A stretch of 64,000 bases of DNA from Gemmatimonadaceae bacterium (GTDB lineage: Bacteria > Gemmatimonadota > Gemmatimonadetes > Gemmatimonadales > Gemmatimonadaceae). Position numbers and translations under genes: made by a program. Within the stretch, counting starts at the first letter, position 1; each line of letters begins with the position of its first letter. Where the stretch lies: positions 124,001 to 188,000 of the forward strand of contig JAHBVS010000003.1 of the NCBI GenBank assembly GCA_019637445.1, written 5' to 3'. The notes beneath the pieces were generated by a model. That model saw only the letters and a program-made list of their open reading frames with translations. It was not told where the DNA came from and did no database searches. Below are positions 1 through 64,000 of this stretch, one piece after another.

Positions 1-1505
1 CGATCTACTTCGACAAGGGGCGCATCTCCTACGCGTCCATCGTGAACCGCCGCGACCGGCTGGGCGACATCCTCGTGAAGAGCGCTGTCCTCTCGCAGGA
101 GAAGCTGGACGAGGCCATCGAGTTGCAGGGGAAGGCGCGCGGCAAGCGACTGGGCGAGATCCTCGTGGACGCGGGCATGCTCACGCGCGATCAGCTCAAC
201 GCGCAGATGCGCGTGCAGATCGAGGAGGCGGTCTACTTCCTTTTCACCTGGGCGGAAGGGACCTTCAACTTCGAGTCCGATATCGCGCCCGAGGAGCAGG
301 ACTTCCTCGTCGCCATCAATCCCGAGTCGCTGCTGCTCGAGGGCGCGCGCCGGGTGGACGAGTGGAGCCTGATCGAGAAGAAGATCCCCTCCTTCGACAT
401 CGTGTTCGAGTTGGACCGTCGCAAGCTGGCCGAGAGCGCGCCGCAGCTCACGCAGGAACAGCAGGCGCTGCTGCCCTTGATTGACGGCCGCCGCGATGTG
501 GCCGCGCTGGTGGACGAGTCCGGACAGGTGGAGTTCGAGGTGGGCAAGGCGCTGTTCGGCTTGGCGACGGCGGGCTACCTGCACCGCGTCGGTCGCTCGA
601 AGGCGCCCGAGGATGTTGCCGCCGATGTGCGCGTCGAGGAGCACCGCAATCTTGGCATCGCCTTCTTCCGCGCCGGCATGCTGGACGAGGCCGTGCGCGA
701 GTTCCGCCGGGTCACGGAGCTTCGGCCCGACGATGTGGGGGCGCGCTTCCAGTTGGGATTGGCACACCTGCGACTGGGCAAGTGGCACGAGGCGCTGACG
801 CACCTCGAGGTCGCCTCACGCCAGCGGATGGCGCGGCCGGCCGTCTGGGTGAACATGGCCATCGCGCTGGAACGGCTGGGCCGCGATGCGGAAGCGCAGT
901 CGGCGTTGCTCGGCGCGCTGGACCGTGGCGGACAGGACGAGCCGCGCGTGCACCTCTCACTGGGTACGCTGGCACTGCGCAGCGGGGACTTCGCGGCCGC
1001 CGAGGCGCACTTCCAGCGGGCGCGTCCCCTGTATGGCAGTGGCGGGCCGTCGGCCGTGTGGTTCCACGATGCCGCCCTGGCCTCGGCGCTTGCCGGCGAG
1101 TTGGAACGCACTGTGGCCCTGTTGGAAGAGGGCACGGCGGCGCACCCGCGTGCGGCCGTGCTGCACAACAACCTGGCCGTCGCGCTGGAGTCGCTGGGGC
1201 GTGCCGACGCGGCGGAGCGGGCGCTGCAGCGCGGATTGCAGGAAGATCCGGGACTCGCGCAGTTGCATCGCAACCTTGGTGACCTCCGGCTCGCGGCGGG
1301 TGACGGGCCGGCGGCGCTCGAGGCGTACCAACTGGCCGTGCGCCACCAGGAATCCCTGGGGCCGGAGGTGTGGTCGCGCATCGGTGTGCTGCGCGAGCGG
1401 CAGGGCGACAAGGAAGGCGCGCTGGCGGCCTTTGACCACGCGCTGGCGCTGGACCCCTCGCATGCGGAGGCCCGCGCGCGCCAGACGGCCCTGCGGCCTG
1501 GGTGA
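1..1505 (+). CDS. DUF4388-type / TPR signalling protein, 5' end outside window
   Basis: The frame is open from base 3, so the gene begins upstream; the GTG at 42 lies inside a conserved stretch (IYFDKGRISYAS before it, LGDILVK after it) and is probably not the start. The first part resembles the DUF4388 (PatA-like) domain found in regulators of surface motility and chemotaxis, with LGDILV and LGEILVDAGML segments. From about base 633 to the end there are repeated TPR helices (for example AFFRAGMLDEAVREFRRV). The stop overlaps the next gene, cheR, in a TGATG junction. With CheR, CheD and CheB following, a scaffold or regulator in a chemosensory pathway is inferred; the exact role is unknown. 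Confidence 0.85.
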   Translation, partial: IYFDKGRISYASIVNRRDRLGDILVKSAVLSQEKLDEAIELQGKARGKRLGEILVDAGMLTRDQLNAQMRVQIEEAVYFLFTWAEGTFNFESDIAPEEQDFLVAINPESLLLEGARRVDEWSLIEKKIPSFDIVFELDRRKLAESAPQLTQEQQALLPLIDGRRDVAALVDESGQVEFEVGKALFGLATAGYLHRVGRSKAPEDVAADVRVEEHRNLGIAFFRAGMLDEAVREFRRVTELRPDDVGARFQLGLAHLRLGKWHEALTHLEVASRQRMARPAVWVNMAIALERLGRDAEAQSALLGALDRGGQDEPRVHLSLGTLALRSGDFAAAEAHFQRARPLYGSGGPSAVWFHDAALASALAGELERTVALLEEGTAAHPRAAVLHNNLAVALESLGRADAAERALQRGLQEDPGLAQLHRNLGDLRLAAGDGPAALEAYQLAVRHQESLGPEVWSRIGVLRERQGDKEGALAAFDHALALDPSHAEARARQTALRPG

Positions 1506-2335
1506 TGACGGGCCCTGACGACGAGCTGGCAGCCTTTCGTGCGCTGCTCGGCGAGATCGAGCGCAGCGCCGGTCTGGCCTGCACCAACTACAAGGATGGC
1601 TGCCTGCGGCGCCGCATTGCGGTGCGGATGCGCGCGTCGGGCTCGGCAGACTTCACGGCCTACACCGCGTTGCTGCGCCGCGAGCCGGCCGAGTTGGAGC
1701 GCTTGGTGGCGACGCTCACGATCAATGTCACGCGGCTCTACCGCGACGCCCCGGTGTGGGACCTGCTGGCGGAGCGCGTGCTGCCGGCGATGTGGGCGAT
1801 GGAGCGCGCCGCGCTGACGGTGTGGAGCGCCGGCTGCGCCAGCGGCGAGGAGGCCTACACGCTGGCAGCCCTGCTACATCGGCACGCGGAGCGCGTGGGC
1901 GCGGCGGATCGCCTCCGCGGGGCGGCGGTCATCGGCACCGACATCGACGCGGACTCGCTGCGCGCTGCCGCGGCAGGGCGCTTCGTGCCGGAGGCGTTGG
2001 TCGAGGTTCCCGTGGCGTTGCGCAACCGATACTTCGGCGCGGAGCCGCCGCACGCGGCGACGGCGGAGCTGCGGTCCTTGGTACGCTTCGAGCGTCGCGA
2101 CCTGCTGCTCGAGACGCCGCCGGCGCGCGCGATGCAGTTGATCACCTGCCGCAACGTGCTGATCTACGTGGAGCGGCAGGCACAGGAGCCCGTGCTGCAG
2201 CGCTTCCACGACGCCTTGGTGCCCGGGGGCTTCCTGGTCCTTGGCAAGGTCGAGACCATGCTCGGCCCCGCACGCGCGTTGTTCGAGGTGGTGGATCAGC
2301 GGCAGCGCATCTTCAGAAAGCGGGCGGCCGCGTGA
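1505..2335 (+). CDS. cheR: CheR-type chemoreceptor glutamate methyltransferase
   Basis: CheR uses S-adenosylmethionine to methylate glutamates on chemoreceptors, opposing CheB. The about 276-residue protein has an N-terminal helical CheR region (YKDGCLRRRIAVRM), the conserved TINVTRLYRD segment, a SAM-binding motif (SAGCASGEEAYTLA) and CRNVLIYV near the C-terminus, all typical of the family. Its length matches a plain CheR without extra TPR repeats; TPRs are instead on the flanking genes. The ATG at 1505 overlaps the previous stop (TGATG); a GTG lies 3 bases earlier. The stop overlaps cheD by GTGA, so the genes are likely co-translated. Confidence 0.95.
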   Translation: MTGPDDELAAFRALLGEIERSAGLACTNYKDGCLRRRIAVRMRASGSADFTAYTALLRREPAELERLVATLTINVTRLYRDAPVWDLLAERVLPAMWAMERAALTVWSAGCASGEEAYTLAALLHRHAERVGAADRLRGAAVIGTDIDADSLRAAAAGRFVPEALVEVPVALRNRYFGAEPPHAATAELRSLVRFERRDLLLETPPARAMQLITCRNVLIYVERQAQEPVLQRFHDALVPGGFLVLGKVETMLGPARALFEVVDQRQRIFRKRAAA

Positions 2336-2808
2336 GCGACCAACACGTCCGCATCGCGCAGCTGGCGGTGGCCAAGGGGACGGGGCGACTGATCGCGGTC
2401 GGCCTGGGGTCCTGCGTGGCGGTGATTCTCTACGATCGTGCGCGGCGCGTGGGCGGGCTCGCGCACGTGCTCCTGCCCGCGGGTGCGGCGCGCGATGAGT
2501 CTTCACCTGCGCGCGTCGCCCCGTTGGCGGTCCCGGCGCTGATCGCGCGCATGCAGGGCTTGGGCGCCCGTGCGCCGTTCGAGGCGCGCCTCGTGGGTGG
2601 GGCGGCGCTTTTCGGAACCATGCTCGTGGGAGCCGACGGGTCGATGGGTGACCGCAACGTGGCCGCCGTTCGCGCGGCGTTGTCCGTGGCCGGCGTTTCG
2701 GTGCAGGCCAGCGATGTCGGCGGAAGCAGCGGGCGAAGCGTCACCCTCGACGTGGCCAGCGGAAGCGTGATGGTGCGCGGTGTGCGAGGAGGCGAGCGTG
2801 TCCTCTGA
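2332..2808 (+). CDS. cheD: CheD chemoreceptor glutamine deamidase
   Basis: CheD deamidates selected glutamines on chemoreceptors so that CheR can methylate them. The 158-residue protein has GLGSCVAVILYD with the catalytic Cys at about residue 28, and GGLAHVLLP with the catalytic His at about 45, followed by a VGGAALF segment and the GDRNV segment typical of the family. It starts at GTG 2332, overlapping the cheR stop by four bases, and its end runs 11 bases into cheB. No CheC phosphatase, the usual CheD partner, is in the window. Identification is firm from the Cys/His motifs and the cheR-cheD-cheB order. Confidence 0.93.
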   Translation: MSDQHVRIAQLAVAKGTGRLIAVGLGSCVAVILYDRARRVGGLAHVLLPAGAARDESSPARVAPLAVPALIARMQGLGARAPFEARLVGGAALFGTMLVGADGSMGDRNVAAVRAALSVAGVSVQASDVGGSSGRSVTLDVASGSVMVRGVRGGERVL

Positions 2809-3874
2809 CCCGCTGCGCGTCCTGGTGGTGGACGACGTGGCCTTGGAGCGCGTGGCCGTACGCGGCTTGGTGGAGGGCTTCAAGGGATTTGCCGTCGTCG
2901 GCGAGGCCGTCGATGGCCTTGATGCCGCGCGCCTGGTGCACGAGCTGGCGCCAGACCTCGTGACGCTCGATGTGGAGATGCCTGGCGTGGATGGCCTGCA
3001 GGCACTGGGCTACATCATGAGCGAGGCGCCGCGTCCGGTGGTGATGCTCAGTGGTGCGACGACGCGTGGCGGGGAGGACCTCACGATCCGGGCGTTGGAG
3101 CTTGGCGCGGTGGACTTCGTGCGCAAGCCGCGCCCGGAGGACGCGCACGGCTGGCGCGACGTGGGCCCGCGCCTCGAGGATGCGCTGCGTGCGGCCGTGG
3201 GTGCGAACCTCGGCCTGCCGATGCTGGCCCGCGAGGTCTCGCGGCCCGTGCGGCCGCGCCGCGCGCCGCAGCCAGCGGATCGCGTGGTCGCGATTGCCGC
3301 CTCGACCGGGGGCCCCCGAGCGCTTGCCGAGGTCGTGCCGGCACTGCGCGACGACTGTGGCGCCGCAGTGCTCGTGGTGCAGCACATGCCGCGCGGGTTC
3401 ACGGCCGGCTTGGCGCGGCGGCTGCACGCGCGGTCCTCGCTGGACGTGCGCGAGGCGCAGGATGGCGAGCCGTTGTTGGCAGGTCACGCCTACGTCGCGC
3501 CCGGCGGCCGGCATCTACGTCTCGTGACGGACGATGCCGTGATTCGCCTGGCCCTCAGCGACGGTCCACCGATGCACGGCGTCTGTCCGGCTGCAGATCC
3601 GACCTTCGAGGCCGCGGCGAAGGCATTCGGTGCGCGCTGCGTGGGCGTGGTGCTCACGGGGATGGGGCGTGACGCGGCGGCCGGGCTTGCCGCGATTGCG
3701 CGACGCGGAGGCGTCGCCGTGGTGCAGGACGCCGCGACGAGCGTGGTGCACGGGATGCCGGCGCAGGCGCGCGCGGCCGTTCCGCACGCGACGGAACTGC
3801 CCTTGGATGCCATTGCCGCGCGGGTGAACGACGCCCTCGTGGGGCTGGGTCCGACTACCTTACGTACTGGATGA
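2798..3874 (+). CDS. cheB: CheB protein-glutamate methylesterase response regulator
   Basis: CheB removes methyl groups from chemoreceptors when its receiver domain is phosphorylated by CheA. The N-terminal receiver domain (about residues 1-125) has acidic residues VVDD, the phosphoacceptor Asp58 in LDVEMPG, and VRKP. The C-terminal esterase domain (about 160-350) has the catalytic Ser169 in AASTGGP, His196 in VQHMPRGF and Asp292 in LTGMGRD. GTG 2798 was chosen because GAGGAGG lies 5 bases upstream; an in-frame GTG at 2780 is possible but has no ribosome site. The start lies inside the end of cheD. It is the last classical chemotaxis gene of this operon. Confidence 0.95.
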   Translation: MSSDPLRVLVVDDVALERVAVRGLVEGFKGFAVVGEAVDGLDAARLVHELAPDLVTLDVEMPGVDGLQALGYIMSEAPRPVVMLSGATTRGGEDLTIRALELGAVDFVRKPRPEDAHGWRDVGPRLEDALRAAVGANLGLPMLAREVSRPVRPRRAPQPADRVVAIAASTGGPRALAEVVPALRDDCGAAVLVVQHMPRGFTAGLARRLHARSSLDVREAQDGEPLLAGHAYVAPGGRHLRLVTDDAVIRLALSDGPPMHGVCPAADPTFEAAAKAFGARCVGVVLTGMGRDAAAGLAAIARRGGVAVVQDAATSVVHGMPAQARAAVPHATELPLDAIAARVNDALVGLGPTTLRTG

Positions 3875-3910
3875 GCCGCACGGGCGTGCGGCGACAGGGA
3901 GGATGGGCTG

Positions 3911-4771
3911 GTGGCTGACGAGACGTTGGCGGCATACAAGGCGAAGTACGCGGCAATCGACGCGCGGCTCGAGTCAGGAGTCGCGAGCGGCGATCGCGCG
4001 GCCGTGAAGGCCGAGATCATCGGCCTCTTCAAGGCCGTCGAGGCGCAGGTCGCCGACCTCAGCCAGCTCAAGGACGACATCAAGCAGTTGGTGGAGAAGT
4101 GGAAGGCGCAGGAGGGCACCGAGGCCCCGCAGGCACCGCAGTTCCAGGGCGAGAAGCCCGTCGTGCACAGCGATCACATCGGCGCGTCCACCTTCATTGA
4201 AAAGGGCTGGAGCCGGCTCTCGCTCGGTGACTACGAGGGCGCCGAGACCGCGCTGACCAAGGCCATCGAGCTCTCCCCCGGCGATCCGCAGAGCGAGGCA
4301 CTGCTCGGCTGGGCGCAGATGCTGCAGGAGAAGTACGACGACGCGCTGATGAACTTCCAGAAGGTGCTGATGCGTGAGCCCGCCAACGCGCTGGCCCGCA
4401 TCAACGTCGGCTACATCTGCCTGAAGAAGCGCATCTTCGGCGAGGCCATCGAACACCTGTCGAAGGCCATCCGCCTCGACAACGACCGCAAGGCGACGCT
4501 TTACGCGCACTTCTATTTGGGCCTCGTGTACCTCGAGCGCGAGATGTACGAGGATGCGCAGACGTTCTTCCAGAAGACGCTGGGCCTGGGCCCGAACCTG
4601 ATCGAGGCCTACTACGAGTTGGGTCGCGCGCAGTGGTTCAACGACGAGCGCGCCGAGGCGCTGGCGACGTGGCAGAAGGGGTTCGCAGCCAACAAGTTCA
4701 ATCCCTGGGGCAAGAAGTGCGCGGAGACGCTCAAGCTGGTCGAGGGCGGGGGAGAGTTGTCGCGCGCCTGA
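3911..4771 (+). CDS. TPR-repeat protein with N-terminal coiled coil
   Basis: A 286-residue protein without a signal peptide or membrane segment. The first 75 residues are charged and helical (likely coiled coil, LKDDIKQLVEKWKAQ). From about residue 95 there are successive TPR units (YEGAETALTKAIELSPGDP, YDDALMNFQKVLMREPAN, FGEAIEHLSKAIRL, YEDAQTFFQKTL). The GTG start follows AGGGAGG by about eight bases. It lies 36 bases after cheB in the same direction, so a role as an adaptor in the chemosensory pathway is plausible but inferred. The 3' end overlaps the likely start region of the next gene. Confidence 0.88.
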   Translation: MADETLAAYKAKYAAIDARLESGVASGDRAAVKAEIIGLFKAVEAQVADLSQLKDDIKQLVEKWKAQEGTEAPQAPQFQGEKPVVHSDHIGASTFIEKGWSRLSLGDYEGAETALTKAIELSPGDPQSEALLGWAQMLQEKYDDALMNFQKVLMREPANALARINVGYICLKKRIFGEAIEHLSKAIRLDNDRKATLYAHFYLGLVYLEREMYEDAQTFFQKTLGLGPNLIEAYYELGRAQWFNDERAEALATWQKGFAANKFNPWGKKCAETLKLVEGGGELSRA

Positions 4772-5823
4772 TTGCGGCAGTCGCCGTTGCCGGCGTGCTG
4801 GCGCTCGCCAGCCCGGGCCGCGCGCAGGTTGCCATCGCGCAGGTTGCCATCGCGCAGGTTGCCATCGCGCAGGTTGCCATCGCGCAGGATGCCGCCCGGG
4901 GCGATGCGATCCCGCCCGGCGCGCTGACAATCGCCGAAGGCCGCTACACCGTGGCCTACTACTCCGACGAGGCGCGCCTCGCGCGCTCGCTGCTGCAGGA
5001 GGCGCTGGCGCGCGACTCGTTTCCGGGGTTGCCGCGCCCGACAGCGTCGGTGCTGCTGTTGCTCGCGCCGGACGCCGAGCGCTTCCGCGTGTGGGTGGGC
5101 GCCAGCGCCCCCGAGTGGGGCGATGCCATCGCGTTTCCGGTTGAGCAACGCATCGTGATGTATGGGCGCGACGCGGCGGCACGCAGCGGCGACCCGCGGA
5201 TCACGCTGCGACACGAACTCGCACACCTGGCCCTGCACGAGGTGCTCGGTGCGGCGGTGCCACGTTGGTTCGACGAGGGTTACGCGTCCTACGCGGCCGG
5301 CGAATGGGGGCGCGACGAGGTGATTGCCACCAGCGTCGGGCTCGTCTGGCGCGGCCTGCCGACCTTGGCGGGACTCGATTCGGGATTTTACGGGGGGTCG
5401 GAGGTGGCGCAGCGCTCATACGCGCTCGCGCACCGGGCTGTGGCCGAGCTGGCCGGCCTCGCCCCAGATCGCGGCCTCGCGCTCCTCTTCAATCACTGGC
5501 GGCGAGAAGGGACCTTCGAGCGCGCGCTGCGGCGTGCGCACGGCATGTCCTCAGCAGACTTCGAACGCCATTGGCGGTTGCGCATCCGGCGACAGTACGG
5601 GGCGCTAGCCTTGGCGGCGGACCTCACGGTGCTCTCCGCGTTCCTGTTGCTACTACTTGGGCCCATGTGGTGGCAGCGGCGCACTCGCCAGCGGCTACGG
5701 CTGGAGCGTATGCGACAGGCGGACGCGGCGCAGGAAGCGCGAGAGCGGGCAAGTGCCCTTGCGGCGCTGCTCGGCGAGGATGTCACGGAATCGCCCGGTG
5801 ACGACCGCATTAAGGGTTCGTGA
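4717..5823 (+). CDS. Exported, membrane-anchored peptidase-MA-like protein (gluzincin)
   Basis: The central domain carries the zinc-metallopeptidase signature HELAH, with DEGYASY about 30 residues later supplying the usual third-ligand Glu, as in the peptidase MA-like family. The N-terminus has an Arg-rich start and a hydrophobic stretch (LIAAVAVAGVLALA) followed by four copies of VAIAQ, encoded by a 15-bp tandem repeat at the expected signal-peptidase site. Near residue 310 a second hydrophobic segment (VLSAFLLLLLGPMWW) followed by Arg/Lys predicts a C-terminal anchor with a cytoplasmic tail. The start is uncertain: GTG 4717 gives a good signal sequence but overlaps the upstream gene by 55 bases; GTG 4633 and GTG 4795 are alternatives. 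The substrate is unknown. Confidence 0.8.
   Translation: MRGDAQAGRGRGRVVARLIAAVAVAGVLALASPGRAQVAIAQVAIAQVAIAQVAIAQDAARGDAIPPGALTIAEGRYTVAYYSDEARLARSLLQEALARDSFPGLPRPTASVLLLLAPDAERFRVWVGASAPEWGDAIAFPVEQRIVMYGRDAAARSGDPRITLRHELAHLALHEVLGAAVPRWFDEGYASYAAGEWGRDEVIATSVGLVWRGLPTLAGLDSGFYGGSEVAQRSYALAHRAVAELAGLAPDRGLALLFNHWRREGTFERALRRAHGMSSADFERHWRLRIRRQYGALALAADLTVLSAFLLLLLGPMWWQRRTRQRLRLERMRQADAAQEARERASALAALLGEDVTESPGDDRIKGS
4822..4887 (+). repeat. 15-bp coding tandem repeat (four VAIAQ copies)
   Basis: Four exact copies of the 15-mer GCGCAGGTTGCCATC run from 4822 to 4881, followed by a partial copy (GCGCAG). The repeat is in frame and encodes VAIAQ at the signal-peptide cleavage region of the peptidase-MA-like protein. 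Perfect identity implies recent expansion. Confidence 0.95.
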
Positions 5824-5839
5824 AGGCGCCCCGATTTGG

Positions 5840-5868
5840 TTGACGACAACTATAGGGTGTCCTAGACT
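5840..5868 (+). promoter_or_regulatory. Sigma70-like promoter of the 59-residue membrane protein
   Basis: TTGACG (5840-5845) and TAGACT (5863-5868) are separated by exactly 17 bases, close to the -35/-10 consensus. Transcription would start around 5875, only a few bases before the ATG at 5878, implying a leaderless or nearly leaderless mRNA. The tRNA-Val may be co-transcribed. Confidence 0.6.
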
Positions 5869-5877
5869 TCCCGACCT

Positions 5878-6057
5878 ATGTCCGAACACGTGAGCTCGAC
5901 GGGCGGTCTGTGGTCGCGTCCTGCGCTGTGGTGGGGGCTATCTGCAGCGGCCTTGGCCCTGGGGTACGCCGACCTGTGGCGGGGGGGCATTACCGTGGCC
6001 CCGATTCTGCTGGTGGTTGGCTACTGCATCCTGATTCCAGTCGCCATCCTGAAGTGA
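5878..6057 (+). CDS. Small two-helix membrane protein, 59 residues, unknown function
   Basis: An ATG-to-TGA frame of 60 codons. The protein has two hydrophobic segments, LWWGLSAAALALGYADLW and VAPILLVVGYCILIPVAIL, joined by an RGG turn, so a small inner-membrane hairpin protein is predicted. It has a convincing promoter directly upstream with no room for a ribosome site. A 7-bp stem hairpin (6056-6074) starts within its stop codon, and tRNA-Val begins 32 bases after the stop. No function is known to me; the promoter and the clean membrane pattern argue that the gene is real. Confidence 0.72.
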   Translation: MSEHVSSTGGLWSRPALWWGLSAAALALGYADLWRGGITVAPILLVVGYCILIPVAILK

Positions 6058-6089
6058 CGCGCGTTCGGCGCGTCGGGAACCGAAGCGCC

Positions 6090-6163
6090 GGGCGAATAGC
6101 TCAGTTGGTTAGAGCACCTGCCTTACACGCAGGGTGTCGGGGGTTCGAGTCCCTCTTCGCCCA
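6090..6163 (+). tRNA. tRNA-Val (anticodon TAC)
   Basis: A 74-base cloverleaf. The acceptor arm GGGCGAA (6090-6096) pairs with TTCGCCC (6156-6162), followed by discriminator A. The anticodon stem CCTGC/GCAGG (6117-6121/6129-6133) encloses the loop CTTACAC with anticodon TAC at 6124-6126, reading GUA and other valine codons. The T-arm contains GGTTCGAGTCC. The 3' CCA is not encoded and must be added after transcription. Confidence 0.96.
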
Positions 6164-6239
6164 CTGTAGTTGATGGATCCCCGGAACCCTTTCGGGAGCC
6201 CGCGGGATAGCACATTCAACGCCTTCTGAGGAGTTGGCA

Positions 6240-8024
6240 GTGACCGTACGTGCCCGTTCCCTGGCCGCCGCCGCGGCGATCGTTGCCCTGGCCGGCGCCG
6301 TTCCAGCCGATGCACAGCCGGTGCGGCGTCCGCCGCGCCCCGATACGCCCTTCCTCACCGTCCAGGTCTTCCGGTCGGCGGACAAGCAGGCCGGTCCCGC
6401 CGCGTCGGACGCCCTGCGCGAGCGCCTGATCCAGGTCTTCCCGGGCCCCGTGCTCTGGGTGATCGAGAAGGAGCGCATGGTGGAGCTGTTGCAACAGTCG
6501 GGCTACCCGACGAATGAGCAGCTGGCCCGCACGGACGAGAACTCGCTGGCCAAGTTCATGCGCGCCGACGAGTACGTGCGCGGCAACGTGACCCGCCAGC
6601 CGGACGGCGAGTACCGCATCGATGCCCAACTGGTGCTCACGCGCGATGCCTCGCTGACGCAGCCGTTGCCGGCCGTCACCGGCCGCTCGCCGGAGCGGGC
6701 CGCCGTGGCCCTGGTTCGCCCGCTGCAGGATGCGCGGCGGCAGCTGGACAACGAGAAGAAGTGCCGAGAACACGCGATCAACGGCCGCTTTGACGATGCC
6801 GTGGCCGAGGCGGACAAGGCGATTTCGGATTATTCAAACGCCACCCTGGTCCGCTACTGCAAGATCAACGTGCTGGTGCAGAAGAAGGCCTCGAGTGCCG
6901 AGCTGATCCAGGCGGCGGACGAGATCCTGGCGATCGATCCGAACAACCGCGTCGCCCTGGCCATCGGCGCCGACGCCCAAAAGGAAGCGGGCAACGTGGA
7001 GAAGGCGAACGAGCTGCTCGTGCGCCTGCTTTCCAATGACCCGACGAATGCGAAGCTGGCCGAGGACGTGGTCAATGCGTTGGCGTCCAGCCGCCAGTAT
7101 GACGTGGCCAAGCAGATTGTGACGCAGGCGGTGAAGGACAATCCGGGCGACGTGTCGCTGGTGCGCCTGCAGTTCCTCATCCTGGCGACGGCTGGCGACT
7201 ACAAGCCGGCCATCGCGACGGGCGAGGAGATGATCCAGCTGGACACGGCGCTCGCCGACGTGCAGTTCTGGACCCGCCTCACGGCGCTCTACACCGCCGA
7301 TAGCCAGCCGGCGAAGGCTGCCGATGCGGCGCGTCGCGGTACCAACAAGTACACGGAGAACGCCGAGCTTTGGCAGCTGTATGCGCAGGCGCTGCGGCAG
7401 TCTGGCGATCTGCCCGGTTCGATCAACGCGGCCAAGCGGGCCCTCGAGATCAATCCGTATATCCCCTCGGCGTGGCTGCAGATCACGCAGGGTTATATGC
7501 AGCTGCAGCAGCCCGACAGCGCCTTGGTGGCCCTGCGGCACGCCACTGCTGCGGGAGACAATGCCGACCTGATTGCCAGCGTCGCGTCCAGCATCGGCAA
7601 CCAGATGCGTGTTCGTGCGGACTCAGTGCGCTTGGACATCCGCCCGGATTCCACGAAGGACATCCCGGAGTTCCAGCGCGCCATCGCCGTGCTGCAGTTC
7701 GCCGATTCGGTGGCCATGTTGACGGACGAGGTGGGACCCTCGGAGGCGCGTCGTCCGCGCGTGCAGGCGTCTGGTGAAACGCGAGCCCGCGTCAAGTTCA
7801 TCCTGGGTGCCGCCGGGGCGCAGCTGGCGCTGGCGGCTGGGACCAAGGCCGGCAAGGACAGGAGCTGTGAGTTGACCGCCATCGCTGACGAGGGACTGTT
7901 GACGGCGCAGATCAACTTGCCGGCGGGCGGCCAGTTCGATCCGCAAGCGGCGGGTTCGCTGCTGCAGTCGATTCCGGCAGTGCAGAACTTCCTGGAGCAG
8001 TTGAAGCAGGCCTACTGCAAGTAG
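6240..8024 (+). CDS. Exported CsgG-like/TPR protein
   Basis: A 594-residue protein with a cleavable signal peptide (hydrophobic run after VRARS, likely cut after ADA). Residues about 35-150 resemble the CsgG/FlgO-type fold: LRERLIQVFPGPVLWVIEK, MVELLQQSGY, then an ADEYVRGNVTR strand. The rest is helical TPR repeats (for example FDDAVAEADKAISDY, KAADAARRGTNKYTENAELW, SINAAKRALEINPYIPSAW). The GTG at 6240 follows GAGGAG by about seven bases; a TTG at 6234 is too close to that site. It probably acts in the periplasm or at the outer membrane as a scaffold; the specific role is unknown. A perfect hairpin terminator follows. Confidence 0.85.
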   Translation: MTVRARSLAAAAAIVALAGAVPADAQPVRRPPRPDTPFLTVQVFRSADKQAGPAASDALRERLIQVFPGPVLWVIEKERMVELLQQSGYPTNEQLARTDENSLAKFMRADEYVRGNVTRQPDGEYRIDAQLVLTRDASLTQPLPAVTGRSPERAAVALVRPLQDARRQLDNEKKCREHAINGRFDDAVAEADKAISDYSNATLVRYCKINVLVQKKASSAELIQAADEILAIDPNNRVALAIGADAQKEAGNVEKANELLVRLLSNDPTNAKLAEDVVNALASSRQYDVAKQIVTQAVKDNPGDVSLVRLQFLILATAGDYKPAIATGEEMIQLDTALADVQFWTRLTALYTADSQPAKAADAARRGTNKYTENAELWQLYAQALRQSGDLPGSINAAKRALEINPYIPSAWLQITQGYMQLQQPDSALVALRHATAAGDNADLIASVASSIGNQMRVRADSVRLDIRPDSTKDIPEFQRAIAVLQFADSVAMLTDEVGPSEARRPRVQASGETRARVKFILGAAGAQLALAAGTKAGKDRSCELTAIADEGLLTAQINLPAGGQFDPQAAGSLLQSIPAVQNFLEQLKQAYCK

Positions 8025-8044
8025 CCTCGCCTCGCGCGAGACCC

Positions 8045-8079
8045 GATGCCCGCCGTCGTCTTTGACGACGGCGGGCATC
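8045..8079 (+). terminator. Hairpin terminator after the CsgG-like/TPR gene
   Basis: Perfect 16-bp inverted repeat GATGCCCGCCGTCGTC (8045-8060) and its complement (8064-8079) around a TTT loop. It is followed by GTCGTTTCG rather than a strong T run. It separates the TPR gene from rsmH and so marks the start of the division cluster. Confidence 0.8.
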
Positions 8080-8100
8080 GTCGTTTCGCCGCCGCGCGTT

Positions 8101-8108
8101 CATCTTTC
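8101..8108 (+). promoter_or_regulatory. Putative -10 box of rsmH / dcw cluster
   Basis: CATCTTTC lies four bases before the GTG start of rsmH and after the upstream terminator. It matches a box (TAKCTTTC) at the same distance before murC, asnS, miaB and the nitrilase. No Shine-Dalgarno sequence is present, so a leaderless transcript is inferred. Confidence 0.4.
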
Positions 8109-8112
8109 AAGC

Positions 8113-9072
8113 GTGCAACCGTCCAACGCTTCCCTCGGCGCCTATGATAGCGCCTGGCACGCCCCGGTCTTGGTCACCGAGGTGTGCGAGATGCTTGGGC
8201 CCTGCATACGCGTGCTCGACGGCACGCTGGGCGGTGGCGGACACACGCAGGCCTTGCTCGAGCGCGGGCACACGGTGACCGGCCTTGACCGCGATGCGTC
8301 GGCGCTCGCGGAGGCCAGGGCGCGGCTGGCGACCTGGGAGCGGCCGGGGACCTTCGAGGCGGTGCAGGGAAACCACGACGCGATCGACGACGTGCCCGAA
8401 CTCCGCGATCGCAGTTGGGACGGCATCCTGCTCGACCTCGGCGTGTCGTCGCGGCAGCTGGACGACGATGCGCGCGGGTTCTCGTTCCGGCCGGGCGTCG
8501 CGCTCGATATGCGGATGGACAGCAACGCGGGACAGACGGCCGCCGAGTGGCTGAATGAGAGCGAGGAAACGACGCTTGCCGCCACGTTTCGCGAGGCGGG
8601 CGACGAACCCAAGGCCCGCCGCCTGGCCCGTGAGATCGTGCATCGACGCGAACGCTCGGCGTTCGCGATCAGCGACGACTTGGTGGGCGCCATCCGCGCG
8701 ACCCTGGGGCCACGGAGCGGACCGAGTGACTTCGCGCGCCTGTTCCAGGCCGTGCGGATCGCCGTGAACGACGAGCTTGGCGGCCTCGCACGCGGATTGA
8801 TGAGCTTGCGTGACCGGCTCAGCCCCGGCGGGCGCCTCGCGGTGATCGCCTACCACTCCGGCGAGGACCGGACGGTGAAGCACCTGTTTCGCGACTGGAG
8901 CACCGCCTGCAGCTGTCCGCCAAAGCAGCCGATGTGCACCTGCGGCGGCGTGGCCCAGGGCGAGACGCTGACGCGGAAGCCGATCCTGGCGCGTGAGGAG
9001 GAGCAGGCGGCCAATCCGCGCGCACGCAGTGCGCACCTGCGGGTCTGGCAGAAGGCCGGGGCGGGGACATAG
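8113..9072 (+). CDS. rsmH: 16S rRNA (cytosine(1402)-N(4))-methyltransferase RsmH
   Basis: RsmH (MraW) methylates N4 of C1402 of 16S rRNA and usually opens the dcw cluster. The 319-residue protein begins close to the conserved HAPVLVTEV, followed by the SAM site DGTLGGGGHT and GLDRD, LLDLGVSSRQLDD, RGFSFR, DMRMD and the C-terminal AVIAYHSGEDRTVKH, all family hallmarks. GTG 8113 was chosen because the only earlier in-frame start (TTG 8062) lies in the terminator hairpin. No mraZ precedes it. The next gene, ftsL, begins two bases after the stop. Confidence 0.96.
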   Translation: MQPSNASLGAYDSAWHAPVLVTEVCEMLGPCIRVLDGTLGGGGHTQALLERGHTVTGLDRDASALAEARARLATWERPGTFEAVQGNHDAIDDVPELRDRSWDGILLDLGVSSRQLDDDARGFSFRPGVALDMRMDSNAGQTAAEWLNESEETTLAATFREAGDEPKARRLAREIVHRRERSAFAISDDLVGAIRATLGPRSGPSDFARLFQAVRIAVNDELGGLARGLMSLRDRLSPGGRLAVIAYHSGEDRTVKHLFRDWSTACSCPPKQPMCTCGGVAQGETLTRKPILAREEEQAANPRARSAHLRVWQKAGAGT

Positions 9073-9074
9073 CG

Positions 9075-9368
9075 ATGCGCGGCCGGACCCTGATTCTGCT
9101 GGCCCTGCTCGGTTTCTTTGTGGTCGCCACAGGCGTCATACTGAGGCGGAGCAAAGGCATCGCCCAGAGCCTCGAAATCCGCGCCCTCGAAGACCGCCGG
9201 ACCACGCTGGAAGCACAGGAAGCCGCCCTTGAGGCGGAGATCCGCGATGCGTCCAGCCGGGCCCGGCTCGCCCCCATCGTCGAACAGCAACTCGGTATGC
9301 GCATCCCGCCCGAGAGTCTCGTCATCATCATTCCGCGGCCCGACGGCCGGGATACGCCGCGCCCGTGA
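9075..9368 (+). CDS. ftsL: FtsL-like cell division protein
   Basis: A 97-residue bitopic protein in the expected ftsL position between rsmH and ftsI. It has an N-terminal membrane helix (TLILLALLGFFVVATGVIL) followed by a coiled-coil-like periplasmic stretch (LEIRALEDRRTTLEAQEAALE) and the LAPIVEQQLGMRIP segment that recalls the C-terminal part of FtsL/FtsB proteins. FtsL forms the FtsQLB complex that activates FtsWI. Sequence conservation in this family is low, so the name rests on topology, size and gene order. The stop overlaps the ftsI GTG. Confidence 0.85.
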   Translation: MRGRTLILLALLGFFVVATGVILRRSKGIAQSLEIRALEDRRTTLEAQEAALEAEIRDASSRARLAPIVEQQLGMRIPPESLVIIIPRPDGRDTPRP

Positions 9369-11335
9369 TCCGCATCAGCCGTGTGGGGGGGGTGCACGGC
9401 GCTTTCGTAGCCTTCGCCGTGGCGCTGCTGCTGCGCGCAGGTTACGTGCAGCTCGGCGAGACCGAGCGCTGGCGAGCCAAGGCGCGTGGGCAACAGGTGA
9501 CGAGTGCGGAGCTGCCGGCACCGCGCGGGTCGCTGCTCGATGCCTCGGGCCAGGTCTTGGTCGAGAGCCGCGCAATGCTGCGCTTGGCCGTCGCCCCGAG
9601 CGAGGTGCGCGACCGTGGGGCGCTGGCCACGGCACTGCGCCGCGCCGGCGTGCGCGACGAGTTCGTGCGCCGCGCCACGGACCCCGCGCGCAAGTGGGTG
9701 GAGTTGCCCGATCTCTACCTCGCCTCCGCGGCCGCAGACGCGTTGGCAATGCGCGGGGTGCACGCCACGCCGGCACTTGAGCGCGTCGCGCCGCCCACGG
9801 ACGGGCTGCGACGCCTGCTGGGGACCACCGACCGTGAGGGAGAGCCTGCCGGTGGGCTGGAGCAATCGCTCGACAGCCTGTTGCGCGGACATTCCGGGCG
9901 GCGCGCCTTGGTGCGCGACGGGCGTGGCCAGCGCTTGGTCTCACCCGAGGAAACGACTGTCGCGCCGACGGCTGGGCACAGCGTGGTGCTCACCCTGCAT
10001 GCGGGACTGCAGGACATCGCCGAGCGCGCGCTGGCGGACGCCGTGGCTCGGATGGGAGCGAGCGGCGGCGACATCGTCGTGCTCGATCCCCACACCGGCG
10101 CCATCCGCGCACTGGCCAGCCGCCGCGCGAACGCCGCCGCGAACGGCGCCACGGCGTTGACGGAACCCTACGAGCCTGGCTCGACCCTGAAGCCGTTCAT
10201 TGCGGCGGCGCTGCTGGAACGCGGGCGCGTGGCGCTTACCGACTCGGTGCCCACGTACAATGGCGAGTTCCGACTCAACGGCCGCACGATCCGCGACATC
10301 CACCGGGCGCGGGCGATGAGCTTCGGTGAGGTGATCCGCCAATCGTCGAACATCGGCATCGTGCAGTTCGCCGAACGCCTGACGCCGCAGGAGGAGTACG
10401 AGGCGCTGCGCGATGCGGGCTTCGGGATGTCCACTGGCCTGCCGTATCCGTCGGAGTCGTCGGGGCGGCTGTATCCGGTGGGGCAGTGGTCGCGGCAGTC
10501 GGCGGCGTCGCTGGCGATGGGCTATGAGATCTCTGTCACCCCGTTGCAGCTGGCCGCGGCTTACGCGGCCATCGCCAACGGCGGCGAACTGTTGGAGCCG
10601 CGGCTGCTCGAGGAGGTTCGGGACGCCTCCGGCCGCACGACCTGGCGCGCCGAGCGGCGCGTGGTGCGGCGGTTGATGAGCGAACGCACCGCCAGCACGA
10701 TGCGCGAGCTGCTGCGCGAGGTCGTGACGGAAGGCACCGCAACCTCGGCGGACCTGGCGACGTTCGAAGTGGCGGGCAAGTCGGGCACGGCGCGACGCAC
10801 GACCAGTGACGGCCGTGGCTACGCCGCCGGGTCCTACACGGCGAGCTTCGTGGGATTGTTCCCGGCCGAGGCGCCGCAGTACGTGATCTTGGTGAAGCTC
10901 GATAATCCGAGTGGTGCGTACTACGGCGGGCGTACCGCCGCGCCGATCACCAAGGTTGTGTTGGAGGCCGCGATCGCCGCGCGCGACGCCGCGCTCGACC
11001 GACAGGCACTCGCGCAGTCGCCCAAGCGTGCCGCGCCGTCGGCGGTCGTGGCCGCGGACAGCGTCCGCAGCGAAGCGGTGGCCGAGGCGGCATCGGAGCG
11101 CGAGGCGCCGGCCTATGTGTTCGAGCTGACGGCCCCGGTCGAGGCACCGGCGGTGTTGGCGCGCTCGGAGCGGACGGTGCCAGATGTGCGCGGCCTGCCC
11201 ACGCGCGAGGCTGTGCGCACGCTGCACCGCGCAGGCTTCCGGGTGCAACTCGTGCGGGGATCCTCCGCGCAGCAGCCGGCGGCTGGTACGCGCGCGCGGG
11301 CAGGGGCCGTGGTGCGCCTGGGCGACTCGCAGTGA
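9365..11335 (+). CDS. ftsI: Septal penicillin-binding protein (FtsI/PBP) with C-terminal PASTA domain
   Basis: Transpeptidase that cross-links septal peptidoglycan. The 656-residue protein has one N-terminal membrane helix (AFVAFAVALLLRAGYVQ), a pedestal region containing PAPRGSLLDASG, and a transpeptidase domain with catalytic Ser273 in STLK, SSN at about 327-329 and KSGTA at about 472-476. A linker (about 545-600) leads to a single C-terminal PASTA domain starting at VPDVRGLPTREAV. PASTA-bearing division PBPs are best known from Gram-positives, so this resembles SpoVD/PBP2x in layout. The GTG start overlaps the ftsL stop and the stop overlaps the murE start. Confidence 0.95.
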   Translation: MIRISRVGGVHGAFVAFAVALLLRAGYVQLGETERWRAKARGQQVTSAELPAPRGSLLDASGQVLVESRAMLRLAVAPSEVRDRGALATALRRAGVRDEFVRRATDPARKWVELPDLYLASAAADALAMRGVHATPALERVAPPTDGLRRLLGTTDREGEPAGGLEQSLDSLLRGHSGRRALVRDGRGQRLVSPEETTVAPTAGHSVVLTLHAGLQDIAERALADAVARMGASGGDIVVLDPHTGAIRALASRRANAAANGATALTEPYEPGSTLKPFIAAALLERGRVALTDSVPTYNGEFRLNGRTIRDIHRARAMSFGEVIRQSSNIGIVQFAERLTPQEEYEALRDAGFGMSTGLPYPSESSGRLYPVGQWSRQSAASLAMGYEISVTPLQLAAAYAAIANGGELLEPRLLEEVRDASGRTTWRAERRVVRRLMSERTASTMRELLREVVTEGTATSADLATFEVAGKSGTARRTTSDGRGYAAGSYTASFVGLFPAEAPQYVILVKLDNPSGAYYGGRTAAPITKVVLEAAIAARDAALDRQALAQSPKRAAPSAVVAADSVRSEAVAEAASEREAPAYVFELTAPVEAPAVLARSERTVPDVRGLPTREAVRTLHRAGFRVQLVRGSSAQQPAAGTRARAGAVVRLGDSQ

Positions 11336-12849
11336 CGACGAGCGTACGTACCGAGGTGCTTCGCGCGGCGCTTGAGCGGGCAGGGCAGTTGGTCGAAGTG
11401 CGCGATTCGTTGCCCGAGTCCATTGCCGATCTCACGGATGACAGTCGGCGCGTGGGCACTGGTACCTGCTTCGTGGCGGTGCGTGGCAGCCTGCGCGACG
11501 GACACGCCTTCCTCGGAGATGCCGCCGGCGCGGGGGCGAGCTGTGCCATCATCGCGGAGGATGGCGCAACGGCGCTGCCGGCGCTGGTGGTTCGCGACAC
11601 GCGGGCGGCGGCGGCCGTGGCGGCCGCTGCGTTCTACGGCCAGCCGGCGGAGCAACTGCAACTCGTGGCCGTGACCGGCACGAACGGCAAGACCACGACG
11701 GTCGGGCTGTTGCGGCATCTGCTCGACTCACCGGAGGCGCCGGCCGCAAGTCTCGGCACGCTGGGCGTGCTGCTCGGCGACGGCACGCCGTTCCCGGGCG
11801 GGAGTGGGTTGACCACGCCGGGACCGATCGAGTTACACCGCCTGCTGCGCGCGTTGGTCGAGGCGGGTGTGCGCCGCGTGGCGATGGAGGTGTCCTCGCA
11901 CGCGCTGGACCAGCAGCGGGTCGGTGGCCTGCGCTTCGATGCCGCCGTGTTCACGAACCTGACGCGTGACCATCTCGACTACCACGGGACGATGGACGCG
12001 TATCTGGCGGCCAAGGCGCGGCTGATTGGCTTGCTCTCCGCGGACGGAACCGCAGTGGTGAACGCGGACGACGACGCGTGGCGCGCGTTGCCGAAGGCGC
12101 CGCGCGTGCTGCGCTTCGGTGTTGGGCTGAGTCTGGTGGCGGACTCCGGCAGCGGCGGCCGCAGCAAGAACGCAGGCGTCGACGTGCGGGCCACCGAGAT
12201 CCGCTACACGCCACGGGGAAGCGCGTGGCTGCTGGGCGTCGGCGGCACGACGCGACCCGTCGTGCTGCCGCTGATCGGCGACTTTAACGTGTCCAACGCA
12301 CTGGCCGCTGCAGCCGCCGCCACGGCGCTTGGCCTGTCGCCCGAGCAAGTGGCGGCGCGCCTCGCGACGACGCCGCAGGTACCGGGCCGACTCGAACTGC
12401 TCGCCGAGCAGCCGACCGTGCTGCGCGATTATGCGCACACACCGGATGCACTGGCGCGAGCGCTGGCAGCGCTGCGTCCCTTCGCGCCAGGCCGACTGAT
12501 CGTGCTCTTCGGCTGCGGTGGCGACCGCGACCGCGGCAAGAGGCCGCTGATGGCGGAGGCGGCGCGCGCAGGTGCCGACCATCTCGTGGTGACGAGCGAC
12601 AACCCGCGCACCGAGGATCCCGAGCGCATCCTCGACGAGATCGTGGCGGCGTTGCCGGCCGGTAGCTACGATCGGATCGAGGATCGGCGCGCCGCCATCG
12701 CCCACGCCATCGCGCTGGCGGATCCCGCGCGCGATGTCGTGCTGCTGGCCGGGAAGGGACACGAGACTTACCAGATCCGCGGCACGACCTCGCACCCGTT
12801 TGACGAGGCGCAGATTGTTCGCGAACTCCTGGCAAGAACCACCGCATGA
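11332..12849 (+). CDS. murE: UDP-MurNAc-L-Ala-D-Glu:meso-DAP ligase MurE
   Basis: Adds the third amino acid of the peptidoglycan stem peptide in the cytoplasm. The 505-residue Mur ligase has the ATP-binding P-loop GTNGKTTT at about 116-123, the central-domain motif MEVSSHALDQQRV, and TNLTRDHLDYHGTMDAY containing the conserved lysine-carbamate region downstream. SDNPRTEDP near residue 423 contains DNPR, the signature of meso-diaminopimelate-specific enzymes, so the cell wall is inferred to use meso-DAP. The GTG start overlaps the ftsI stop by four bases; the end overlaps the murF ATG. Confidence 0.97.
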   Translation: MTTSVRTEVLRAALERAGQLVEVRDSLPESIADLTDDSRRVGTGTCFVAVRGSLRDGHAFLGDAAGAGASCAIIAEDGATALPALVVRDTRAAAAVAAAAFYGQPAEQLQLVAVTGTNGKTTTVGLLRHLLDSPEAPAASLGTLGVLLGDGTPFPGGSGLTTPGPIELHRLLRALVEAGVRRVAMEVSSHALDQQRVGGLRFDAAVFTNLTRDHLDYHGTMDAYLAAKARLIGLLSADGTAVVNADDDAWRALPKAPRVLRFGVGLSLVADSGSGGRSKNAGVDVRATEIRYTPRGSAWLLGVGGTTRPVVLPLIGDFNVSNALAAAAAATALGLSPEQVAARLATTPQVPGRLELLAEQPTVLRDYAHTPDALARALAALRPFAPGRLIVLFGCGGDRDRGKRPLMAEAARAGADHLVVTSDNPRTEDPERILDEIVAALPAGSYDRIEDRRAAIAHAIALADPARDVVLLAGKGHETYQIRGTTSHPFDEAQIVRELLARTTA

Positions 12850-14189
12850 GCTTCTGGACGCTGGATCGCGTGGCTAAGGCGCTGGGCCTGCGCGGCTACG
12901 ACTCGCGCGCCATCGCCGGCATCTCCACGGACACACGCAGCATCAAGGCGGGCGAGGCCTTCGTCGCGCTCATCGGCGAGCGCTTCGACGCGCACGACCA
13001 TCTGCAGGACGCGGTGGCCAATGGAGCCGCGGTACTCGTGGTCTCCGACGCGCGGCGTGCGCCGACGTCAGGCGTGCCCGTGCTCGAGGTGCCAGACACC
13101 TTGGTCGCGCTGGGGCAGCTCGCCCGGTACCGCCGCGATGCCTGGGCGAAGCCCGTCATCGCCATCGGTGGCTCGAACGGGAAGACCAGCACCAAGGAAC
13201 TGCTGAAGGCCGCGCTGGGCAGTCGCTACGAGGTGCACGCGACCACCGGCAACCTGAACAACCGCATCGGCGTGCCGCTCACGCTGCTGGCGCTTCCCGA
13301 TGGCGCGGACCTCGCGATCGTCGAAGCGGGGACGAACGAACCGGGCGAAATCGAGGCGCTGCGCGAGATCATCCGGCCTGATGTCGCGCTGGTCACCACG
13401 GTGCAGGAGGAACATCTCGAGGGCTTCGGTGACCTGGCCGGCGTGCTCGAGGAGGAGCTTGCCCTCACCGTAGACGTGCCGATTGCTGTGGTGCCGGCGG
13501 CCGAACCAGATGTGGTCAGCGCGGCTCGTACGCGCGCCGCGCGTGTGATCACCGCGGGACTGACCAGCGCCGATCGCACGCCGCAGGAGTTTGGCTTAAA
13601 GCCCAACGGCCGCGGCTGGCTCGACTGGGGCGGGGCGCGCGTACACATTCCGCTGCCGGGCGCGCACAACCTGCGCAACGCCGCCCTTGTACTCGCCGTG
13701 AGCGACGAGTTCGGTGTGGCGCCAGCCGACGCCGCACTCGGCATCTCGCGGATGCCGCAGCCGCCGATGCGCTCGGCCGTCGAATCGCTCGGCGAGGCCC
13801 TGCTCGTTAACGACTGCTACAACAGCAATCCCGGCTCGGCGCGCGCTGCGATCGAGCTGTTGCGCGATGTCGCCGAGGGGCGTCCCCAGGTAGCGGTGCT
13901 TGGCACGATGCGGGAGCTGGGCGCGGCGAGCGAGCGGGCCCACCGGGAGGTCGCCGAGGCGGCGTTGGCTAGTGGCGCCGAGACCGTCGTGGGGATTGGG
14001 GCCTTCGGCGCTGCGCTGCGCGCCCTCGCTCCCGATGACCCGCGTGTGCTCATCGCCGAGGATGTGGATGACTTGTGGCCGAATCTCGCGCCGCGACTGG
14101 CGCGCAATGCGGCCATCCTGCTGAAGGCTTCGCGCGGCGTTCGGCTCGAACGACTGCTTCCGCTGTTGACCACCTGGGCGACGACCTAA
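12846..14189 (+). CDS. murF: UDP-MurNAc-tripeptide:D-Ala-D-Ala ligase MurF
   Basis: Adds the D-Ala-D-Ala dipeptide to complete the cytoplasmic stem peptide. The 447-residue protein has the MurF/MurE-type N-terminus (GISTDTRSIKAGEAFVALIGERFDAHD split over the first 60 residues), the ATP-binding GSNGKTSTKE at about 111-120, the TTGNLNNRIGVP segment typical of MurF, and NDCYNSNPGS in the C-terminal half. The ATG overlaps the murE stop (ATGA). No ddl gene for the dipeptide is in the window. Confidence 0.97.
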   Translation: MSFWTLDRVAKALGLRGYDSRAIAGISTDTRSIKAGEAFVALIGERFDAHDHLQDAVANGAAVLVVSDARRAPTSGVPVLEVPDTLVALGQLARYRRDAWAKPVIAIGGSNGKTSTKELLKAALGSRYEVHATTGNLNNRIGVPLTLLALPDGADLAIVEAGTNEPGEIEALREIIRPDVALVTTVQEEHLEGFGDLAGVLEEELALTVDVPIAVVPAAEPDVVSAARTRAARVITAGLTSADRTPQEFGLKPNGRGWLDWGGARVHIPLPGAHNLRNAALVLAVSDEFGVAPADAALGISRMPQPPMRSAVESLGEALLVNDCYNSNPGSARAAIELLRDVAEGRPQVAVLGTMRELGAASERAHREVAEAALASGAETVVGIGAFGAALRALAPDDPRVLIAEDVDDLWPNLAPRLARNAAILLKASRGVRLERLLPLLTTWATT

Positions 14190-14203
14190 GGACCGAACGA
14201 CCG

Positions 14204-15337
14204 ATGCTCTACGAGTTCCTGCTGCCCCTGACGAAGTTCGAGACGGCGTTCAACATCTTCCGCTACATCTCATTCCGCGCGGCCGGGGCGGCGATCACGG
14301 CGCTGTTGATCTCGTTCATCGTCGGCCCGTGGTTCGTGCGGCGGCTCCGGTCCATGCAGGTGCACCAGGTCGTGCGCGAGGGGACGCCGGACTCGCACGC
14401 GTCCAAGGGACAGACCCCGACGATGGGTGGCCTGATCATCATCACGGCCGTGATGCTTTCCTCGCTGCTGTGGATGCAGCTGGGCAGTCACTACGTGTGG
14501 CTGGCGCTGGTCGTCACGGTGCTGATGGGAGCGATCGGCTTCCTCGACGACTACCTGAAGCTGAAGCAGAAGCGCGAGGGCAAGGAGAACCGCGGCCTGG
14601 TCGAGCGCTACAAGCTGGCCGGGCAGGTGACGATCGGCCTCGCGCTGGGCTTCTACCTGTGGCAGTTCCCGTTGAACAACCTGCCGGGCGCGTCGACCAC
14701 GCTGCCGTTCTACAAGTATGTGCTGGTCGAGCCCACCTGGGCCTGGCTGTATCTGCCCTTCGTGACCTTCGTGATGACGGGCACCAGCAACGCCGTGAAC
14801 CTCACCGATGGGCTCGATGGCTTGGCCGCGGGACTGATGGCCATCGCGATGCTGACGCTGGCGGTCTTCGCGTACCTGATGGGGCGCTTCGACGCGTCGG
14901 AGTATCTCGGCTTGATCTACCTGCGCGGTGCCGGCGAACTCACCGTGTTCTGCTCCGCGGTGTTCGGCGCGGCGGTGGGCTTCCTCTGGTACAACGCGCA
15001 CCCCGCCGAGGTCTTCATGGGCGACACGGGCTCGCTCGCGATGGGTGGCGCGCTGGGAGCGGTGGCGATCCTGCTCAAGAGCGAGTTTCTGGTGTTGATC
15101 CTGGGCGGCGTGTTCGTGGCTGAGACGCTGTCGGTGATCCTGCAGCGCAGTGCATTCAAGTGGCGGCGGCGTCGCCACGGCCTCGAGTATGCGAAGACGC
15201 ACCGCGTGTTCCTGCGCGCGCCGATCCATCACCACTTTGAGCTCAAGGGCTGGCCGGAGACGCAGGTGGTGGTGCGCTTCTGGATCCTCGGGATCCTCTG
15301 CGCCTTCCTCGCGCTGTCCACGCTGAAGATTCGCTGA
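14204..15337 (+). CDS. mraY: Phospho-MurNAc-pentapeptide transferase MraY
   Basis: Integral membrane enzyme that transfers phospho-MurNAc-pentapeptide to undecaprenyl phosphate, forming lipid I. The 377-residue protein has about ten hydrophobic segments and the family motifs KGQTPTMGG, FLDDYLKL with the catalytic Asp pair, TNAVNLTDGLDGL and GDTGSLAMGG, plus HRVFLRAPIHHHFE near the C-terminus. ATG 14204 was chosen because it precedes the conserved N-terminus and follows TAAGGA, which overlaps the murF stop. The stop overlaps murD (TGATG). Confidence 0.97.
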   Translation: MLYEFLLPLTKFETAFNIFRYISFRAAGAAITALLISFIVGPWFVRRLRSMQVHQVVREGTPDSHASKGQTPTMGGLIIITAVMLSSLLWMQLGSHYVWLALVVTVLMGAIGFLDDYLKLKQKREGKENRGLVERYKLAGQVTIGLALGFYLWQFPLNNLPGASTTLPFYKYVLVEPTWAWLYLPFVTFVMTGTSNAVNLTDGLDGLAAGLMAIAMLTLAVFAYLMGRFDASEYLGLIYLRGAGELTVFCSAVFGAAVGFLWYNAHPAEVFMGDTGSLAMGGALGAVAILLKSEFLVLILGGVFVAETLSVILQRSAFKWRRRRHGLEYAKTHRVFLRAPIHHHFELKGWPETQVVVRFWILGILCAFLALSTLKIR

Positions 15338-16731
15338 TGGCCGCGTCGCCGCTGCTGCCGACGCTGGAGGAGACCGCGGCCCGCGGTGAGATCGCCGTGC
15401 TCGGGGCGGGGCGAAGTGGGGCGGCCGTCGCGCGGCTGCTGCACGCGCAGGGCGCGCGGGTCTATGTGTCCGACGCCGGCAACAGTGCCGCATTGCAGGG
15501 GACCGCGCAGGCGTTGCGCAGCGAAGGCATCGCGGTGGATGTGGGCTCGCACGACCTGGCACGCATCGCGCGCTCGGGCGTGGTGGTGGTGAGCCCCGGG
15601 ATTCCGCCGCAGGCGCCACCGCTGGTGGCGGCGCGCGAGGCCGGCGTCGAGGTGCTGAGCGAGATAGAGATCGCCTTGCGGGCGATGCCGGCCATTCCCT
15701 ACGTGGCCGTGACCGGCACGAACGGCAAGACGACCGTGACGGCGCTGATCGCCCATCTCTTTCGCGCGGTGGGCGTGGAGGCCACGGAAGGTGGCAACAT
15801 CGGCACGCCGCTGAGCGAACTCGCGCGCGCCGCCAAGCAGCCCGCCTGGCTCAGCATCGAGCTGAGCTCGTTCCAACTGCACGACACGCCCTCGGTAGCT
15901 CCGGCGGTGGCGGTGCTCACCAACCTCGCGCCCGACCATCTGGATCGCTACGCGTCCCTGGAGGACTACTACGCCGACAAGGACCTGCTCTTCCGCAACG
16001 CCGGGCCGAGCAGCCTGCGCGTGGTGAACGCCGACGATGCCGAGGTGCTGCGGCGCACGGCCGAGGTGCCGGGAATCGCCAAGACGTTTTCGGTTGCCGG
16101 CCGGGCAGCGGAGGCCTCGTACGACGCGGAGCGGCGTGTGCTGCTGCTTGAGGGCGCGCCTTTGCTGGAGCGCGACCGCCTCCCGATGCTCGGTGAGCAC
16201 AACGTGGCCAACGCGCTGTGTGCGGTGTTGGCCGTCTGGCAGGCGTTGCCGACGCAGCGTAGTGCCGCGATGCGGGCCAAGCTCGCCGTCGGCCTGCAGA
16301 GCTTCCGGCCGCCGCCGCATCGCCTGGAAATCGTCGGGGAGCGCGCCGGGGTGCTGTGGGTGAACGACTCCAAGGCCACCAACGTGGGCGCGGCGCGGGT
16401 GGCCATCGCCGCGATGGAACGCCCGACCGTCCTGCTGCTCGGCGGCCGGCACAAGGGCGAGCCGTACACGGAGCTGTTGTCGGCCATGCAGGGTCGCGTC
16501 ACGCAGGTCGTGGCGTTTGGTGAAGCGGGAGGGCAGGTGGAAGCGGACCTGCGCGGGCACGTGCCGGTGGAGCGTCTTGAATCGTCCTTTGAGGCAGTCG
16601 TCGCGCGTGCGCGTGCACTGGCACGCCCGGGCGACGCGGTCCTCCTTGCCCCTGCCTGCTCGAGCTTCGACATGTTCGCCAACTATGAGGAACGCGGCGC
16701 CGCGTTCCGTGCGCTGGCCCTGCCGCAGTGA
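15337..16731 (+). CDS. murD: UDP-MurNAc-L-alanine:D-glutamate ligase MurD
   Basis: Adds D-glutamate to UDP-MurNAc-L-Ala. The 464-residue protein starts with a Rossmann-like VLGAGRSGAAVARLL, has the ATP site VTGTNGKTTVTALI at about 126-139, LSSFQL and NLAPDHLDRY in the central domain, and NDSKATNVGA plus LLGGRHKG in the C-terminal domain, all family hallmarks. Overlaps mraY upstream by one base and ftsW downstream by four bases (GTGA), consistent with translational coupling. Confidence 0.97.
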   Translation: MAASPLLPTLEETAARGEIAVLGAGRSGAAVARLLHAQGARVYVSDAGNSAALQGTAQALRSEGIAVDVGSHDLARIARSGVVVVSPGIPPQAPPLVAAREAGVEVLSEIEIALRAMPAIPYVAVTGTNGKTTVTALIAHLFRAVGVEATEGGNIGTPLSELARAAKQPAWLSIELSSFQLHDTPSVAPAVAVLTNLAPDHLDRYASLEDYYADKDLLFRNAGPSSLRVVNADDAEVLRRTAEVPGIAKTFSVAGRAAEASYDAERRVLLLEGAPLLERDRLPMLGEHNVANALCAVLAVWQALPTQRSAAMRAKLAVGLQSFRPPPHRLEIVGERAGVLWVNDSKATNVGAARVAIAAMERPTVLLLGGRHKGEPYTELLSAMQGRVTQVVAFGEAGGQVEADLRGHVPVERLESSFEAVVARARALARPGDAVLLAPACSSFDMFANYEERGAAFRALALPQ

Positions 16732-17990
16732 CCGCCGTCGGTGATGTGTTCTCGCCGGCCGCCACGGCCGGTGCCGCCGCGCGTGTCACGACGCGCGCCA
16801 CACCACGCGACTCCGCGCGGGCGCCCCACGAGCGCATCCGTTGGGAGATGAGCCTCGCCGCGCGGGCGCTGGTGATGCTCACGGCCGCGCTGGTGGTCTT
16901 CGGCCTCACCACACTTTACTCCGCGAGCTCGATCGTCGCCGTGCAGGCCGGCAACCCCAGCTGGCACTTCTTCGTGAAGCAGTTGACGGGTGTGGGCGTC
17001 GGCATCGTCGCGTTTGCCGTGCTTGCCAAGGTGGATGCGGAGCGCTGGCGTACCCTCGCGTGGCCAATGCTTGCCGTGGCCGTGCTCACGATGCTCATCA
17101 CGGTGATCCCCGGCATGCCCGCGAGCATTGCGCCGCGCATCAATGGCTCGCGTCGTTTTCTGCTCGGCGGCTCCATCCAGCCCTCGGAGTTCGGCAAGCT
17201 GGCCCTCGTGATGTGGACGGCGATGCTGATCGTGAAGAAGGGCGGCGCCGAGGGCCTGAAGCGGCTGACCAAGGGGCTGATGCCGTTCGGTGTCATCTTC
17301 GGTGTGCTGAGCGTGCTCTGCGTGCTGCAGCCCGACCTCTCCGTGCCGCTGTTCTACGCCGTCGTGATGGGAGCCATGCTGTTCTCCGCCGGCGCGCGCA
17401 TCGGCCACTTCGTGCTGCTTGGCGTCCTGCTGCTACCGGTGCTCTGGTCGCAGGTGAACCGCCTTGAGTATGTGATGGCGCGCATCCTCGGCTTTGCCGG
17501 TGCCAGCGGCGCCGAGGCCGAGGTGAACTACCAACTGACGCAGTCGCTGATTGCCGTGGGCTCGGGCGGACTGCTCGGCGTCGGCTTCGGGCAGGGCCGC
17601 CAGCAGTACGGCTTCCTGCCGCTGCCGTACAATGACTTCATCGGTTCGAACGTCGGCGAGGAGTGGGGCTTCATCGGGCTGGCGGGACTGATCCTCGTCT
17701 ACGCGCTCTGGGGCTGGCTGGGCTTTCGCATCGCCAAGCACGCGCGCACGCCGTTCACGCAGTTGGTGGCCTTGGGGCTGACGGTGACGATGCTCGTGAC
17801 CGCGTACCTGCACATCGGTGTCGTCATCGGACTGCTGCCGACGACGGGCCTGACGCTGCCGTTCATCTCGTATGGCCGGTCGAACATCCTGCTCTCGCTG
17901 GTGATGACGGGCATCCTGGTGAACATCGGCAGCACGGCGGAGCGCGTCGTGGGCGATCGAGCTTCGGACCCGCTGGCTGCGCGGCGCTAG
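16728..17990 (+). CDS. ftsW: SEDS glycosyltransferase / lipid II polymerase FtsW
   Basis: SEDS-family polymerase that works with FtsI at the septum. The 420-residue protein has an unusually long polar N-terminal tail of about 40 residues, then about ten membrane segments with LTTLYSASS, NGSRRFLLGGSIQPSEFGKL, QPDLSV and the signature GQGRQQYGFLPLPYNDFI, ending in PTTGLTLPFISYGRSN. GTG 16728 overlaps the murD stop; an ATG at 16848 just before the first helix would remove the tail. The position between murD and murG is standard. Confidence 0.95.
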   Translation: MTAVGDVFSPAATAGAAARVTTRATPRDSARAPHERIRWEMSLAARALVMLTAALVVFGLTTLYSASSIVAVQAGNPSWHFFVKQLTGVGVGIVAFAVLAKVDAERWRTLAWPMLAVAVLTMLITVIPGMPASIAPRINGSRRFLLGGSIQPSEFGKLALVMWTAMLIVKKGGAEGLKRLTKGLMPFGVIFGVLSVLCVLQPDLSVPLFYAVVMGAMLFSAGARIGHFVLLGVLLLPVLWSQVNRLEYVMARILGFAGASGAEAEVNYQLTQSLIAVGSGGLLGVGFGQGRQQYGFLPLPYNDFIGSNVGEEWGFIGLAGLILVYALWGWLGFRIAKHARTPFTQLVALGLTVTMLVTAYLHIGVVIGLLPTTGLTLPFISYGRSNILLSLVMTGILVNIGSTAERVVGDRASDPLAARR

Positions 17991-17991
17991 C

Positions 17992-19134
17992 GTGAGCCGC
18001 GAAGGTCGCCCTGGCAGTGAAGGCGCGGCAGGCAGCGCCGGGCACAGGGTGCACGTCTGGTTCAGCGGCGGTGGAACGGGCGGACACCTATACCCGGGGC
18101 TCGCCATCGCGCGGGCCTTGGTGCGCACGCGTCCCGACGTGCAGCCGTTCTTCGTCGGCGCGATGCGGGGCATCGAACGCGACGTGCTGCCGACGACGGA
18201 GTTTCCGCATCTGCTGCTGGACCTGCATCCGCTGTATCGCCCGCAGGTCTGGAAGAACTGGCGCACGCTGCGCGGCGCCTGGGCGGGGTGGAGTCGACTC
18301 GATGACGCGGCGCGCGAACGTGCGCCACGACTTGTCGTCGGTACGGGCGGCTACGCCGCAGGCCTGACGCTGTTCTGGGCCTGGCGTCGCGGGATTCCCG
18401 CCGTTCAGCACATCGGCGATTCGGTGCCGGGCATTACGGCGCGTTGGAGCGCGCGCTTCACGCGCGAGGCGTACCTCGGCTTCCCCGAAGCAGCCTCGCA
18501 CCTGCCCAGCGGTCGTGCGGAACTTCGCGATACGGGGAATCCGATCGAACCGCCGCCTGACATCCGACCGGCGCGCGCCGAGGCGCGGGCGCGTTGGGGC
18601 TTTCCCGCCTCGGCGTCCGTGCTGCTTGTGTTCGGCGGCTCGCAGGGGGCGCGCGCCATCAACCAAGCGGTTGCGGCCTGGGTGGAGCAGGGGATCCCCG
18701 ACGGACTCTGCGTACTCTGGGCCACGGGGCGTGCGCAGCACGATGCCTACGCGCATCTGGATCGGCCGGACGTCCGCGTGCTGCCGTATCTCTCGCCGAT
18801 CGCCGAGGCCTACGCGACGGCGGATCTCGCCTTGGTGCGCGGTGGGATGATGGGCAGCAGCGAGCTCTGTGCCTGGGGCGTGCCGATGTTGATCGTGCCC
18901 TTGCCGAGCGCGGCGGCCGACCACCAGACGGAAAACGCGCGGGTGCTCGAGGCCGCAGGGGCGGCGTTGCACCTGCCGCAGTCGGCGCTGTCGGCGGAGC
19001 GGTTGTCGCGCGAGATCGGCGGCCTGCTGTCGGATCCCACTCGGCTCGCGGCGATGTCCGCGGCTGCCAAGGCGCGCGGCCGCCCGCAGGCCGCGGCAGA
19101 GATTGCGCGATACATCGCCGCGTATCTTTCCTGA
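17992..19134 (+). CDS. murG: Lipid II synthase MurG (GT28 glycosyltransferase)
   Basis: Adds GlcNAc to lipid I at the inner face of the membrane. The 380-residue protein has the N-terminal glycine-rich loop SGGGTGGHLYPGLAIA, GTGGYAAG in the first domain, the second-domain motif FGGSQGARAIN, and VRGGMMGSSELCAWGVPML, which corresponds to the family signature although the usual SRAGA is replaced by VRGGM. The GTG start lies one base after the ftsW stop. A TATCTTTC box for murC is embedded in its last codons. Confidence 0.94.
   Translation: MSREGRPGSEGAAGSAGHRVHVWFSGGGTGGHLYPGLAIARALVRTRPDVQPFFVGAMRGIERDVLPTTEFPHLLLDLHPLYRPQVWKNWRTLRGAWAGWSRLDDAARERAPRLVVGTGGYAAGLTLFWAWRRGIPAVQHIGDSVPGITARWSARFTREAYLGFPEAASHLPSGRAELRDTGNPIEPPPDIRPARAEARARWGFPASASVLLVFGGSQGARAINQAVAAWVEQGIPDGLCVLWATGRAQHDAYAHLDRPDVRVLPYLSPIAEAYATADLALVRGGMMGSSELCAWGVPMLIVPLPSAAADHQTENARVLEAAGAALHLPQSALSAERLSREIGGLLSDPTRLAAMSAAAKARGRPQAAAEIARYIAAYLS
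19123..19130 (+). promoter_or_regulatory. Putative -10 box for murC inside the murG 3' end
   Basis: TATCTTTC lies five bases before the murC ATG and is identical to the box four bases before miaB. No Shine-Dalgarno sequence precedes murC. An internal promoter giving a leaderless murC-ftsQ-ftsA transcript is inferred. Confidence 0.4.
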
Positions 19135-19135
19135 C

Positions 19136-20512
19136 ATGCCATTGATCGATCCAACCGACCCGCGACCCGTGCACTTCATGGGGATCGCGGGTGCGGGGAT
19201 GAGTGCGCTCGCCGAGCTCTGCCATCGGCGCGGCACGCGCGTCACCGGTTGCGACCAGTCGCTCGCCGGTGCGGCGGACCTGCGGACGCTGGGCATCGCG
19301 ATGCACGAGGGGCACGATGCGGCGCACGTGGCGGGGCATCGCGCGCTCGTGGTCACGAGTGCCGTGCCGAAGGACCATCCGGAGATTGCCGCCGCGCGCG
19401 CTGCCGGCATCCCGGTGATCCGGCGCGCCGAGGCCTTGGCGGAGGCGACGGCCGGCGGCACGCTGATCGGCATCGCGGGCACACACGGCAAGAGCACGAC
19501 GACGGTGATGACGACGGAAGCGCTCGCCGCCGCCGGACGGAATCCGACTGGAGTCGTGGGCGCGAGGGTGCGTGCCTGGAACGGGAATCTCTCGGACGGC
19601 GGGCACGAGGTGTTCGTCGTTGAGGCCGACGAGTACGACCGCTCGTTCCTCGCGCTGTGGCCCACGGTCGCGGTGGTGACGAACGTCGAGGCGGACCATC
19701 TCGACATCTACGCGGACCTGGCCGACATCACGGCGACCTTCGCGGAGTTCGTGCGGCGGGCGCGGTACGTGGTGCTCTGCGCAGACGACCTTGGCGCCAA
19801 CGCCCTGCCGAGTCCGGCGACAGCCGAGGTGATTCGATACGGTGTGACGAGCCCCGACGCGCGATTGGTGGCGCGCGATGTGCGTGCCGTGGACGGCGGC
19901 AGCGTCTTCACGGTGCACTACGACGGCAAGGCGATGGGCGAGGTGCGCCTGGCCGTGCCCGGGCTGCACAACGTGCGCAACGCGCTCGCCGCGCTGGCCT
20001 GTGGCATCGGGCCTTGGGGACTGACGGTGGAGCAGATGGCGCCGGGGCTCGCGCGCTTCGTGGGTGCGGAGCGGCGCTTCGAACGCTTGGGCTCGGCACA
20101 GGGCATCGAGGTTGTGGACGACTACGCGCACCACCCGACCGAGGTGCGGGCGACGCTCGCCGCCGCGCGCGACGCGTTTCCAGGGCGGCGCATCGTCGTG
20201 GCCTTTCAGCCGCACCTCTTCAGCCGCACGCGGGACTTTGCCGATGACTTCGGCGCGGCGCTGGCGCAGGCCGACGCCGTCTTCCTGGCGGACATCTATC
20301 CGGCGCGTGAGCAGCCAATCCCCGGAGTGACGAGCGCCCTGGTCGCCGATGCGTTGGCGACACGCGAGCGAAGCCCGCGGTGGAGCGGCCCGCGCAGCGA
20401 GCTGGCCGCAGCGCTCACGACCGAAGTGCGCGAGGGCGACGTGGTGTTCACTGTCGGGGCGGGGGACATCACCAAGACCGGACCCGAGCTGCTCGCGCGG
20501 CTCGGGGGCTGA
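19136..20512 (+). CDS. murC: UDP-MurNAc:L-alanine ligase MurC
   Basis: First amino-acid ligase of peptidoglycan precursor synthesis. The 458-residue protein has the N-terminal HFMGIAGAGMSALAEL, the ATP-binding GTHGKSTTT at about 119-127, VVEADEYDRSFL and TNVEADHLDIY in the central domain, and VVDDYAHHPTEV followed by QPHLFSRTRDF in the C-terminal domain. ATG 19136 directly precedes the conserved N-terminus; extending upstream adds residues with no family match. No murB or ddl follows, in contrast to many dcw clusters; ftsQ begins three bases later. Confidence 0.97.
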   Translation: MPLIDPTDPRPVHFMGIAGAGMSALAELCHRRGTRVTGCDQSLAGAADLRTLGIAMHEGHDAAHVAGHRALVVTSAVPKDHPEIAAARAAGIPVIRRAEALAEATAGGTLIGIAGTHGKSTTTVMTTEALAAAGRNPTGVVGARVRAWNGNLSDGGHEVFVVEADEYDRSFLALWPTVAVVTNVEADHLDIYADLADITATFAEFVRRARYVVLCADDLGANALPSPATAEVIRYGVTSPDARLVARDVRAVDGGSVFTVHYDGKAMGEVRLAVPGLHNVRNALAALACGIGPWGLTVEQMAPGLARFVGAERRFERLGSAQGIEVVDDYAHHPTEVRATLAAARDAFPGRRIVVAFQPHLFSRTRDFADDFGAALAQADAVFLADIYPAREQPIPGVTSALVADALATRERSPRWSGPRSELAAALTTEVREGDVVFTVGAGDITKTGPELLARLGG

Positions 20513-20515
20513 TCA

Positions 20516-21289
20516 ATGCGCGACACGGCTGCAGATGGAACAGGTCGGTCGGCGCGCGGCCTCGGTGCGTCGGGCACGGGCGATGGCGGCGGGCCCAGCA
20601 AGTCGCGTCGCCTACTGCACCGCATCACGCGTGTTGCGCTGGTGCTGGCCGTGCTCGCCAGCCCCTGGTGGGGACGCGCCCTGCTGCAGCAGATGGACTT
20701 CTTCCGCGTGCAGCGCGTGGAGCTCGAGGGCCTCCGTTACGCCGCGCCCGACGAAATCGTTTCGCGGTTGAGGGTCGACACGACCGCGTCCGTGTGGGAC
20801 GACGTGTCGCCGCTCGAGGCGCGGGTGGCGGAGCATCCGCAGGTGCGCACGGTGCGTATCCGGCGAAAGCTTCCCGGCACGCTCGTCGTCGTCGTGACGG
20901 AGAATCCGCCGGTAGCATTGGTCAACACGCCGCGCGGGATGGTGGTCACGGATGCGGCGGGGGACTCGCTACCGGTGGATCCCACGGCGGTTGACGTGGA
21001 CCTGCCGGTGCTCGCCCGGGAGGACACGCTGCTGCTCCGGCTGCTCGCGGAGACGCAGGCCGATGAGCCGGCCCTCTTCGCGCGACTGAGCGAAGCAGGC
21101 CGGACGGCGCGGGGGGATGTGCTGCTGGAACTCGCCGAGTTCCGGATCCTCGCGACGCCGGCGGTAACGGCCGCGCGGCTGGCCGACGTGCTCCCCGTGG
21201 AACTCGATGCGGCGCGACGTCAGTGGACGATCCGTGAGCTCGACCTACGCTACCGTGACCAAGTGATCGTCCGTCTAAAGACCAAATGA
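20516..21289 (+). CDS. ftsQ: Cell division protein FtsQ (POTRA domain)
   Basis: Bitopic divisome protein of the FtsQLB complex. The 257-residue protein has a polar cytoplasmic tail of about 35 residues, a membrane helix (ITRVALVLAVLASPWWG), then a POTRA-type domain (FFRVQRVELEGLRYAAPDEIV, VSPLEARVAEHPQVRTVRIRRKLPGTL split over residues 62-125) and a beta domain with VTDAAGDSLP. Location between murC and ftsA, topology and POTRA pattern agree. The stop overlaps the ftsA ATG (ATGA). Confidence 0.93.
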   Translation: MRDTAADGTGRSARGLGASGTGDGGGPSKSRRLLHRITRVALVLAVLASPWWGRALLQQMDFFRVQRVELEGLRYAAPDEIVSRLRVDTTASVWDDVSPLEARVAEHPQVRTVRIRRKLPGTLVVVVTENPPVALVNTPRGMVVTDAAGDSLPVDPTAVDVDLPVLAREDTLLLRLLAETQADEPALFARLSEAGRTARGDVLLELAEFRILATPAVTAARLADVLPVELDAARRQWTIRELDLRYRDQVIVRLKTK

Positions 21290-22554
21290 ACCTCGACCGT
21301 CTCGTCGCTGGCCTCGATATCGGATCCGCCAAGACCACCGCTGTCATCGCGGAGGTCGTGGGGGATCTGCCCAAGCATCCCACGGTGAACATCCTGGGCG
21401 TCGGGCAGGCGCGCACCACGGGCCTGCGGAAGGGCGTGGTGGCCGACATCGAGGAAACGCAGCGCTCCATCACCAAGGCCATGCAGGACGCCGAGCGAAT
21501 GGCAGGCGCGCGCGTCGAGACCGTCTATGCGGGCATCGCCGGCGAGCACGTGCAGGCCATGACCTCCACGGGCATCGCCAGCGTGACCGGCAAGGAAATC
21601 ACCCGCGCCGACGTGGACCGCGCCAATGCGGTCGCCCGCGCGCAGGCCATTCCGCAGGACCGCGAGCTGATCCACGCAATCCCGCAGGAATACACGGTCG
21701 ACAAGAACCAGGGCGTGCGCGATCCCGTCGGCATGATCGGCACGCGGCTCGAGACGGAGATGTACCTCGTCACCATCGGCGCCTCGCCGGCGATGAACCT
21801 GCGCAAGGCGGTGGAGCGGGCCGGGTATCAGGTCGGTGAGCTGGTACTGGAGCCGCTCGCGTCTGCGCTCTCCGTGCTGACGGACGACGAAAAGGAACTG
21901 GGTGTCGCCCTGATCGAGATGGGCGCCGGCACCACCGACGTCGCCGTCTTCCACGAAGGCAAGATCCGCTACCTCGGCACCGTCGGCTTCGGTGGCGTGA
22001 ACGTCACCAGCGACATCGTGCACGGACTCGGCGTGACGCAGTTGGATGCGGAGCGCCTCAAGGAGCAGTACGGCGCGGCCTATGAGCCGATCGTGAAGCA
22101 GACGGGCGAGGTCATCAAGCTGCCGAGCACGGCGGCGCAGGGCGACCGGGAGATCCCGCGCGAGTTGCTGGCACACATCATCCACCAGCGCACGCAGGAG
22201 ATCTACGAGATGGTCCTGCGCAACGTGGAGGAGGCCGGCCTGCTGCCGCGCCTCGCCGCGGGTGTGGTGGTGACCGGTGGCGCCGCGGCCCAGCCGGGCT
22301 CGGATCTGTTGGCCAGCGACGTCTTCGGCACCGGCGCCCGCGTCGGCGTCCCCGGTGAGTACCTTGGCGGCCTCGCCGACAGCGTCCAGAGCCCGCGCTT
22401 CTCCACCGTGACCGGCCTGGTCCAGTATGGCGCCCACCGCGTGGCGATCGGGGCCAGCCAAGGGAAGGGGCGGCGGCTGTCGCTCTCGAATGCGGCGCCG
22501 AACATGGACTCGATGGCGCAGCGGTTTAAGACTTGGCTGCAGGATTGGTTTTAA
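21286..22554 (+). CDS. ftsA: Actin-like cell division protein FtsA
   Basis: Membrane-tethered actin homologue that anchors FtsZ. The 422-residue protein has the phosphate-1 motif AGLDIGSAKTTAVIAEV, the 1C region with ADVDRANAVARAQAIP, HAIPQEYTVD, the second phosphate loop LIEMGAGTTDVAVF, and VVVTGGAAAQPG. The final residues (FKTWLQDWF) form an amphipathic helix expected to bind the membrane. The ATG overlaps the ftsQ stop. A heptad-repeat palindrome begins at the base after its stop codon and separates it from ftsZ. Confidence 0.97.
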   Translation: MNLDRLVAGLDIGSAKTTAVIAEVVGDLPKHPTVNILGVGQARTTGLRKGVVADIEETQRSITKAMQDAERMAGARVETVYAGIAGEHVQAMTSTGIASVTGKEITRADVDRANAVARAQAIPQDRELIHAIPQEYTVDKNQGVRDPVGMIGTRLETEMYLVTIGASPAMNLRKAVERAGYQVGELVLEPLASALSVLTDDEKELGVALIEMGAGTTDVAVFHEGKIRYLGTVGFGGVNVTSDIVHGLGVTQLDAERLKEQYGAAYEPIVKQTGEVIKLPSTAAQGDREIPRELLAHIIHQRTQEIYEMVLRNVEEAGLLPRLAAGVVVTGGAAAQPGSDLLASDVFGTGARVGVPGEYLGGLADSVQSPRFSTVTGLVQYGAHRVAIGASQGKGRRLSLSNAAPNMDSMAQRFKTWLQDWF

Positions 22555-22650
22555 GACGGAAGACGGAGGACGAAGGACGGAAGAGAACGGCGGACAGCGG
22601 CGATTCGGGGCGGGGCTCCGGATCGCCGTTTGGCTTCCGTCCTTCGTCCT
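22555..22650. repeat. Inverted heptad-repeat element (GACGRAG family) between ftsA and ftsZ
   Basis: Four 7-mers (GACGGAA, GACGGAG, GACGAAG, GACGGAA) run from 22555 to 22582, starting at the base after the ftsA stop. Bases 22567-22583 are the exact reverse complement of 22634-22650, and an inner pair AACGGCG (22586-22592) / CGCCGTT (22624-22630) extends the hairpin around a GC-rich core. The same heptad occurs in tandem at 31627-31661. The element may act as a 3' hairpin for ftsA mRNA. Confidence 0.85.
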
Positions 22651-22776
22651 ACCACCTTCGCCTCTGTCCGAGGTCACAAATCTGCTCAATCCAGTCGAAG
22701 GCAGTGGACAACCCCACCGTTTCCCCCGCACCCCCCGAGTCGTCATCCCACGTGTGAAGGCGGGCCCGGATTGGGC

Positions 22777-22784
22777 TATATTTC
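22777..22784 (+). promoter_or_regulatory. Putative -10 region for ftsZ
   Basis: TATATTTC in the otherwise GC-rich 288-base ftsA-ftsZ gap resembles the TAKCTTTC boxes elsewhere in the window. It would place transcription about 50 bases before the ftsZ ATG. The -35 region is unclear (GTGAAG at 17-base spacing). The rest of the gap, apart from the upstream palindrome, shows no gene. Confidence 0.35.
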
Positions 22785-22842
22785 CCGTCCTCCGGCGCCG
22801 CCCGTGACCCGTTCACCCTCCACCGTTCCCCATTCTCCCTCT

Positions 22843-24015
22843 ATGAGCATCTTCGAGTTCGAGGAGACCAACGCCCAACACGCCCGGATGAAGGTCGTGG
22901 GGGTTGGCGGCGGCGGTGGCAACGCGGTCAACCGGATGATCGAGGAGCAGCTCGAGGGCGTCGAGTTCATTTCCGTGAACACCGACGCGCAGGCGCTGCT
23001 CAACTCCAAGTCCGACGTCAAGATCCAGATCGGCAAGAAGCTCACGCGGGGCCTCGGCGCCGGCGCCCGCCCGGAAATCGGGCGTCAGGCGATCGAGGAA
23101 AATCGCGATGAGGTGATGCGCGCCATCCAAGGCTCGGACCTCGTGTTCGTGACCTGCGGCATGGGTGGCGGCACCGGCACCGGTGCGGCGCCGATCGTCT
23201 GCGAACTCGCACGTGAGGTCGGCGCGCTCACCGTGGGCATCGTCACCAAGCCGTTCCTGTTCGAAGGCCGCAAGCGCATGCGCCAGGCCGACGAGGGCAT
23301 CGCCGAGATGGCCAAGCACGTGGACACGATGATCGTCGTGCCCAACGAGCGGCTGCTCGCCGTGGTGGGCAAGGGCATCCCGTTCCAAGACGCGCTCAAG
23401 AAGGCCGACGAAGTGCTGCTGCAGGCCACGGGCGGCATCTCCGGCATCATCACGAAGGCCGGCATGGTGAACGTGGACTTCGCCGACGTGCGCACGGTCA
23501 TGAAGGACGGCGGCTCGGCCATCATGGGCACCGGCATCGGCCGCGGCGACAACCGCGCGCTGGACGCTGCCCGCATGGCCATCGAGAGCCCGCTGCTCGA
23601 CAACGTGTCGATCGCTGGCGCGCGCGGTGTGCTGATCAACATCACCGGCGGCCACGAGATGACGCTGGACGAGGTCACGACCATCGCCGAGGTGGTGAAG
23701 GAAGCGGTGGGCGAGGAGGCCGAGATCATCTTCGGCTCGGTGAGCGAGCCGGCCATGCAGGGCGAGGTGCGCGTGACGGTGATCGCCACGGGCTTCGCGC
23801 GGAAGGCGCAGGGTGGGATGGCGATCCCGCAGCGGGCCAGCACGCCGGTGATCCCGTTGGATCCGCTCGCGCGTTCGCAGCGTCCGTCGATCGGTGGCAC
23901 GCAGGCTCCGGCGGCAGGGAATGCTGTGCCGCGCCCGCGGCCCTCGCAGGCCCGCCCGGCGGAGGATCTCAGCGACCTCGAGATCCCGACGTTCATTCGG
24001 AGACAGATGGACTGA
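22843..24015 (+). CDS. ftsZ: Tubulin-like division GTPase FtsZ
   Basis: Forms the Z ring. The 390-residue protein has [16 protein letters not shown], the tubulin signature GGGTGTG at about 108-114, [11 protein letters not shown], the T7 loop region with [13 protein letters not shown], and a short linker (about 325-375) ending in the conserved C-terminal peptide [11 protein letters not shown] that binds FtsA. ATG 22843 was chosen because the upstream in-frame extension lies in the non-coding gap and has no family match. The stop overlaps the start of the M23 peptidase gene (TGATG). Confidence 0.98.
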
Positions 24016-25271
24016 TGCCGGGCACTGGACGGCGGATTCTGACGGGCGCGGTGGTCGCGGGTCTCGCGATCGCCGCGCTTCGGTTGCCGGCCCCCACGCC
24101 GGGCGACCCGTCCGCCGTGCTGTCCATCCTGCAACCGGACCTGCAGCCTTGGACCGCGCACGACACGCTGGGTGAAGGGGAGACGCTGAGCGGCCTGTTG
24201 GCGCGCCGCGGCCTCACGGGTGTCGAGGCGCTGAACGTGATCAAGGCGGCCACGCCGCTGAATCCGCGGCGCCTGCGCCCCGGACTCGCCGTGGAAGTCT
24301 CCGGTGACACAACCGACACGCGGCCGCACGAGATCCGCTTCCGCCTCGCGGTGGACCGCATCGTGCGCTTGGCGCGCTCCGGCGACTCATGGGCGGCCAC
24401 GGAAGAGATTCTGCCGTGGAAGATCGACACGCTGATTGTGCGCGGCACGGTGGAATCGTCGCTGTACCAGGCCATTGGCATGGGCAGCGAGGGCATGCTG
24501 AGCGGCCGCGCGCGCGACGAACTGGCCTGGAGCATCGCCGACATCTACGAGTACAAGATCGACATGTCGCGTGAGCTGCGGCAGGGCGACAAGGTGCGCG
24601 CGCTCTTTGAGCGGCATACCGCGCCCGACGGGACACAGCGCATCGGGAAGGTGATCGCAGCGGGTCTTCAGCAGGCGGGCACCGAGATCCAGGCCTTCCG
24701 TCTGGAGAAGGCGGACGGCGGCGTGCGCTACTACGATGAGAAGGGACGCTCGCTGGCGTCGATGTTCCTGCGCAATCCGGTGTCGTTCCGCCGCATCTCG
24801 AGCAGCTTCGGTCGCCGCCGTCACCCGATCCTCGGGACGATGCGCAACCACAACGGCATGGACTACGCGGCGAATGCCGGTACGCCGGTGCGCAGCATCG
24901 GTGATGGCGTCGTGATCTCCGCCGGCCGCAACGGTGGCTACGGCAACCAGATCGAAATCCGGCACTCGAACGGCTTCGTGTCGCGTTACGCGCATCTGCG
25001 TGGCTTCGCCGAGGGCATCCGGAAGGGCACGCGGGTGCGGATTGAGCAGACGATTGGCTACGTGGGCTCAACGGGCCTTTCGACCGCGCCGCACCTGCAT
25101 TTCGAGATTCTCGTCGGCGGGCAGTTCCGCGACCCGCGCCGTGCCCTGGCCATGGTCGAGTCTGGCCCGCCGCTTTCGGGTACCGAGCTGGCGCGCTTTG
25201 AGCAAGCCCGGGATGCCGTCCTGTTCGCCCTTGAGCAACCAGCGGGACCACTTCGCGCGCTCGGCAACTAG
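24015..25271 (+). CDS. M23-family (LytM-like) peptidase, envelope
   Basis: A 418-residue protein with an N-terminal membrane anchor or signal (ILTGAVVAGLAIAAL), a LysM/OapA-like region (LGEGETLSGLLARRGL, about 50-100), a middle domain, and a C-terminal M23 zinc endopeptidase domain with HNGMDYA (metal ligands H and D), RYAHLRGF and HLHFEI. All four expected metal/catalytic positions are present, so it is probably an active peptidoglycan hydrolase rather than an EnvC-type activator. It overlaps ftsZ by one base, which suggests a role in septal wall splitting (inferred). Confidence 0.92.
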   Translation: MPGTGRRILTGAVVAGLAIAALRLPAPTPGDPSAVLSILQPDLQPWTAHDTLGEGETLSGLLARRGLTGVEALNVIKAATPLNPRRLRPGLAVEVSGDTTDTRPHEIRFRLAVDRIVRLARSGDSWAATEEILPWKIDTLIVRGTVESSLYQAIGMGSEGMLSGRARDELAWSIADIYEYKIDMSRELRQGDKVRALFERHTAPDGTQRIGKVIAAGLQQAGTEIQAFRLEKADGGVRYYDEKGRSLASMFLRNPVSFRRISSSFGRRRHPILGTMRNHNGMDYAANAGTPVRSIGDGVVISAGRNGGYGNQIEIRHSNGFVSRYAHLRGFAEGIRKGTRVRIEQTIGYVGSTGLSTAPHLHFEILVGGQFRDPRRALAMVESGPPLSGTELARFEQARDAVLFALEQPAGPLRALGN

Positions 25272-25307
25272 CTTTCGGCGCGTGACCAGCGCCGGTAGAC
25301 CACACAC

Positions 25308-26891
25308 ATGATTGCATGGCTCGTCGCCCTCCTGGTGGGGGCGTCGTTGGCGTTGCTCACGTACCGTGGTGTCCAGCCGCGCGGTGTGGCCGCGCTGCGC
25401 GCCCTGGCCGCCGTGGCCGTGACCGCGCTGCTGCTGGACGCGCCGCTGGCGCCGGCCCGGCCCTTGGCCCCCTGGGTTGTGGTGGACGCGTCCGCGAGTT
25501 GGGGCACGGATGGCAGTGGGGCGGCGTGGTCGGTGGCCCGGCGGGTGGTGGACTCCCTGCAGGCCGCGGGTGCGGATTCGCTGCTCCTCTTCGGCGACTC
25601 CCTGCGGGGCGACTCCCTCCCGGTGCAGCCCAGGGACCGCAGCTCGCGCGTGGAGCCCGTGGTCGCGGCGGCCCGCGCGCTGGGCCGACCGGTGGTGGTC
25701 GTCACCGACGGCCGCCTGACGGACACGGAGCATCTCGCGGACCTGCCCCGTGGCTCGCGCCTGCTGCGCGTGGATCCGACGGAGCTCTCCGACCTGGCGG
25801 TGGCCGGGCTGAACGCGCCGCGTGCAGCGGTCATTGGCGACACGCTGGACCTGCGCATCATCCTGCGCAGCGGCGCGTTGGCCACGCAGGCACGCCGCGT
25901 CGGCGTCCGGCTGGGCGGGCGCGACCTCGGCGGGGCGCAGGTCCCGGCCCTTGAGGCCTACGCCGAGCGCGAGGAACACCTGCGGGTCGTGGTGCCGGCG
26001 CTGGAAGGCGAGCAGGACCTGGTCGTGTCGATTGAGCCCAATGATGCATTGGCGGCCAACGACAGCCTGCGCGTGCCCATCAACGTGGTGGGCACGGCGC
26101 GCATCGCGCTGGTGTCGACGGCGCCTGACCAGGACGCCCGCTTTGCGCTGACCGTGCTGCGCGGCACCCAGCGGGCTGCGGTGCGGGCCTACTGGCGCGT
26201 GGCACCCGGCCAGTGGCGCGAGGGCGACGCCCTGCGGGCCGTGCCGGAGGCGACGGTCCGACGCGCCGTGGAGCAGGCCTCGCTCGCCGTGTTGCACGGC
26301 GATACCGCGTATTTCGGTGCGCCGCGCAGCCGCAGTCGCGGCGCCCTGGTGTTGATGCCGACGCCACCCGCCGGTCCCGACGAGCATTACGTCGTCGCCG
26401 CTGGGGACTCGCCGCTGCGCCCGCTGCTCGGCGATCTCCCCTGGGACGCGCTGCCGCCACTGACGGTCGGCGCGCCGGTCGCGGCTGACGGTACGCTCGG
26501 CGCGCTGCTTGCGCGCCGCGCGCGTCGCACGGATGAACGCGCCGTGGTTGCGCTTCGCGAAGGTCCGCCCCGTGTGGTGGTGCTAACGGCGGCCGGATTC
26601 TGGCGCTGGCGCACCCGCGGCGGCCGCCCCGCCGACGCCTTCGACGCGCTGTGGGGGACTATATTCGACTGGGCCACCGCCACGCCGCGGGTGGCCGGTT
26701 CCGCCGCCGGGTCGGCAAGCGTCAACGCGGAACTGGTGCCACAGCCAGCCACGGTGCAATCAGGGAGCGTCGGGGAGGGGCCGGCGAGGGACCTGGCGCC
26801 CCGGGCGCGAGGGGCGTGGTGGCTGGCCCTGCTGGCCCTCGTCGCGCTCTGCACGGAATGGGTGCTGCGGCGGCGAATCGGATGGCGCTGA
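25308..26891 (+). CDS. Membrane protein with vWA-like domain, unknown function
   Basis: A 527-residue protein with two N-terminal membrane segments (IAWLVALLVGASLALL; ALRALAAVAVTALLL), a large middle region, and a C-terminal anchor (WWLALLALVALCTEWVL) before a basic end. PWVVVDASASWG is a vWA-type strand with a DxSxS metal-site pattern, and VVVVTDGRLTD matches the second vWA strand with its TDG. The topology recalls BatA-type proteins, but no close family is recognised. A TAGCTTTC box overlaps the stop of the preceding gene 31 bases before this ATG. Located between the M23 peptidase and ftsY. Confidence 0.8.
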   Translation: MIAWLVALLVGASLALLTYRGVQPRGVAALRALAAVAVTALLLDAPLAPARPLAPWVVVDASASWGTDGSGAAWSVARRVVDSLQAAGADSLLLFGDSLRGDSLPVQPRDRSSRVEPVVAAARALGRPVVVVTDGRLTDTEHLADLPRGSRLLRVDPTELSDLAVAGLNAPRAAVIGDTLDLRIILRSGALATQARRVGVRLGGRDLGGAQVPALEAYAEREEHLRVVVPALEGEQDLVVSIEPNDALAANDSLRVPINVVGTARIALVSTAPDQDARFALTVLRGTQRAAVRAYWRVAPGQWREGDALRAVPEATVRRAVEQASLAVLHGDTAYFGAPRSRSRGALVLMPTPPAGPDEHYVVAAGDSPLRPLLGDLPWDALPPLTVGAPVAADGTLGALLARRARRTDERAVVALREGPPRVVVLTAAGFWRWRTRGGRPADAFDALWGTIFDWATATPRVAGSAAGSASVNAELVPQPATVQSGSVGEGPARDLAPRARGAWWLALLALVALCTEWVLRRRIGWR

Positions 26892-26923
26892 CGTAGCGCC
26901 TCGCGTTTACCTCCTTCGAATCC

Positions 26924-27838
26924 ATGGCCAACCTGCTGTCCCGCCGCTCCCTCTGGCAGCGGATCAAGGATGTCGCGCTCACCGACGTCGGCGTGCTCGC
27001 CCGCGGCGGGGTGGACGGCGACACTCTCGAGCGCCTGGAGCAGACCCTGCTCGAGGCGGATCTGGGTGTGCCCGTCACCATGCGACTCGTGGACGCCGTG
27101 CGGGCCAAGGCGTCCAAGGGCGTGATCCGCACCGCCGAGGACTTTCGCGGGACCATCCGCGACCTTGTGTCGTCGGCCCTGCAGAGCGGCAACGCCACGC
27201 CAACGCTCGCCACGGCGACCTCCGGCCCGACGGTCATCCTCGTGCTCGGCGTGAACGGGGCCGGCAAGACGACCACCATCGGCAAGCTGGCCGCCCGCTT
27301 CCGCAAGGAAGGGAAGACCGTGCTGCTCGGGGCGGGCGACACCTTCCGTGCCGGTGCCATCGATCAGTTGAAGGTTTGGGCCGAGCGCACGGGTGCCGAG
27401 TTCATCGGCGCCACCGCCGGCGCTGATCCGGCGGCGGTGGCGTTCCAGTCCATCGACGCGGGCATCGCACGGGGCGTGGATGTGATCATCGTCGACACGG
27501 CCGGTCGCCTGCACACCAGTGGCGCGCTGATGGACGAACTTCGCAAGGTGCATCGCGTGGTGGCGAAGAGACTCGAAGGCGCACCGCACGAGGCCTTGCT
27601 CGTGCTCGACGGCACTGTCGGGCAGAACGCCGTGCAGCAGGCCAAGCAGTTCGCCGAGGTGGTGCCGCTCACGGGCTTGGTGGTCACCAAGCTCGATGGC
27701 ACGGCACGCGGCGGAGTCGTCGTGGCGGTGCACGAGGCCGTGGACGTGCCGGTGAAGTTCCTAGGCCTTGGCGAACAGGCCGCGGACCTGCTGCCCTTTG
27801 AGCCCGCGCGCTTCGCGGCGGAGTTGCTGGAGGGATGA
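26924..27838 (+). CDS. ftsY: Signal recognition particle receptor FtsY
   Basis: SRP-type GTPase that docks ribosome-SRP complexes at the membrane. The 304-residue protein has the N domain (LEQTLLEADLGVPVTMRLVD) and the G domain with P-loop GVNGAGKTTTIGKLA, DTFRAGAIDQLKVWAER, the G3 motif DTAGRL, TKLDGTARGG and GLGEQAADLLPF. It is short because the acidic A domain is absent; a basic amphipathic N-terminus (LLSRRSLWQRIKD) may serve for membrane binding. The stop overlaps the recG ATG by four bases. Confidence 0.97.
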   Translation: MANLLSRRSLWQRIKDVALTDVGVLARGGVDGDTLERLEQTLLEADLGVPVTMRLVDAVRAKASKGVIRTAEDFRGTIRDLVSSALQSGNATPTLATATSGPTVILVLGVNGAGKTTTIGKLAARFRKEGKTVLLGAGDTFRAGAIDQLKVWAERTGAEFIGATAGADPAAVAFQSIDAGIARGVDVIIVDTAGRLHTSGALMDELRKVHRVVAKRLEGAPHEALLVLDGTVGQNAVQQAKQFAEVVPLTGLVVTKLDGTARGGVVVAVHEAVDVPVKFLGLGEQAADLLPFEPARFAAELLEG

Positions 27839-29940
27839 GCCCGGCCGCCGGCGGAGCAGGCGCAGGCCGACGCTCGCTCGATATGCCGGTGGAGTTCCTC
27901 ACCGGGGTCGGGCCCCGGCGCGCCGAGGCCCTGCGACGGCTCAATATCTTCACGGCGCGCGACCTGCTGCTGCACGTGCCGCATCGCTACGAGGATGCGA
28001 GCACCGTGACGCCCATCGCGCGGCTCAAGGTGGGCGACGACGCCACCGTGATCGGCGAGGTGGTCTCGAAGGGCATCCTGCCCACGCGCAAAGGCCTGCG
28101 GATCTTCCAGGCGGTGGTGAAGGATGCGTCGGGGCTCATCGAGGTCGGCTGGCCCGGGCAGCCCTGGCTGGACCGGCAGGTCCAGAAGGGCGATCAACTC
28201 TTGCTGAGCGGACCCGTGCGCTTCTATCACGGGCGTCAGTTGGCTCCGCGCGAGTTCGTCAATCTTGGTCCCGAGGGCGACAGCACCGGCGCCGGCCGCG
28301 TGCTTGCCGTGTATCCGGCCACTGAAGGACTCTCGTTCAAGCTGATCCGGCAGCTCATCGACCGGCATCTCGATGCGCTGTTGCCGTTGGTGCAGGAGTA
28401 CCTGCCGCCTGAACTGCTCGCCGAGGCCGGCCTGCCGACGCTGCCGGACGCATTGCGGGCGATGCACAGACCGACGTCCGTGGCCCAGGCGTTGCGGGCG
28501 CGCGCGCGGTTGGCCTACGAGGAACTGCTGTTTGTCCACCTGCTGCACCAACGCGCCCGCAGCCTGGCCCGTGAGGCTCGCGATGGCATCGTGTTCGAGA
28601 ACCGCCGCGAGCTGACCACGCGATTCCGCGAGGTGCTGCCGTTCGAGCTCACCAAGGCCCAAGTGCGCGCGGTGCGCGAGATCGTGCAGGACATGTCGGC
28701 GCCGCAGCGCATGCATCGCCTGCTGCAGGGCGATGTCGGCTCGGGCAAGACGGTGGTGGCCGTGTTCGCCGCGTTGCTGGCGATGGAGAACGGCTACCAG
28801 GTCGCGCTGATGGCGCCGACCGAACTCCTGGCCGAGCAGCACGCCCGCACGGTGGACCGGCTGCTGGCACCGCTCGGGATCGTGCCGGTGCTCATCACGG
28901 GCTCGCGCAGCGCGAAGGAGCGGAAACTCGCAGCGACGCGGTTGGAGGGCGGGGAGCCGGTGCTCGCCATAGGCACCCACGCGCTGCAGGAGCAGGGCAC
29001 CACGTTCGCTCGGCTGGGCCTCGCCATCATCGACGAACAGCATCGCTTCGGCGTGGAGCATCGGCGCTCGCTGGCGGAGCGCGGCAAGCGCGGCGAGCGG
29101 CCGGATGTGCTGCTGATGTCGGCCACGCCGATCCCACGCTCCTTGGCGCTGACCGTGTACGGCGACCTCGACGTGAGCATCCTCGACGAGCGGCCGCCTG
29201 GTCGCCAGCCCGTCACGACCGCGCTGCGGCCGGAATCGGCACGCAGCCGCGTGCTGGCGTTCATCAATCGCGAGTTGGACGCGGGTCGGCAGGCCTACCT
29301 CGTGTATCCGTTGATCGAGGAGTCGGAGAAGTCCGCCCTGAAGGCCGCCAAGGTCGCCTTCGAGGAACTGCAGGCCGGCCCCTTCGCCGGTCGCCGCGTG
29401 GCGTTGTTGCACGGCAAGCTCAAGGCCGACGAGAAGGACGGCATCATGCGCGACTTCCGCGACGGCAGCATCGACGTGCTGGTGGCGACAACGGTGATCG
29501 AGGTTGGCATCGACGTGCCCAACGCCACGGTGATGATGGTCGAGCACCCCGAGCGCTTCGGCCTCTCGCAGCTACACCAGCTGCGCGGCCGCGTTGGGCG
29601 CGGGGCGGAGGAGTCCTACTGTATCCTGCTTGGCGACGTTGGCGAGGAGGTGGCAGAGCGGCTGCAGCCGTTCCTCGAGACCGAGGACGGGTTTGCGATC
29701 GCGCGGGCGGACCTCGAACAGCGGGGCATGGGCGACCTATTCGGCGAACGGCAGAGCGGCGTGCCGATGTTCAAGGTGGCGGACCCGCTGCGCGACGAGG
29801 GGCTCAGCGAGCTCGCGCGCGCCGCAGCGGGGCGTGTGCTGGCGCGCGATCCCGCACTCTCGCGGCCCGAGCACGCCGCGCTGCAAGAGACGCTCAAGCG
29901 GCAGTATGGGCGGGCGCTGGAGCTGTTTCGGGTGGGCTGA
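27835..29940 (+). CDS. recG: ATP-dependent DNA helicase RecG
   Basis: Helicase that remodels stalled replication forks and Holliday junctions. The 701-residue protein has the wedge/OB domain in the first about 200 residues (LLHVPHRYEDAST, GRQLAPREFVN), the helicase core with Walker A GDVGSGKTVVA, the DEQH box in IIDEQHRFGVEHR, SATPIPRSL, VIEVGIDVPNA and QLRGRVGRG, and a C-terminal region with GDLFGERQSGVP. Full length for the family. The ATG overlaps the ftsY stop. Confidence 0.97.
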   Translation: MSPAAGGAGAGRRSLDMPVEFLTGVGPRRAEALRRLNIFTARDLLLHVPHRYEDASTVTPIARLKVGDDATVIGEVVSKGILPTRKGLRIFQAVVKDASGLIEVGWPGQPWLDRQVQKGDQLLLSGPVRFYHGRQLAPREFVNLGPEGDSTGAGRVLAVYPATEGLSFKLIRQLIDRHLDALLPLVQEYLPPELLAEAGLPTLPDALRAMHRPTSVAQALRARARLAYEELLFVHLLHQRARSLAREARDGIVFENRRELTTRFREVLPFELTKAQVRAVREIVQDMSAPQRMHRLLQGDVGSGKTVVAVFAALLAMENGYQVALMAPTELLAEQHARTVDRLLAPLGIVPVLITGSRSAKERKLAATRLEGGEPVLAIGTHALQEQGTTFARLGLAIIDEQHRFGVEHRRSLAERGKRGERPDVLLMSATPIPRSLALTVYGDLDVSILDERPPGRQPVTTALRPESARSRVLAFINRELDAGRQAYLVYPLIEESEKSALKAAKVAFEELQAGPFAGRRVALLHGKLKADEKDGIMRDFRDGSIDVLVATTVIEVGIDVPNATVMMVEHPERFGLSQLHQLRGRVGRGAEESYCILLGDVGEEVAERLQPFLETEDGFAIARADLEQRGMGDLFGERQSGVPMFKVADPLRDEGLSELARAAAGRVLARDPALSRPEHAALQETLKRQYGRALELFRVG

Positions 29941-30008
29941 CGCGAGGGTGCGCAAGCAGTTGTCGTGCATGGACGCTGGCTCGCACGGCCGCGTGGCGCT
30001 CCCGTCAG

Positions 30009-30518
30009 CTACCGCCGCCGGAAGCGCGCCCCGCGCACCACACCGACGCAGCGTGGACTGCCGCAGGCGCAGCTGAACGGCTCCGCCAGCTCCCACTCGG
30101 TCGTGTTGTAGTCGAAGGTCACGTCCTCACCCTCGGCGATGTCCCGCAGCGCCACCAAGACGCGCTCCCGCAGCTCGGCGTTCGGCTCGCAGTGGTGGTT
30201 GAGGTACATCCAGGAGCGCCATTCGACCTGCGCGGCGTCGTCGAAGAGGTCGAAGGGGTCGATGTGCTGTGAGGCGCCGACCTGCACCGAATGACGCGTC
30301 GGGAGGTCGGTCAGCCGCCCCTCGATGCGAAGGATCGGCGTGCCAGCGGCGATTGCGACCCGGGCGATGACGCGGCGCGCATCAGCCTCGGCCAGCACCG
30401 CGATGAGCGGGTTCGCGCTTGGGAGGATGCCCGGCGCGGAACGCAGGGACGCCCCGGTGTTCGGCCGGGGCGCCTCGTCGGGTTGCTGCGGATGTATCGG
30501 TGGGGTTGGGCCGGTCAT
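30009..30518 (-). CDS. SET-domain protein (putative protein-lysine methyltransferase)
   Basis: A 169-residue protein with the key SET motifs: YLNHHCEPNAEL (equivalent to the NHxCxPN pseudoknot motif), GEDVTFDYNTTEW containing the catalytic-tyrosine region FDY, and a post-SET-like CACGSPRCVG zinc-binding end. The family transfers methyl groups from SAM to lysines, mostly in eukaryotes; bacterial members are less common and their targets are largely unknown. The N-terminal 35 residues are Pro-rich and probably disordered. It is transcribed away from the nitrilase gene. The substrate cannot be inferred from context. Confidence 0.85.
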   Translation of the reverse strand: MTGPTPPIHPQQPDEAPRPNTGASLRSAPGILPSANPLIAVLAEADARRVIARVAIAAGTPILRIEGRLTDLPTRHSVQVGASQHIDPFDLFDDAAQVEWRSWMYLNHHCEPNAELRERVLVALRDIAEGEDVTFDYNTTEWELAEPFSCACGSPRCVGVVRGARFRRR

Positions 30519-30647
30519 GCGCGCGGAAACCTAGCGCCTATTGGCATCGGCGCCAGAGGCGTAGTTGGCCCGGTTGAGGGGTCGCCGGCGCGCGGGTCCA
30601 CGCCGCGCGCCGCCCGAACCGGTCCTGCCGTCCCCTCGGTGACCGCA

Positions 30648-30655
30648 TAGCTTCT
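30648..30655 (+). promoter_or_regulatory. Putative -10 box of the nitrilase gene
   Basis: TAGCTTCT lies five bases before the ATG at 30661, in the 142-base divergent gap between the SET gene and the nitrilase. It matches the TAKCTTTC boxes before asnS, murC and miaB. No Shine-Dalgarno sequence is visible. The rest of the gap shows no gene. Confidence 0.4.
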
Positions 30656-30660
30656 GCCGG

Positions 30661-31617
30661 ATGCAACCGCCGCCTGACACCCTTCGCGTCGCCGCCGCGC
30701 AGATCGCGCCCGTCTGGCTTGACCGCGAGCGCACGCTGGCCAAGGTCGTCGCGGCCATTCGAGCCGCGGTAGAGCAGGGCGCCCAACTCGTGACCTTCGG
30801 CGAGGCGCTGGTGCCGGGCTATCCGTTTTGGCTGGAGCACACCGACGGCGCGCGCTTTGAGTCCGCATTGCAGAAGGAACTGCACGCGCACTATCAGCGT
30901 GAGGCGGTGCAGATCGAGGCCGGCCACCTGCGGCCCGTCTGCGATGCGGCGCGTGAGCTGGGAGTCGCCGTGGTGCTCGGCATCATCGAGCGTCCGCAGG
31001 ATCGGGGCGGGCACAGCCTGTATGCGAGCCTCGTCTACATCGCGGCGAGCGGGGAGATCGGCAGCGTGCACCGCAAGCTGGTGCCGACGTATGAAGAGCG
31101 CCTGGCCTGGTCCCCCGGCGATGGGCACGGCCTGCGCACCCATCGGCTCGGCGCCTTTGCGGTGGGCGGATTGAACTGTTGGGAGAACTGGATGCCGCTG
31201 CCGCGTGCGGTGCTGTACGCGGAGGGCGAGGACCTGCACGTGGCGATTTGGCCCGGCGGAAAGCACAACACGCGCGACCTCACGCGCTTCATTGCCCGCG
31301 AGGGGCGGTCATTCGTGATCTCGGTGAGCGGCCTGATGCGGCGATCGGACGTCGGGCCGGATGTGCCCCAGCGCGAACTGTTGATGGCCGCCCTGCCCGA
31401 GGTGCCGGCGAACGGCGCGAGCTGCATTGCCGCGCCGGACGGCAGTTGGATCGTGGAACCCGTGATCGGCGAGGAGCGCGTGATCGTCGCGACCATCGAC
31501 CACGCCTTGGTGCGTCGCGAGCGCCAGAACTTCGACCTCGCGGGTCACTATGCTCGACCTGACGTGACGCGGCTGGTCGTGAACCGCGAGCGGCAGCGGA
31601 CGGTGTCTGAAGGATGA
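30661..31617 (+). CDS. Nitrilase-family carbon-nitrogen hydrolase
   Basis: A 318-residue cytoplasmic enzyme with the complete catalytic triad: Glu48 in TFGEALVPGYPFW, Lys139 in HRKLVPTYEERLAW and Cys173 in GLNCWENWMPL. The GLNCWEN and PTYEERLxW context fits the true nitrilase branch (nitrile to carboxylic acid plus ammonia) rather than amidases, though cyanide-degrading relatives share it. WPGGKHNTRDL follows. The natural substrate cannot be told from sequence. It is monocistronic: divergent SET gene upstream, terminator and converging gene downstream. Confidence 0.93.
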   Translation: MQPPPDTLRVAAAQIAPVWLDRERTLAKVVAAIRAAVEQGAQLVTFGEALVPGYPFWLEHTDGARFESALQKELHAHYQREAVQIEAGHLRPVCDAARELGVAVVLGIIERPQDRGGHSLYASLVYIAASGEIGSVHRKLVPTYEERLAWSPGDGHGLRTHRLGAFAVGGLNCWENWMPLPRAVLYAEGEDLHVAIWPGGKHNTRDLTRFIAREGRSFVISVSGLMRRSDVGPDVPQRELLMAALPEVPANGASCIAAPDGSWIVEPVIGEERVIVATIDHALVRRERQNFDLAGHYARPDVTRLVVNRERQRTVSEG

Positions 31618-31626
31618 ACGTGGGAG

Positions 31627-31661
31627 GACGAAGGACGGAGGACGAAGGACGAAGGACGAAG
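31627..31661. repeat. Five tandem GACGRAG heptads
   Basis: GACGAAG, GACGGAG, then three GACGAAG copies in perfect 7-base register, beginning nine bases after the nitrilase stop. The heptad is the same as in the palindrome between ftsA and ftsZ. No inverted partner was found within this gap; a strong hairpin begins nine bases downstream. Confidence 0.9.
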
Positions 31662-31670
31662 CAAAACACG

Positions 31671-31706
31671 CGAACGGGCCGCCTCCCGAGGGAGACGGCC
31701 CGTTCG
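31671..31706. terminator. Bidirectional hairpin terminator between converging genes
   Basis: CGAACGGGCCGCCTCCC (31671-31687) pairs with GGGAGACGGCCCGTTCG (31690-31706) with one C-A mismatch over 17 positions. On the minus strand the hairpin is soon followed by TGTTTTGC, a weak T run, so it fits best as the terminator of the amidohydrolase gene and may also stop nitrilase transcripts. Confidence 0.75.
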
Positions 31707-31756
31707 TCGCTAGGCGCGGCCAGGTACGTGCGGCCGGTCGCCGCGCCTGATCGCCG

Positions 31757-35314
<3,558 letters not shown>

Positions 35315-35469
35315 CGGCGTTGGGTTGGGGTCCAGGTGGGGGCCCGGAGTGTCCGAGGGCCTCGGAATATGGCTTGCGGGTCCGCGTGCTGTCACGCTTG
35401 GCCGATCACCGAGAATCTGCCGATACTCCATTGATGGCACCCTTCAACCCGGCACCGTAGGCCACATCC

Positions 35470-37551
35470 GTGAGACGCGTAGACGCCGTGCGCGCCGCAG
35501 CTGCGCCGTCGCATCGTCCGAGGCGGACGGTGTGGATTGTCGCCGGGGCGGCCTTCGTGGTGGCGTCGGCCTGCGCGATGGCCGTCGACCTCTGGTACGC
35601 GGCGCGGGTGGACCGTGAGCTCCGCGTCCGCGTCAGTTCGCAGATGGCGCCCACGGTCGAAGCGCTGCGGTCCGCCGTGGAGCGCCGCGTGGCACTGCTT
35701 GAGGGACTCTGGTCCTTCGCGGAGGCTGAGGACTCGCGCATACGGCTCGAGGCTCAGTTTCCGGTCTTCGCCAGCGGGCTGCTGACCGGCACCAGCGGCG
35801 TGCGCACCGTGCAGTTCGTCGAGAGCGGCCGGATTGTCCGGACCTGGCCAACGCAGGGCAATGCCGCGGCACTCGGCTATGACCTCAGTCGCGATCCCCG
35901 TCCTGCCATCCGCGAGGGCTATGAACGCTCGATGGCGTTCACCACACCGATCGTGACTGGGCCGATCGAGCTGGTGCAGGGCGGCAGCGGGCTCATCGTG
36001 CGCAAGCGGCTCACCCAGCGTCCCGGATTTCCCGACCTGGCCGCCATCGTCTTGGACATTCCCACCCTCATGGCGGATGCGGGCATCTCGCCGGAACGCA
36101 GCGACCTGCTCTTGGAGGTGCGCGACCGATCGGGCATCTGGTTCGGCGGGGACAGCGCGGGCAGCGTGCAGCGGCCGGTCGAGGCACCGGTTGAGGTCGT
36201 GGACGGCGACTGGCGGCTGCTGGCAGCGCCGGAGGGAGGCTGGGAGGCCGCGCTCGCCCGCGAGACCCAGCCGGTGCGCCTGGGCCTCCTGGCCTTCGTG
36301 CTCGCCGTGACGCTTGCTGGCGTGCTGGTGGGCCAGCGGCAGGCGCGGCTCTCCCGCACCATCGCCGACCGGGAGAGTCAGCTCGACATCGCCCTCCGGG
36401 CGGGCCGCATGGGCCGCTGGGAGATCGACGTCGTGGCCGAGACGATGCGCTTCGACGCCGTTGGTGCGACGATCATGGGCCGGGACCAGGCCGAGCTCAG
36501 CGGTCCGCTCGAGGGACTGCTGCCGCTGCTGCATCCGGAAGACGCAGCCGTTGTCGCCCGCGTGTTCATCGAGGTGCTCTCGTCAGGCCGGAACGACTAC
36601 ACACTGGAGCATCGCATCTCGTTGCCCGACGGGTCTGCCCGCTGGGTCTTCGTGACAGGGGACGTCGAGCGTGACGCTGCCGGAGTCGCCCAACGGGTGC
36701 GCGGGATCATCACGGATGCATCGGACCGTCGGGCAATCGAGTCGCGGGCTCGGCAGCTCGAACGTGTGGAGACGATCGGCACGATGGCCGGCGGCGTCGC
36801 CCACGACTTCAACAACCTCTTGATGGCCATCGCGGGCTGCGCGGAGCTTGCCCGCGAGGCCCTGCGTAGCGCACCGACAGACGACCCCGTGCGCCGTGCC
36901 GCCGAGCCGGATCTCGATGAGCTGCTGCGCATCACAGGTCGCGCCCACGGACTGACGCGCCAACTGCTGGCGTTCAGCCGCGGGACCTCGGCCGAACCGC
37001 GCAGCATCGATCTGCGGCAGACGGTGCAGGAGTTGGAGCCCGTGCTGCGGCGTCTGCTGGGTCGGGCGCTGCGCCTGCGGGTCGAGGTGGCCGAAGGCGT
37101 TCCCCGGGTATGGATCGAGCCCTCGCAGCTGACGCAGGTGCTGCTCAATCTCGTCGTCAACGCGCGTGACGCGATTGCCGGATCGGGCAGCATCACGATT
37201 CGCCTGTACGTCGTAGACGTGGCCGCAGAGGCGGCGGCGCGACTGCCGGAGGGTCGTTGGGTCGTGCTCGAGGTTGAGGATACGGGCAGCGGCATGCCGG
37301 ACGAGGTCCGTCGCCGGATCTTTGAGCCGTATTTCTCCACCAAACCGACAGGCGCAGGCACCGGGCTGGGATTGGCGGTAGTCCAGGGCGTCGTCCGCGG
37401 CGCGGGTGGGCACGCGCTGGTGGAGAGCGAGCTGGGGCGTGGCACGCGGTTCCGCATTCTCTTGCCGCCCCACGACCAGTCGAGTCGCGTGCGGGCCCTC
37501 TCGGATGCCTCCGCCCCTGTGACCAGGGGTCGCGCCGAACCGGGCAGCTGA
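35470..37551 (+). CDS. CHASE-PAS sensor histidine kinase
   Basis: A 693-residue membrane kinase. An N-terminal helix (VWIVAGAAFVVASACAMAV) and a second at about 275-293 (GLLAFVLAVTLAGVLVG) flank a periplasmic CHASE domain (GVRTVQFVESGRIVRTWP, about 55-270). A PAS domain follows (about 305-420: ALRAGRMGRWEIDV, HRISLPDGSARWVF). The phosphoacceptor is in GGVAHDFNNLL, and the ATPase domain has NLVVNARDAI, DTGSGMPDEVRRRIFEPYFSTK split over about 610-630 and GTGLGLAVVQGVV. No response regulator gene is adjacent, so it is an orphan here. GTG start; the 155-base divergent gap upstream shows no gene. Confidence 0.92.
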   Translation: MRRVDAVRAAAAPSHRPRRTVWIVAGAAFVVASACAMAVDLWYAARVDRELRVRVSSQMAPTVEALRSAVERRVALLEGLWSFAEAEDSRIRLEAQFPVFASGLLTGTSGVRTVQFVESGRIVRTWPTQGNAAALGYDLSRDPRPAIREGYERSMAFTTPIVTGPIELVQGGSGLIVRKRLTQRPGFPDLAAIVLDIPTLMADAGISPERSDLLLEVRDRSGIWFGGDSAGSVQRPVEAPVEVVDGDWRLLAAPEGGWEAALARETQPVRLGLLAFVLAVTLAGVLVGQRQARLSRTIADRESQLDIALRAGRMGRWEIDVVAETMRFDAVGATIMGRDQAELSGPLEGLLPLLHPEDAAVVARVFIEVLSSGRNDYTLEHRISLPDGSARWVFVTGDVERDAAGVAQRVRGIITDASDRRAIESRARQLERVETIGTMAGGVAHDFNNLLMAIAGCAELAREALRSAPTDDPVRRAAEPDLDELLRITGRAHGLTRQLLAFSRGTSAEPRSIDLRQTVQELEPVLRRLLGRALRLRVEVAEGVPRVWIEPSQLTQVLLNLVVNARDAIAGSGSITIRLYVVDVAAEAAARLPEGRWVVLEVEDTGSGMPDEVRRRIFEPYFSTKPTGAGTGLGLAVVQGVVRGAGGHALVESELGRGTRFRILLPPHDQSSRVRALSDASAPVTRGRAEPGS

Positions 37552-37600
37552 GGGTCGGTCGGCCGCGACGGCCATCCTACCAGCGCTCCTGCAGTGCCTC

Positions 37601-37608
37601 TAGCTTTC
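37601..37608 (+). promoter_or_regulatory. Putative -10 box of asnS
   Basis: TAGCTTTC lies exactly four bases before the asnS ATG in a 61-base gap. It is one of five closely similar boxes at the same distance from start codons in this window. No Shine-Dalgarno sequence is present. Confidence 0.45.
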
Positions 37609-37612
37609 GGGG

Positions 37613-38920
37613 ATGTCTAGCACGCCCGAACCCATTCGCATCTCCGACCTTCCGACCCTTGTCGGCCAGACCACCAGTGTCAGCGGCTGGGTGACGCACA
37701 CCAGATCCTCCGGCAAGGTCGCCTTTGTGACGATGCGCGACGGTACGGGCCTGCTGCAGTGCGTCGTCGTGAAGCCGCAGGTGAGCGCCGAGACCTGGGA
37801 GGCGTTCCAGTCGCTGACGCTCGAGTGTTCGCTGCGCGTGACCGGTGAGGTCAAGGCGGACGCGCGCGCGCCGGGTGGCGTGGAGCTCGGGGTTGCCGAG
37901 CTGCAGCTGATTGGGTCGAGCGCGCTCGACTACCCGATTCAGCCCAAGGAACACGGCGTCGACTTCCTGCTCGACAATCGCCACTTCTGGCTGCGCACGC
38001 CGCGCCAGGTGGCGATCATGCGCATCCGCAACGAGATCGAGCAGGCCATCCACGACTTCTTCTACGCGCGCGGCTTCCTGCGCACCGACACGCCGATCCT
38101 CACGGCGGCGATCGGTGAACGCTCTGGGCTCTTTGCCACGGAATACTTCGACGAAGGCAACGCCTACCTCGCACAGACCGGTCAGCTCTATGGTGAGGCG
38201 CTGGCGGCGGCCTTCGGCAAGGTCTACACCTTCGGCCCGACCTTCCGCGCGGAGAAGTCCAAGACGCGGCGCCATCTCACCGAGTTCTGGATGATCGAAC
38301 CCGAGGTGGCCTTCTACGACACACACGACAACATGCGGCTGCAGGAGGACTTCGTGTCCTTCCTCGTGCAGCGCGTGGTGGAGCGGCAGCTGCCCGCCCT
38401 CAAGGAGCTCGAGCGCGACGTCTCCAAGCTGGAGAAGATCAAGGCGCCGTTCCCTCGCATCGATTACTCCGATGCGGTGAAGACCCTGCAGGGCAAGGGC
38501 AGCGCCGTCCAGTGGGGCGACGACCTCGGCGCCGAGGATGAAGCGCTGCTGGTTGCCGACTACGAGACGCCGATCTTCATCTGCAACTATCCGAAGGAAG
38601 CCAAGGCCTTCTATATGAAGGAGAACCCGGCTGACCCGCGGACCGTGCTCTGCGACGACATGCTGGCGCCCGAGGGCTACGGCGAGATCATCGGCGGCTC
38701 GCAGCGCGAAGACGACCACGACAAGCTCCTGCAGCGCATCCACGAGGAGAAGCTGCCGGTGGAGGCGTACTCGTGGTATCTCGACCTTCGGAAGTACGGG
38801 ACCTTCGTGCACTCAGGCTTTGGTCTGGGCCTCGAGCGCACGGTGGCTTGGATCTGCGGCACGCCGCACATCCGCGAGTGCATCGCCTTCCCGCGGATGA
38901 TGACCCGCCTGCATCCGTGA
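37613..38920 (+). CDS. asnS: Asparaginyl-tRNA synthetase
   Basis: Class II aminoacyl-tRNA synthetase that charges tRNA-Asn. The 435-residue protein has an N-terminal OB-fold anticodon-binding domain (TSVSGWVTHTRSSGKVAFVTMRDG spread over 22-46), motif 2 FRAEKSKTRRHLTEFWMIEPE in two parts near residue 205, and motif 3 GFGLGLERTVAWICG near the C-terminus. Motif 2 reading EKSKTRRHLTEFWMIE rather than an AspRS-type ETSTPEGARDF supports AsnRS. Preceded by a likely leaderless promoter; followed after 52 bases by deoC. Confidence 0.95.
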   Translation: MSSTPEPIRISDLPTLVGQTTSVSGWVTHTRSSGKVAFVTMRDGTGLLQCVVVKPQVSAETWEAFQSLTLECSLRVTGEVKADARAPGGVELGVAELQLIGSSALDYPIQPKEHGVDFLLDNRHFWLRTPRQVAIMRIRNEIEQAIHDFFYARGFLRTDTPILTAAIGERSGLFATEYFDEGNAYLAQTGQLYGEALAAAFGKVYTFGPTFRAEKSKTRRHLTEFWMIEPEVAFYDTHDNMRLQEDFVSFLVQRVVERQLPALKELERDVSKLEKIKAPFPRIDYSDAVKTLQGKGSAVQWGDDLGAEDEALLVADYETPIFICNYPKEAKAFYMKENPADPRTVLCDDMLAPEGYGEIIGGSQREDDHDKLLQRIHEEKLPVEAYSWYLDLRKYGTFVHSGFGLGLERTVAWICGTPHIRECIAFPRMMTRLHP

Positions 38921-38972
38921 TGCCGATGCGCGATACCGTGCCGCCCGTGACAACGCCGCGCGTTGCGACCGA

Positions 38973-39944
38973 GTGCGTCGCGTGAGCGCCTCCGATCTGA
39001 CGCGCAACGCGGGCCAGCCGCTCGACCTCGACGTCGTGCGTGCCATCCGCGTGAACAAGAGCGCGGCCGAACGCCGTGCGGCCACGATCCCGACGCGCCG
39101 CACGGTGAAGAAGCAGTGGCAGGCGGCGTGGCTGCTCAAGGCCATCACGCTGATGGATCTCACGACGCTCTCCGGTGACGATACCGCCGGCAACGTGCGC
39201 CGCCTCTGCGCCAAGGCGCGGCGCCCGCTGCGCGACGATCTGGTCGACGCGCTGGGCGCGAACGACCTGGGCATCACCGTCGGGGCAGTCTGCGTCTATC
39301 ACCAGTGGGTGGAGACGGCGGTGGCGGCTCTCGACGGGTCGGGCATTCCCGTCGCCGCGGTGAGTACGGGTTTCCCGGCCGGGCTCTCGCCGTTCAAGCA
39401 GCGGCTGGCGGAGATTGGCGAGAGCGTGAAGGCCGGCGCGCAGGAGATCGACATCGTCATCACGCGTCGCCACGTGCTCACGGGTGATTGGCAGGCGCTG
39501 TACGACGAGGTGAAGGCCTTCCGCGAGGCCTGCGGCGACGCGCACCTCAAGGCCATTCTCGCCACGGGCGAGCTGGCCACGCTGACCAACGTGGCGCGCG
39601 CCAGTTGGGTGGCGATGCAGGCGGGCGCCGACTTCATCAAGACCAGCACTGGCAAGGAAGGGGTCAACGCGACATTGCCCTTCTCGCTGGTAATGGTGCG
39701 GCAGATCCGCGAGTACGAGCGCGCCAGCGGCTTCAAGGTCGGCTACAAGCCCGCCGGTGGGATCCGCACCGCCAAGCAGTCGCTCGACTACCTGCTGCTG
39801 ATGAAGGAAGAGCTGGGCGAGCGCTGGCTGCAGCCCGACCTGTTTCGTTTTGGCGCGTCAAGCTTGCTGACTGACATCGAGCGCCAGCTCGAACACTTCG
39901 TGACGGGCCGCTATGCCGCGGCGCACCGTCATCCGATGCCTTGA
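38973..39944 (+). CDS. deoC: Deoxyribose-phosphate aldolase DeoC
   Basis: Cleaves 2-deoxyribose 5-phosphate to glyceraldehyde 3-phosphate and acetaldehyde. The 323-residue TIM-barrel protein has TLSGDDT in an early strand, GAQEIDIVI with the conserved Asp, the Schiff-base Lys in DFIKTSTGKEG, and the second Lys in VGYKPAGGIRT. It is longer than the usual 220-260 residues because of an extra N-terminal stretch of about 60 residues. The start is uncertain: GTG 38973 or GTG 38982, neither with a ribosome site. The acetaldehyde product could feed the aldehyde dehydrogenase encoded 25 bases downstream. Confidence 0.94.
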   Translation: MRRVSASDLTRNAGQPLDLDVVRAIRVNKSAAERRAATIPTRRTVKKQWQAAWLLKAITLMDLTTLSGDDTAGNVRRLCAKARRPLRDDLVDALGANDLGITVGAVCVYHQWVETAVAALDGSGIPVAAVSTGFPAGLSPFKQRLAEIGESVKAGAQEIDIVITRRHVLTGDWQALYDEVKAFREACGDAHLKAILATGELATLTNVARASWVAMQAGADFIKTSTGKEGVNATLPFSLVMVRQIREYERASGFKVGYKPAGGIRTAKQSLDYLLLMKEELGERWLQPDLFRFGASSLLTDIERQLEHFVTGRYAAAHRHPMP

Positions 39945-39969
39945 CCTGCCTTCGATCCGCGAGCGACGT

Positions 39970-42363
39970 ATGGCAAGCGTAGCAGAGATCTTCCGCACGA
40001 TGGACTACGGCCCCGCGCCCGAAAGCGCTGCCGAAGCGCGCGCCTGGCTGAAGCGCCACGAGTCGCGCTTCGGGCACTTCGTGAACGGCGCCTTCACCAA
40101 GGTCGGCGCGACTTTCGACGTGATCGACCCGAGCAGCACCGACAAGCTGGCCAAGGTCACGCAGGGCACGACCAAGGACGTCGACGCCGCCGTGGCCGCG
40201 GCGCGCAAGGCGCAGCCAAAGTGGGCGAAGCTCTCCGGGCACGCGCGCGCGCGGCATCTCTACGCGCTCGCCCGTATGGTGCAGAAGCATTCGCGTCTGC
40301 TGGCCGTCGTGGAGTCGATGGACAACGGCAAGAGCATCCGCGAGACCCGCGACCTCGACATCCCGCTCGTCGCCCGACACTTCTACCATCACGCTGGCTG
40401 GGCGCAGCTGATGGAGTCGGAGTTCGTCGGCTACGGTCCCGTGGGCGTAGTGGGACAGATCATCCCCTGGAACTTCCCGCTGCTGATGCTGGCGTGGAAG
40501 GTCGCGCCGGCGCTGGCCGCGGGGAACACGGTGGTGCTCAAGCCCGCCGAGTTCACGCCGCTTTCCGCGCTGCTGTTCGCCGAGTTGGCCCACGAGGCCG
40601 GGTTGCCGGCCGGCGTGCTCAACATCCTCACGGGCGACGGCAAGACCGGCGCGGCGTTGGTGGAGCACAAGGGCGTCGACAAGATCGCCTTCACGGGCAG
40701 CACCGAGGTGGGCAAGATCATCCGTCGTGCGACGGCGGGCAGCGGCAAGAAGCTCTCGCTCGAACTCGGCGGGAAGTCGCCGTTCATCGTCTACGAGGAT
40801 GCCGACCTCGACGCCGTGGTCGAGGGCGTCGTGGATGCCATCTGGTTCAATCAGGGACAGGTCTGTTGCGCGGGTTCGCGCTTGCTCGTGCAGGAAGGCA
40901 TCCACGACCGCTTGATCGAGAAGATTCGCGCGCGGATGGAGAAGCTCCGCGTCGGCAATCCGCTCGACAAGGCGGTGGATATGGGGGCCATCGTCGCGCC
41001 CGAACAGTTGGAGCGCATCACCAAGCTGGTGAAGCAGGGGAAGGACGAGGGCGCCACGATGTGGCAGCCGAGTTGGAGCGTGCCCAAGAACGGTTGTTTC
41101 TATCCGCCGACGCTGTTCACCAACGTCGAGCCGGCGAGCACGATCGCGCAGGTCGAGATCTTCGGCCCTGTGCTGGTGGCGATGACGTTCCGCACGCCCG
41201 AGGAGTCGGTCGCGCTCGCGAACAACACGCCCTATGGCCTGGCCGCCAGCGTGTGGAGCGAGAACATCAACCTCGCACTGGACATTGCGCCGAAGCTCAA
41301 GGCGGGCGTTGTGTGGATCAACGCGACGAATCTCTTCGATGCGGCGGCGGGCTTCGGCGGCTACCGCGAGTCGGGGTACGGGCGCGAGGGTGGACGGGAA
41401 GGGATGTATGAGTACTGCAGTCGTAAGTCATCAGTTGTGAGTCGTAAGGGAACGGCAGTATCGGCGCGTTCGAAGGCTGTACTCTCACAACTCACGACTC
41501 ACGACTCACAACTGCCGTCCGTCGACCGCACCCCGAAGCTCTTCATCGGCGGCAAGCAGGCGCGGCCGGACTCCGGGTACTCGCGCGTCATCGTCGGCCC
41601 CAAGGGTCAGCGCGTGGGCGAGGTCGGCGAGGGCAATCGCAAGGACATCCGCAACGCCGTCGAGGCGGCGCAGGCGGCCGCCAAGTCGTGGAGCAAGGCG
41701 ACGGCGCATCTGCGCGCGCAGATCCTCTATTTCATCGGCGAGAACCTCGATGCGCGAGCTGAGGAGTTTGCCACGCGTCTTCGTGCAATGACCGGTTCGA
41801 CTGCGGCGCAGGCGCGCGCCGAGGTGCAGGCCAGCGTCGCGCGGCTGTTCAGCTACGGCGCATGGGCCGACAAGTGGGATGGCGCCGTGCACAGCGTGCC
41901 CATCCGCGGCGTCGCGCTGCAGATGAACGAACCGATCGGCGTGGTGGCCGTCGCCGCACCCGACGAGTCGCCACTGCTCGGGTTCATCTCCGCTGTCGCG
42001 CCGCTCGTTGCCACCGGCAATGCCGTGGTGGCCGTGCCAAGTGCGCCGCATCCGCTGAGCGCGACGGACCTCTACACGGTCTTCGAGAGCAGCGATCTGC
42101 CCGGCGGCGTGGTGAACATCGTCACGGGTGACAAGGACCCGCTGGCCAAGACGCTGGCGGAGCACGACGACGTCGAAGGGATCTGGTACTGGGGCGCGCG
42201 CGAGGGCGTGAAGGCCGTCGAGCTGGCGAGCGCAAGCAATATGAAGCGCACCTGGTGCCACGCGGGCGTTGTGGACTGGTCGTCAGCCGAGCACGGAGAG
42301 GGCCGCGAGTTCCTGCGCGAGGCCACGCAGGTAAAGAACATCTGGATTCCGTATGGCGAGTAA
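39970..42363 (+). CDS. Tandem aldehyde dehydrogenase family protein with repeat insertion
   Basis: A 797-residue protein. Residues 1-480 are a complete NAD(P)-dependent aldehyde dehydrogenase: PWNFPLLMLAWK, FTGSTEVGKIIR, general-base Glu265 in LELGGK, and Cys299 in NQGQVCCAGSR. Residues about 520-797 (LFIGGKQARPDSGYSR onwards) are a second ALDH-like cofactor-binding part that ends before any catalytic Cys and is probably non-catalytic; such two-part ALDHs are a known long form. The linker (about 484-515, including SRKSSVVSRKGTAV) is encoded by a palindromic repeat element. It follows deoC closely, suggesting acetaldehyde oxidation. ATG 39970 precedes the family-typical MASVAEIFRTMDYG. Confidence 0.92.
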   Translation: MASVAEIFRTMDYGPAPESAAEARAWLKRHESRFGHFVNGAFTKVGATFDVIDPSSTDKLAKVTQGTTKDVDAAVAAARKAQPKWAKLSGHARARHLYALARMVQKHSRLLAVVESMDNGKSIRETRDLDIPLVARHFYHHAGWAQLMESEFVGYGPVGVVGQIIPWNFPLLMLAWKVAPALAAGNTVVLKPAEFTPLSALLFAELAHEAGLPAGVLNILTGDGKTGAALVEHKGVDKIAFTGSTEVGKIIRRATAGSGKKLSLELGGKSPFIVYEDADLDAVVEGVVDAIWFNQGQVCCAGSRLLVQEGIHDRLIEKIRARMEKLRVGNPLDKAVDMGAIVAPEQLERITKLVKQGKDEGATMWQPSWSVPKNGCFYPPTLFTNVEPASTIAQVEIFGPVLVAMTFRTPEESVALANNTPYGLAASVWSENINLALDIAPKLKAGVVWINATNLFDAAAGFGGYRESGYGREGGREGMYEYCSRKSSVVSRKGTAVSARSKAVLSQLTTHDSQLPSVDRTPKLFIGGKQARPDSGYSRVIVGPKGQRVGEVGEGNRKDIRNAVEAAQAAAKSWSKATAHLRAQILYFIGENLDARAEEFATRLRAMTGSTAAQARAEVQASVARLFSYGAWADKWDGAVHSVPIRGVALQMNEPIGVVAVAAPDESPLLGFISAVAPLVATGNAVVAVPSAPHPLSATDLYTVFESSDLPGGVVNIVTGDKDPLAKTLAEHDDVEGIWYWGAREGVKAVELASASNMKRTWCHAGVVDWSSAEHGEGREFLREATQVKNIWIPYGE
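41417..41515. repeat. Inverted ACTCACR heptad-repeat element inside the ALDH gene
   Basis: The right arm (41483-41514) contains consecutive 7-mers of the type ACTCACG/ACTCACA; the left arm (41418-41448) is its imperfect reverse complement (about 25 of 32 positions), with GCAGT...ACTGC ends and a core of about 35 bases. The length keeps the host reading frame open. The encoded residues (Ser/Arg/Thr/His-rich) look unlike either flanking domain. Confidence 0.88.
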
Positions 42364-42376
42364 GCCTTGAACTGCA

Positions 42377-42487
42377 TTGCCACAGAGACACAGAGGCACA
42401 GAGCAGGCAACGACTGAAGTGCCTTGGAACGACGGAGGGCTCCGCAACACTGCGGAGCCCTCTGTGTCTCTGTGCCTCTGTGGCAAA
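42377..42487. repeat. Inverted CACAGAGR element, copy 1
   Basis: The left arm TTGCCACAGAGACACAGAGG (continuing to 42403) and the right arm 42460-42487 are inverted copies made of 8-base CACAGAGR units, three per arm. Between them is a perfect hairpin (42436-42461). It lies 13 bases after the ALDH stop, in the gap to the converging tgt gene. A second copy with the same arms but another core is at 60524-60643. Confidence 0.92.
42436..42461. terminator. Hairpin in the core of the CACAGAGR element
   Basis: AGGGCTCCGCA (42436-42446) and TGCGGAGCCCT (42451-42461) form a perfect 11-bp stem with an ACAC loop between two converging genes. It lacks a T tract, but its place suits a bidirectional terminator for the aldehyde dehydrogenase and tgt. 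Confidence 0.55.
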
Positions 42488-42503
42488 CTTCAGCGCGCCG
42501 ATC

Positions 42504-44557
<2,054 letters not shown>

Positions 44558-44563
<6 letters not shown>

Positions 44564-44586
44564 CGCGTTTTTTGGTCCGGTACACT
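44558..44586 (+). promoter_or_regulatory. Putative alr promoter in the mazG-alr divergent gap
   Basis: TTGCAT (44558-44563) and TACACT (44581-44586) are 17 bases apart and would start transcription about five bases before the alr ATG at 44598, again giving almost no leader. The gap is only 34 bases, so the -35 hexamer overlaps the mazG start. Confidence 0.35.
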
Positions 44587-44597
44587 TCGAGGCTCCA

Positions 44598-45707
44598 ATG
44601 CCCACGCAATCTAGTCCGGACGCGTTGCCCCGTGCCTGGGTCGAGGTGGACCTCGACGCCGTCGTCCGGAACGCGAAGGCCCTCGCGAATTGCGCGCGCG
44701 TCCCCTTGATCCCGATGGTGAAGGCCGACGCCTACGGGCTGGGTGCCGTCCGCGTGGCCCAAGCGTTGGAATCGCTCCACCCGTTGGCCTACGGCGTGTC
44801 GTCAATTGTTGAGGGCGAGGAACTCCGGCGCGCCGGCATCACGCGGCCCGTGCTGGTCTTCACGCCCACGCTGCCCAGCGACCTCGCGCGGCTGCGCTCG
44901 GCGGCGCTGGTCCCCACGCTGGCGAGCCGCGAGGGCATTGCGACCTGGGCGGCCCTCGGTGGGGGCGACTGGCATCTCGCGATCGACACGGGGATGCATC
45001 GCGCGGGCATCGGCTGGCGGGACGTCGGCACGCTCGCCGCTGAGCTGCAGCAGTGCCCGCCCAGCGGAGCATTCACGCACTTTCACTCCGCCGAGCTCGA
45101 CGATGGCTCGCTCGAGGCGCAGGAGCAGCGCTTCCGCGAGGCGCTGAGCGCGCTGCCGGCCCTGCCGCCGCTGCTTCACGCAGATAACAGCGCGGCCATC
45201 GTGCGACGCTCGCCGTCGCCCTGGCAGGCGGTGCGACCCGGCGTGTTCCTCTACGGCGTGGGCAGCGGCAATGGCGCCGCCCTCCAGCCCGAGCCAGTGG
45301 CACATCTGCGGGCGCGCGTGGTCGAGACCCGCAGCCTCCGCCGCGGCGAGACCGTCAGCTACGACGCGACGTGGACGGCCGCGCAGGACAGCATCATCGC
45401 GACGGTCGGCGTTGGCTACGGCGATGGCTATCGCCGATCGCTCGGCAACGTGGGAGAAGCCTTGGTGTCAGGAGGCGCGGGCCGGGCGAGACGCGCACCC
45501 GTGGCGGGCACCGTGACGATGGACATGCTGATGCTCGATGTCACGGGACTCGACGTCGCAGCAGGAGATGTCGTGACCTTGCTCGGCCGCCACGAGGATC
45601 AGTTGCTGACCGCCGAGGACGTCGCGGCGCGCGCGGATCTCTCGCCGTACGAGCTGCTGACGGGTCTGCGCCAGCGCCTGCTGCGCCTCTACACGGAGCG
45701 TCGTTGA
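44598..45707 (+). CDS. alr: Alanine racemase (PLP-dependent)
   Basis: Converts L-Ala to D-Ala for peptidoglycan. The 369-residue protein has the PLP-binding Lys42 in MVKADAYGLGA, HLAIDTGMHRAGI in the barrel, and the catalytic Tyr255 in TVSYDATW, then GVGYGDGYRRS and TVTMDMLMLDVT in the C-terminal domain. ATG 44598 begins just before AWVEVDLDAVVRN, the family N-terminus. It begins a likely operon with deoB and cdd and supplies D-Ala for the MurF step encoded elsewhere in the window. Confidence 0.95.
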   Translation: MPTQSSPDALPRAWVEVDLDAVVRNAKALANCARVPLIPMVKADAYGLGAVRVAQALESLHPLAYGVSSIVEGEELRRAGITRPVLVFTPTLPSDLARLRSAALVPTLASREGIATWAALGGGDWHLAIDTGMHRAGIGWRDVGTLAAELQQCPPSGAFTHFHSAELDDGSLEAQEQRFREALSALPALPPLLHADNSAAIVRRSPSPWQAVRPGVFLYGVGSGNGAALQPEPVAHLRARVVETRSLRRGETVSYDATWTAAQDSIIATVGVGYGDGYRRSLGNVGEALVSGGAGRARRAPVAGTVTMDMLMLDVTGLDVAAGDVVTLLGRHEDQLLTAEDVAARADLSPYELLTGLRQRLLRLYTERR

Positions 45708-45709
45708 CG

Positions 45710-46876
45710 ATGACCCATCGCGCTGTGATCCTCGTGCTGGATGGCGTCGGCATCGGTGCCGCGCACGACGTGGCGGCCTACGGTGACGAGGGCTCCGACA
45801 CGCTGGGCAACCTCGCGCGGGCCGTCGGCGGGCTGCAGCTGCCGAACCTCGCGCGCCTCGGACTCGGGCGCATCCGGTCGTTGGAGGGCGTCGCGGCGGA
45901 TCCCGCACCGCAGGGCGCCTGGGGCCTGCTCCAGCCGCGTTCCGCGGGCAAGGATAGCACGACCGGGCACTGGGAAATCGCGGGCGTACATCTCGCGCAA
46001 CCGTTTCCAACGTACCCGCAGGGCTTCCCGGCCGACGTGATCGACGAGTTCTCGCGCCGCACGGGGCGTCCAGTCATCGGCAACGTCGTGGGGAGCGGTA
46101 CGGCGATCATCGATCGCTACGCCGATGAGCATCGGCAGCGCGGCGCGTGGATCGTCTATACCTCGGCCGATTCGGTCTTCCAGGTGGCGGCGCACGAGGA
46201 GACCATCCCGCTCGACGAGCTCTACGCCGCCTGCGAGACGGCGCGGGCCATGCTTGTGGCGCCCCACGACGTCTCGCGGGTGATCGCCAGGCCATTCGTG
46301 GGGACGCCCGGCGCGTGGCGACGCACGGCCAACCGTCGCGACTTCTCCATCGCCCCGCCCGAGGAGACGCTGCTCGACGCCCTACAGGCGGCCGGAATTC
46401 CACGCAGCGGGGTGGGGAAGGTGGACGACCTGTTCGCCCGCCGAGGCCTCGAGGGCGGGCACACAACCAACAACGCCGAGGGTGTGTCGAAACTCCTGGA
46501 TTGGCTGCGTGGGGGCCCCAATGGGTTGTTGTTCGCCAACCTTGTAGATTTCGACCAAGCCTTTGGGCACCGGAACGACGTTCCGGGGTTCCATCAGGCG
46601 CTGCGTGAGTTCGATGCGGCGCTCCCTGACATCATTGCCGCCCTCCGCGAGGACGACCTGCTGTTCATCACTGCCGACCACGGCAACGATCCAACGACGC
46701 CATCGACTGACCACGCCCGGGAGAACGTCCCGCTGCTCGTGGCCGGTCCGCGTGTGCAGCCGGTGGATCTTGGGCAGCGGGAGACGTTTTCCGACCTTGG
46801 CGCGACGGTGGCCGAGTGGCTGGGCATCGGGTTTCGGGGCCGTGGGCAGTCGTTCCTGACGACGATCGTCCCGTGA
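45710..46876 (+). CDS. deoB: Phosphopentomutase DeoB
   Basis: Interconverts ribose/deoxyribose 1-phosphate and 5-phosphate in nucleoside salvage. The 388-residue alkaline-phosphatase-superfamily protein has the metal-binding VILVLDGVGIGA, GKDSTTGHWEIAG with the phosphorylated Thr region, YTSADSVFQVAAHEE, GKVDDLFARRG, and ITADHGNDPTTPSTDHARE with further metal ligands. ATG 45710 lies two bases after the alr stop. It links functionally with deoC (about 6 kb upstream) and cdd, which overlaps its stop. Confidence 0.96.
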   Translation: MTHRAVILVLDGVGIGAAHDVAAYGDEGSDTLGNLARAVGGLQLPNLARLGLGRIRSLEGVAADPAPQGAWGLLQPRSAGKDSTTGHWEIAGVHLAQPFPTYPQGFPADVIDEFSRRTGRPVIGNVVGSGTAIIDRYADEHRQRGAWIVYTSADSVFQVAAHEETIPLDELYAACETARAMLVAPHDVSRVIARPFVGTPGAWRRTANRRDFSIAPPEETLLDALQAAGIPRSGVGKVDDLFARRGLEGGHTTNNAEGVSKLLDWLRGGPNGLLFANLVDFDQAFGHRNDVPGFHQALREFDAALPDIIAALREDDLLFITADHGNDPTTPSTDHARENVPLLVAGPRVQPVDLGQRETFSDLGATVAEWLGIGFRGRGQSFLTTIVP

Positions 46877-47286
46877 GCACCGCTGCCTCGACCCGCGAGC
46901 AGGAGCTCACGGCGCGCGCGCGCCAGGCGCAGGCCCGCGCCTATGCGCCGTACTCGAAGTTCACTGTTGGCGCGGCCTTGCTCTGTGCCGACGGCAGCAT
47001 CGTCGAGGGTTGCAACGTCGAGAACGCGTCCTATCCGGCCGGCACCTGCGCTGAACGTGTGGCGCTTGGCGCGGCGGTCGTCGCAGGTCAGCGTGAGTTC
47101 GCTGCCATCGCCATCGCCACCGACGCCTCGGTGGCCACACCTCCCTGCGGCATTTGCCGCCAGGCGCTGGCGGAGTTCCAGCCGGCGCTTCCTGTCGTCG
47201 CCATCGATCGCGAGGGGCGCGTGACGCGCTGGACGCTCGCCGAGTTGTTGCCGACACCTTTCACGCCTTCATCGCTCCACTCGTGA
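46873..47286 (+). CDS. cdd: Cytidine deaminase
   Basis: Deaminates (deoxy)cytidine to (deoxy)uridine. The 137-residue protein has YAPYSKFTVGAAL, NVENASYPAGTCAERVAL with the first zinc Cys and catalytic Glu, and PPCGICRQALAEF with the other two zinc Cys. This is the small tetrameric CDA form. The GTG start overlaps the deoB stop and its own stop overlaps the following lipoprotein gene (GTGA both times), so the four genes are probably translated together. Confidence 0.96.
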   Translation: MSTAASTREQELTARARQAQARAYAPYSKFTVGAALLCADGSIVEGCNVENASYPAGTCAERVALGAAVVAGQREFAAIAIATDASVATPPCGICRQALAEFQPALPVVAIDREGRVTRWTLAELLPTPFTPSSLHS

Positions 47287-48578
47287 TTTCTTGGCGCTTC
47301 CCCCGTTCACTGCTGCTCGTCGCGGTGCCGCTGGTTGCGGCAGTCGCCGCCTGCAGCGAGAAGCTTGAGACCAGCGGGACCTGTCCGTTGCTTTGCCCCG
47401 GGCAGGGCATCGTGGTGCAGGACTCGGCCGTCCAGCCGGCGTATGCCTTCGACACGGTGCTGACGGGCTTCCCGTTGCAGGGCCTCGAGAGCCCGCTGCT
47501 GCTCGCGCAGTTTGGCGACACCTTCGACGTGCGCGCCGTGGTGCGCTTCGACACGCTGGTGCGGCAGTGGGTGCCGCTCGATGGCGACACGCTCGAGGCC
47601 ATTACCTACGTGGACTCGGCATTTCTGTCGCTGCGCCTCTATAGCGGCGGGGCCCCGATCCCGCAGCAGTTCTTCGTCGAGGCCTTCGACGTCTTCGACT
47701 CGACCCTGGTCGACTCGATTCCGCAGAACCTGCTCCCGCTGTTCACCGACGAGCGGCTACTCGGTGCACTGCGTACGGACTCGGCGTCATTCGTGGACTC
47801 GAGCCGGGTGCGCATCCCGCTCGACGACGCGAAGCTCCTCGCCATCATCGGGAACGTCGATCACAAGCTGCGCATCGGGCTTCGGGTGCGCTCAGGGAGT
47901 GGCGTGCGGCTGCTGATGACGCCGTACTTCCCGGGCGGCGATGGTCCGGCGCTTGAGTATCGTGTCTCGCCCGACACCTTGGTGCGGCGCGTGGCCGGCT
48001 TGGAGCCGGCGTCGCTGACGCCCGCCTTCCCGCTCTTCGTGGCGGGCGACTACGTGGATTATTCGCTGGTTGCCGCCGCACCGGACATCTCCCGCGCTGG
48101 GACGTTCCGAGTGGGCGGGCTGCCGGGCGCACGGACATACCTGCGCTTTGAACTCCCCCTGTGGTTGACCGACTCTGTCGGCATCCTACGGGCGCAGCTG
48201 GAACTGACCCAGGATCCTGTCTACGGGGTCGACCAGGACAGCACGTCGCTGGTCGCGCACCTTGTCCTGGCAAACAACACCATCACGGACCTTAGGCGCG
48301 CGGCGACGTTGCTCGCGGGCGGGAATCTGTTCAACAACACGCTGCGGTTGCTCCCGGCGGACTCCGGCGTGCAGGTCCTGGAGATGAACAGCCTGCTGCG
48401 CCAGTGGGCAAGCGTATCCGGCAATGCCGATATCCCTGCGGCGTTGTTGCTGCGCAGCGGCGGCGAAGGCGCGACGGCTGGCGGTCTGCGCTTCTTTGGC
48501 CAGAACGCCGCCGACCCGGCCCTGCGGCCGCGGCTACGCGTCAGCTACACGCGAAACCAGGTCTTCGGTCGCCCGTGA
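47283..48578 (+). CDS. Lipoprotein of unknown function (DNRLRE-like C-terminal half)
   Basis: A 431-residue protein with a lipoprotein signal: basic start MISWRFPRS, hydrophobic core and VAAC lipobox with Cys24. The body is beta-rich. ARTYLRFELPLWL, ILRAQLELTQDP and ALRPRLRVSYT recall the DNRLRE-type carbohydrate-module fold, which has a conserved F-pair and a terminal LxVxY; this match is tentative. The GTG start overlaps cdd and the stop overlaps the outer-membrane protein gene (TGATG), so the two envelope genes are tightly coupled and may act together. Predicted at the inner leaflet of the outer membrane. Confidence 0.82.
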   Translation: MISWRFPRSLLLVAVPLVAAVAACSEKLETSGTCPLLCPGQGIVVQDSAVQPAYAFDTVLTGFPLQGLESPLLLAQFGDTFDVRAVVRFDTLVRQWVPLDGDTLEAITYVDSAFLSLRLYSGGAPIPQQFFVEAFDVFDSTLVDSIPQNLLPLFTDERLLGALRTDSASFVDSSRVRIPLDDAKLLAIIGNVDHKLRIGLRVRSGSGVRLLMTPYFPGGDGPALEYRVSPDTLVRRVAGLEPASLTPAFPLFVAGDYVDYSLVAAAPDISRAGTFRVGGLPGARTYLRFELPLWLTDSVGILRAQLELTQDPVYGVDQDSTSLVAHLVLANNTITDLRRAATLLAGGNLFNNTLRLLPADSGVQVLEMNSLLRQWASVSGNADIPAALLLRSGGEGATAGGLRFFGQNAADPALRPRLRVSYTRNQVFGRP

Positions 48579-49696
48579 TGCGTCGACTCCTCCTCCTCGC
48601 GGCCGTGACGACGGCCACCACGCTGCCGGCGCAGGGCGCTCTGTCGAACCAGGGCTTCGGCTACCCGACGGGTCAGCTGTCCGCGGCCGCGCTGGCGGCG
48701 GGCGGCGCCAACGCCGAGTCCGATCCCAGCTCCGGCCTGAATCCAGCGGCCATCACTCAGGGCACGCGCTTTGCCATCCAGCTGCAGTTCGAGCCGGAAT
48801 GGCGGCGCACCTCGGTCGGCAGTTCGCACAGCAATGCCACGGTGGTGCGATTCCCCACCTTCCTCGCCACCGGGGCGATGGGACGATTCACGGGGGCGGT
48901 GGGCGTCACGACCTTCCTCGACCGCACCTGGCTCAACCAGTACGACGACAGCCTGCTCGTGCTTGGCGATTGGATTCCGTCCACGGCCACGATCGCCAGC
49001 GATGGTGCGATCGGTGATGTTCGCGCCGCCCTCGGCTATGTGGTGAACCCGCGCCTGCAGGTCGGCGTCGGGATCCACGCGATGACCGGCGAGTTCCGCA
49101 CGGAGTTCACGCGGGTGTTCCCCGACACCAGCGGGGTGGGGGCGCTCTCGCAGCGTTCCTCAATCGCGTTTTCCGGCACTGCTCTGTCACTCGGCGTCGT
49201 GGCGACACCGCGCGACAACCTTGTGCTCGCAGCTTCGATGCGCTCTGGCGGTGAGTTTAGTGTCGAGGAGAACCGCACCGCCGCCGCGACGGCCACTGTG
49301 CCGACGCGCTTTGGCCTCGGCGTGAGCTGGCTGGCCGTGCCGGGGGCCTGGGTCAGCGGCCGGGTCGAGCGGGTGCGTTGGACGGACATGGAGGGCCTCG
49401 GCACCCCCAGCCTCTCCGTGTTCGATGCGACGGAGTTTGGCTTGGGGGTCGACGTGCTCGGACCGCGCATCGGCGGCGCGAACTCGGTGGTGCGCGCCGG
49501 GATCCGCGACCGCACGTTGCCCTTCGGCGTGAACGGCAATCAGGTGGACGAGCGCGCGTACTCCTTCGGCGTCGGACTGCCGGTGGCACGCGGCCGCTCG
49601 CAGGTCGATCTCGCGGTGCAGCGCGCCGTCCGGTCGACCAGTGGCGCCAGCGAAGGCGGCTGGTTCGTCAGCCTCGGGTTCGGTATCCGGCCCTAG
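48578..49696 (+). CDS. Outer-membrane beta-barrel-like protein
   Basis: A 372-residue protein with a signal peptide (RRLLLLAAVTTATTLPAQG) and a long series of alternating-polarity strands such as RFAIQLQFEPEWRRTSV, LGVVATPRDNLVLAASMR and PGAWVSGRVERVRWTDM. It ends in a strand finishing LGFGIRP. SDPSSGLNPAAI near the N-terminus is reminiscent of FadL/PorV-type barrels (NPAA motif), which would make it a PorV-like or transport barrel; that is inference. It is translationally coupled to the lipoprotein gene before it. Confidence 0.82.
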   Translation: MRRLLLLAAVTTATTLPAQGALSNQGFGYPTGQLSAAALAAGGANAESDPSSGLNPAAITQGTRFAIQLQFEPEWRRTSVGSSHSNATVVRFPTFLATGAMGRFTGAVGVTTFLDRTWLNQYDDSLLVLGDWIPSTATIASDGAIGDVRAALGYVVNPRLQVGVGIHAMTGEFRTEFTRVFPDTSGVGALSQRSSIAFSGTALSLGVVATPRDNLVLAASMRSGGEFSVEENRTAAATATVPTRFGLGVSWLAVPGAWVSGRVERVRWTDMEGLGTPSLSVFDATEFGLGVDVLGPRIGGANSVVRAGIRDRTLPFGVNGNQVDERAYSFGVGLPVARGRSQVDLAVQRAVRSTSGASEGGWFVSLGFGIRP

Positions 49697-49699
49697 GTG

Positions 49700-50860
49700 A
49701 TGCCGATGCGCGGGGCGGCCGCGGGCCAGCCCCGCATCCTCGTCGCTGACGACGTCGAGGCCAACGTCGAGCTCCTGCGCGACCAGCTGGCCCCGCTGGG
49801 CTGCGAGATCCTGCAGGCAGGTGACGGCCCTGCGGCCGTCGAGCTGGCGACGCGCGAACGGCCGGACCTCTGCATCCTCGACGTCTCGATGCCGGCCGGC
49901 GATCTCGGCGTCGATGCGCGGGAGACGGGCTTCGAGGTCTGCCGCCGGCTCAAGCGCGACCCGCGCACGGCGCGCATCCCCGTGATCTTTGTCTCGGCCC
50001 TCAACGACGCGTCCGATCGCATCAAGGCCATCGAGTCCGGTGGCGACGACTTCCTCGTCAAGCCGCACAATCGCCACGTGCTCGGCGCACGCGTGCGCTC
50101 GCTGTTGCAGCTCAAGGGTGCCACGGATGCGTTGGAGGAGTCGCTGCGTCGGTTACGCGAGATGCAGAAGGCCCGCGACGACATCACGCGCATGGTGGTG
50201 CACGACCTCAAGACACCGCTGACCTCGATGCTCGCCACGCTGGAGATGCTGCGCGATGGCGACTTCGGTGCCGTGGAGGAACGGGTGGGGCGCGCCCTCA
50301 GCGACGTGGAGGGCAAGGGGGAGGATCTGCTCGCGCTGATCCAGGACCTGCTCGACGTCTCGCGCGTGGACGAACAGCCGCTGGCCCTGCACCCGGAACC
50401 CATCGCCCCGGCGGCACTGGTGGCGGAGCTGATGTTCGACTGGTCACTGCGCTTTCGGCAGGAGCAGACCGAGGCGGCCACGGAGGTCGCCGACGACGCG
50501 CCGGTGTTCCACGCCGACAAGACGCTCGTGAAGCGCGTGTTGTCGAACCTCATCCAGAACGCCATTACGCACGCGCCCACGCCCATCGCGTTGCGGCTCG
50601 GCGCGCGTCGCGAAGGGGCGGGCATCCTGTTCACCGTGCACGACACGGGCCCGGGGATTCCCGCCGAGTATCAGGAGACAATCTTCCAGCAGTTCGCGCA
50701 GATCGCCGTGCCGAATGCGCCGCGGGTCCGCTCCAGCGGGCTCGGCCTGGCCTTCTGCCGCGTGGCAGTCGAATCGCACGCCGGACGGATCTGGGTCAAG
50801 AGCGTCGAGGGCGAGGGCAGCGGATTCCACGTCTGGCTGCCGGTGGGCATCGGCGCCTGA
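49700..50860 (+). CDS. Hybrid receiver-histidine kinase (REC-HisKA-HATPase)
   Basis: A soluble 386-residue two-component protein. The N-terminal receiver domain (about 10-140) has VADDVEANV, phosphoacceptor Asp in LCILDVSMP, VSALND and VKPHN. A helical linker leads to a HisKA domain with the phosphoacceptor His in MVVHDLKTPLTSML, then an ATPase domain with NLIQNAITHAP, HDTGPGIPAEYQ and SSGLGLAFCRVAVE. No sensor or membrane part, so it probably receives phosphate or signals from another kinase. The start could be GTG 49697, ATG 49700 or ATG 49706; none has a clear ribosome site. Confidence 0.93.
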   Translation: MPMRGAAAGQPRILVADDVEANVELLRDQLAPLGCEILQAGDGPAAVELATRERPDLCILDVSMPAGDLGVDARETGFEVCRRLKRDPRTARIPVIFVSALNDASDRIKAIESGGDDFLVKPHNRHVLGARVRSLLQLKGATDALEESLRRLREMQKARDDITRMVVHDLKTPLTSMLATLEMLRDGDFGAVEERVGRALSDVEGKGEDLLALIQDLLDVSRVDEQPLALHPEPIAPAALVAELMFDWSLRFRQEQTEAATEVADDAPVFHADKTLVKRVLSNLIQNAITHAPTPIALRLGARREGAGILFTVHDTGPGIPAEYQETIFQQFAQIAVPNAPRVRSSGLGLAFCRVAVESHAGRIWVKSVEGEGSGFHVWLPVGIGA

Positions 50861-50871
50861 CCGGCCCCGTG

Positions 50872-50879
50872 TATCTTTC
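50872..50879 (+). promoter_or_regulatory. Putative -10 box of miaB
   Basis: TATCTTTC lies four bases before the miaB ATG and is identical to the box before murC. It sits in the 23-base gap after the receiver-kinase gene, with no Shine-Dalgarno sequence. Confidence 0.45.
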
Positions 50880-50883
50880 AGCG

Positions 50884-52230
50884 ATGAGCACGACCAGCAC
50901 TCCTCGCACGGTCTATATCGAGACCTACGGCTGCCAGATGAACGTCAGCGATTCCGAGCTGATGTACGGGCGGCTGGAAGCCGAGGGCTATGTGGCGGTG
51001 GATGCGCCGCAGGGCGCGGACGTGGTGCTGGTGAACACCTGCGCCATTCGCGAGAACGCCGAGCAGCGCGTGATCGGCCGTCTGGGCGAGCTGCGGCGCG
51101 ACCTGAAGGCGGGCGCGGTGCTCGGCGTCACTGGATGCATGGCGCAGCGCCTTGGACCCCGCCTGCTGGAGACCGACACGCGGGTGCAGTTGGTGGTCGG
51201 TCCCGACGCCTACCGGTCGCTGCCGAGTCTGATTGACGGCGCCCGTGGCGGCGAACGATTCTCGGCGACCGACTTCGACCTCGAGGAGCACTACGAGGAC
51301 TTCAGCGCGCGACGCTTTGAGGGCGTGAAGGCCTGGATCCCCGTGCAGCGTGGCTGCGACTATCGCTGCACATACTGCATCGTCCCGACGACGCGAGGGC
51401 CTGAGCGCTCGCGGCGCCTGGCCGATGTCGTCCGCGAGACGGCCGAGGTCGCGCAGCGCGGCATCAGCGAGGTTGTGCTGCTCGGACAGACGGTGAACTC
51501 GTACCACGACGGCACGCACGACTTCGCGGACCTGCTGCGCGCGGTCGGGGCGGTGGATGGCATTCGCCGCGTGCGCTACACCAGCCCGCACCCGAATGAC
51601 TTCTCCGACCGCGTCATCGCCGCGATGGCGGAGACGCCGACGGTCTGCGAGCACGTGCATCTCCCGATGCAGAGTGGCTCCACGGCGATGCTCAAGCGCA
51701 TGCTGCGTCGCTACTCGCGTGAGGAGTACCTGCAGTGCGTGGAGCGCCTGCGCGCGGCGATGCCGGGGCTCGGGCTCACGACGGACATCATCGTCGGCTT
51801 TCCCGCCGAGACGGATGAGGAGCACGCGGACACCATCTCGTTGTGCCGCGAAGTCCGATTCGACGACGCCTTCACCTTCAAGTTCTCGGCGCGTGAGGGC
51901 ACGCCCGCCACGCGTATGCCACCCGAGTGGACCGTCCCGCCCGCGATCGTGGATGCGCGCTACGATGAGTTGCTCGCCACAATCCGCGGCATCTCCCGCG
52001 AGAAGAACCTCGCGCGGCTCGGCGAGCGGATGGAGGTCTTGATTGAGAAGGAGGCGCGCAAGGGCGGCGAGTTGATGCAGGCGCGTAGCCGGGACTTCAA
52101 GACCGTGCTCGTGCCCGGCACGCCGGACATGATCGGGCAGTACCTCACCGTCGAGCTCACCGGCACGACGGGTGCGACGTTCACCGGCACGCCGGTGCAG
52201 GAACGCCAGCCGCTGCCGATGGCGGGATAG
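50884..52230 (+). CDS. miaB: tRNA-2-methylthio-N6-isopentenyladenosine synthase MiaB
   Basis: Radical-SAM enzyme that methylthiolates i6A37 of tRNAs. The 448-residue protein has an N-terminal MTTase domain with three cluster-binding Cys (TYGCQMN, VNTCAIRENAEQR, VTGCMAQ), the radical-SAM CDYRCTYCIVPTTRG with CxxxCxxC, LLGQTVNSY, HLPMQSGS and DIIVGFPAET. The C-terminal about 70 residues form a TRAM domain. ATG 50884 starts just before TVYIETYGCQMN. The intact HLPMQSGS and the NTCAIRENAEQR pattern favour MiaB over RimO or MtaB. Confidence 0.95.
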   Translation: MSTTSTPRTVYIETYGCQMNVSDSELMYGRLEAEGYVAVDAPQGADVVLVNTCAIRENAEQRVIGRLGELRRDLKAGAVLGVTGCMAQRLGPRLLETDTRVQLVVGPDAYRSLPSLIDGARGGERFSATDFDLEEHYEDFSARRFEGVKAWIPVQRGCDYRCTYCIVPTTRGPERSRRLADVVRETAEVAQRGISEVVLLGQTVNSYHDGTHDFADLLRAVGAVDGIRRVRYTSPHPNDFSDRVIAAMAETPTVCEHVHLPMQSGSTAMLKRMLRRYSREEYLQCVERLRAAMPGLGLTTDIIVGFPAETDEEHADTISLCREVRFDDAFTFKFSAREGTPATRMPPEWTVPPAIVDARYDELLATIRGISREKNLARLGERMEVLIEKEARKGGELMQARSRDFKTVLVPGTPDMIGQYLTVELTGTTGATFTGTPVQERQPLPMAG

Positions 52231-52272
52231 GGCCGGCTGGCAGGACCCACGACGGCAATGAGAAGATGATGC

Positions 52273-52309
52273 GCATCGCCCGGGAGGCCTCAGGCTTCCC
52301 GGGCGATGC
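52273..52309 (+). terminator. 17-bp stem hairpin between miaB and comEC, overlapping the comEC start
   Basis: GCATCGCCCGGGA (52273-52285) pairs with TCCCGGGCGATGC (52297-52309); inner pairs including one G-T extend the stem to 17 positions around a TCA loop. It is followed by ACTTCTGTTG. It suits a miaB terminator, but its right arm contains the comEC ATG (52306-52308), so it could also limit comEC expression. Confidence 0.7.
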
Positions 52310-54558
52310 CACTTCTGTTGCAGGGTGCACTCGCCTGGGTGGCGGGCACGGCGCTCGGGCTTTCGGTCCGCGATGCGCGTCCGTGGCTGGTGGCTCTGCT
52401 GCTCTGCGCCGCGTTGGGCTGGCTGGCCCGCCGTTCACGGCGCGCGCGCAACGCCGAGTACGGGATGGCACTCGCGCTGCTCGTGGGCGCAGGGCTGTTG
52501 CTGGGAGCGGATCTCGCAGCGGCAGACCGACGTTGCGCGGCCTTGGCGCGAGCTGGAGATCTCCGTGAACTGACGCTTGGCGCGGCCGCGGCTCCCGGCA
52601 GCTTCGTGCGCGCGGAACTGCACGCGCCCGGCTGCGTGGTACCGCTCGCGGTCGCAGTTCGCAGTGGCGCGGCGGCGGCGGGGGCTCGCGTGCGCTGGGA
52701 GGGCGGGGAGCTCAGCGAGGGTGACCGCGGCCTGCTGCTACGCGACGCACGGCTGCGCAGCGTGGCGGGCCCCGGCCCCCTCGCGCGTTGGAGGAACACC
52801 GTGGCCGCGAGGCTCGACGCGCGTTTCGCAGCGGACGGTCCGATGGTTCGGGCTCTGCTGATTGCCGACACGCGCGGACTCGATCCAGGCCTGCGCGAAC
52901 GCTACGCAGATGCTGGCCTCGTGCACATGCTCTCCATCTCGGGTCTGCACGTTGCCATCGTCGGCGGTTCGCTGCTCCTGCTGGCCGGAGTCCTGCGATT
53001 GCCGCCACGTGTGGCCGCGGTGGCGGCGGTTGCCACGACGGGGCTGTACGTCCTCGCGATCGGCGCGCCGCCGCCAGCGTTGCGCTCGGTCACGCTGTTT
53101 GCGGCGACGCAGGCGGCGCGGCTGGCTCAACGCCCGATTTCGCCGTGGGGTGCGTACGCACTAGGGGCCTTGGTGCCGCTCGTCGAGCCGCGGACGGTAC
53201 TCGACCTCGGCTGGCAGCTCTCGGTGTCAGGCTACGCGGCCATCATCGTTGCTGGGCGCGTCGGACGCCGCATGCCGGAAGACTGGCCGCGCTGGGGCCG
53301 TGCGCTCGGCCGCGAGCTCACGACCGGCGCCCTCAGCACCTTGGCGACCGCGCCGCTCGTGGCCTGGCACTTCGGTCGGCTGAGCCTCGTGGCGCCGCTG
53401 AGCAATCTCTTCGCCGGCCCGATCGTGTCGCTGCTGCAGCCTGCGCTGTTCGTCGTGATGTTGCTGCCCGACGTGCCCGGCCTCGGCATCGTAATGGACG
53501 CGTCCGTCGCGTTGATGCGTGCGTTGGATGCCGTGGCGGCCGCGGCGGCGGCGCTGCCGCTCGCCGCCGTGCAGGTGGCACCGAGCCAGCTGGCCATCGT
53601 CCTCGCGCTGCTCGGCACCGCTGCGGTGCTCGTGGCGGGCTGGAGTCGCGCGCCCGCTCGCCCGGCCCTCGTCGCGATCTTGGCGACGGCTGCCCTCGCG
53701 TGGCTGCCGGCGGACCGCGGGATTGGCGCTGCGAGCGGCGAACTCGAACTGCACGTGCTCGATGTGGGGCAGGGTGATGCCCTCGCGTTGCGATCGCCGC
53801 GCGGCCGCTGGCTGCTCGTGGACGCCGGCCGCGTGTGGGCCTCCGGTGACGCGGGACGCAGCGTGGTGCTGCCGTATCTCCGCCGGCGCGGCGGCGTGGT
53901 CACCGACTTGGTGCTCACGCATCCGCACGCCGACCATATCGGCGGCGCGACGTCCATCCTGCGCGCGCTGCACCCTGCACGCGTACACGACAGTGGCTTC
54001 GTCGAGCCCAGCGAGCACTACGCCGAGGTGCTGCGGGAGGCGGCCGCCGCGGGAGCGGAGTGGCGGCGCTTGCGCCCAGGGCAGCGGTTCGACTTCGATG
54101 GCGCGACGGTCGAGGTGCTTGCTCCTGACTCCGCGTGGGTCACCACGCTCCGGGACCCGAACGCCGCGAGCGCCGTGCTCGCCGTTACGTACGGCACGCA
54201 TCGCCTGCTCCTGACCGGTGACGCCGAGGCAGACGAGGAGCGCTGGCTGCTTGAGCATCGACCAGCAGCCTTGGCTGCGACGGTACTCAAGGTCGGGCAC
54301 CACGGCTCGCGCACGAGTACGGGCGCCGACTTCCTCGCCGCCGTCGGCCCGCGCCTCGCGATTGTGAGCGTCGGGGCCGGCAACTTCTACGGGCACCCGT
54401 CGCCGGAGGTGATGCGTCGCCTCACGCTTGCCGGTGCGCAGGTGCTGCGGACGGACCAGCTGGGGCCAATCGTCCTGCGCAGCGATGGCACGAAGCTTGA
54501 AGTTGAGGCAGCGGGCATCCGCTGGCCGGTGGCGCCGCGGTTGCCCGAGCACCCCTGA
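52306..54558 (+). CDS. comEC: DNA uptake channel protein ComEC/Rec2
   Basis: Inner-membrane channel for DNA import during transformation. The 750-residue protein has N-terminal helices plus a DUF4131-type soluble part (about 1-165), a Competence domain with many helices (MVRALLIADTRGL, GLVHMLSISGLHVAIVGG, about 180-450), and a C-terminal metallo-beta-lactamase-like domain with LDVGQGDALAL, THPHADHIGG, LLTGDAE and KVGHHGSRTST. All three parts are present, so it appears functional. The start ATG is the only one placing the family-like PLLLQGALAWVAGTALG at the N-terminus, though it is buried in a hairpin. No other competence genes are in the window. Confidence 0.93.
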   Translation: MPLLLQGALAWVAGTALGLSVRDARPWLVALLLCAALGWLARRSRRARNAEYGMALALLVGAGLLLGADLAAADRRCAALARAGDLRELTLGAAAAPGSFVRAELHAPGCVVPLAVAVRSGAAAAGARVRWEGGELSEGDRGLLLRDARLRSVAGPGPLARWRNTVAARLDARFAADGPMVRALLIADTRGLDPGLRERYADAGLVHMLSISGLHVAIVGGSLLLLAGVLRLPPRVAAVAAVATTGLYVLAIGAPPPALRSVTLFAATQAARLAQRPISPWGAYALGALVPLVEPRTVLDLGWQLSVSGYAAIIVAGRVGRRMPEDWPRWGRALGRELTTGALSTLATAPLVAWHFGRLSLVAPLSNLFAGPIVSLLQPALFVVMLLPDVPGLGIVMDASVALMRALDAVAAAAAALPLAAVQVAPSQLAIVLALLGTAAVLVAGWSRAPARPALVAILATAALAWLPADRGIGAASGELELHVLDVGQGDALALRSPRGRWLLVDAGRVWASGDAGRSVVLPYLRRRGGVVTDLVLTHPHADHIGGATSILRALHPARVHDSGFVEPSEHYAEVLREAAAAGAEWRRLRPGQRFDFDGATVEVLAPDSAWVTTLRDPNAASAVLAVTYGTHRLLLTGDAEADEERWLLEHRPAALAATVLKVGHHGSRTSTGADFLAAVGPRLAIVSVGAGNFYGHPSPEVMRRLTLAGAQVLRTDQLGPIVLRSDGTKLEVEAAGIRWPVAPRLPEHP

Positions 54559-54601
54559 AACGGCGACCTTTCACCATTCCCTCACTCGAACCGCCAAGCC
54601 T

Positions 54602-55612
54602 GTGGTCACGAATACCGACACCTCCGTCGTCACGATCGAGCGCTACATCATCGAGCAGGAGAAGCGCTTTCCCGACGCCACGGGGGAGCTCTCCGGCATC
54701 CTCTACGACCTGGCGCTCGCGGCCAAGATGATCGCGAACAAGGTGCGCTTGGCCGGCCTCGCGGACATCCTCGGCGCCCACGGCACGGAGAACGTGCAGG
54801 GCGAGGTGCAGCAGCGGCTCGACGTCATCTCCAATGACATCATCCGCAAGGCGATGGACCACGGCGGCCGCCTCTGCGCGATGGCGTCCGAGGAAGAGGA
54901 GGAACTCATCCCCATTCCCGAGCGCTTCAAGCGCGGCAAGTACCTGCTGCTTTTCGATCCGCTCGATGGCTCGTCGAACATCGATGTGAACGTGCCGGTG
55001 GGCACGATCTTCTCGGTGCTGCAAAAGGTCACCGAGGGCGAGGAGGGGCGGCTCGAGGATGCGCTGCAGCCCGGCGTGCGCCAGGTGGCGGCGGGCTATG
55101 TCGTCTACGGGTCGAGCACGATGATGGTGTACTCGACCGGGCTCGGCGTGCACGGCTTTACCTTGGATCCGTCCATCGGCGAGTTCCTGCTCTCGCATCC
55201 CGACATCCGGACGCCGGAGCAGGGCGTGTTCCTCTCAGTGAACGGGGCCTACGAGGAAGGCTGGACGGACTCCGTGCGCAAGCTGATGCAGCGGTACAAG
55301 GGGCTCGATGGCAAGCGCAAGGCGATGAATGTGCGTTACATCGGCTCCCTAGTCGCGGACTTCCATCGCAACTTGTTGAGCGGCGGCCTGTTCGCCTATC
55401 CGGCCAACACGAAGAGCCCGAATGGCAAGCTGCGCCTGCTCTATGAGTGCAATCCGCTGGCGTACATCTGTGAGCAGGCCGGTGGCGCGGCCATCGACGG
55501 TCGGCAGCGCATCCTCGATGTACAGCCGACCTCGCTGCACCAGCGCTCGCCGTACTTCGTGGGCTCCAAGGCGGACGTGGCGATGGCCGCCGAGATGTTG
55601 GCCGAAGGCTGA
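54602..55612 (+). CDS. fbp: Fructose-1,6-bisphosphatase class I
   Basis: Gluconeogenic enzyme hydrolysing fructose 1,6-bisphosphate. The 336-residue protein has MASEEEEELIPIP (metal ligands), LLFDPLDGSSNIDVNVPVGT (catalytic metal site), GYVVYGSSTMMVYSTG, RYIGSLVADFHRNLL and YECNPLAYICEQAGG, matching class I FBPases throughout. The GTG at 54602 is the first start in frame after the upstream gene and places TIERYIIEQE at the N-terminus. The preceding 43-base gap holds no clear ribosome site. Confidence 0.96.
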   Translation: MVTNTDTSVVTIERYIIEQEKRFPDATGELSGILYDLALAAKMIANKVRLAGLADILGAHGTENVQGEVQQRLDVISNDIIRKAMDHGGRLCAMASEEEEELIPIPERFKRGKYLLLFDPLDGSSNIDVNVPVGTIFSVLQKVTEGEEGRLEDALQPGVRQVAAGYVVYGSSTMMVYSTGLGVHGFTLDPSIGEFLLSHPDIRTPEQGVFLSVNGAYEEGWTDSVRKLMQRYKGLDGKRKAMNVRYIGSLVADFHRNLLSGGLFAYPANTKSPNGKLRLLYECNPLAYICEQAGGAAIDGRQRILDVQPTSLHQRSPYFVGSKADVAMAAEMLAEG

Positions 55613-55618
55613 CCGGCA

Positions 55619-57262
<1,644 letters not shown>

Positions 57263-57319
57263 GCTCGGAGCTGCTCGACTGCCGTTGACCGCCCAAGCGT
57301 CCGCCGAGAGCTTCAAGTC

Positions 57320-58381
57320 GTGTACGCGACTTGCACGTTCTGCCAGGCCACGCTCGGCCGCAACGAGACGCTGGAACACTTTCCCGTCGGCAGGCGCCTG
57401 GCCTTCGACCAGGCGCGTGGACGACTGTGGGTGGTGTGTCCGAGTTGCCGGCTGTGGAATCTCTCGCCGCTGGAGATTCGCTGGGAGGCGATCGAGGAGG
57501 CGGAGCGGTTGTACTTCGATGCGCGGAAGCGGGTGAGTACGGAGAACATCGGGCTCGCGCGCGTCGGCGACGGCGTGGACTTGGTGCGGGTCGGGGAGCC
57601 GCTCAGGCCGGAGTTTGCGGCGTGGCGGTATGGGGAGCGGTTTGGCTCCAGGCGGCGTCGGCACCTGCTCTGGACGTCCGCGAGTGTCGCGTCGACGCTG
57701 GCCTACTGGGTGGCTGGGCCAGTCCTCGGCCTCACCGTCGCCAGTGCGGCGCTGCTGCCGTACAACCTGATCCAGGCCTCCCGCGGCTTCTACGATTCGC
57801 GCCGTGTCGTCGGCAAGTTCCATGATGCCGAGGGACCCTTCACGGTGAACTATCGCCACCTCAATGATGCGCAGGTCGTCGCCGATCGAGAGTCTACCCT
57901 CGGCTGGCGGCTGCGGGTGACGGCGAAGCGAGGCCCGCACCCGAACGGTCGATTCGGACGCGCTGTCTCGGTCTTCAAGGACAAGCGCGTGGAGATTGTT
58001 GGTGCCGATGCAGAGGTTGCTATGCGCCAGTTCCTTCCCGTCATCAACCGCGTGGGAGGGAAGTCGGAAAGTGTCGCGTTGGCAGTGCGCAAACTCGAGC
58101 ACGCTCGCAGTCCTCACGACTTGTTCCTGCGGACAGCTCAGGAAGTCGGTCGCGATGCCTACGGCGATCCCAGCCGGGCGTTGGCGGCGATGCCTCTGGA
58201 GTTGCGCCTCGCCCTAGAGATGGCCGCCCACGAAGACGCCGAGCGCCGCGCACTTGAAGGCGAACTCGCCCAACTGGAGGCCACGTGGAAGGAGGCCGAG
58301 GAAATCGCGGCGATCGCCGACCAGCTCACGTTGCCAGCGAAGCTCATCACCCAACTTGAACGCCTCGGCAGGGGTCGCTAA
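57320..58381 (+). CDS. Zinc-ribbon protein with membrane hairpin, unknown function
   Basis: A 353-residue protein I cannot assign. The N-terminus has two CxxC pairs (CTFC at 5-8 and CPSC near residue 40) forming a probable zinc ribbon. At about 118-150 there is a hydrophobic region (HLLWTSASVASTLAYWVAGP, LGLTVASAALLPYNLI) long enough for one or two membrane helices. The C-terminal half is soluble with a long charged helix (RRALEGELAQLEATWKEAEE). GTG start with no ribosome site. The 57-base gap upstream shows nothing else. Coding quality is normal for the region. Confidence 0.8.
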   Translation: MYATCTFCQATLGRNETLEHFPVGRRLAFDQARGRLWVVCPSCRLWNLSPLEIRWEAIEEAERLYFDARKRVSTENIGLARVGDGVDLVRVGEPLRPEFAAWRYGERFGSRRRRHLLWTSASVASTLAYWVAGPVLGLTVASAALLPYNLIQASRGFYDSRRVVGKFHDAEGPFTVNYRHLNDAQVVADRESTLGWRLRVTAKRGPHPNGRFGRAVSVFKDKRVEIVGADAEVAMRQFLPVINRVGGKSESVALAVRKLEHARSPHDLFLRTAQEVGRDAYGDPSRALAAMPLELRLALEMAAHEDAERRALEGELAQLEATWKEAEEIAAIADQLTLPAKLITQLERLGRGR

Positions 58382-58419
58382 CTTCAACGGGCTACGCACT
58401 TTACGATTCAGCCCGCCCA

Positions 58420-58854
58420 ATGCCAACCTACGAGTATCGCTGCCCCGAGGGGCACGACTTCGAAGATTTCGTTCTCAAGATCTCCGACGCCAAGTCGGAA
58501 CTGCCGTGCCCAACCTGTGGCAAGGTGGCCGCCAAGCGCATGAGCGCCGGCTCCGGGCTCCTGTTCAAGGGCTCGGGTTTCTACATCACCGACTACGGCA
58601 AGGACGGCAAGAAGGATCAGCGCGTTGGCGCGAAGGGTTCCGATTCCGCGTCGGCGAAGTCGGGCGAGGCGTCATCGAGCTCGAGCAAGTCGAGCGAGGG
58701 GGGCGCCTCCTCGGGTGCGTCTGCATCGAACAGCTCGGGTAAGGCGTCGGCGAGTGCCGGCAGTTCGAGTTCGTCGAAGAGCGGCGGCGGCGCCGCCAGC
58801 GGCACCGGTAGCTCCAGCAGCACCAGCAGCCCCAAGTCCGGCCCCGCGAAGTGA
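58420..58854 (+). CDS. FmdB-type zinc-ribbon protein with Ser/Gly-rich tail
   Basis: A 144-residue protein. Residues 1-45 are the FmdB/CxxC regulatory-protein zinc ribbon: MPTYEYRCPEGHDFE and LPCPTCGKVAAKRMSAGS, with the first ligand pair reading CPEGH in place of the usual CxxCG. Residues about 70-144 are low-complexity Ser/Gly/Ala/Lys and surely disordered. The family is thought to be regulatory, but its function is not established. A TACGATTC box lies ten bases before the ATG. The stop overlaps argS (GTGA), so the pair is co-expressed. Confidence 0.88.
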   Translation: MPTYEYRCPEGHDFEDFVLKISDAKSELPCPTCGKVAAKRMSAGSGLLFKGSGFYITDYGKDGKKDQRVGAKGSDSASAKSGEASSSSSKSSEGGASSGASASNSSGKASASAGSSSSSKSGGGAASGTGSSSSTSSPKSGPAK

Positions 58855-60494
58855 GCGGCGCCGACTCCCTGCGCGACGCCCTCGCGCACGCGGCGGCCAG
58901 CATTGGCGCGCCCGCCGAGACCAAGGTGCTGCTCGAACGCCCGCGCGACCCGTCACACGGCGACTGGGCCACGAACCTGGCGATGACGCTCGCCAAGCCA
59001 CTCGGTAAGAAGCCGCGGGACATCGCCGACGCGTTGGTGGCGACGTTGGATCGCAAGGCGGCCGGCGTCGGCGAAGTTAGCATCGCGGGACCCGGATTTA
59101 TCAACTTCCGACTGGACACCGCGGATCTTGCGGCTGGTGTGGCGCGCGTGCTTGAGGCCGGAGAGGCGTGGGGCCGCGGCGCGGCGGGGCAGGGCAAGGT
59201 GGCGGTGGTTGAGTTTGTCTCGGCGAACCCGACCGGCCCATTGCACGTCGGCCACGGCCGCCAGGCAGCACTTGGTGACTCGATCGCCGCGCTGCTGCAG
59301 TCGCAGGGCTGGAAGGTGCAGCGCGAGTTCTACTACAACGACGCCGGCGTGCAGATTGCGAACCTCGCGCTCTCCGTGCAGGCCCGTCTGCGCGAGCGAG
59401 CAGGTGCGGCGCTGGAGATTCCCGAGGGCGGCTACCACGGCGAGTACATCCGCGAGATCGCCGAGCGCTACGCGGCCGAGCACGCGGATGATCCCAAGGG
59501 CGACAAGCTCGAACAAGTGCGCCGGGTCGCGGTGCGCGAACTGCGCAAGGAACAGGACCTCGACCTCCGCGCCTTCGGCGTGAAGTTCGACGTCTACTAC
59601 CTCGAGAGTTCGCTCTATACGGACGGCTTGGTCGAGAAGACGGTCGCCGCGCTGCAGGCCAAGGGGCACACCTTTGAGGACGACGGCGCGCTGTACCTGC
59701 GCACCACGGACTACGGTGACGACAAGGACCGCGTGATGCGCAAGCGGGACGGCACGTTCACGTACTTCGTGCCCGACGTCGCCTACCACGTGACAAAGTT
59801 CGAGCGCGGCTTCACGCGAGCCGTCAACGTGCAGGGTGCGGACCATCACGGCACGACGGCCCGCGTGCGCGCGGGCCTGCAGGCGCTGGAGATGGGCATC
59901 CCGCAAGGCTACCCGGAGTACGTGCTGCACCAGATGGTCACCGTGATGCGCAGCGGCGAGGAGGTGAAGATCTCCAAGCGCGCGGGAAGCTACGTGACGG
60001 TGCGCGACCTGATCGACGAGGTGGGTCGCGATGCGGTGCGCTACTTCTTCCTGATGCGGAAGGGCGACAGCCAGTTGGTGTTCGACGTGGACCTGGCGCG
60101 CTCGCAGAGTGAGGAGAATCCGGTCTATTACATCCAGATGGCGCACGCCCGCGTCTGCGGCATCTTCCGCGTGGGCGAAGTGGATGCGGCGACCATCACG
60201 GGTGCGGGCGTGGATTGGAGCGTCTTGGACACGCCGGAAGAACGCGAACTGGTGAAGGCAATCCTCGACTGGCCGGCCTTCGTGGCCGCGGCCGCCGAGG
60301 CGCTGGAACCGCACCGCGTGGCGAACTGGCTGCTGGAGACGGCACGGCTCGTGCATACCTGGTACCACAAGCACCACGTCCTCGGCGAGCCGCCCGCGAT
60401 CATGCAGGCGCGTCTGGCCCTGGCCAAGGCGGTGCGCATAACGCTGTCGAACGGTCTTGGGCTCCTCGGCATCGCGGCGCCCGAACGCATGTAG
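58851..60494 (+). CDS. argS: Arginyl-tRNA synthetase
   Basis: Class I synthetase charging tRNA-Arg. The 547-residue protein has the N-terminal Add-1 domain (about 1-100), the HIGH-type motif in SANPTGPLHVGHGRQAALGD, EFYYNDAGVQIANLA, ADHHGTTARVRAGLQAL, the KMSKS equivalent KISKRAG, and a C-terminal DALR anticodon-binding domain (NPVYYIQMAHARVCGI, about 420-547). KISKRAG replaces the canonical KMSKS, as in many ArgRS. The GTG start overlaps the FmdB-like gene. A CACAGAGR palindrome lies 29 bases after the stop. Confidence 0.96.
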   Translation: MSGADSLRDALAHAAASIGAPAETKVLLERPRDPSHGDWATNLAMTLAKPLGKKPRDIADALVATLDRKAAGVGEVSIAGPGFINFRLDTADLAAGVARVLEAGEAWGRGAAGQGKVAVVEFVSANPTGPLHVGHGRQAALGDSIAALLQSQGWKVQREFYYNDAGVQIANLALSVQARLRERAGAALEIPEGGYHGEYIREIAERYAAEHADDPKGDKLEQVRRVAVRELRKEQDLDLRAFGVKFDVYYLESSLYTDGLVEKTVAALQAKGHTFEDDGALYLRTTDYGDDKDRVMRKRDGTFTYFVPDVAYHVTKFERGFTRAVNVQGADHHGTTARVRAGLQALEMGIPQGYPEYVLHQMVTVMRSGEEVKISKRAGSYVTVRDLIDEVGRDAVRYFFLMRKGDSQLVFDVDLARSQSEENPVYYIQMAHARVCGIFRVGEVDAATITGAGVDWSVLDTPEERELVKAILDWPAFVAAAAEALEPHRVANWLLETARLVHTWYHKHHVLGEPPAIMQARLALAKAVRITLSNGLGLLGIAAPERM

Positions 60495-60523
60495 TGCTCT
60501 CCTGAGTCTAATGCGCTGAGGTG

Positions 60524-60643
60524 TTTGCCACAGAGGCACAGAGAACCACAAGTGCTTGAAGGGGGCGCTTCTGCTGCCCTCGCGCGTTGTTCACCCTCGC
60601 AGTGCCGTTGTAGTTCTCTGTGTCTCTGTGCCTCTGTGGCATT
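60524..60643. repeat. Inverted CACAGAGR element, copy 2
   Basis: The left arm starts TTTGCCACAGAGGCACAGAG at 60524; the right arm (60611-60643) is its reverse complement but holds one extra 8-base unit. The core (about 60 bases) differs from copy 1 at 42377-42487, apart from a similar AAGTGC(C)TTG(G)AA stretch. Homology with copy 1 also reaches outside the arm (GAACTGCA, reading the minus strand here). It fills most of the 188-base argS-kinase gap. Confidence 0.92.
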
Positions 60644-60682
60644 CAGTTGCAGTTCCTTTCCAAACGCAGAACCCAAAGGGCA

Positions 60683-61597
60683 ATGACAGTTCTCGTCGTC
60701 GGCTCCGTCGCACTCGACTCCGTTGAGACCCCTTTCGGCAAGGCCGATGAGGTGCTCGGTGGCTCGGCCAACTACTTCGCCGCTTCGGCGTCGCACCAGA
60801 CGGGCGTGCAGCTCGTCGGCGTCGTCGGGTCCGACTATCCGGTTGCCAAGCTCGACGCGCTCAAGGCGCGCGGGGTGGACCTCGCGGGCCTGGAGAAGGC
60901 CGAGGGCGAATCCTTCCGCTGGCGCGGGCGCTATCGCCACGACTTGAACTCGGCCGAGACGCTCGAGACGCGGCTCGGCGTGTTCTCACACTTCCAGCCC
61001 AAGATCCCGGCGCAGTTCGCGTCGGCGGAGTACGTGTTCCTGGCGAACATCGACCCGCGGCTGCAACTGCAGGTGCTGGGCCAGGTCAAGCAGCCCAAGC
61101 TCGTGGCCTGCGACACCATGAACTTCTGGATCGAGTCGCGTCGGGCCGACCTGCTCACGCTGCTCGGAAAGGTGGACCTGATCACGCTGAACGATGCCGA
61201 GGCGCGGCAGCTCACGGAGCAGGCCAACCTCGTGCACGCGGCGCGCTGGATCCTCGAGCGCGGGCCCAAGACCGTGCTCATCAAGAAGGGCGAGCACGGC
61301 GCGTTCATGTTCACCAAGGACAGCGTGTTCTTCGCGCCGGCGTATCCGCTTGAGTCGGTGTTCGATCCCACCGGGGCAGGCGACTCGTTCGCCGGCGGCT
61401 TCATGGGTTGGCTAGCCCGCACCGGCGACCTCTCCGAAGCCAACATGCGCCGCGCGGTGATCGTCGGCTCGGCGATGGGCTCGTTCGTGGTCGAGGGCTT
61501 CTCGATCACGCGGCTGCTAGAGGTGACACGGGCGGACATTGACCGCCGCGTCGGCGAGTTCCATCGTCTGGTGTCCTTCGACCAGGAACTGACCTGA
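60683..61597 (+). CDS. PfkB-family carbohydrate kinase
   Basis: A 304-residue ribokinase-like enzyme. The N-terminus VLVVGSVALDSVETPFG and GGSANYFAASASHQTG fit the substrate lid and GG motif, and the C-terminal signature DPTGAGDSFAGGFMG contains the anion hole and catalytic Asp. RYRHDLNSAETLETRLGVF is typical of a conserved PfkB subgroup whose substrate is unclear to me (sugar or nucleoside). ATG 60683 is preceded by AAAGGG at a short distance. The stop overlaps purM (TGATG), suggesting nucleoside metabolism, but that is inference. Confidence 0.92.
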   Translation: MTVLVVGSVALDSVETPFGKADEVLGGSANYFAASASHQTGVQLVGVVGSDYPVAKLDALKARGVDLAGLEKAEGESFRWRGRYRHDLNSAETLETRLGVFSHFQPKIPAQFASAEYVFLANIDPRLQLQVLGQVKQPKLVACDTMNFWIESRRADLLTLLGKVDLITLNDAEARQLTEQANLVHAARWILERGPKTVLIKKGEHGAFMFTKDSVFFAPAYPLESVFDPTGAGDSFAGGFMGWLARTGDLSEANMRRAVIVGSAMGSFVVEGFSITRLLEVTRADIDRRVGEFHRLVSFDQELT

Positions 61598-62628
61598 TGG
61601 CCGAGGAGAAGCTCACGTATGCGAGCGCCGGCGTCGACATCGACGCCGCGGACGACAGCAAGCATCGCATCAAGAAGCTGGTCGAGAGCACGTTCACGGC
61701 CGGTGCGCGCGGCGCCTTCGGTGGCTTCGGCGGGATGTTCCGCGTGCCCGAGGGCGCGAAGAAGCCGTTGCTCGTGGCCAGCGCCGACGGCGTGGGCACA
61801 AAGATCAAGATCGCCATCGAGGCGGATCGGCACGACACAATCGGCCACTGCCTCGTGAACCACTGCGTTAACGACATCCTCGTGCAGGGTGCGCGGCCAC
61901 TGTTCTTCCTCGACTACGTCGCGTTTGGCAAGCTGCTCCCATCTGTGGTTGAGGGGGTGGTGAAGGGCGTCGCTGCCGGCTGTCGTGAGAACGGCGCGTC
62001 GTTGATCGGCGGCGAGACCGCGGAGATGCCGGGCGTCTACACCGCGCCGGACTATGACCTCGCTGGGTTCATCGTCGGCTGGGTGGAAGAGGACCAGGTC
62101 ATCACCTCAGCGGGTGTGCGGGAAGGCGACGTGTTGGTTGGACTCGCCAGCACAGGGTTGCACACCAACGGCTATTCGCTGGCTCGTCACATTGTGACGG
62201 AACGACTGCAGCTTGGGCCGCGGGATGTGTTTCCTGAATCGGGGGGCAAGTCGGTGGCCGACGTGATGTTGGCCGTGCACCGCTCCTACCTCCCAATCCT
62301 GGAGCCGGCGCTTGGCACCGTTCATGCGATGGCTCACATCACGGGAGGCGGGATCCCGGGCAACCTCGACCGGGCCCTGCCGTCACATCTCGACGCAGTG
62401 GTCGAGACGTCGGCCTGGGAGATCCCCTCGCTCTTCCGTGTGCTGGAGTCGGCCGGGAAGGTGGAGCGCGCAGAGATGTACCGCGCGTTCAATATGGGTG
62501 TCGGCATGATTGTGATAGCCGACACGGCCGGCGCGGCCCAAGTGCGTGACCTTGCTCGTAAGGCCGGCGTCGAATCTTGGATGCTCGGCCACATCCGCCC
62601 GGGGTCCGGGCGGGTTCACCTCGTGTAG
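61597..62628 (+). CDS. purM: Phosphoribosylformylglycinamidine cyclo-ligase (AIR synthetase)
   Basis: Fifth step of purine synthesis: ATP-dependent closure of FGAM to AIR. The 343-residue protein has TYASAGVDIDAADD, the ATP-site region ASADGVGTKIKIA, NHCVNDILVQGARPLFFLDY, GETAEMPGVY, LASTGLHTNGYSLAR and HITGGGIPGN, all PurM hallmarks, and is full length. It overlaps the PfkB gene by one base. No other pur genes are in the window. Confidence 0.97.
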   Translation: MAEEKLTYASAGVDIDAADDSKHRIKKLVESTFTAGARGAFGGFGGMFRVPEGAKKPLLVASADGVGTKIKIAIEADRHDTIGHCLVNHCVNDILVQGARPLFFLDYVAFGKLLPSVVEGVVKGVAAGCRENGASLIGGETAEMPGVYTAPDYDLAGFIVGWVEEDQVITSAGVREGDVLVGLASTGLHTNGYSLARHIVTERLQLGPRDVFPESGGKSVADVMLAVHRSYLPILEPALGTVHAMAHITGGGIPGNLDRALPSHLDAVVETSAWEIPSLFRVLESAGKVERAEMYRAFNMGVGMIVIADTAGAAQVRDLARKAGVESWMLGHIRPGSGRVHLV

Positions 62629-62648
62629 CCCCAAAGGAGTTGACCTGT

Positions 62649-63596
62649 ATGCGTCGTTTCGTCGTTTCCGCCTCTGCCGCCCTTGTGCTGGCGGCTGCCC
62701 CGGCTGCGGTGCAGGCCCAGACCTGCGGCGGCAATCCGCTGGCCGAAGATGCGTGCTATGTGGCAAGCGACCTCTTTCGCTACATGGGTGGCCAACTCGG
62801 CACCGCAATCGCTGGCGGCAGCCACACGCTGGGACTCGGCACGAATCTCGGTGGCTTTCCGCGCTTCTCGCTCGCCCTGCGCGTCAACGCGGTGAAGGGC
62901 AACCTGCCGGAACTCGGTGATGTCTTCGCCGGCCCGGCGTCGGCCCGCAACTTCGCGGTCGAGGATGCACCGGTGCCGATGGCGACGGTGGACTTTGCGC
63001 TCGGACTGACGAAGGGCTTCAACGTCGGAGTTACGCGCATTGGCGGCGTCGACCTTATCGGCGGATTGACCTACGTGCCCGAGATCACCGAGGATGAGTT
63101 CACCCTCACGCCGGAGAGCAACATCGCCGTGGGCCTTGGCGCCCGCGTGGGGCTGCTCGAGCAGTCGGCGCTGCTGCCGGGCGTCTCCGTGTCGTACATG
63201 AAGCGCGACTTGCCGACGCTCGACTTTGGCGCCAGCGCGGACAACGGCACCTCGTTCGACATCAATGACTTCTCGGTCAAGACCACGTCGTGGCGCATCT
63301 CGGCGCAGAAGAACCTGCTGCTCTTCCAGCTCGGCGCCGGCTTCGGTGGCGACAGCTATGACCTGTCGACCTCGGCGTCGGTGAACGCCGAGGGCAACAC
63401 CGGCACGCTGCAGGACGCGCTCAAGATCAACCGCACCACGATGTACGGCACGCTGGGCGTGAACCTGTGGCTGATGAAGATCGTGGCCGAGGTGGGTCAG
63501 GTGTCGGGCGGGACGATCGGCACCTTCCACACCTACGACACGCCAGCGGATGACTCGCGACTCTATGGCTCGGTCGGTATCCGCATCGGCAAGTGA
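62649..63596 (+). CDS. Outer-membrane beta-barrel-like protein, unknown function
   Basis: A 315-residue protein with a clear signal peptide (RRFVVSASAALVLAAAPAAVQA, cut before QTCGG). Two Cys follow closely (TCGG, DACY), possibly a disulphide. The remainder is strand-rich with alternating residues (ISAQKNLLLFQLGAGFGG, TMYGTLGVNLWLMKIVAEVG) and ends in LYGSVGIRIGK. ATG 62649 is preceded by a good AAAGGAG about ten bases upstream, one of the few strong Shine-Dalgarno sites in the window. The conserved family is not recognised. Confidence 0.85.
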   Translation: MRRFVVSASAALVLAAAPAAVQAQTCGGNPLAEDACYVASDLFRYMGGQLGTAIAGGSHTLGLGTNLGGFPRFSLALRVNAVKGNLPELGDVFAGPASARNFAVEDAPVPMATVDFALGLTKGFNVGVTRIGGVDLIGGLTYVPEITEDEFTLTPESNIAVGLGARVGLLEQSALLPGVSVSYMKRDLPTLDFGASADNGTSFDINDFSVKTTSWRISAQKNLLLFQLGAGFGGDSYDLSTSASVNAEGNTGTLQDALKINRTTMYGTLGVNLWLMKIVAEVGQVSGGTIGTFHTYDTPADDSRLYGSVGIRIGK

Positions 63597-63612
63597 TCGG
63601 CACGCTGGATCG

Positions 63613-64000
63613 ATGACTCCCGCCGCCCCGCGTGACGGGGCCCTGATGCGCCGCGCGCTTCGATTGGCGCGGCGCGGCTGGGGGCAGACGGCGCCGAACC
63701 CTATGGTCGGCGCCGTCGTCGTTCGCGACGGCCAGGTGGTCGGAGAGGGCTACCACGCCCGATTCGGCGACGCGCACGCAGAAGCGGTGGCCTTGGCGCA
63801 GGCGGGTGAGCGTGCCCGTGGCGCGGACGTGTACGTCACCCTGGAGCCGTGCAATCACCACGGCAAGACGCCGCCCTGTGCGGATGCCTTGGTCGCCGCC
63901 GGCGTGCGGCGTGTCATCATCGCCGTGGCGGATCCGAATCCAGAAGCCGCTGGCGGCATCGACCGCCTGAAGGCGGCCGGCATTGCGGTGGACGTCGGCG
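63613..64000 (+). CDS. ribD: RibD riboflavin biosynthesis deaminase, 3' end outside window
   Basis: The frame from ATG 63613 stays open to the last base, so only the first 129 codons are visible. They form the deaminase domain: RLARRGWGQTAPNPMVGAVV, GEGYHARFGDAHAEAVAL with the zinc His and catalytic Glu (HAE), and VTLEPCNHHGKTPPCADALV with the two zinc Cys. This is the N-terminal half of RibD (diaminohydroxyphosphoribosylaminopyrimidine deaminase); the reductase half should follow downstream. It begins 16 bases after the outer-membrane protein gene; no FMN riboswitch fits in that gap. Confidence 0.94.
   Translation, partial: MTPAAPRDGALMRRALRLARRGWGQTAPNPMVGAVVVRDGQVVGEGYHARFGDAHAEAVALAQAGERARGADVYVTLEPCNHHGKTPPCADALVAAGVRRVIIAVADPNPEAAGGIDRLKAAGIAVDVG

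Follow-up and report, generated by a model that had tools for sequence, protein, structure and literature searches.

The junction between the cell-division genes ftsA and ftsZ in the genome analysed here (G000; 3.35 Mb, 7 contigs), that of a soil-type bacterium placed in Gemmatimonadaceae by the relatives of its FtsA, holds a long palindrome of GACGRAG heptads. It raises the question of whether the palindrome is a device that sets ftsZ expression or a copy of a dispersed repeat whose effect on ftsZ is incidental. The window, throughout, is the whole 64,000-nucleotide stretch of DNA that was analysed.

Anatomy of the ftsA-ftsZ palindrome

Pfam matches confirm both genes, and the gap between them is therefore 288 bases long, starting at 22555. 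Its surroundings and parts are as follows.

21286-22554, + strand: ftsA (Pfam FtsA 2.9e-36, SHS2_FTSA)
22555-22583, + strand: left array GACGGAA GACGGAG GACGAAG GACGGAAG, its first base directly after the ftsA stop
22598-22628: GC-rich core hairpin, arms 22598-22611 and 22615-22628 with a 3-nt loop; related cores at loci L142, L157 and L159
22634-22663, - strand: right array (CTYCGTC on the + strand), including CTTCCGTCCTTCGTCCTACCACCTTCG; perfect over 22634-22650, degenerate to 22663
22843-24015, + strand: ftsZ (Pfam Tubulin 9.9e-51, FtsZ_C 1.6e-32)

The preliminary description had placed a palindrome with 17-bp perfect outer arms immediately after the ftsA stop, and both the coordinates and the shuffles bear this out. 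The longest perfect arm (AGGACGAAGGACGGAAG, 22567-22583, partner 22634-22650) measures 17 bp, against 11 at most when the gap was shuffled 120 times with its dinucleotides preserved, and it lies within imperfect outer arms (22554-22583 and 22634-22663) of 80% complementarity. An inner stem is present as described, but its length is not the 7 bp given; it extends over 14 nt at 86% complementarity. Folded as RNA, the segment 22540-22700 reaches -81.5 kcal/mol on the + strand (z = -6.8 against shuffles) and -70.1 kcal/mol on the - strand (z = -4.2). Rfam returned 13 weak matches to the palindrome, all far under their gathering scores; an Rfam identity was rejected, these being mostly microRNA precursors and one IRES, the sort drawn by any long hairpin.

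A hairpin this stable on both strands invites the explanation proposed initially, that the dcw transcript ends behind ftsA, at a selected terminator or RNA-processing site, so that ftsZ dosage is uncoupled. However, only TTT follows the core stem, which falls short of the GC-rich stem and T-run of an intrinsic terminator, and neither the sigma-70 nor the terminator scan gave a match.

The palindrome is one of many dispersed copies

G000 has 73 exact copies of the double heptad GACGRAGGACGRAG and the congener G005 has 34, but each of 59 other relatives has 0-1; the reversed-pattern control is found 0 times in G000. With at most one mismatch, G000 has 155 places against 7 control places. A looser triple pattern gives 53 matches in G000, 233 in G005 (whose arrays are mainly of GACGGAT and GACGGAG units), 110 in G008, 16 in G002 and 1 in G012, and zero in the other 12 congeners. 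Contig C172 of G002 packs fourteen triple-heptad matches into about 3.6 kb, an unusual concentration. When the gap was compared by BLAST with the rest of G000, 32 other places matched at E < 0.001.

Some copies share the whole composite design. The window element and those at L142, L157 and L159 align across arms and core with a mean column identity of 75%, and the consensus fold of these four copies holds 39 pairs, among which 5 show a two-sided change. Cores otherwise differ between copies of the dyads. Many dyads enclose terminator-like stems, a point in favour of termination; one such core, GGCGAGGCCGTACGGCCTCGCC with its close variants, recurs in 8 fetched regions, with an array nearby every time. 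Further arrays lie elsewhere in the window.

31623-31661, + strand: second GACGRAG array, 5 bp downstream of a CN_hydrolase gene, in a convergent setting
42364-42503: intergenic region with inverted arrays of the octad CACAGAGR on both sides, score 22
60495-60682: another intergenic region with inverted CACAGAGR arrays on both sides, score 19, with 19-bp perfect arms

The CACAGAGR brackets are a second unit family with the same architecture as GACGRAG in the same genome. Of 150 genomes from the phylum, 19 contain the CACAGAGR word pair; G000 has it 192 times, against 25 for the reversed control. Two further repeats were also seen in the window: a 15-bp tandem repeat at 4821-4893 (4.9 copies, 98% matches) and, at 8044-8080, an intergenic inverted repeat with perfect arms of 17 bp and a loop of 3 nt.

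Read from its sequence, the GACGRAG family is a dispersed non-coding composite inverted repeat, in which opposed tandem arrays flank a core, here a GC-rich hairpin. Comparison with related genomes, which had been put forward as a check, did not support a role for the palindrome in uncoupling ftsZ: several congeners are palindrome-free at ftsA-ftsZ. As one of dozens of dispersed copies, some of them inside genes, the palindrome is not an ftsZ-specific device. A terminator selected after ftsA is likewise difficult to reconcile with the absence of the palindrome from this junction in G004, G014, G009 and G001, or with copies inside coding genes and between divergent genes.

Polarity and placement at gene edges

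Arrays in G000 were read in 42 fetched regions and the window, with clusters taken from the matches listed (100 of the 155 places), the BLAST places and the exact-double-heptad places. The G005 sample comprises 18 regions picked by GACGRAG matches alone, with three listed places left out. Polarity and edge statistics concern arrays outside called genes, the gene calls coming from a home-made caller.

Among the matches listed, the 48 G000 clusters divide into 28 '+-', 17 single, 2 '++' and 1 '+-++', and the 25 clusters in the 18 G005 regions into 14 '+-' and 11 single. Inverted pairs in the two genomes therefore number, among the matches listed, 42 with GACGRAG first and CTYCGTC second and 0 in the opposite order, and the two array cores of a pair are 7-138 nt apart. 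By eye, tRNA-like sequences lie between the arrays of the '+-++' cluster; at L126 and L155 such sequences are flanked or separated by GACGRAG arrays.

The purine strand also has a fixed relation to the neighbouring gene. The median distance of its 5' end from the gene edge is 11 bp for the 73 intergenic arrays of G000 (matches listed; 60 under random placement) and 4.5 bp for the 34 of G005 (37 under random placement). Within 20 bp of a gene are 46 arrays in G000 (matches listed; 14.2 expected) and 28 in G005 (10.4 expected), and the 5' side is nearer the gene than the 3' side in 57/73 (matches listed) and 31/34 arrays, respectively. No clear gene-orientation preference emerged in G000, where tandem, convergent and divergent contexts number 27/9/5 with arrays and 42/10/10 without, while G005 has fewer divergent contexts with arrays (16/4/1 against 34/5/20).

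Arms within a pair resemble each other little more than arms from different loci do (p = 0.043 in G000 among the matches listed; p = 0.91 in G005). Since arm-to-arm covariation is weak in the one genome and absent in the other, neither recent arm copying nor strong selection for pairing is shown.

Where the 3' end of a gene abuts an array, the stop codon is TAG in 15/30 cases, compared with 43/167 other genes (L123-L164 and the window). The variant unit GTKGTAG may supply the TAG stop of such genes.

Orthologous sites bear brackets of different units, or none

Sites L144, L158, L151 and L140 were picked for clean anatomy in G000 before the congener states were known; bracket totals at every compared site include G000, and unit names at L151 are our reading of the arms. 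At L151, a significant bracket with a best period of 7 is found in 11/15 genomes, and its unit varies: GACGAAG in G000, GACGGAA in G008, GACGGAT in G005, AGATGTR in G012, GAGATGK-like in G010, G007 and G016, GGTGTGA in G003, CAGGTATC-like in G004 and G013, and GGATGAA in G015. G006, G011 and G014 failed the bracket test, and the spacer in G001 is just 18 bp. Between the arms, which reach as far as the next start codon, lie a terminator-like stem and CATATT, a promoter-like motif. This stem and motif seem orthologous across congeners, so that simple insertion of one ready-made unit does not account for all copies.

Brackets are less frequent at other sites. L144 is bracketed in 5/16 spanned genomes, with different units, and its spacer is 6-25 bp in 10/16 and 40 bp in G012. 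L158 has a bracket in G000 alone of 6 spanned genomes including G000, which runs against a dispersed-repeat reading. In the in-frame linker of a DnaE-type polymerase gene, G000 has a GACGRAG dyad and G005 a 234-bp nested CACAGAGGG/CGCAGAGG palindrome (L282); only these two genomes show a significant bracket with tandem arms there. The 39-bp linker of G008 gives p = 0.003 without tandem arms, and G012, G003 and G016 have tandem runs by eye and failed the bracket test; these results, too, run against that reading. Concentric nesting takes a similar form at L282 and at the G005 ftsA-ftsZ gap (L193), with CACAGAGGG arrays outside, CGCAGAGG inside and a central hairpin.

At ftsA-ftsZ itself, significant brackets with tandem arms occur in 6/17 genomes (G000, G012, G005, G002, G015 and G003). 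The arrays of G016 (p = 0.27) and G008 (p = 0.60) are seen by eye only, and G013 and G007 give p of about 0.01-0.02 without tandem arms, which likewise runs against a dispersed-repeat reading. A tree of FtsA and FtsZ joins G000 to G008, and G005 to G012 and G002; one small clade therefore holds different units. In the ftsA-ftsZ gap of G015, the opposite strand carries a small gene (L198:812-1210, - strand) whose product has a CZB (chemoreceptor zinc-binding) domain (Pfam), and the long gaps of G003, G016 and G006 look similar by eye.

Across a wider set, a significant inverted repeat is present in 26/68 ftsA-ftsZ gaps against 0/63 control windows (27/69 with L107, which was left out because a run of N matched itself). 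Of the 26, 8 pass a strict tandem-arm test, the window copy and L193 falling below its cut-off. The place after ftsA is therefore favoured for palindromes of many sequences. This is a point for a selected terminator or processing site, as it could equally mean selection for a hairpin; set against the missing T-run, the palindrome-free congeners and the copies inside coding genes and between divergent ones, we regard that explanation as possible but doubtful.

The L151 anatomy suggests a further mechanism, a read-through insulator, in which the array in the 3'-UTR of one gene would pair with the array at the 5' edge of the following gene solely in RNA that reads through, silencing translation of the following gene, whereas RNA from the internal promoter would stay open. 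It accords with L151 arrays bracketing terminator and promoter and reaching the start codon in many congeners, and with arms that stay complementary there despite the change of unit. However, dyads also lie between convergent or divergent genes and inside genes, the right array in the window precedes the ftsZ promoter rather than standing at the start codon, and the arm match in cis is barely or not above that between loci, which makes the mechanism improbable.

A conserved module upstream of ftsZ

The expectation of a tight ftsA-ftsZ junction fails in this family: among the relatives in which both genes were found, the gaps run from 118 bp to about 2.6 kb. In the window, four elements follow the palindrome, which ends at 22663, upstream of all of them.

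22674-22684, + strand: box 1, TCACAAATCTG, seen by inspection in many of 49 aligned upstream regions
22704-22712, + strand: box 2, GTGGACAAC (family form GTGGATAAC), resembling a DnaA box
22739-22744, + strand: GTCGTC (family TCGTC); [CT]TCGTC in 39/69 regions, and from the alignment
22777-22782, + strand: TATATT, probable ftsZ -10 element, in 61/69 distinct ftsZ upstream regions

For the alignment, 49/81 ftsZ upstream regions were kept after filters for motif, length and redundancy. By inspection, relatives have the same order, with a TCACAAATCTG-like box followed by box 2 and then TCGTC. Box 2 (GTGGAWAAC-like) scores at least 8/9 in 28/49 regions, 73-95 bp upstream of TATATT, against a shuffle maximum of 2.

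Since this conserved module sits just downstream of the palindrome, ftsZ probably has its own promoter, independent of the palindrome. The suggestion that ftsZ is driven from the region downstream thus finds support, in a probable promoter at TATATT whose -10 element and upstream boxes recur in relatives. The palindrome as the cause of the uncoupling does not: palindrome-free congeners still have a gap of at least 118 bp and retain TATATT in gaps of 118-160 bp, in which the two upstream boxes are not evident. The tempting reading is thereby corrected, in that it was probably the conserved upstream module, and not the palindrome, that gave ftsZ its own expression. Box 2 takes the form TGTGGATAA in some relatives, which resembles a DnaA box, and the GTGGATAAC box makes DnaA control of ftsZ in Gemmatimonadota possible.

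Origin and effect of the arrays

A REP/REPIN-type element mobilised by a RAYT would account for elements that are intergenic, palindromic, multi-copy and mostly between tandem or convergent genes, and the GACGRAG dyads do resemble REP, BIME and REPIN sequences as dispersed intergenic palindromes, some of them inside genes. CGTC REPs have fixed 8-9-bp stems, 4-5-nt loops and a terminal tag (PMC3733652). Unlike these, the dyads have variable-number tandem heptads and variable loops, and not a fixed 20-40-bp stem tagged with GTAG or CGTC. Sister species moreover have different units, and a RAYT-type transposase domain (PF01797, Y1_Tnp) was matched in 0/17 congeneric genomes (G000 and its 16 congeners), so mobilisation of this kind is highly improbable. 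Recombination between the inverted arms that flips the enclosed segment, as in a phase-variable promoter, is scarcely credible: promoter-like motifs are enclosed by inverted arms at some loci, but in the window the dyad does not include the ftsZ promoter, the arms are short and degenerate, and the order of terminator and promoter at L151 is the same by eye in the bracketed congeners.

Our preferred reading, which we consider reasonably likely, is that the palindrome is a copy of an intergenic repeat, either mobile or self-amplifying, and that it may in addition act as a terminator of ftsA transcripts, with ftsZ expressed from its own promoter. As far as genome comparison goes, the family is multi-copy, uniform in polarity and sited at gene edges, is absent from some orthologous sites and differs in unit at the same sites. 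The arrays would arise and spread by copying that needs no RAYT, through slippage or template switching together with recombination between copies, and would persist only where they are harmless, at gene edges and rarely in in-frame linkers. The ftsA message would end in a very stable hairpin, probably leading to partial termination or 3'-end protection, and ftsZ would be transcribed from its conserved promoter just downstream. Any effect of this copy on the cell is then likely to be a by-product of the repeat. It counts against the dispersed-repeat reading that no copying machinery for the arrays was identified and that no target-site duplication was noticed by eye in the compared spacers. 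So do the orthologous-looking stem and motif at L151 and the inverted repeats that many relatives have after ftsA.

Comparison with known systems

Uptake-sequence and invertible-promoter readings of the arrays were weighed and given low weight. DNA uptake sequences form inverted pairs near terminators and are single longer words at high density, whereas GACGRAG forms tandem heptads at a few dozen loci. In the Neisseriaceae, uptake sequences fall into dialects of species-specific words (PMC3630211).

Other short-unit arrays come closer. The TAACTGA heptamers of Beggiatoaceae are, like GACGRAG, intergenic; they adjoin start codons and are direct repeats with one indirect repeat, and the abstract describes no bracketing pairs for them (PMC4679880). 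Borg tandem repeats evolve rapidly, arise independently and are both intergenic and in frame inside genes, but Borgs are extrachromosomal archaeal elements and their repeats are direct (PMC9879509). In the literature under open licence, no description of such arrays in Gemmatimonadota was found.

The closest likeness is to the GGGAATC and GGGGAYT heptamers of Xanthomonas and Nostoc. As reported by Rehm et al. 2015 (PMC4692102), these form mostly intergenic tandem arrays whose G-rich strand has its 5' end near an ORF whatever the direction of that ORF, at 28 nt on average where the opposite side averages 160 nt; inverted pairs are always convergent (70 and 75 cases), and the function is given as unknown. 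Measured against that description, GACGRAG is likewise a 7-bp tandem unit (period 7), its purine-strand 5' end abuts the ORF regardless of direction (among the matches listed), and its inverted pairs are convergent only (42 against 0, among the matches listed). It differs from the arrays so described in that its copies share cores, the units of sister species differ per site and G005 has nested palindromes. A further difference is that tandem GACGRAG has at most GG, with no G-tract of three or more and no classic quadruplex; quadruplexes are therefore not the common cause of the shared placement and polarity.

That heptad arrays can lie at the edges of bacterial genes was already known, and the Xanthomonas and Nostoc forms have been discussed in terms of quadruplexes. 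Here the same rules of placement and polarity hold with a unit unable to form a classic quadruplex, and different units occupy the same sites in sister species; architecture is therefore separable from sequence. We tentatively suggest that bracketing inverted arrays of short units could be a general bacterial gene-edge class, in which the site is inherited and the unit overwritten: in Gemmatimonadota, Xanthomonas and Nostoc, a process requiring neither quadruplex nor RAYT would write a lineage-specific purine-rich word, facing away from each gene, at conserved boundaries. What writes the arrays, and why at gene edges, becomes a question that can be tested by comparing closely related genomes.
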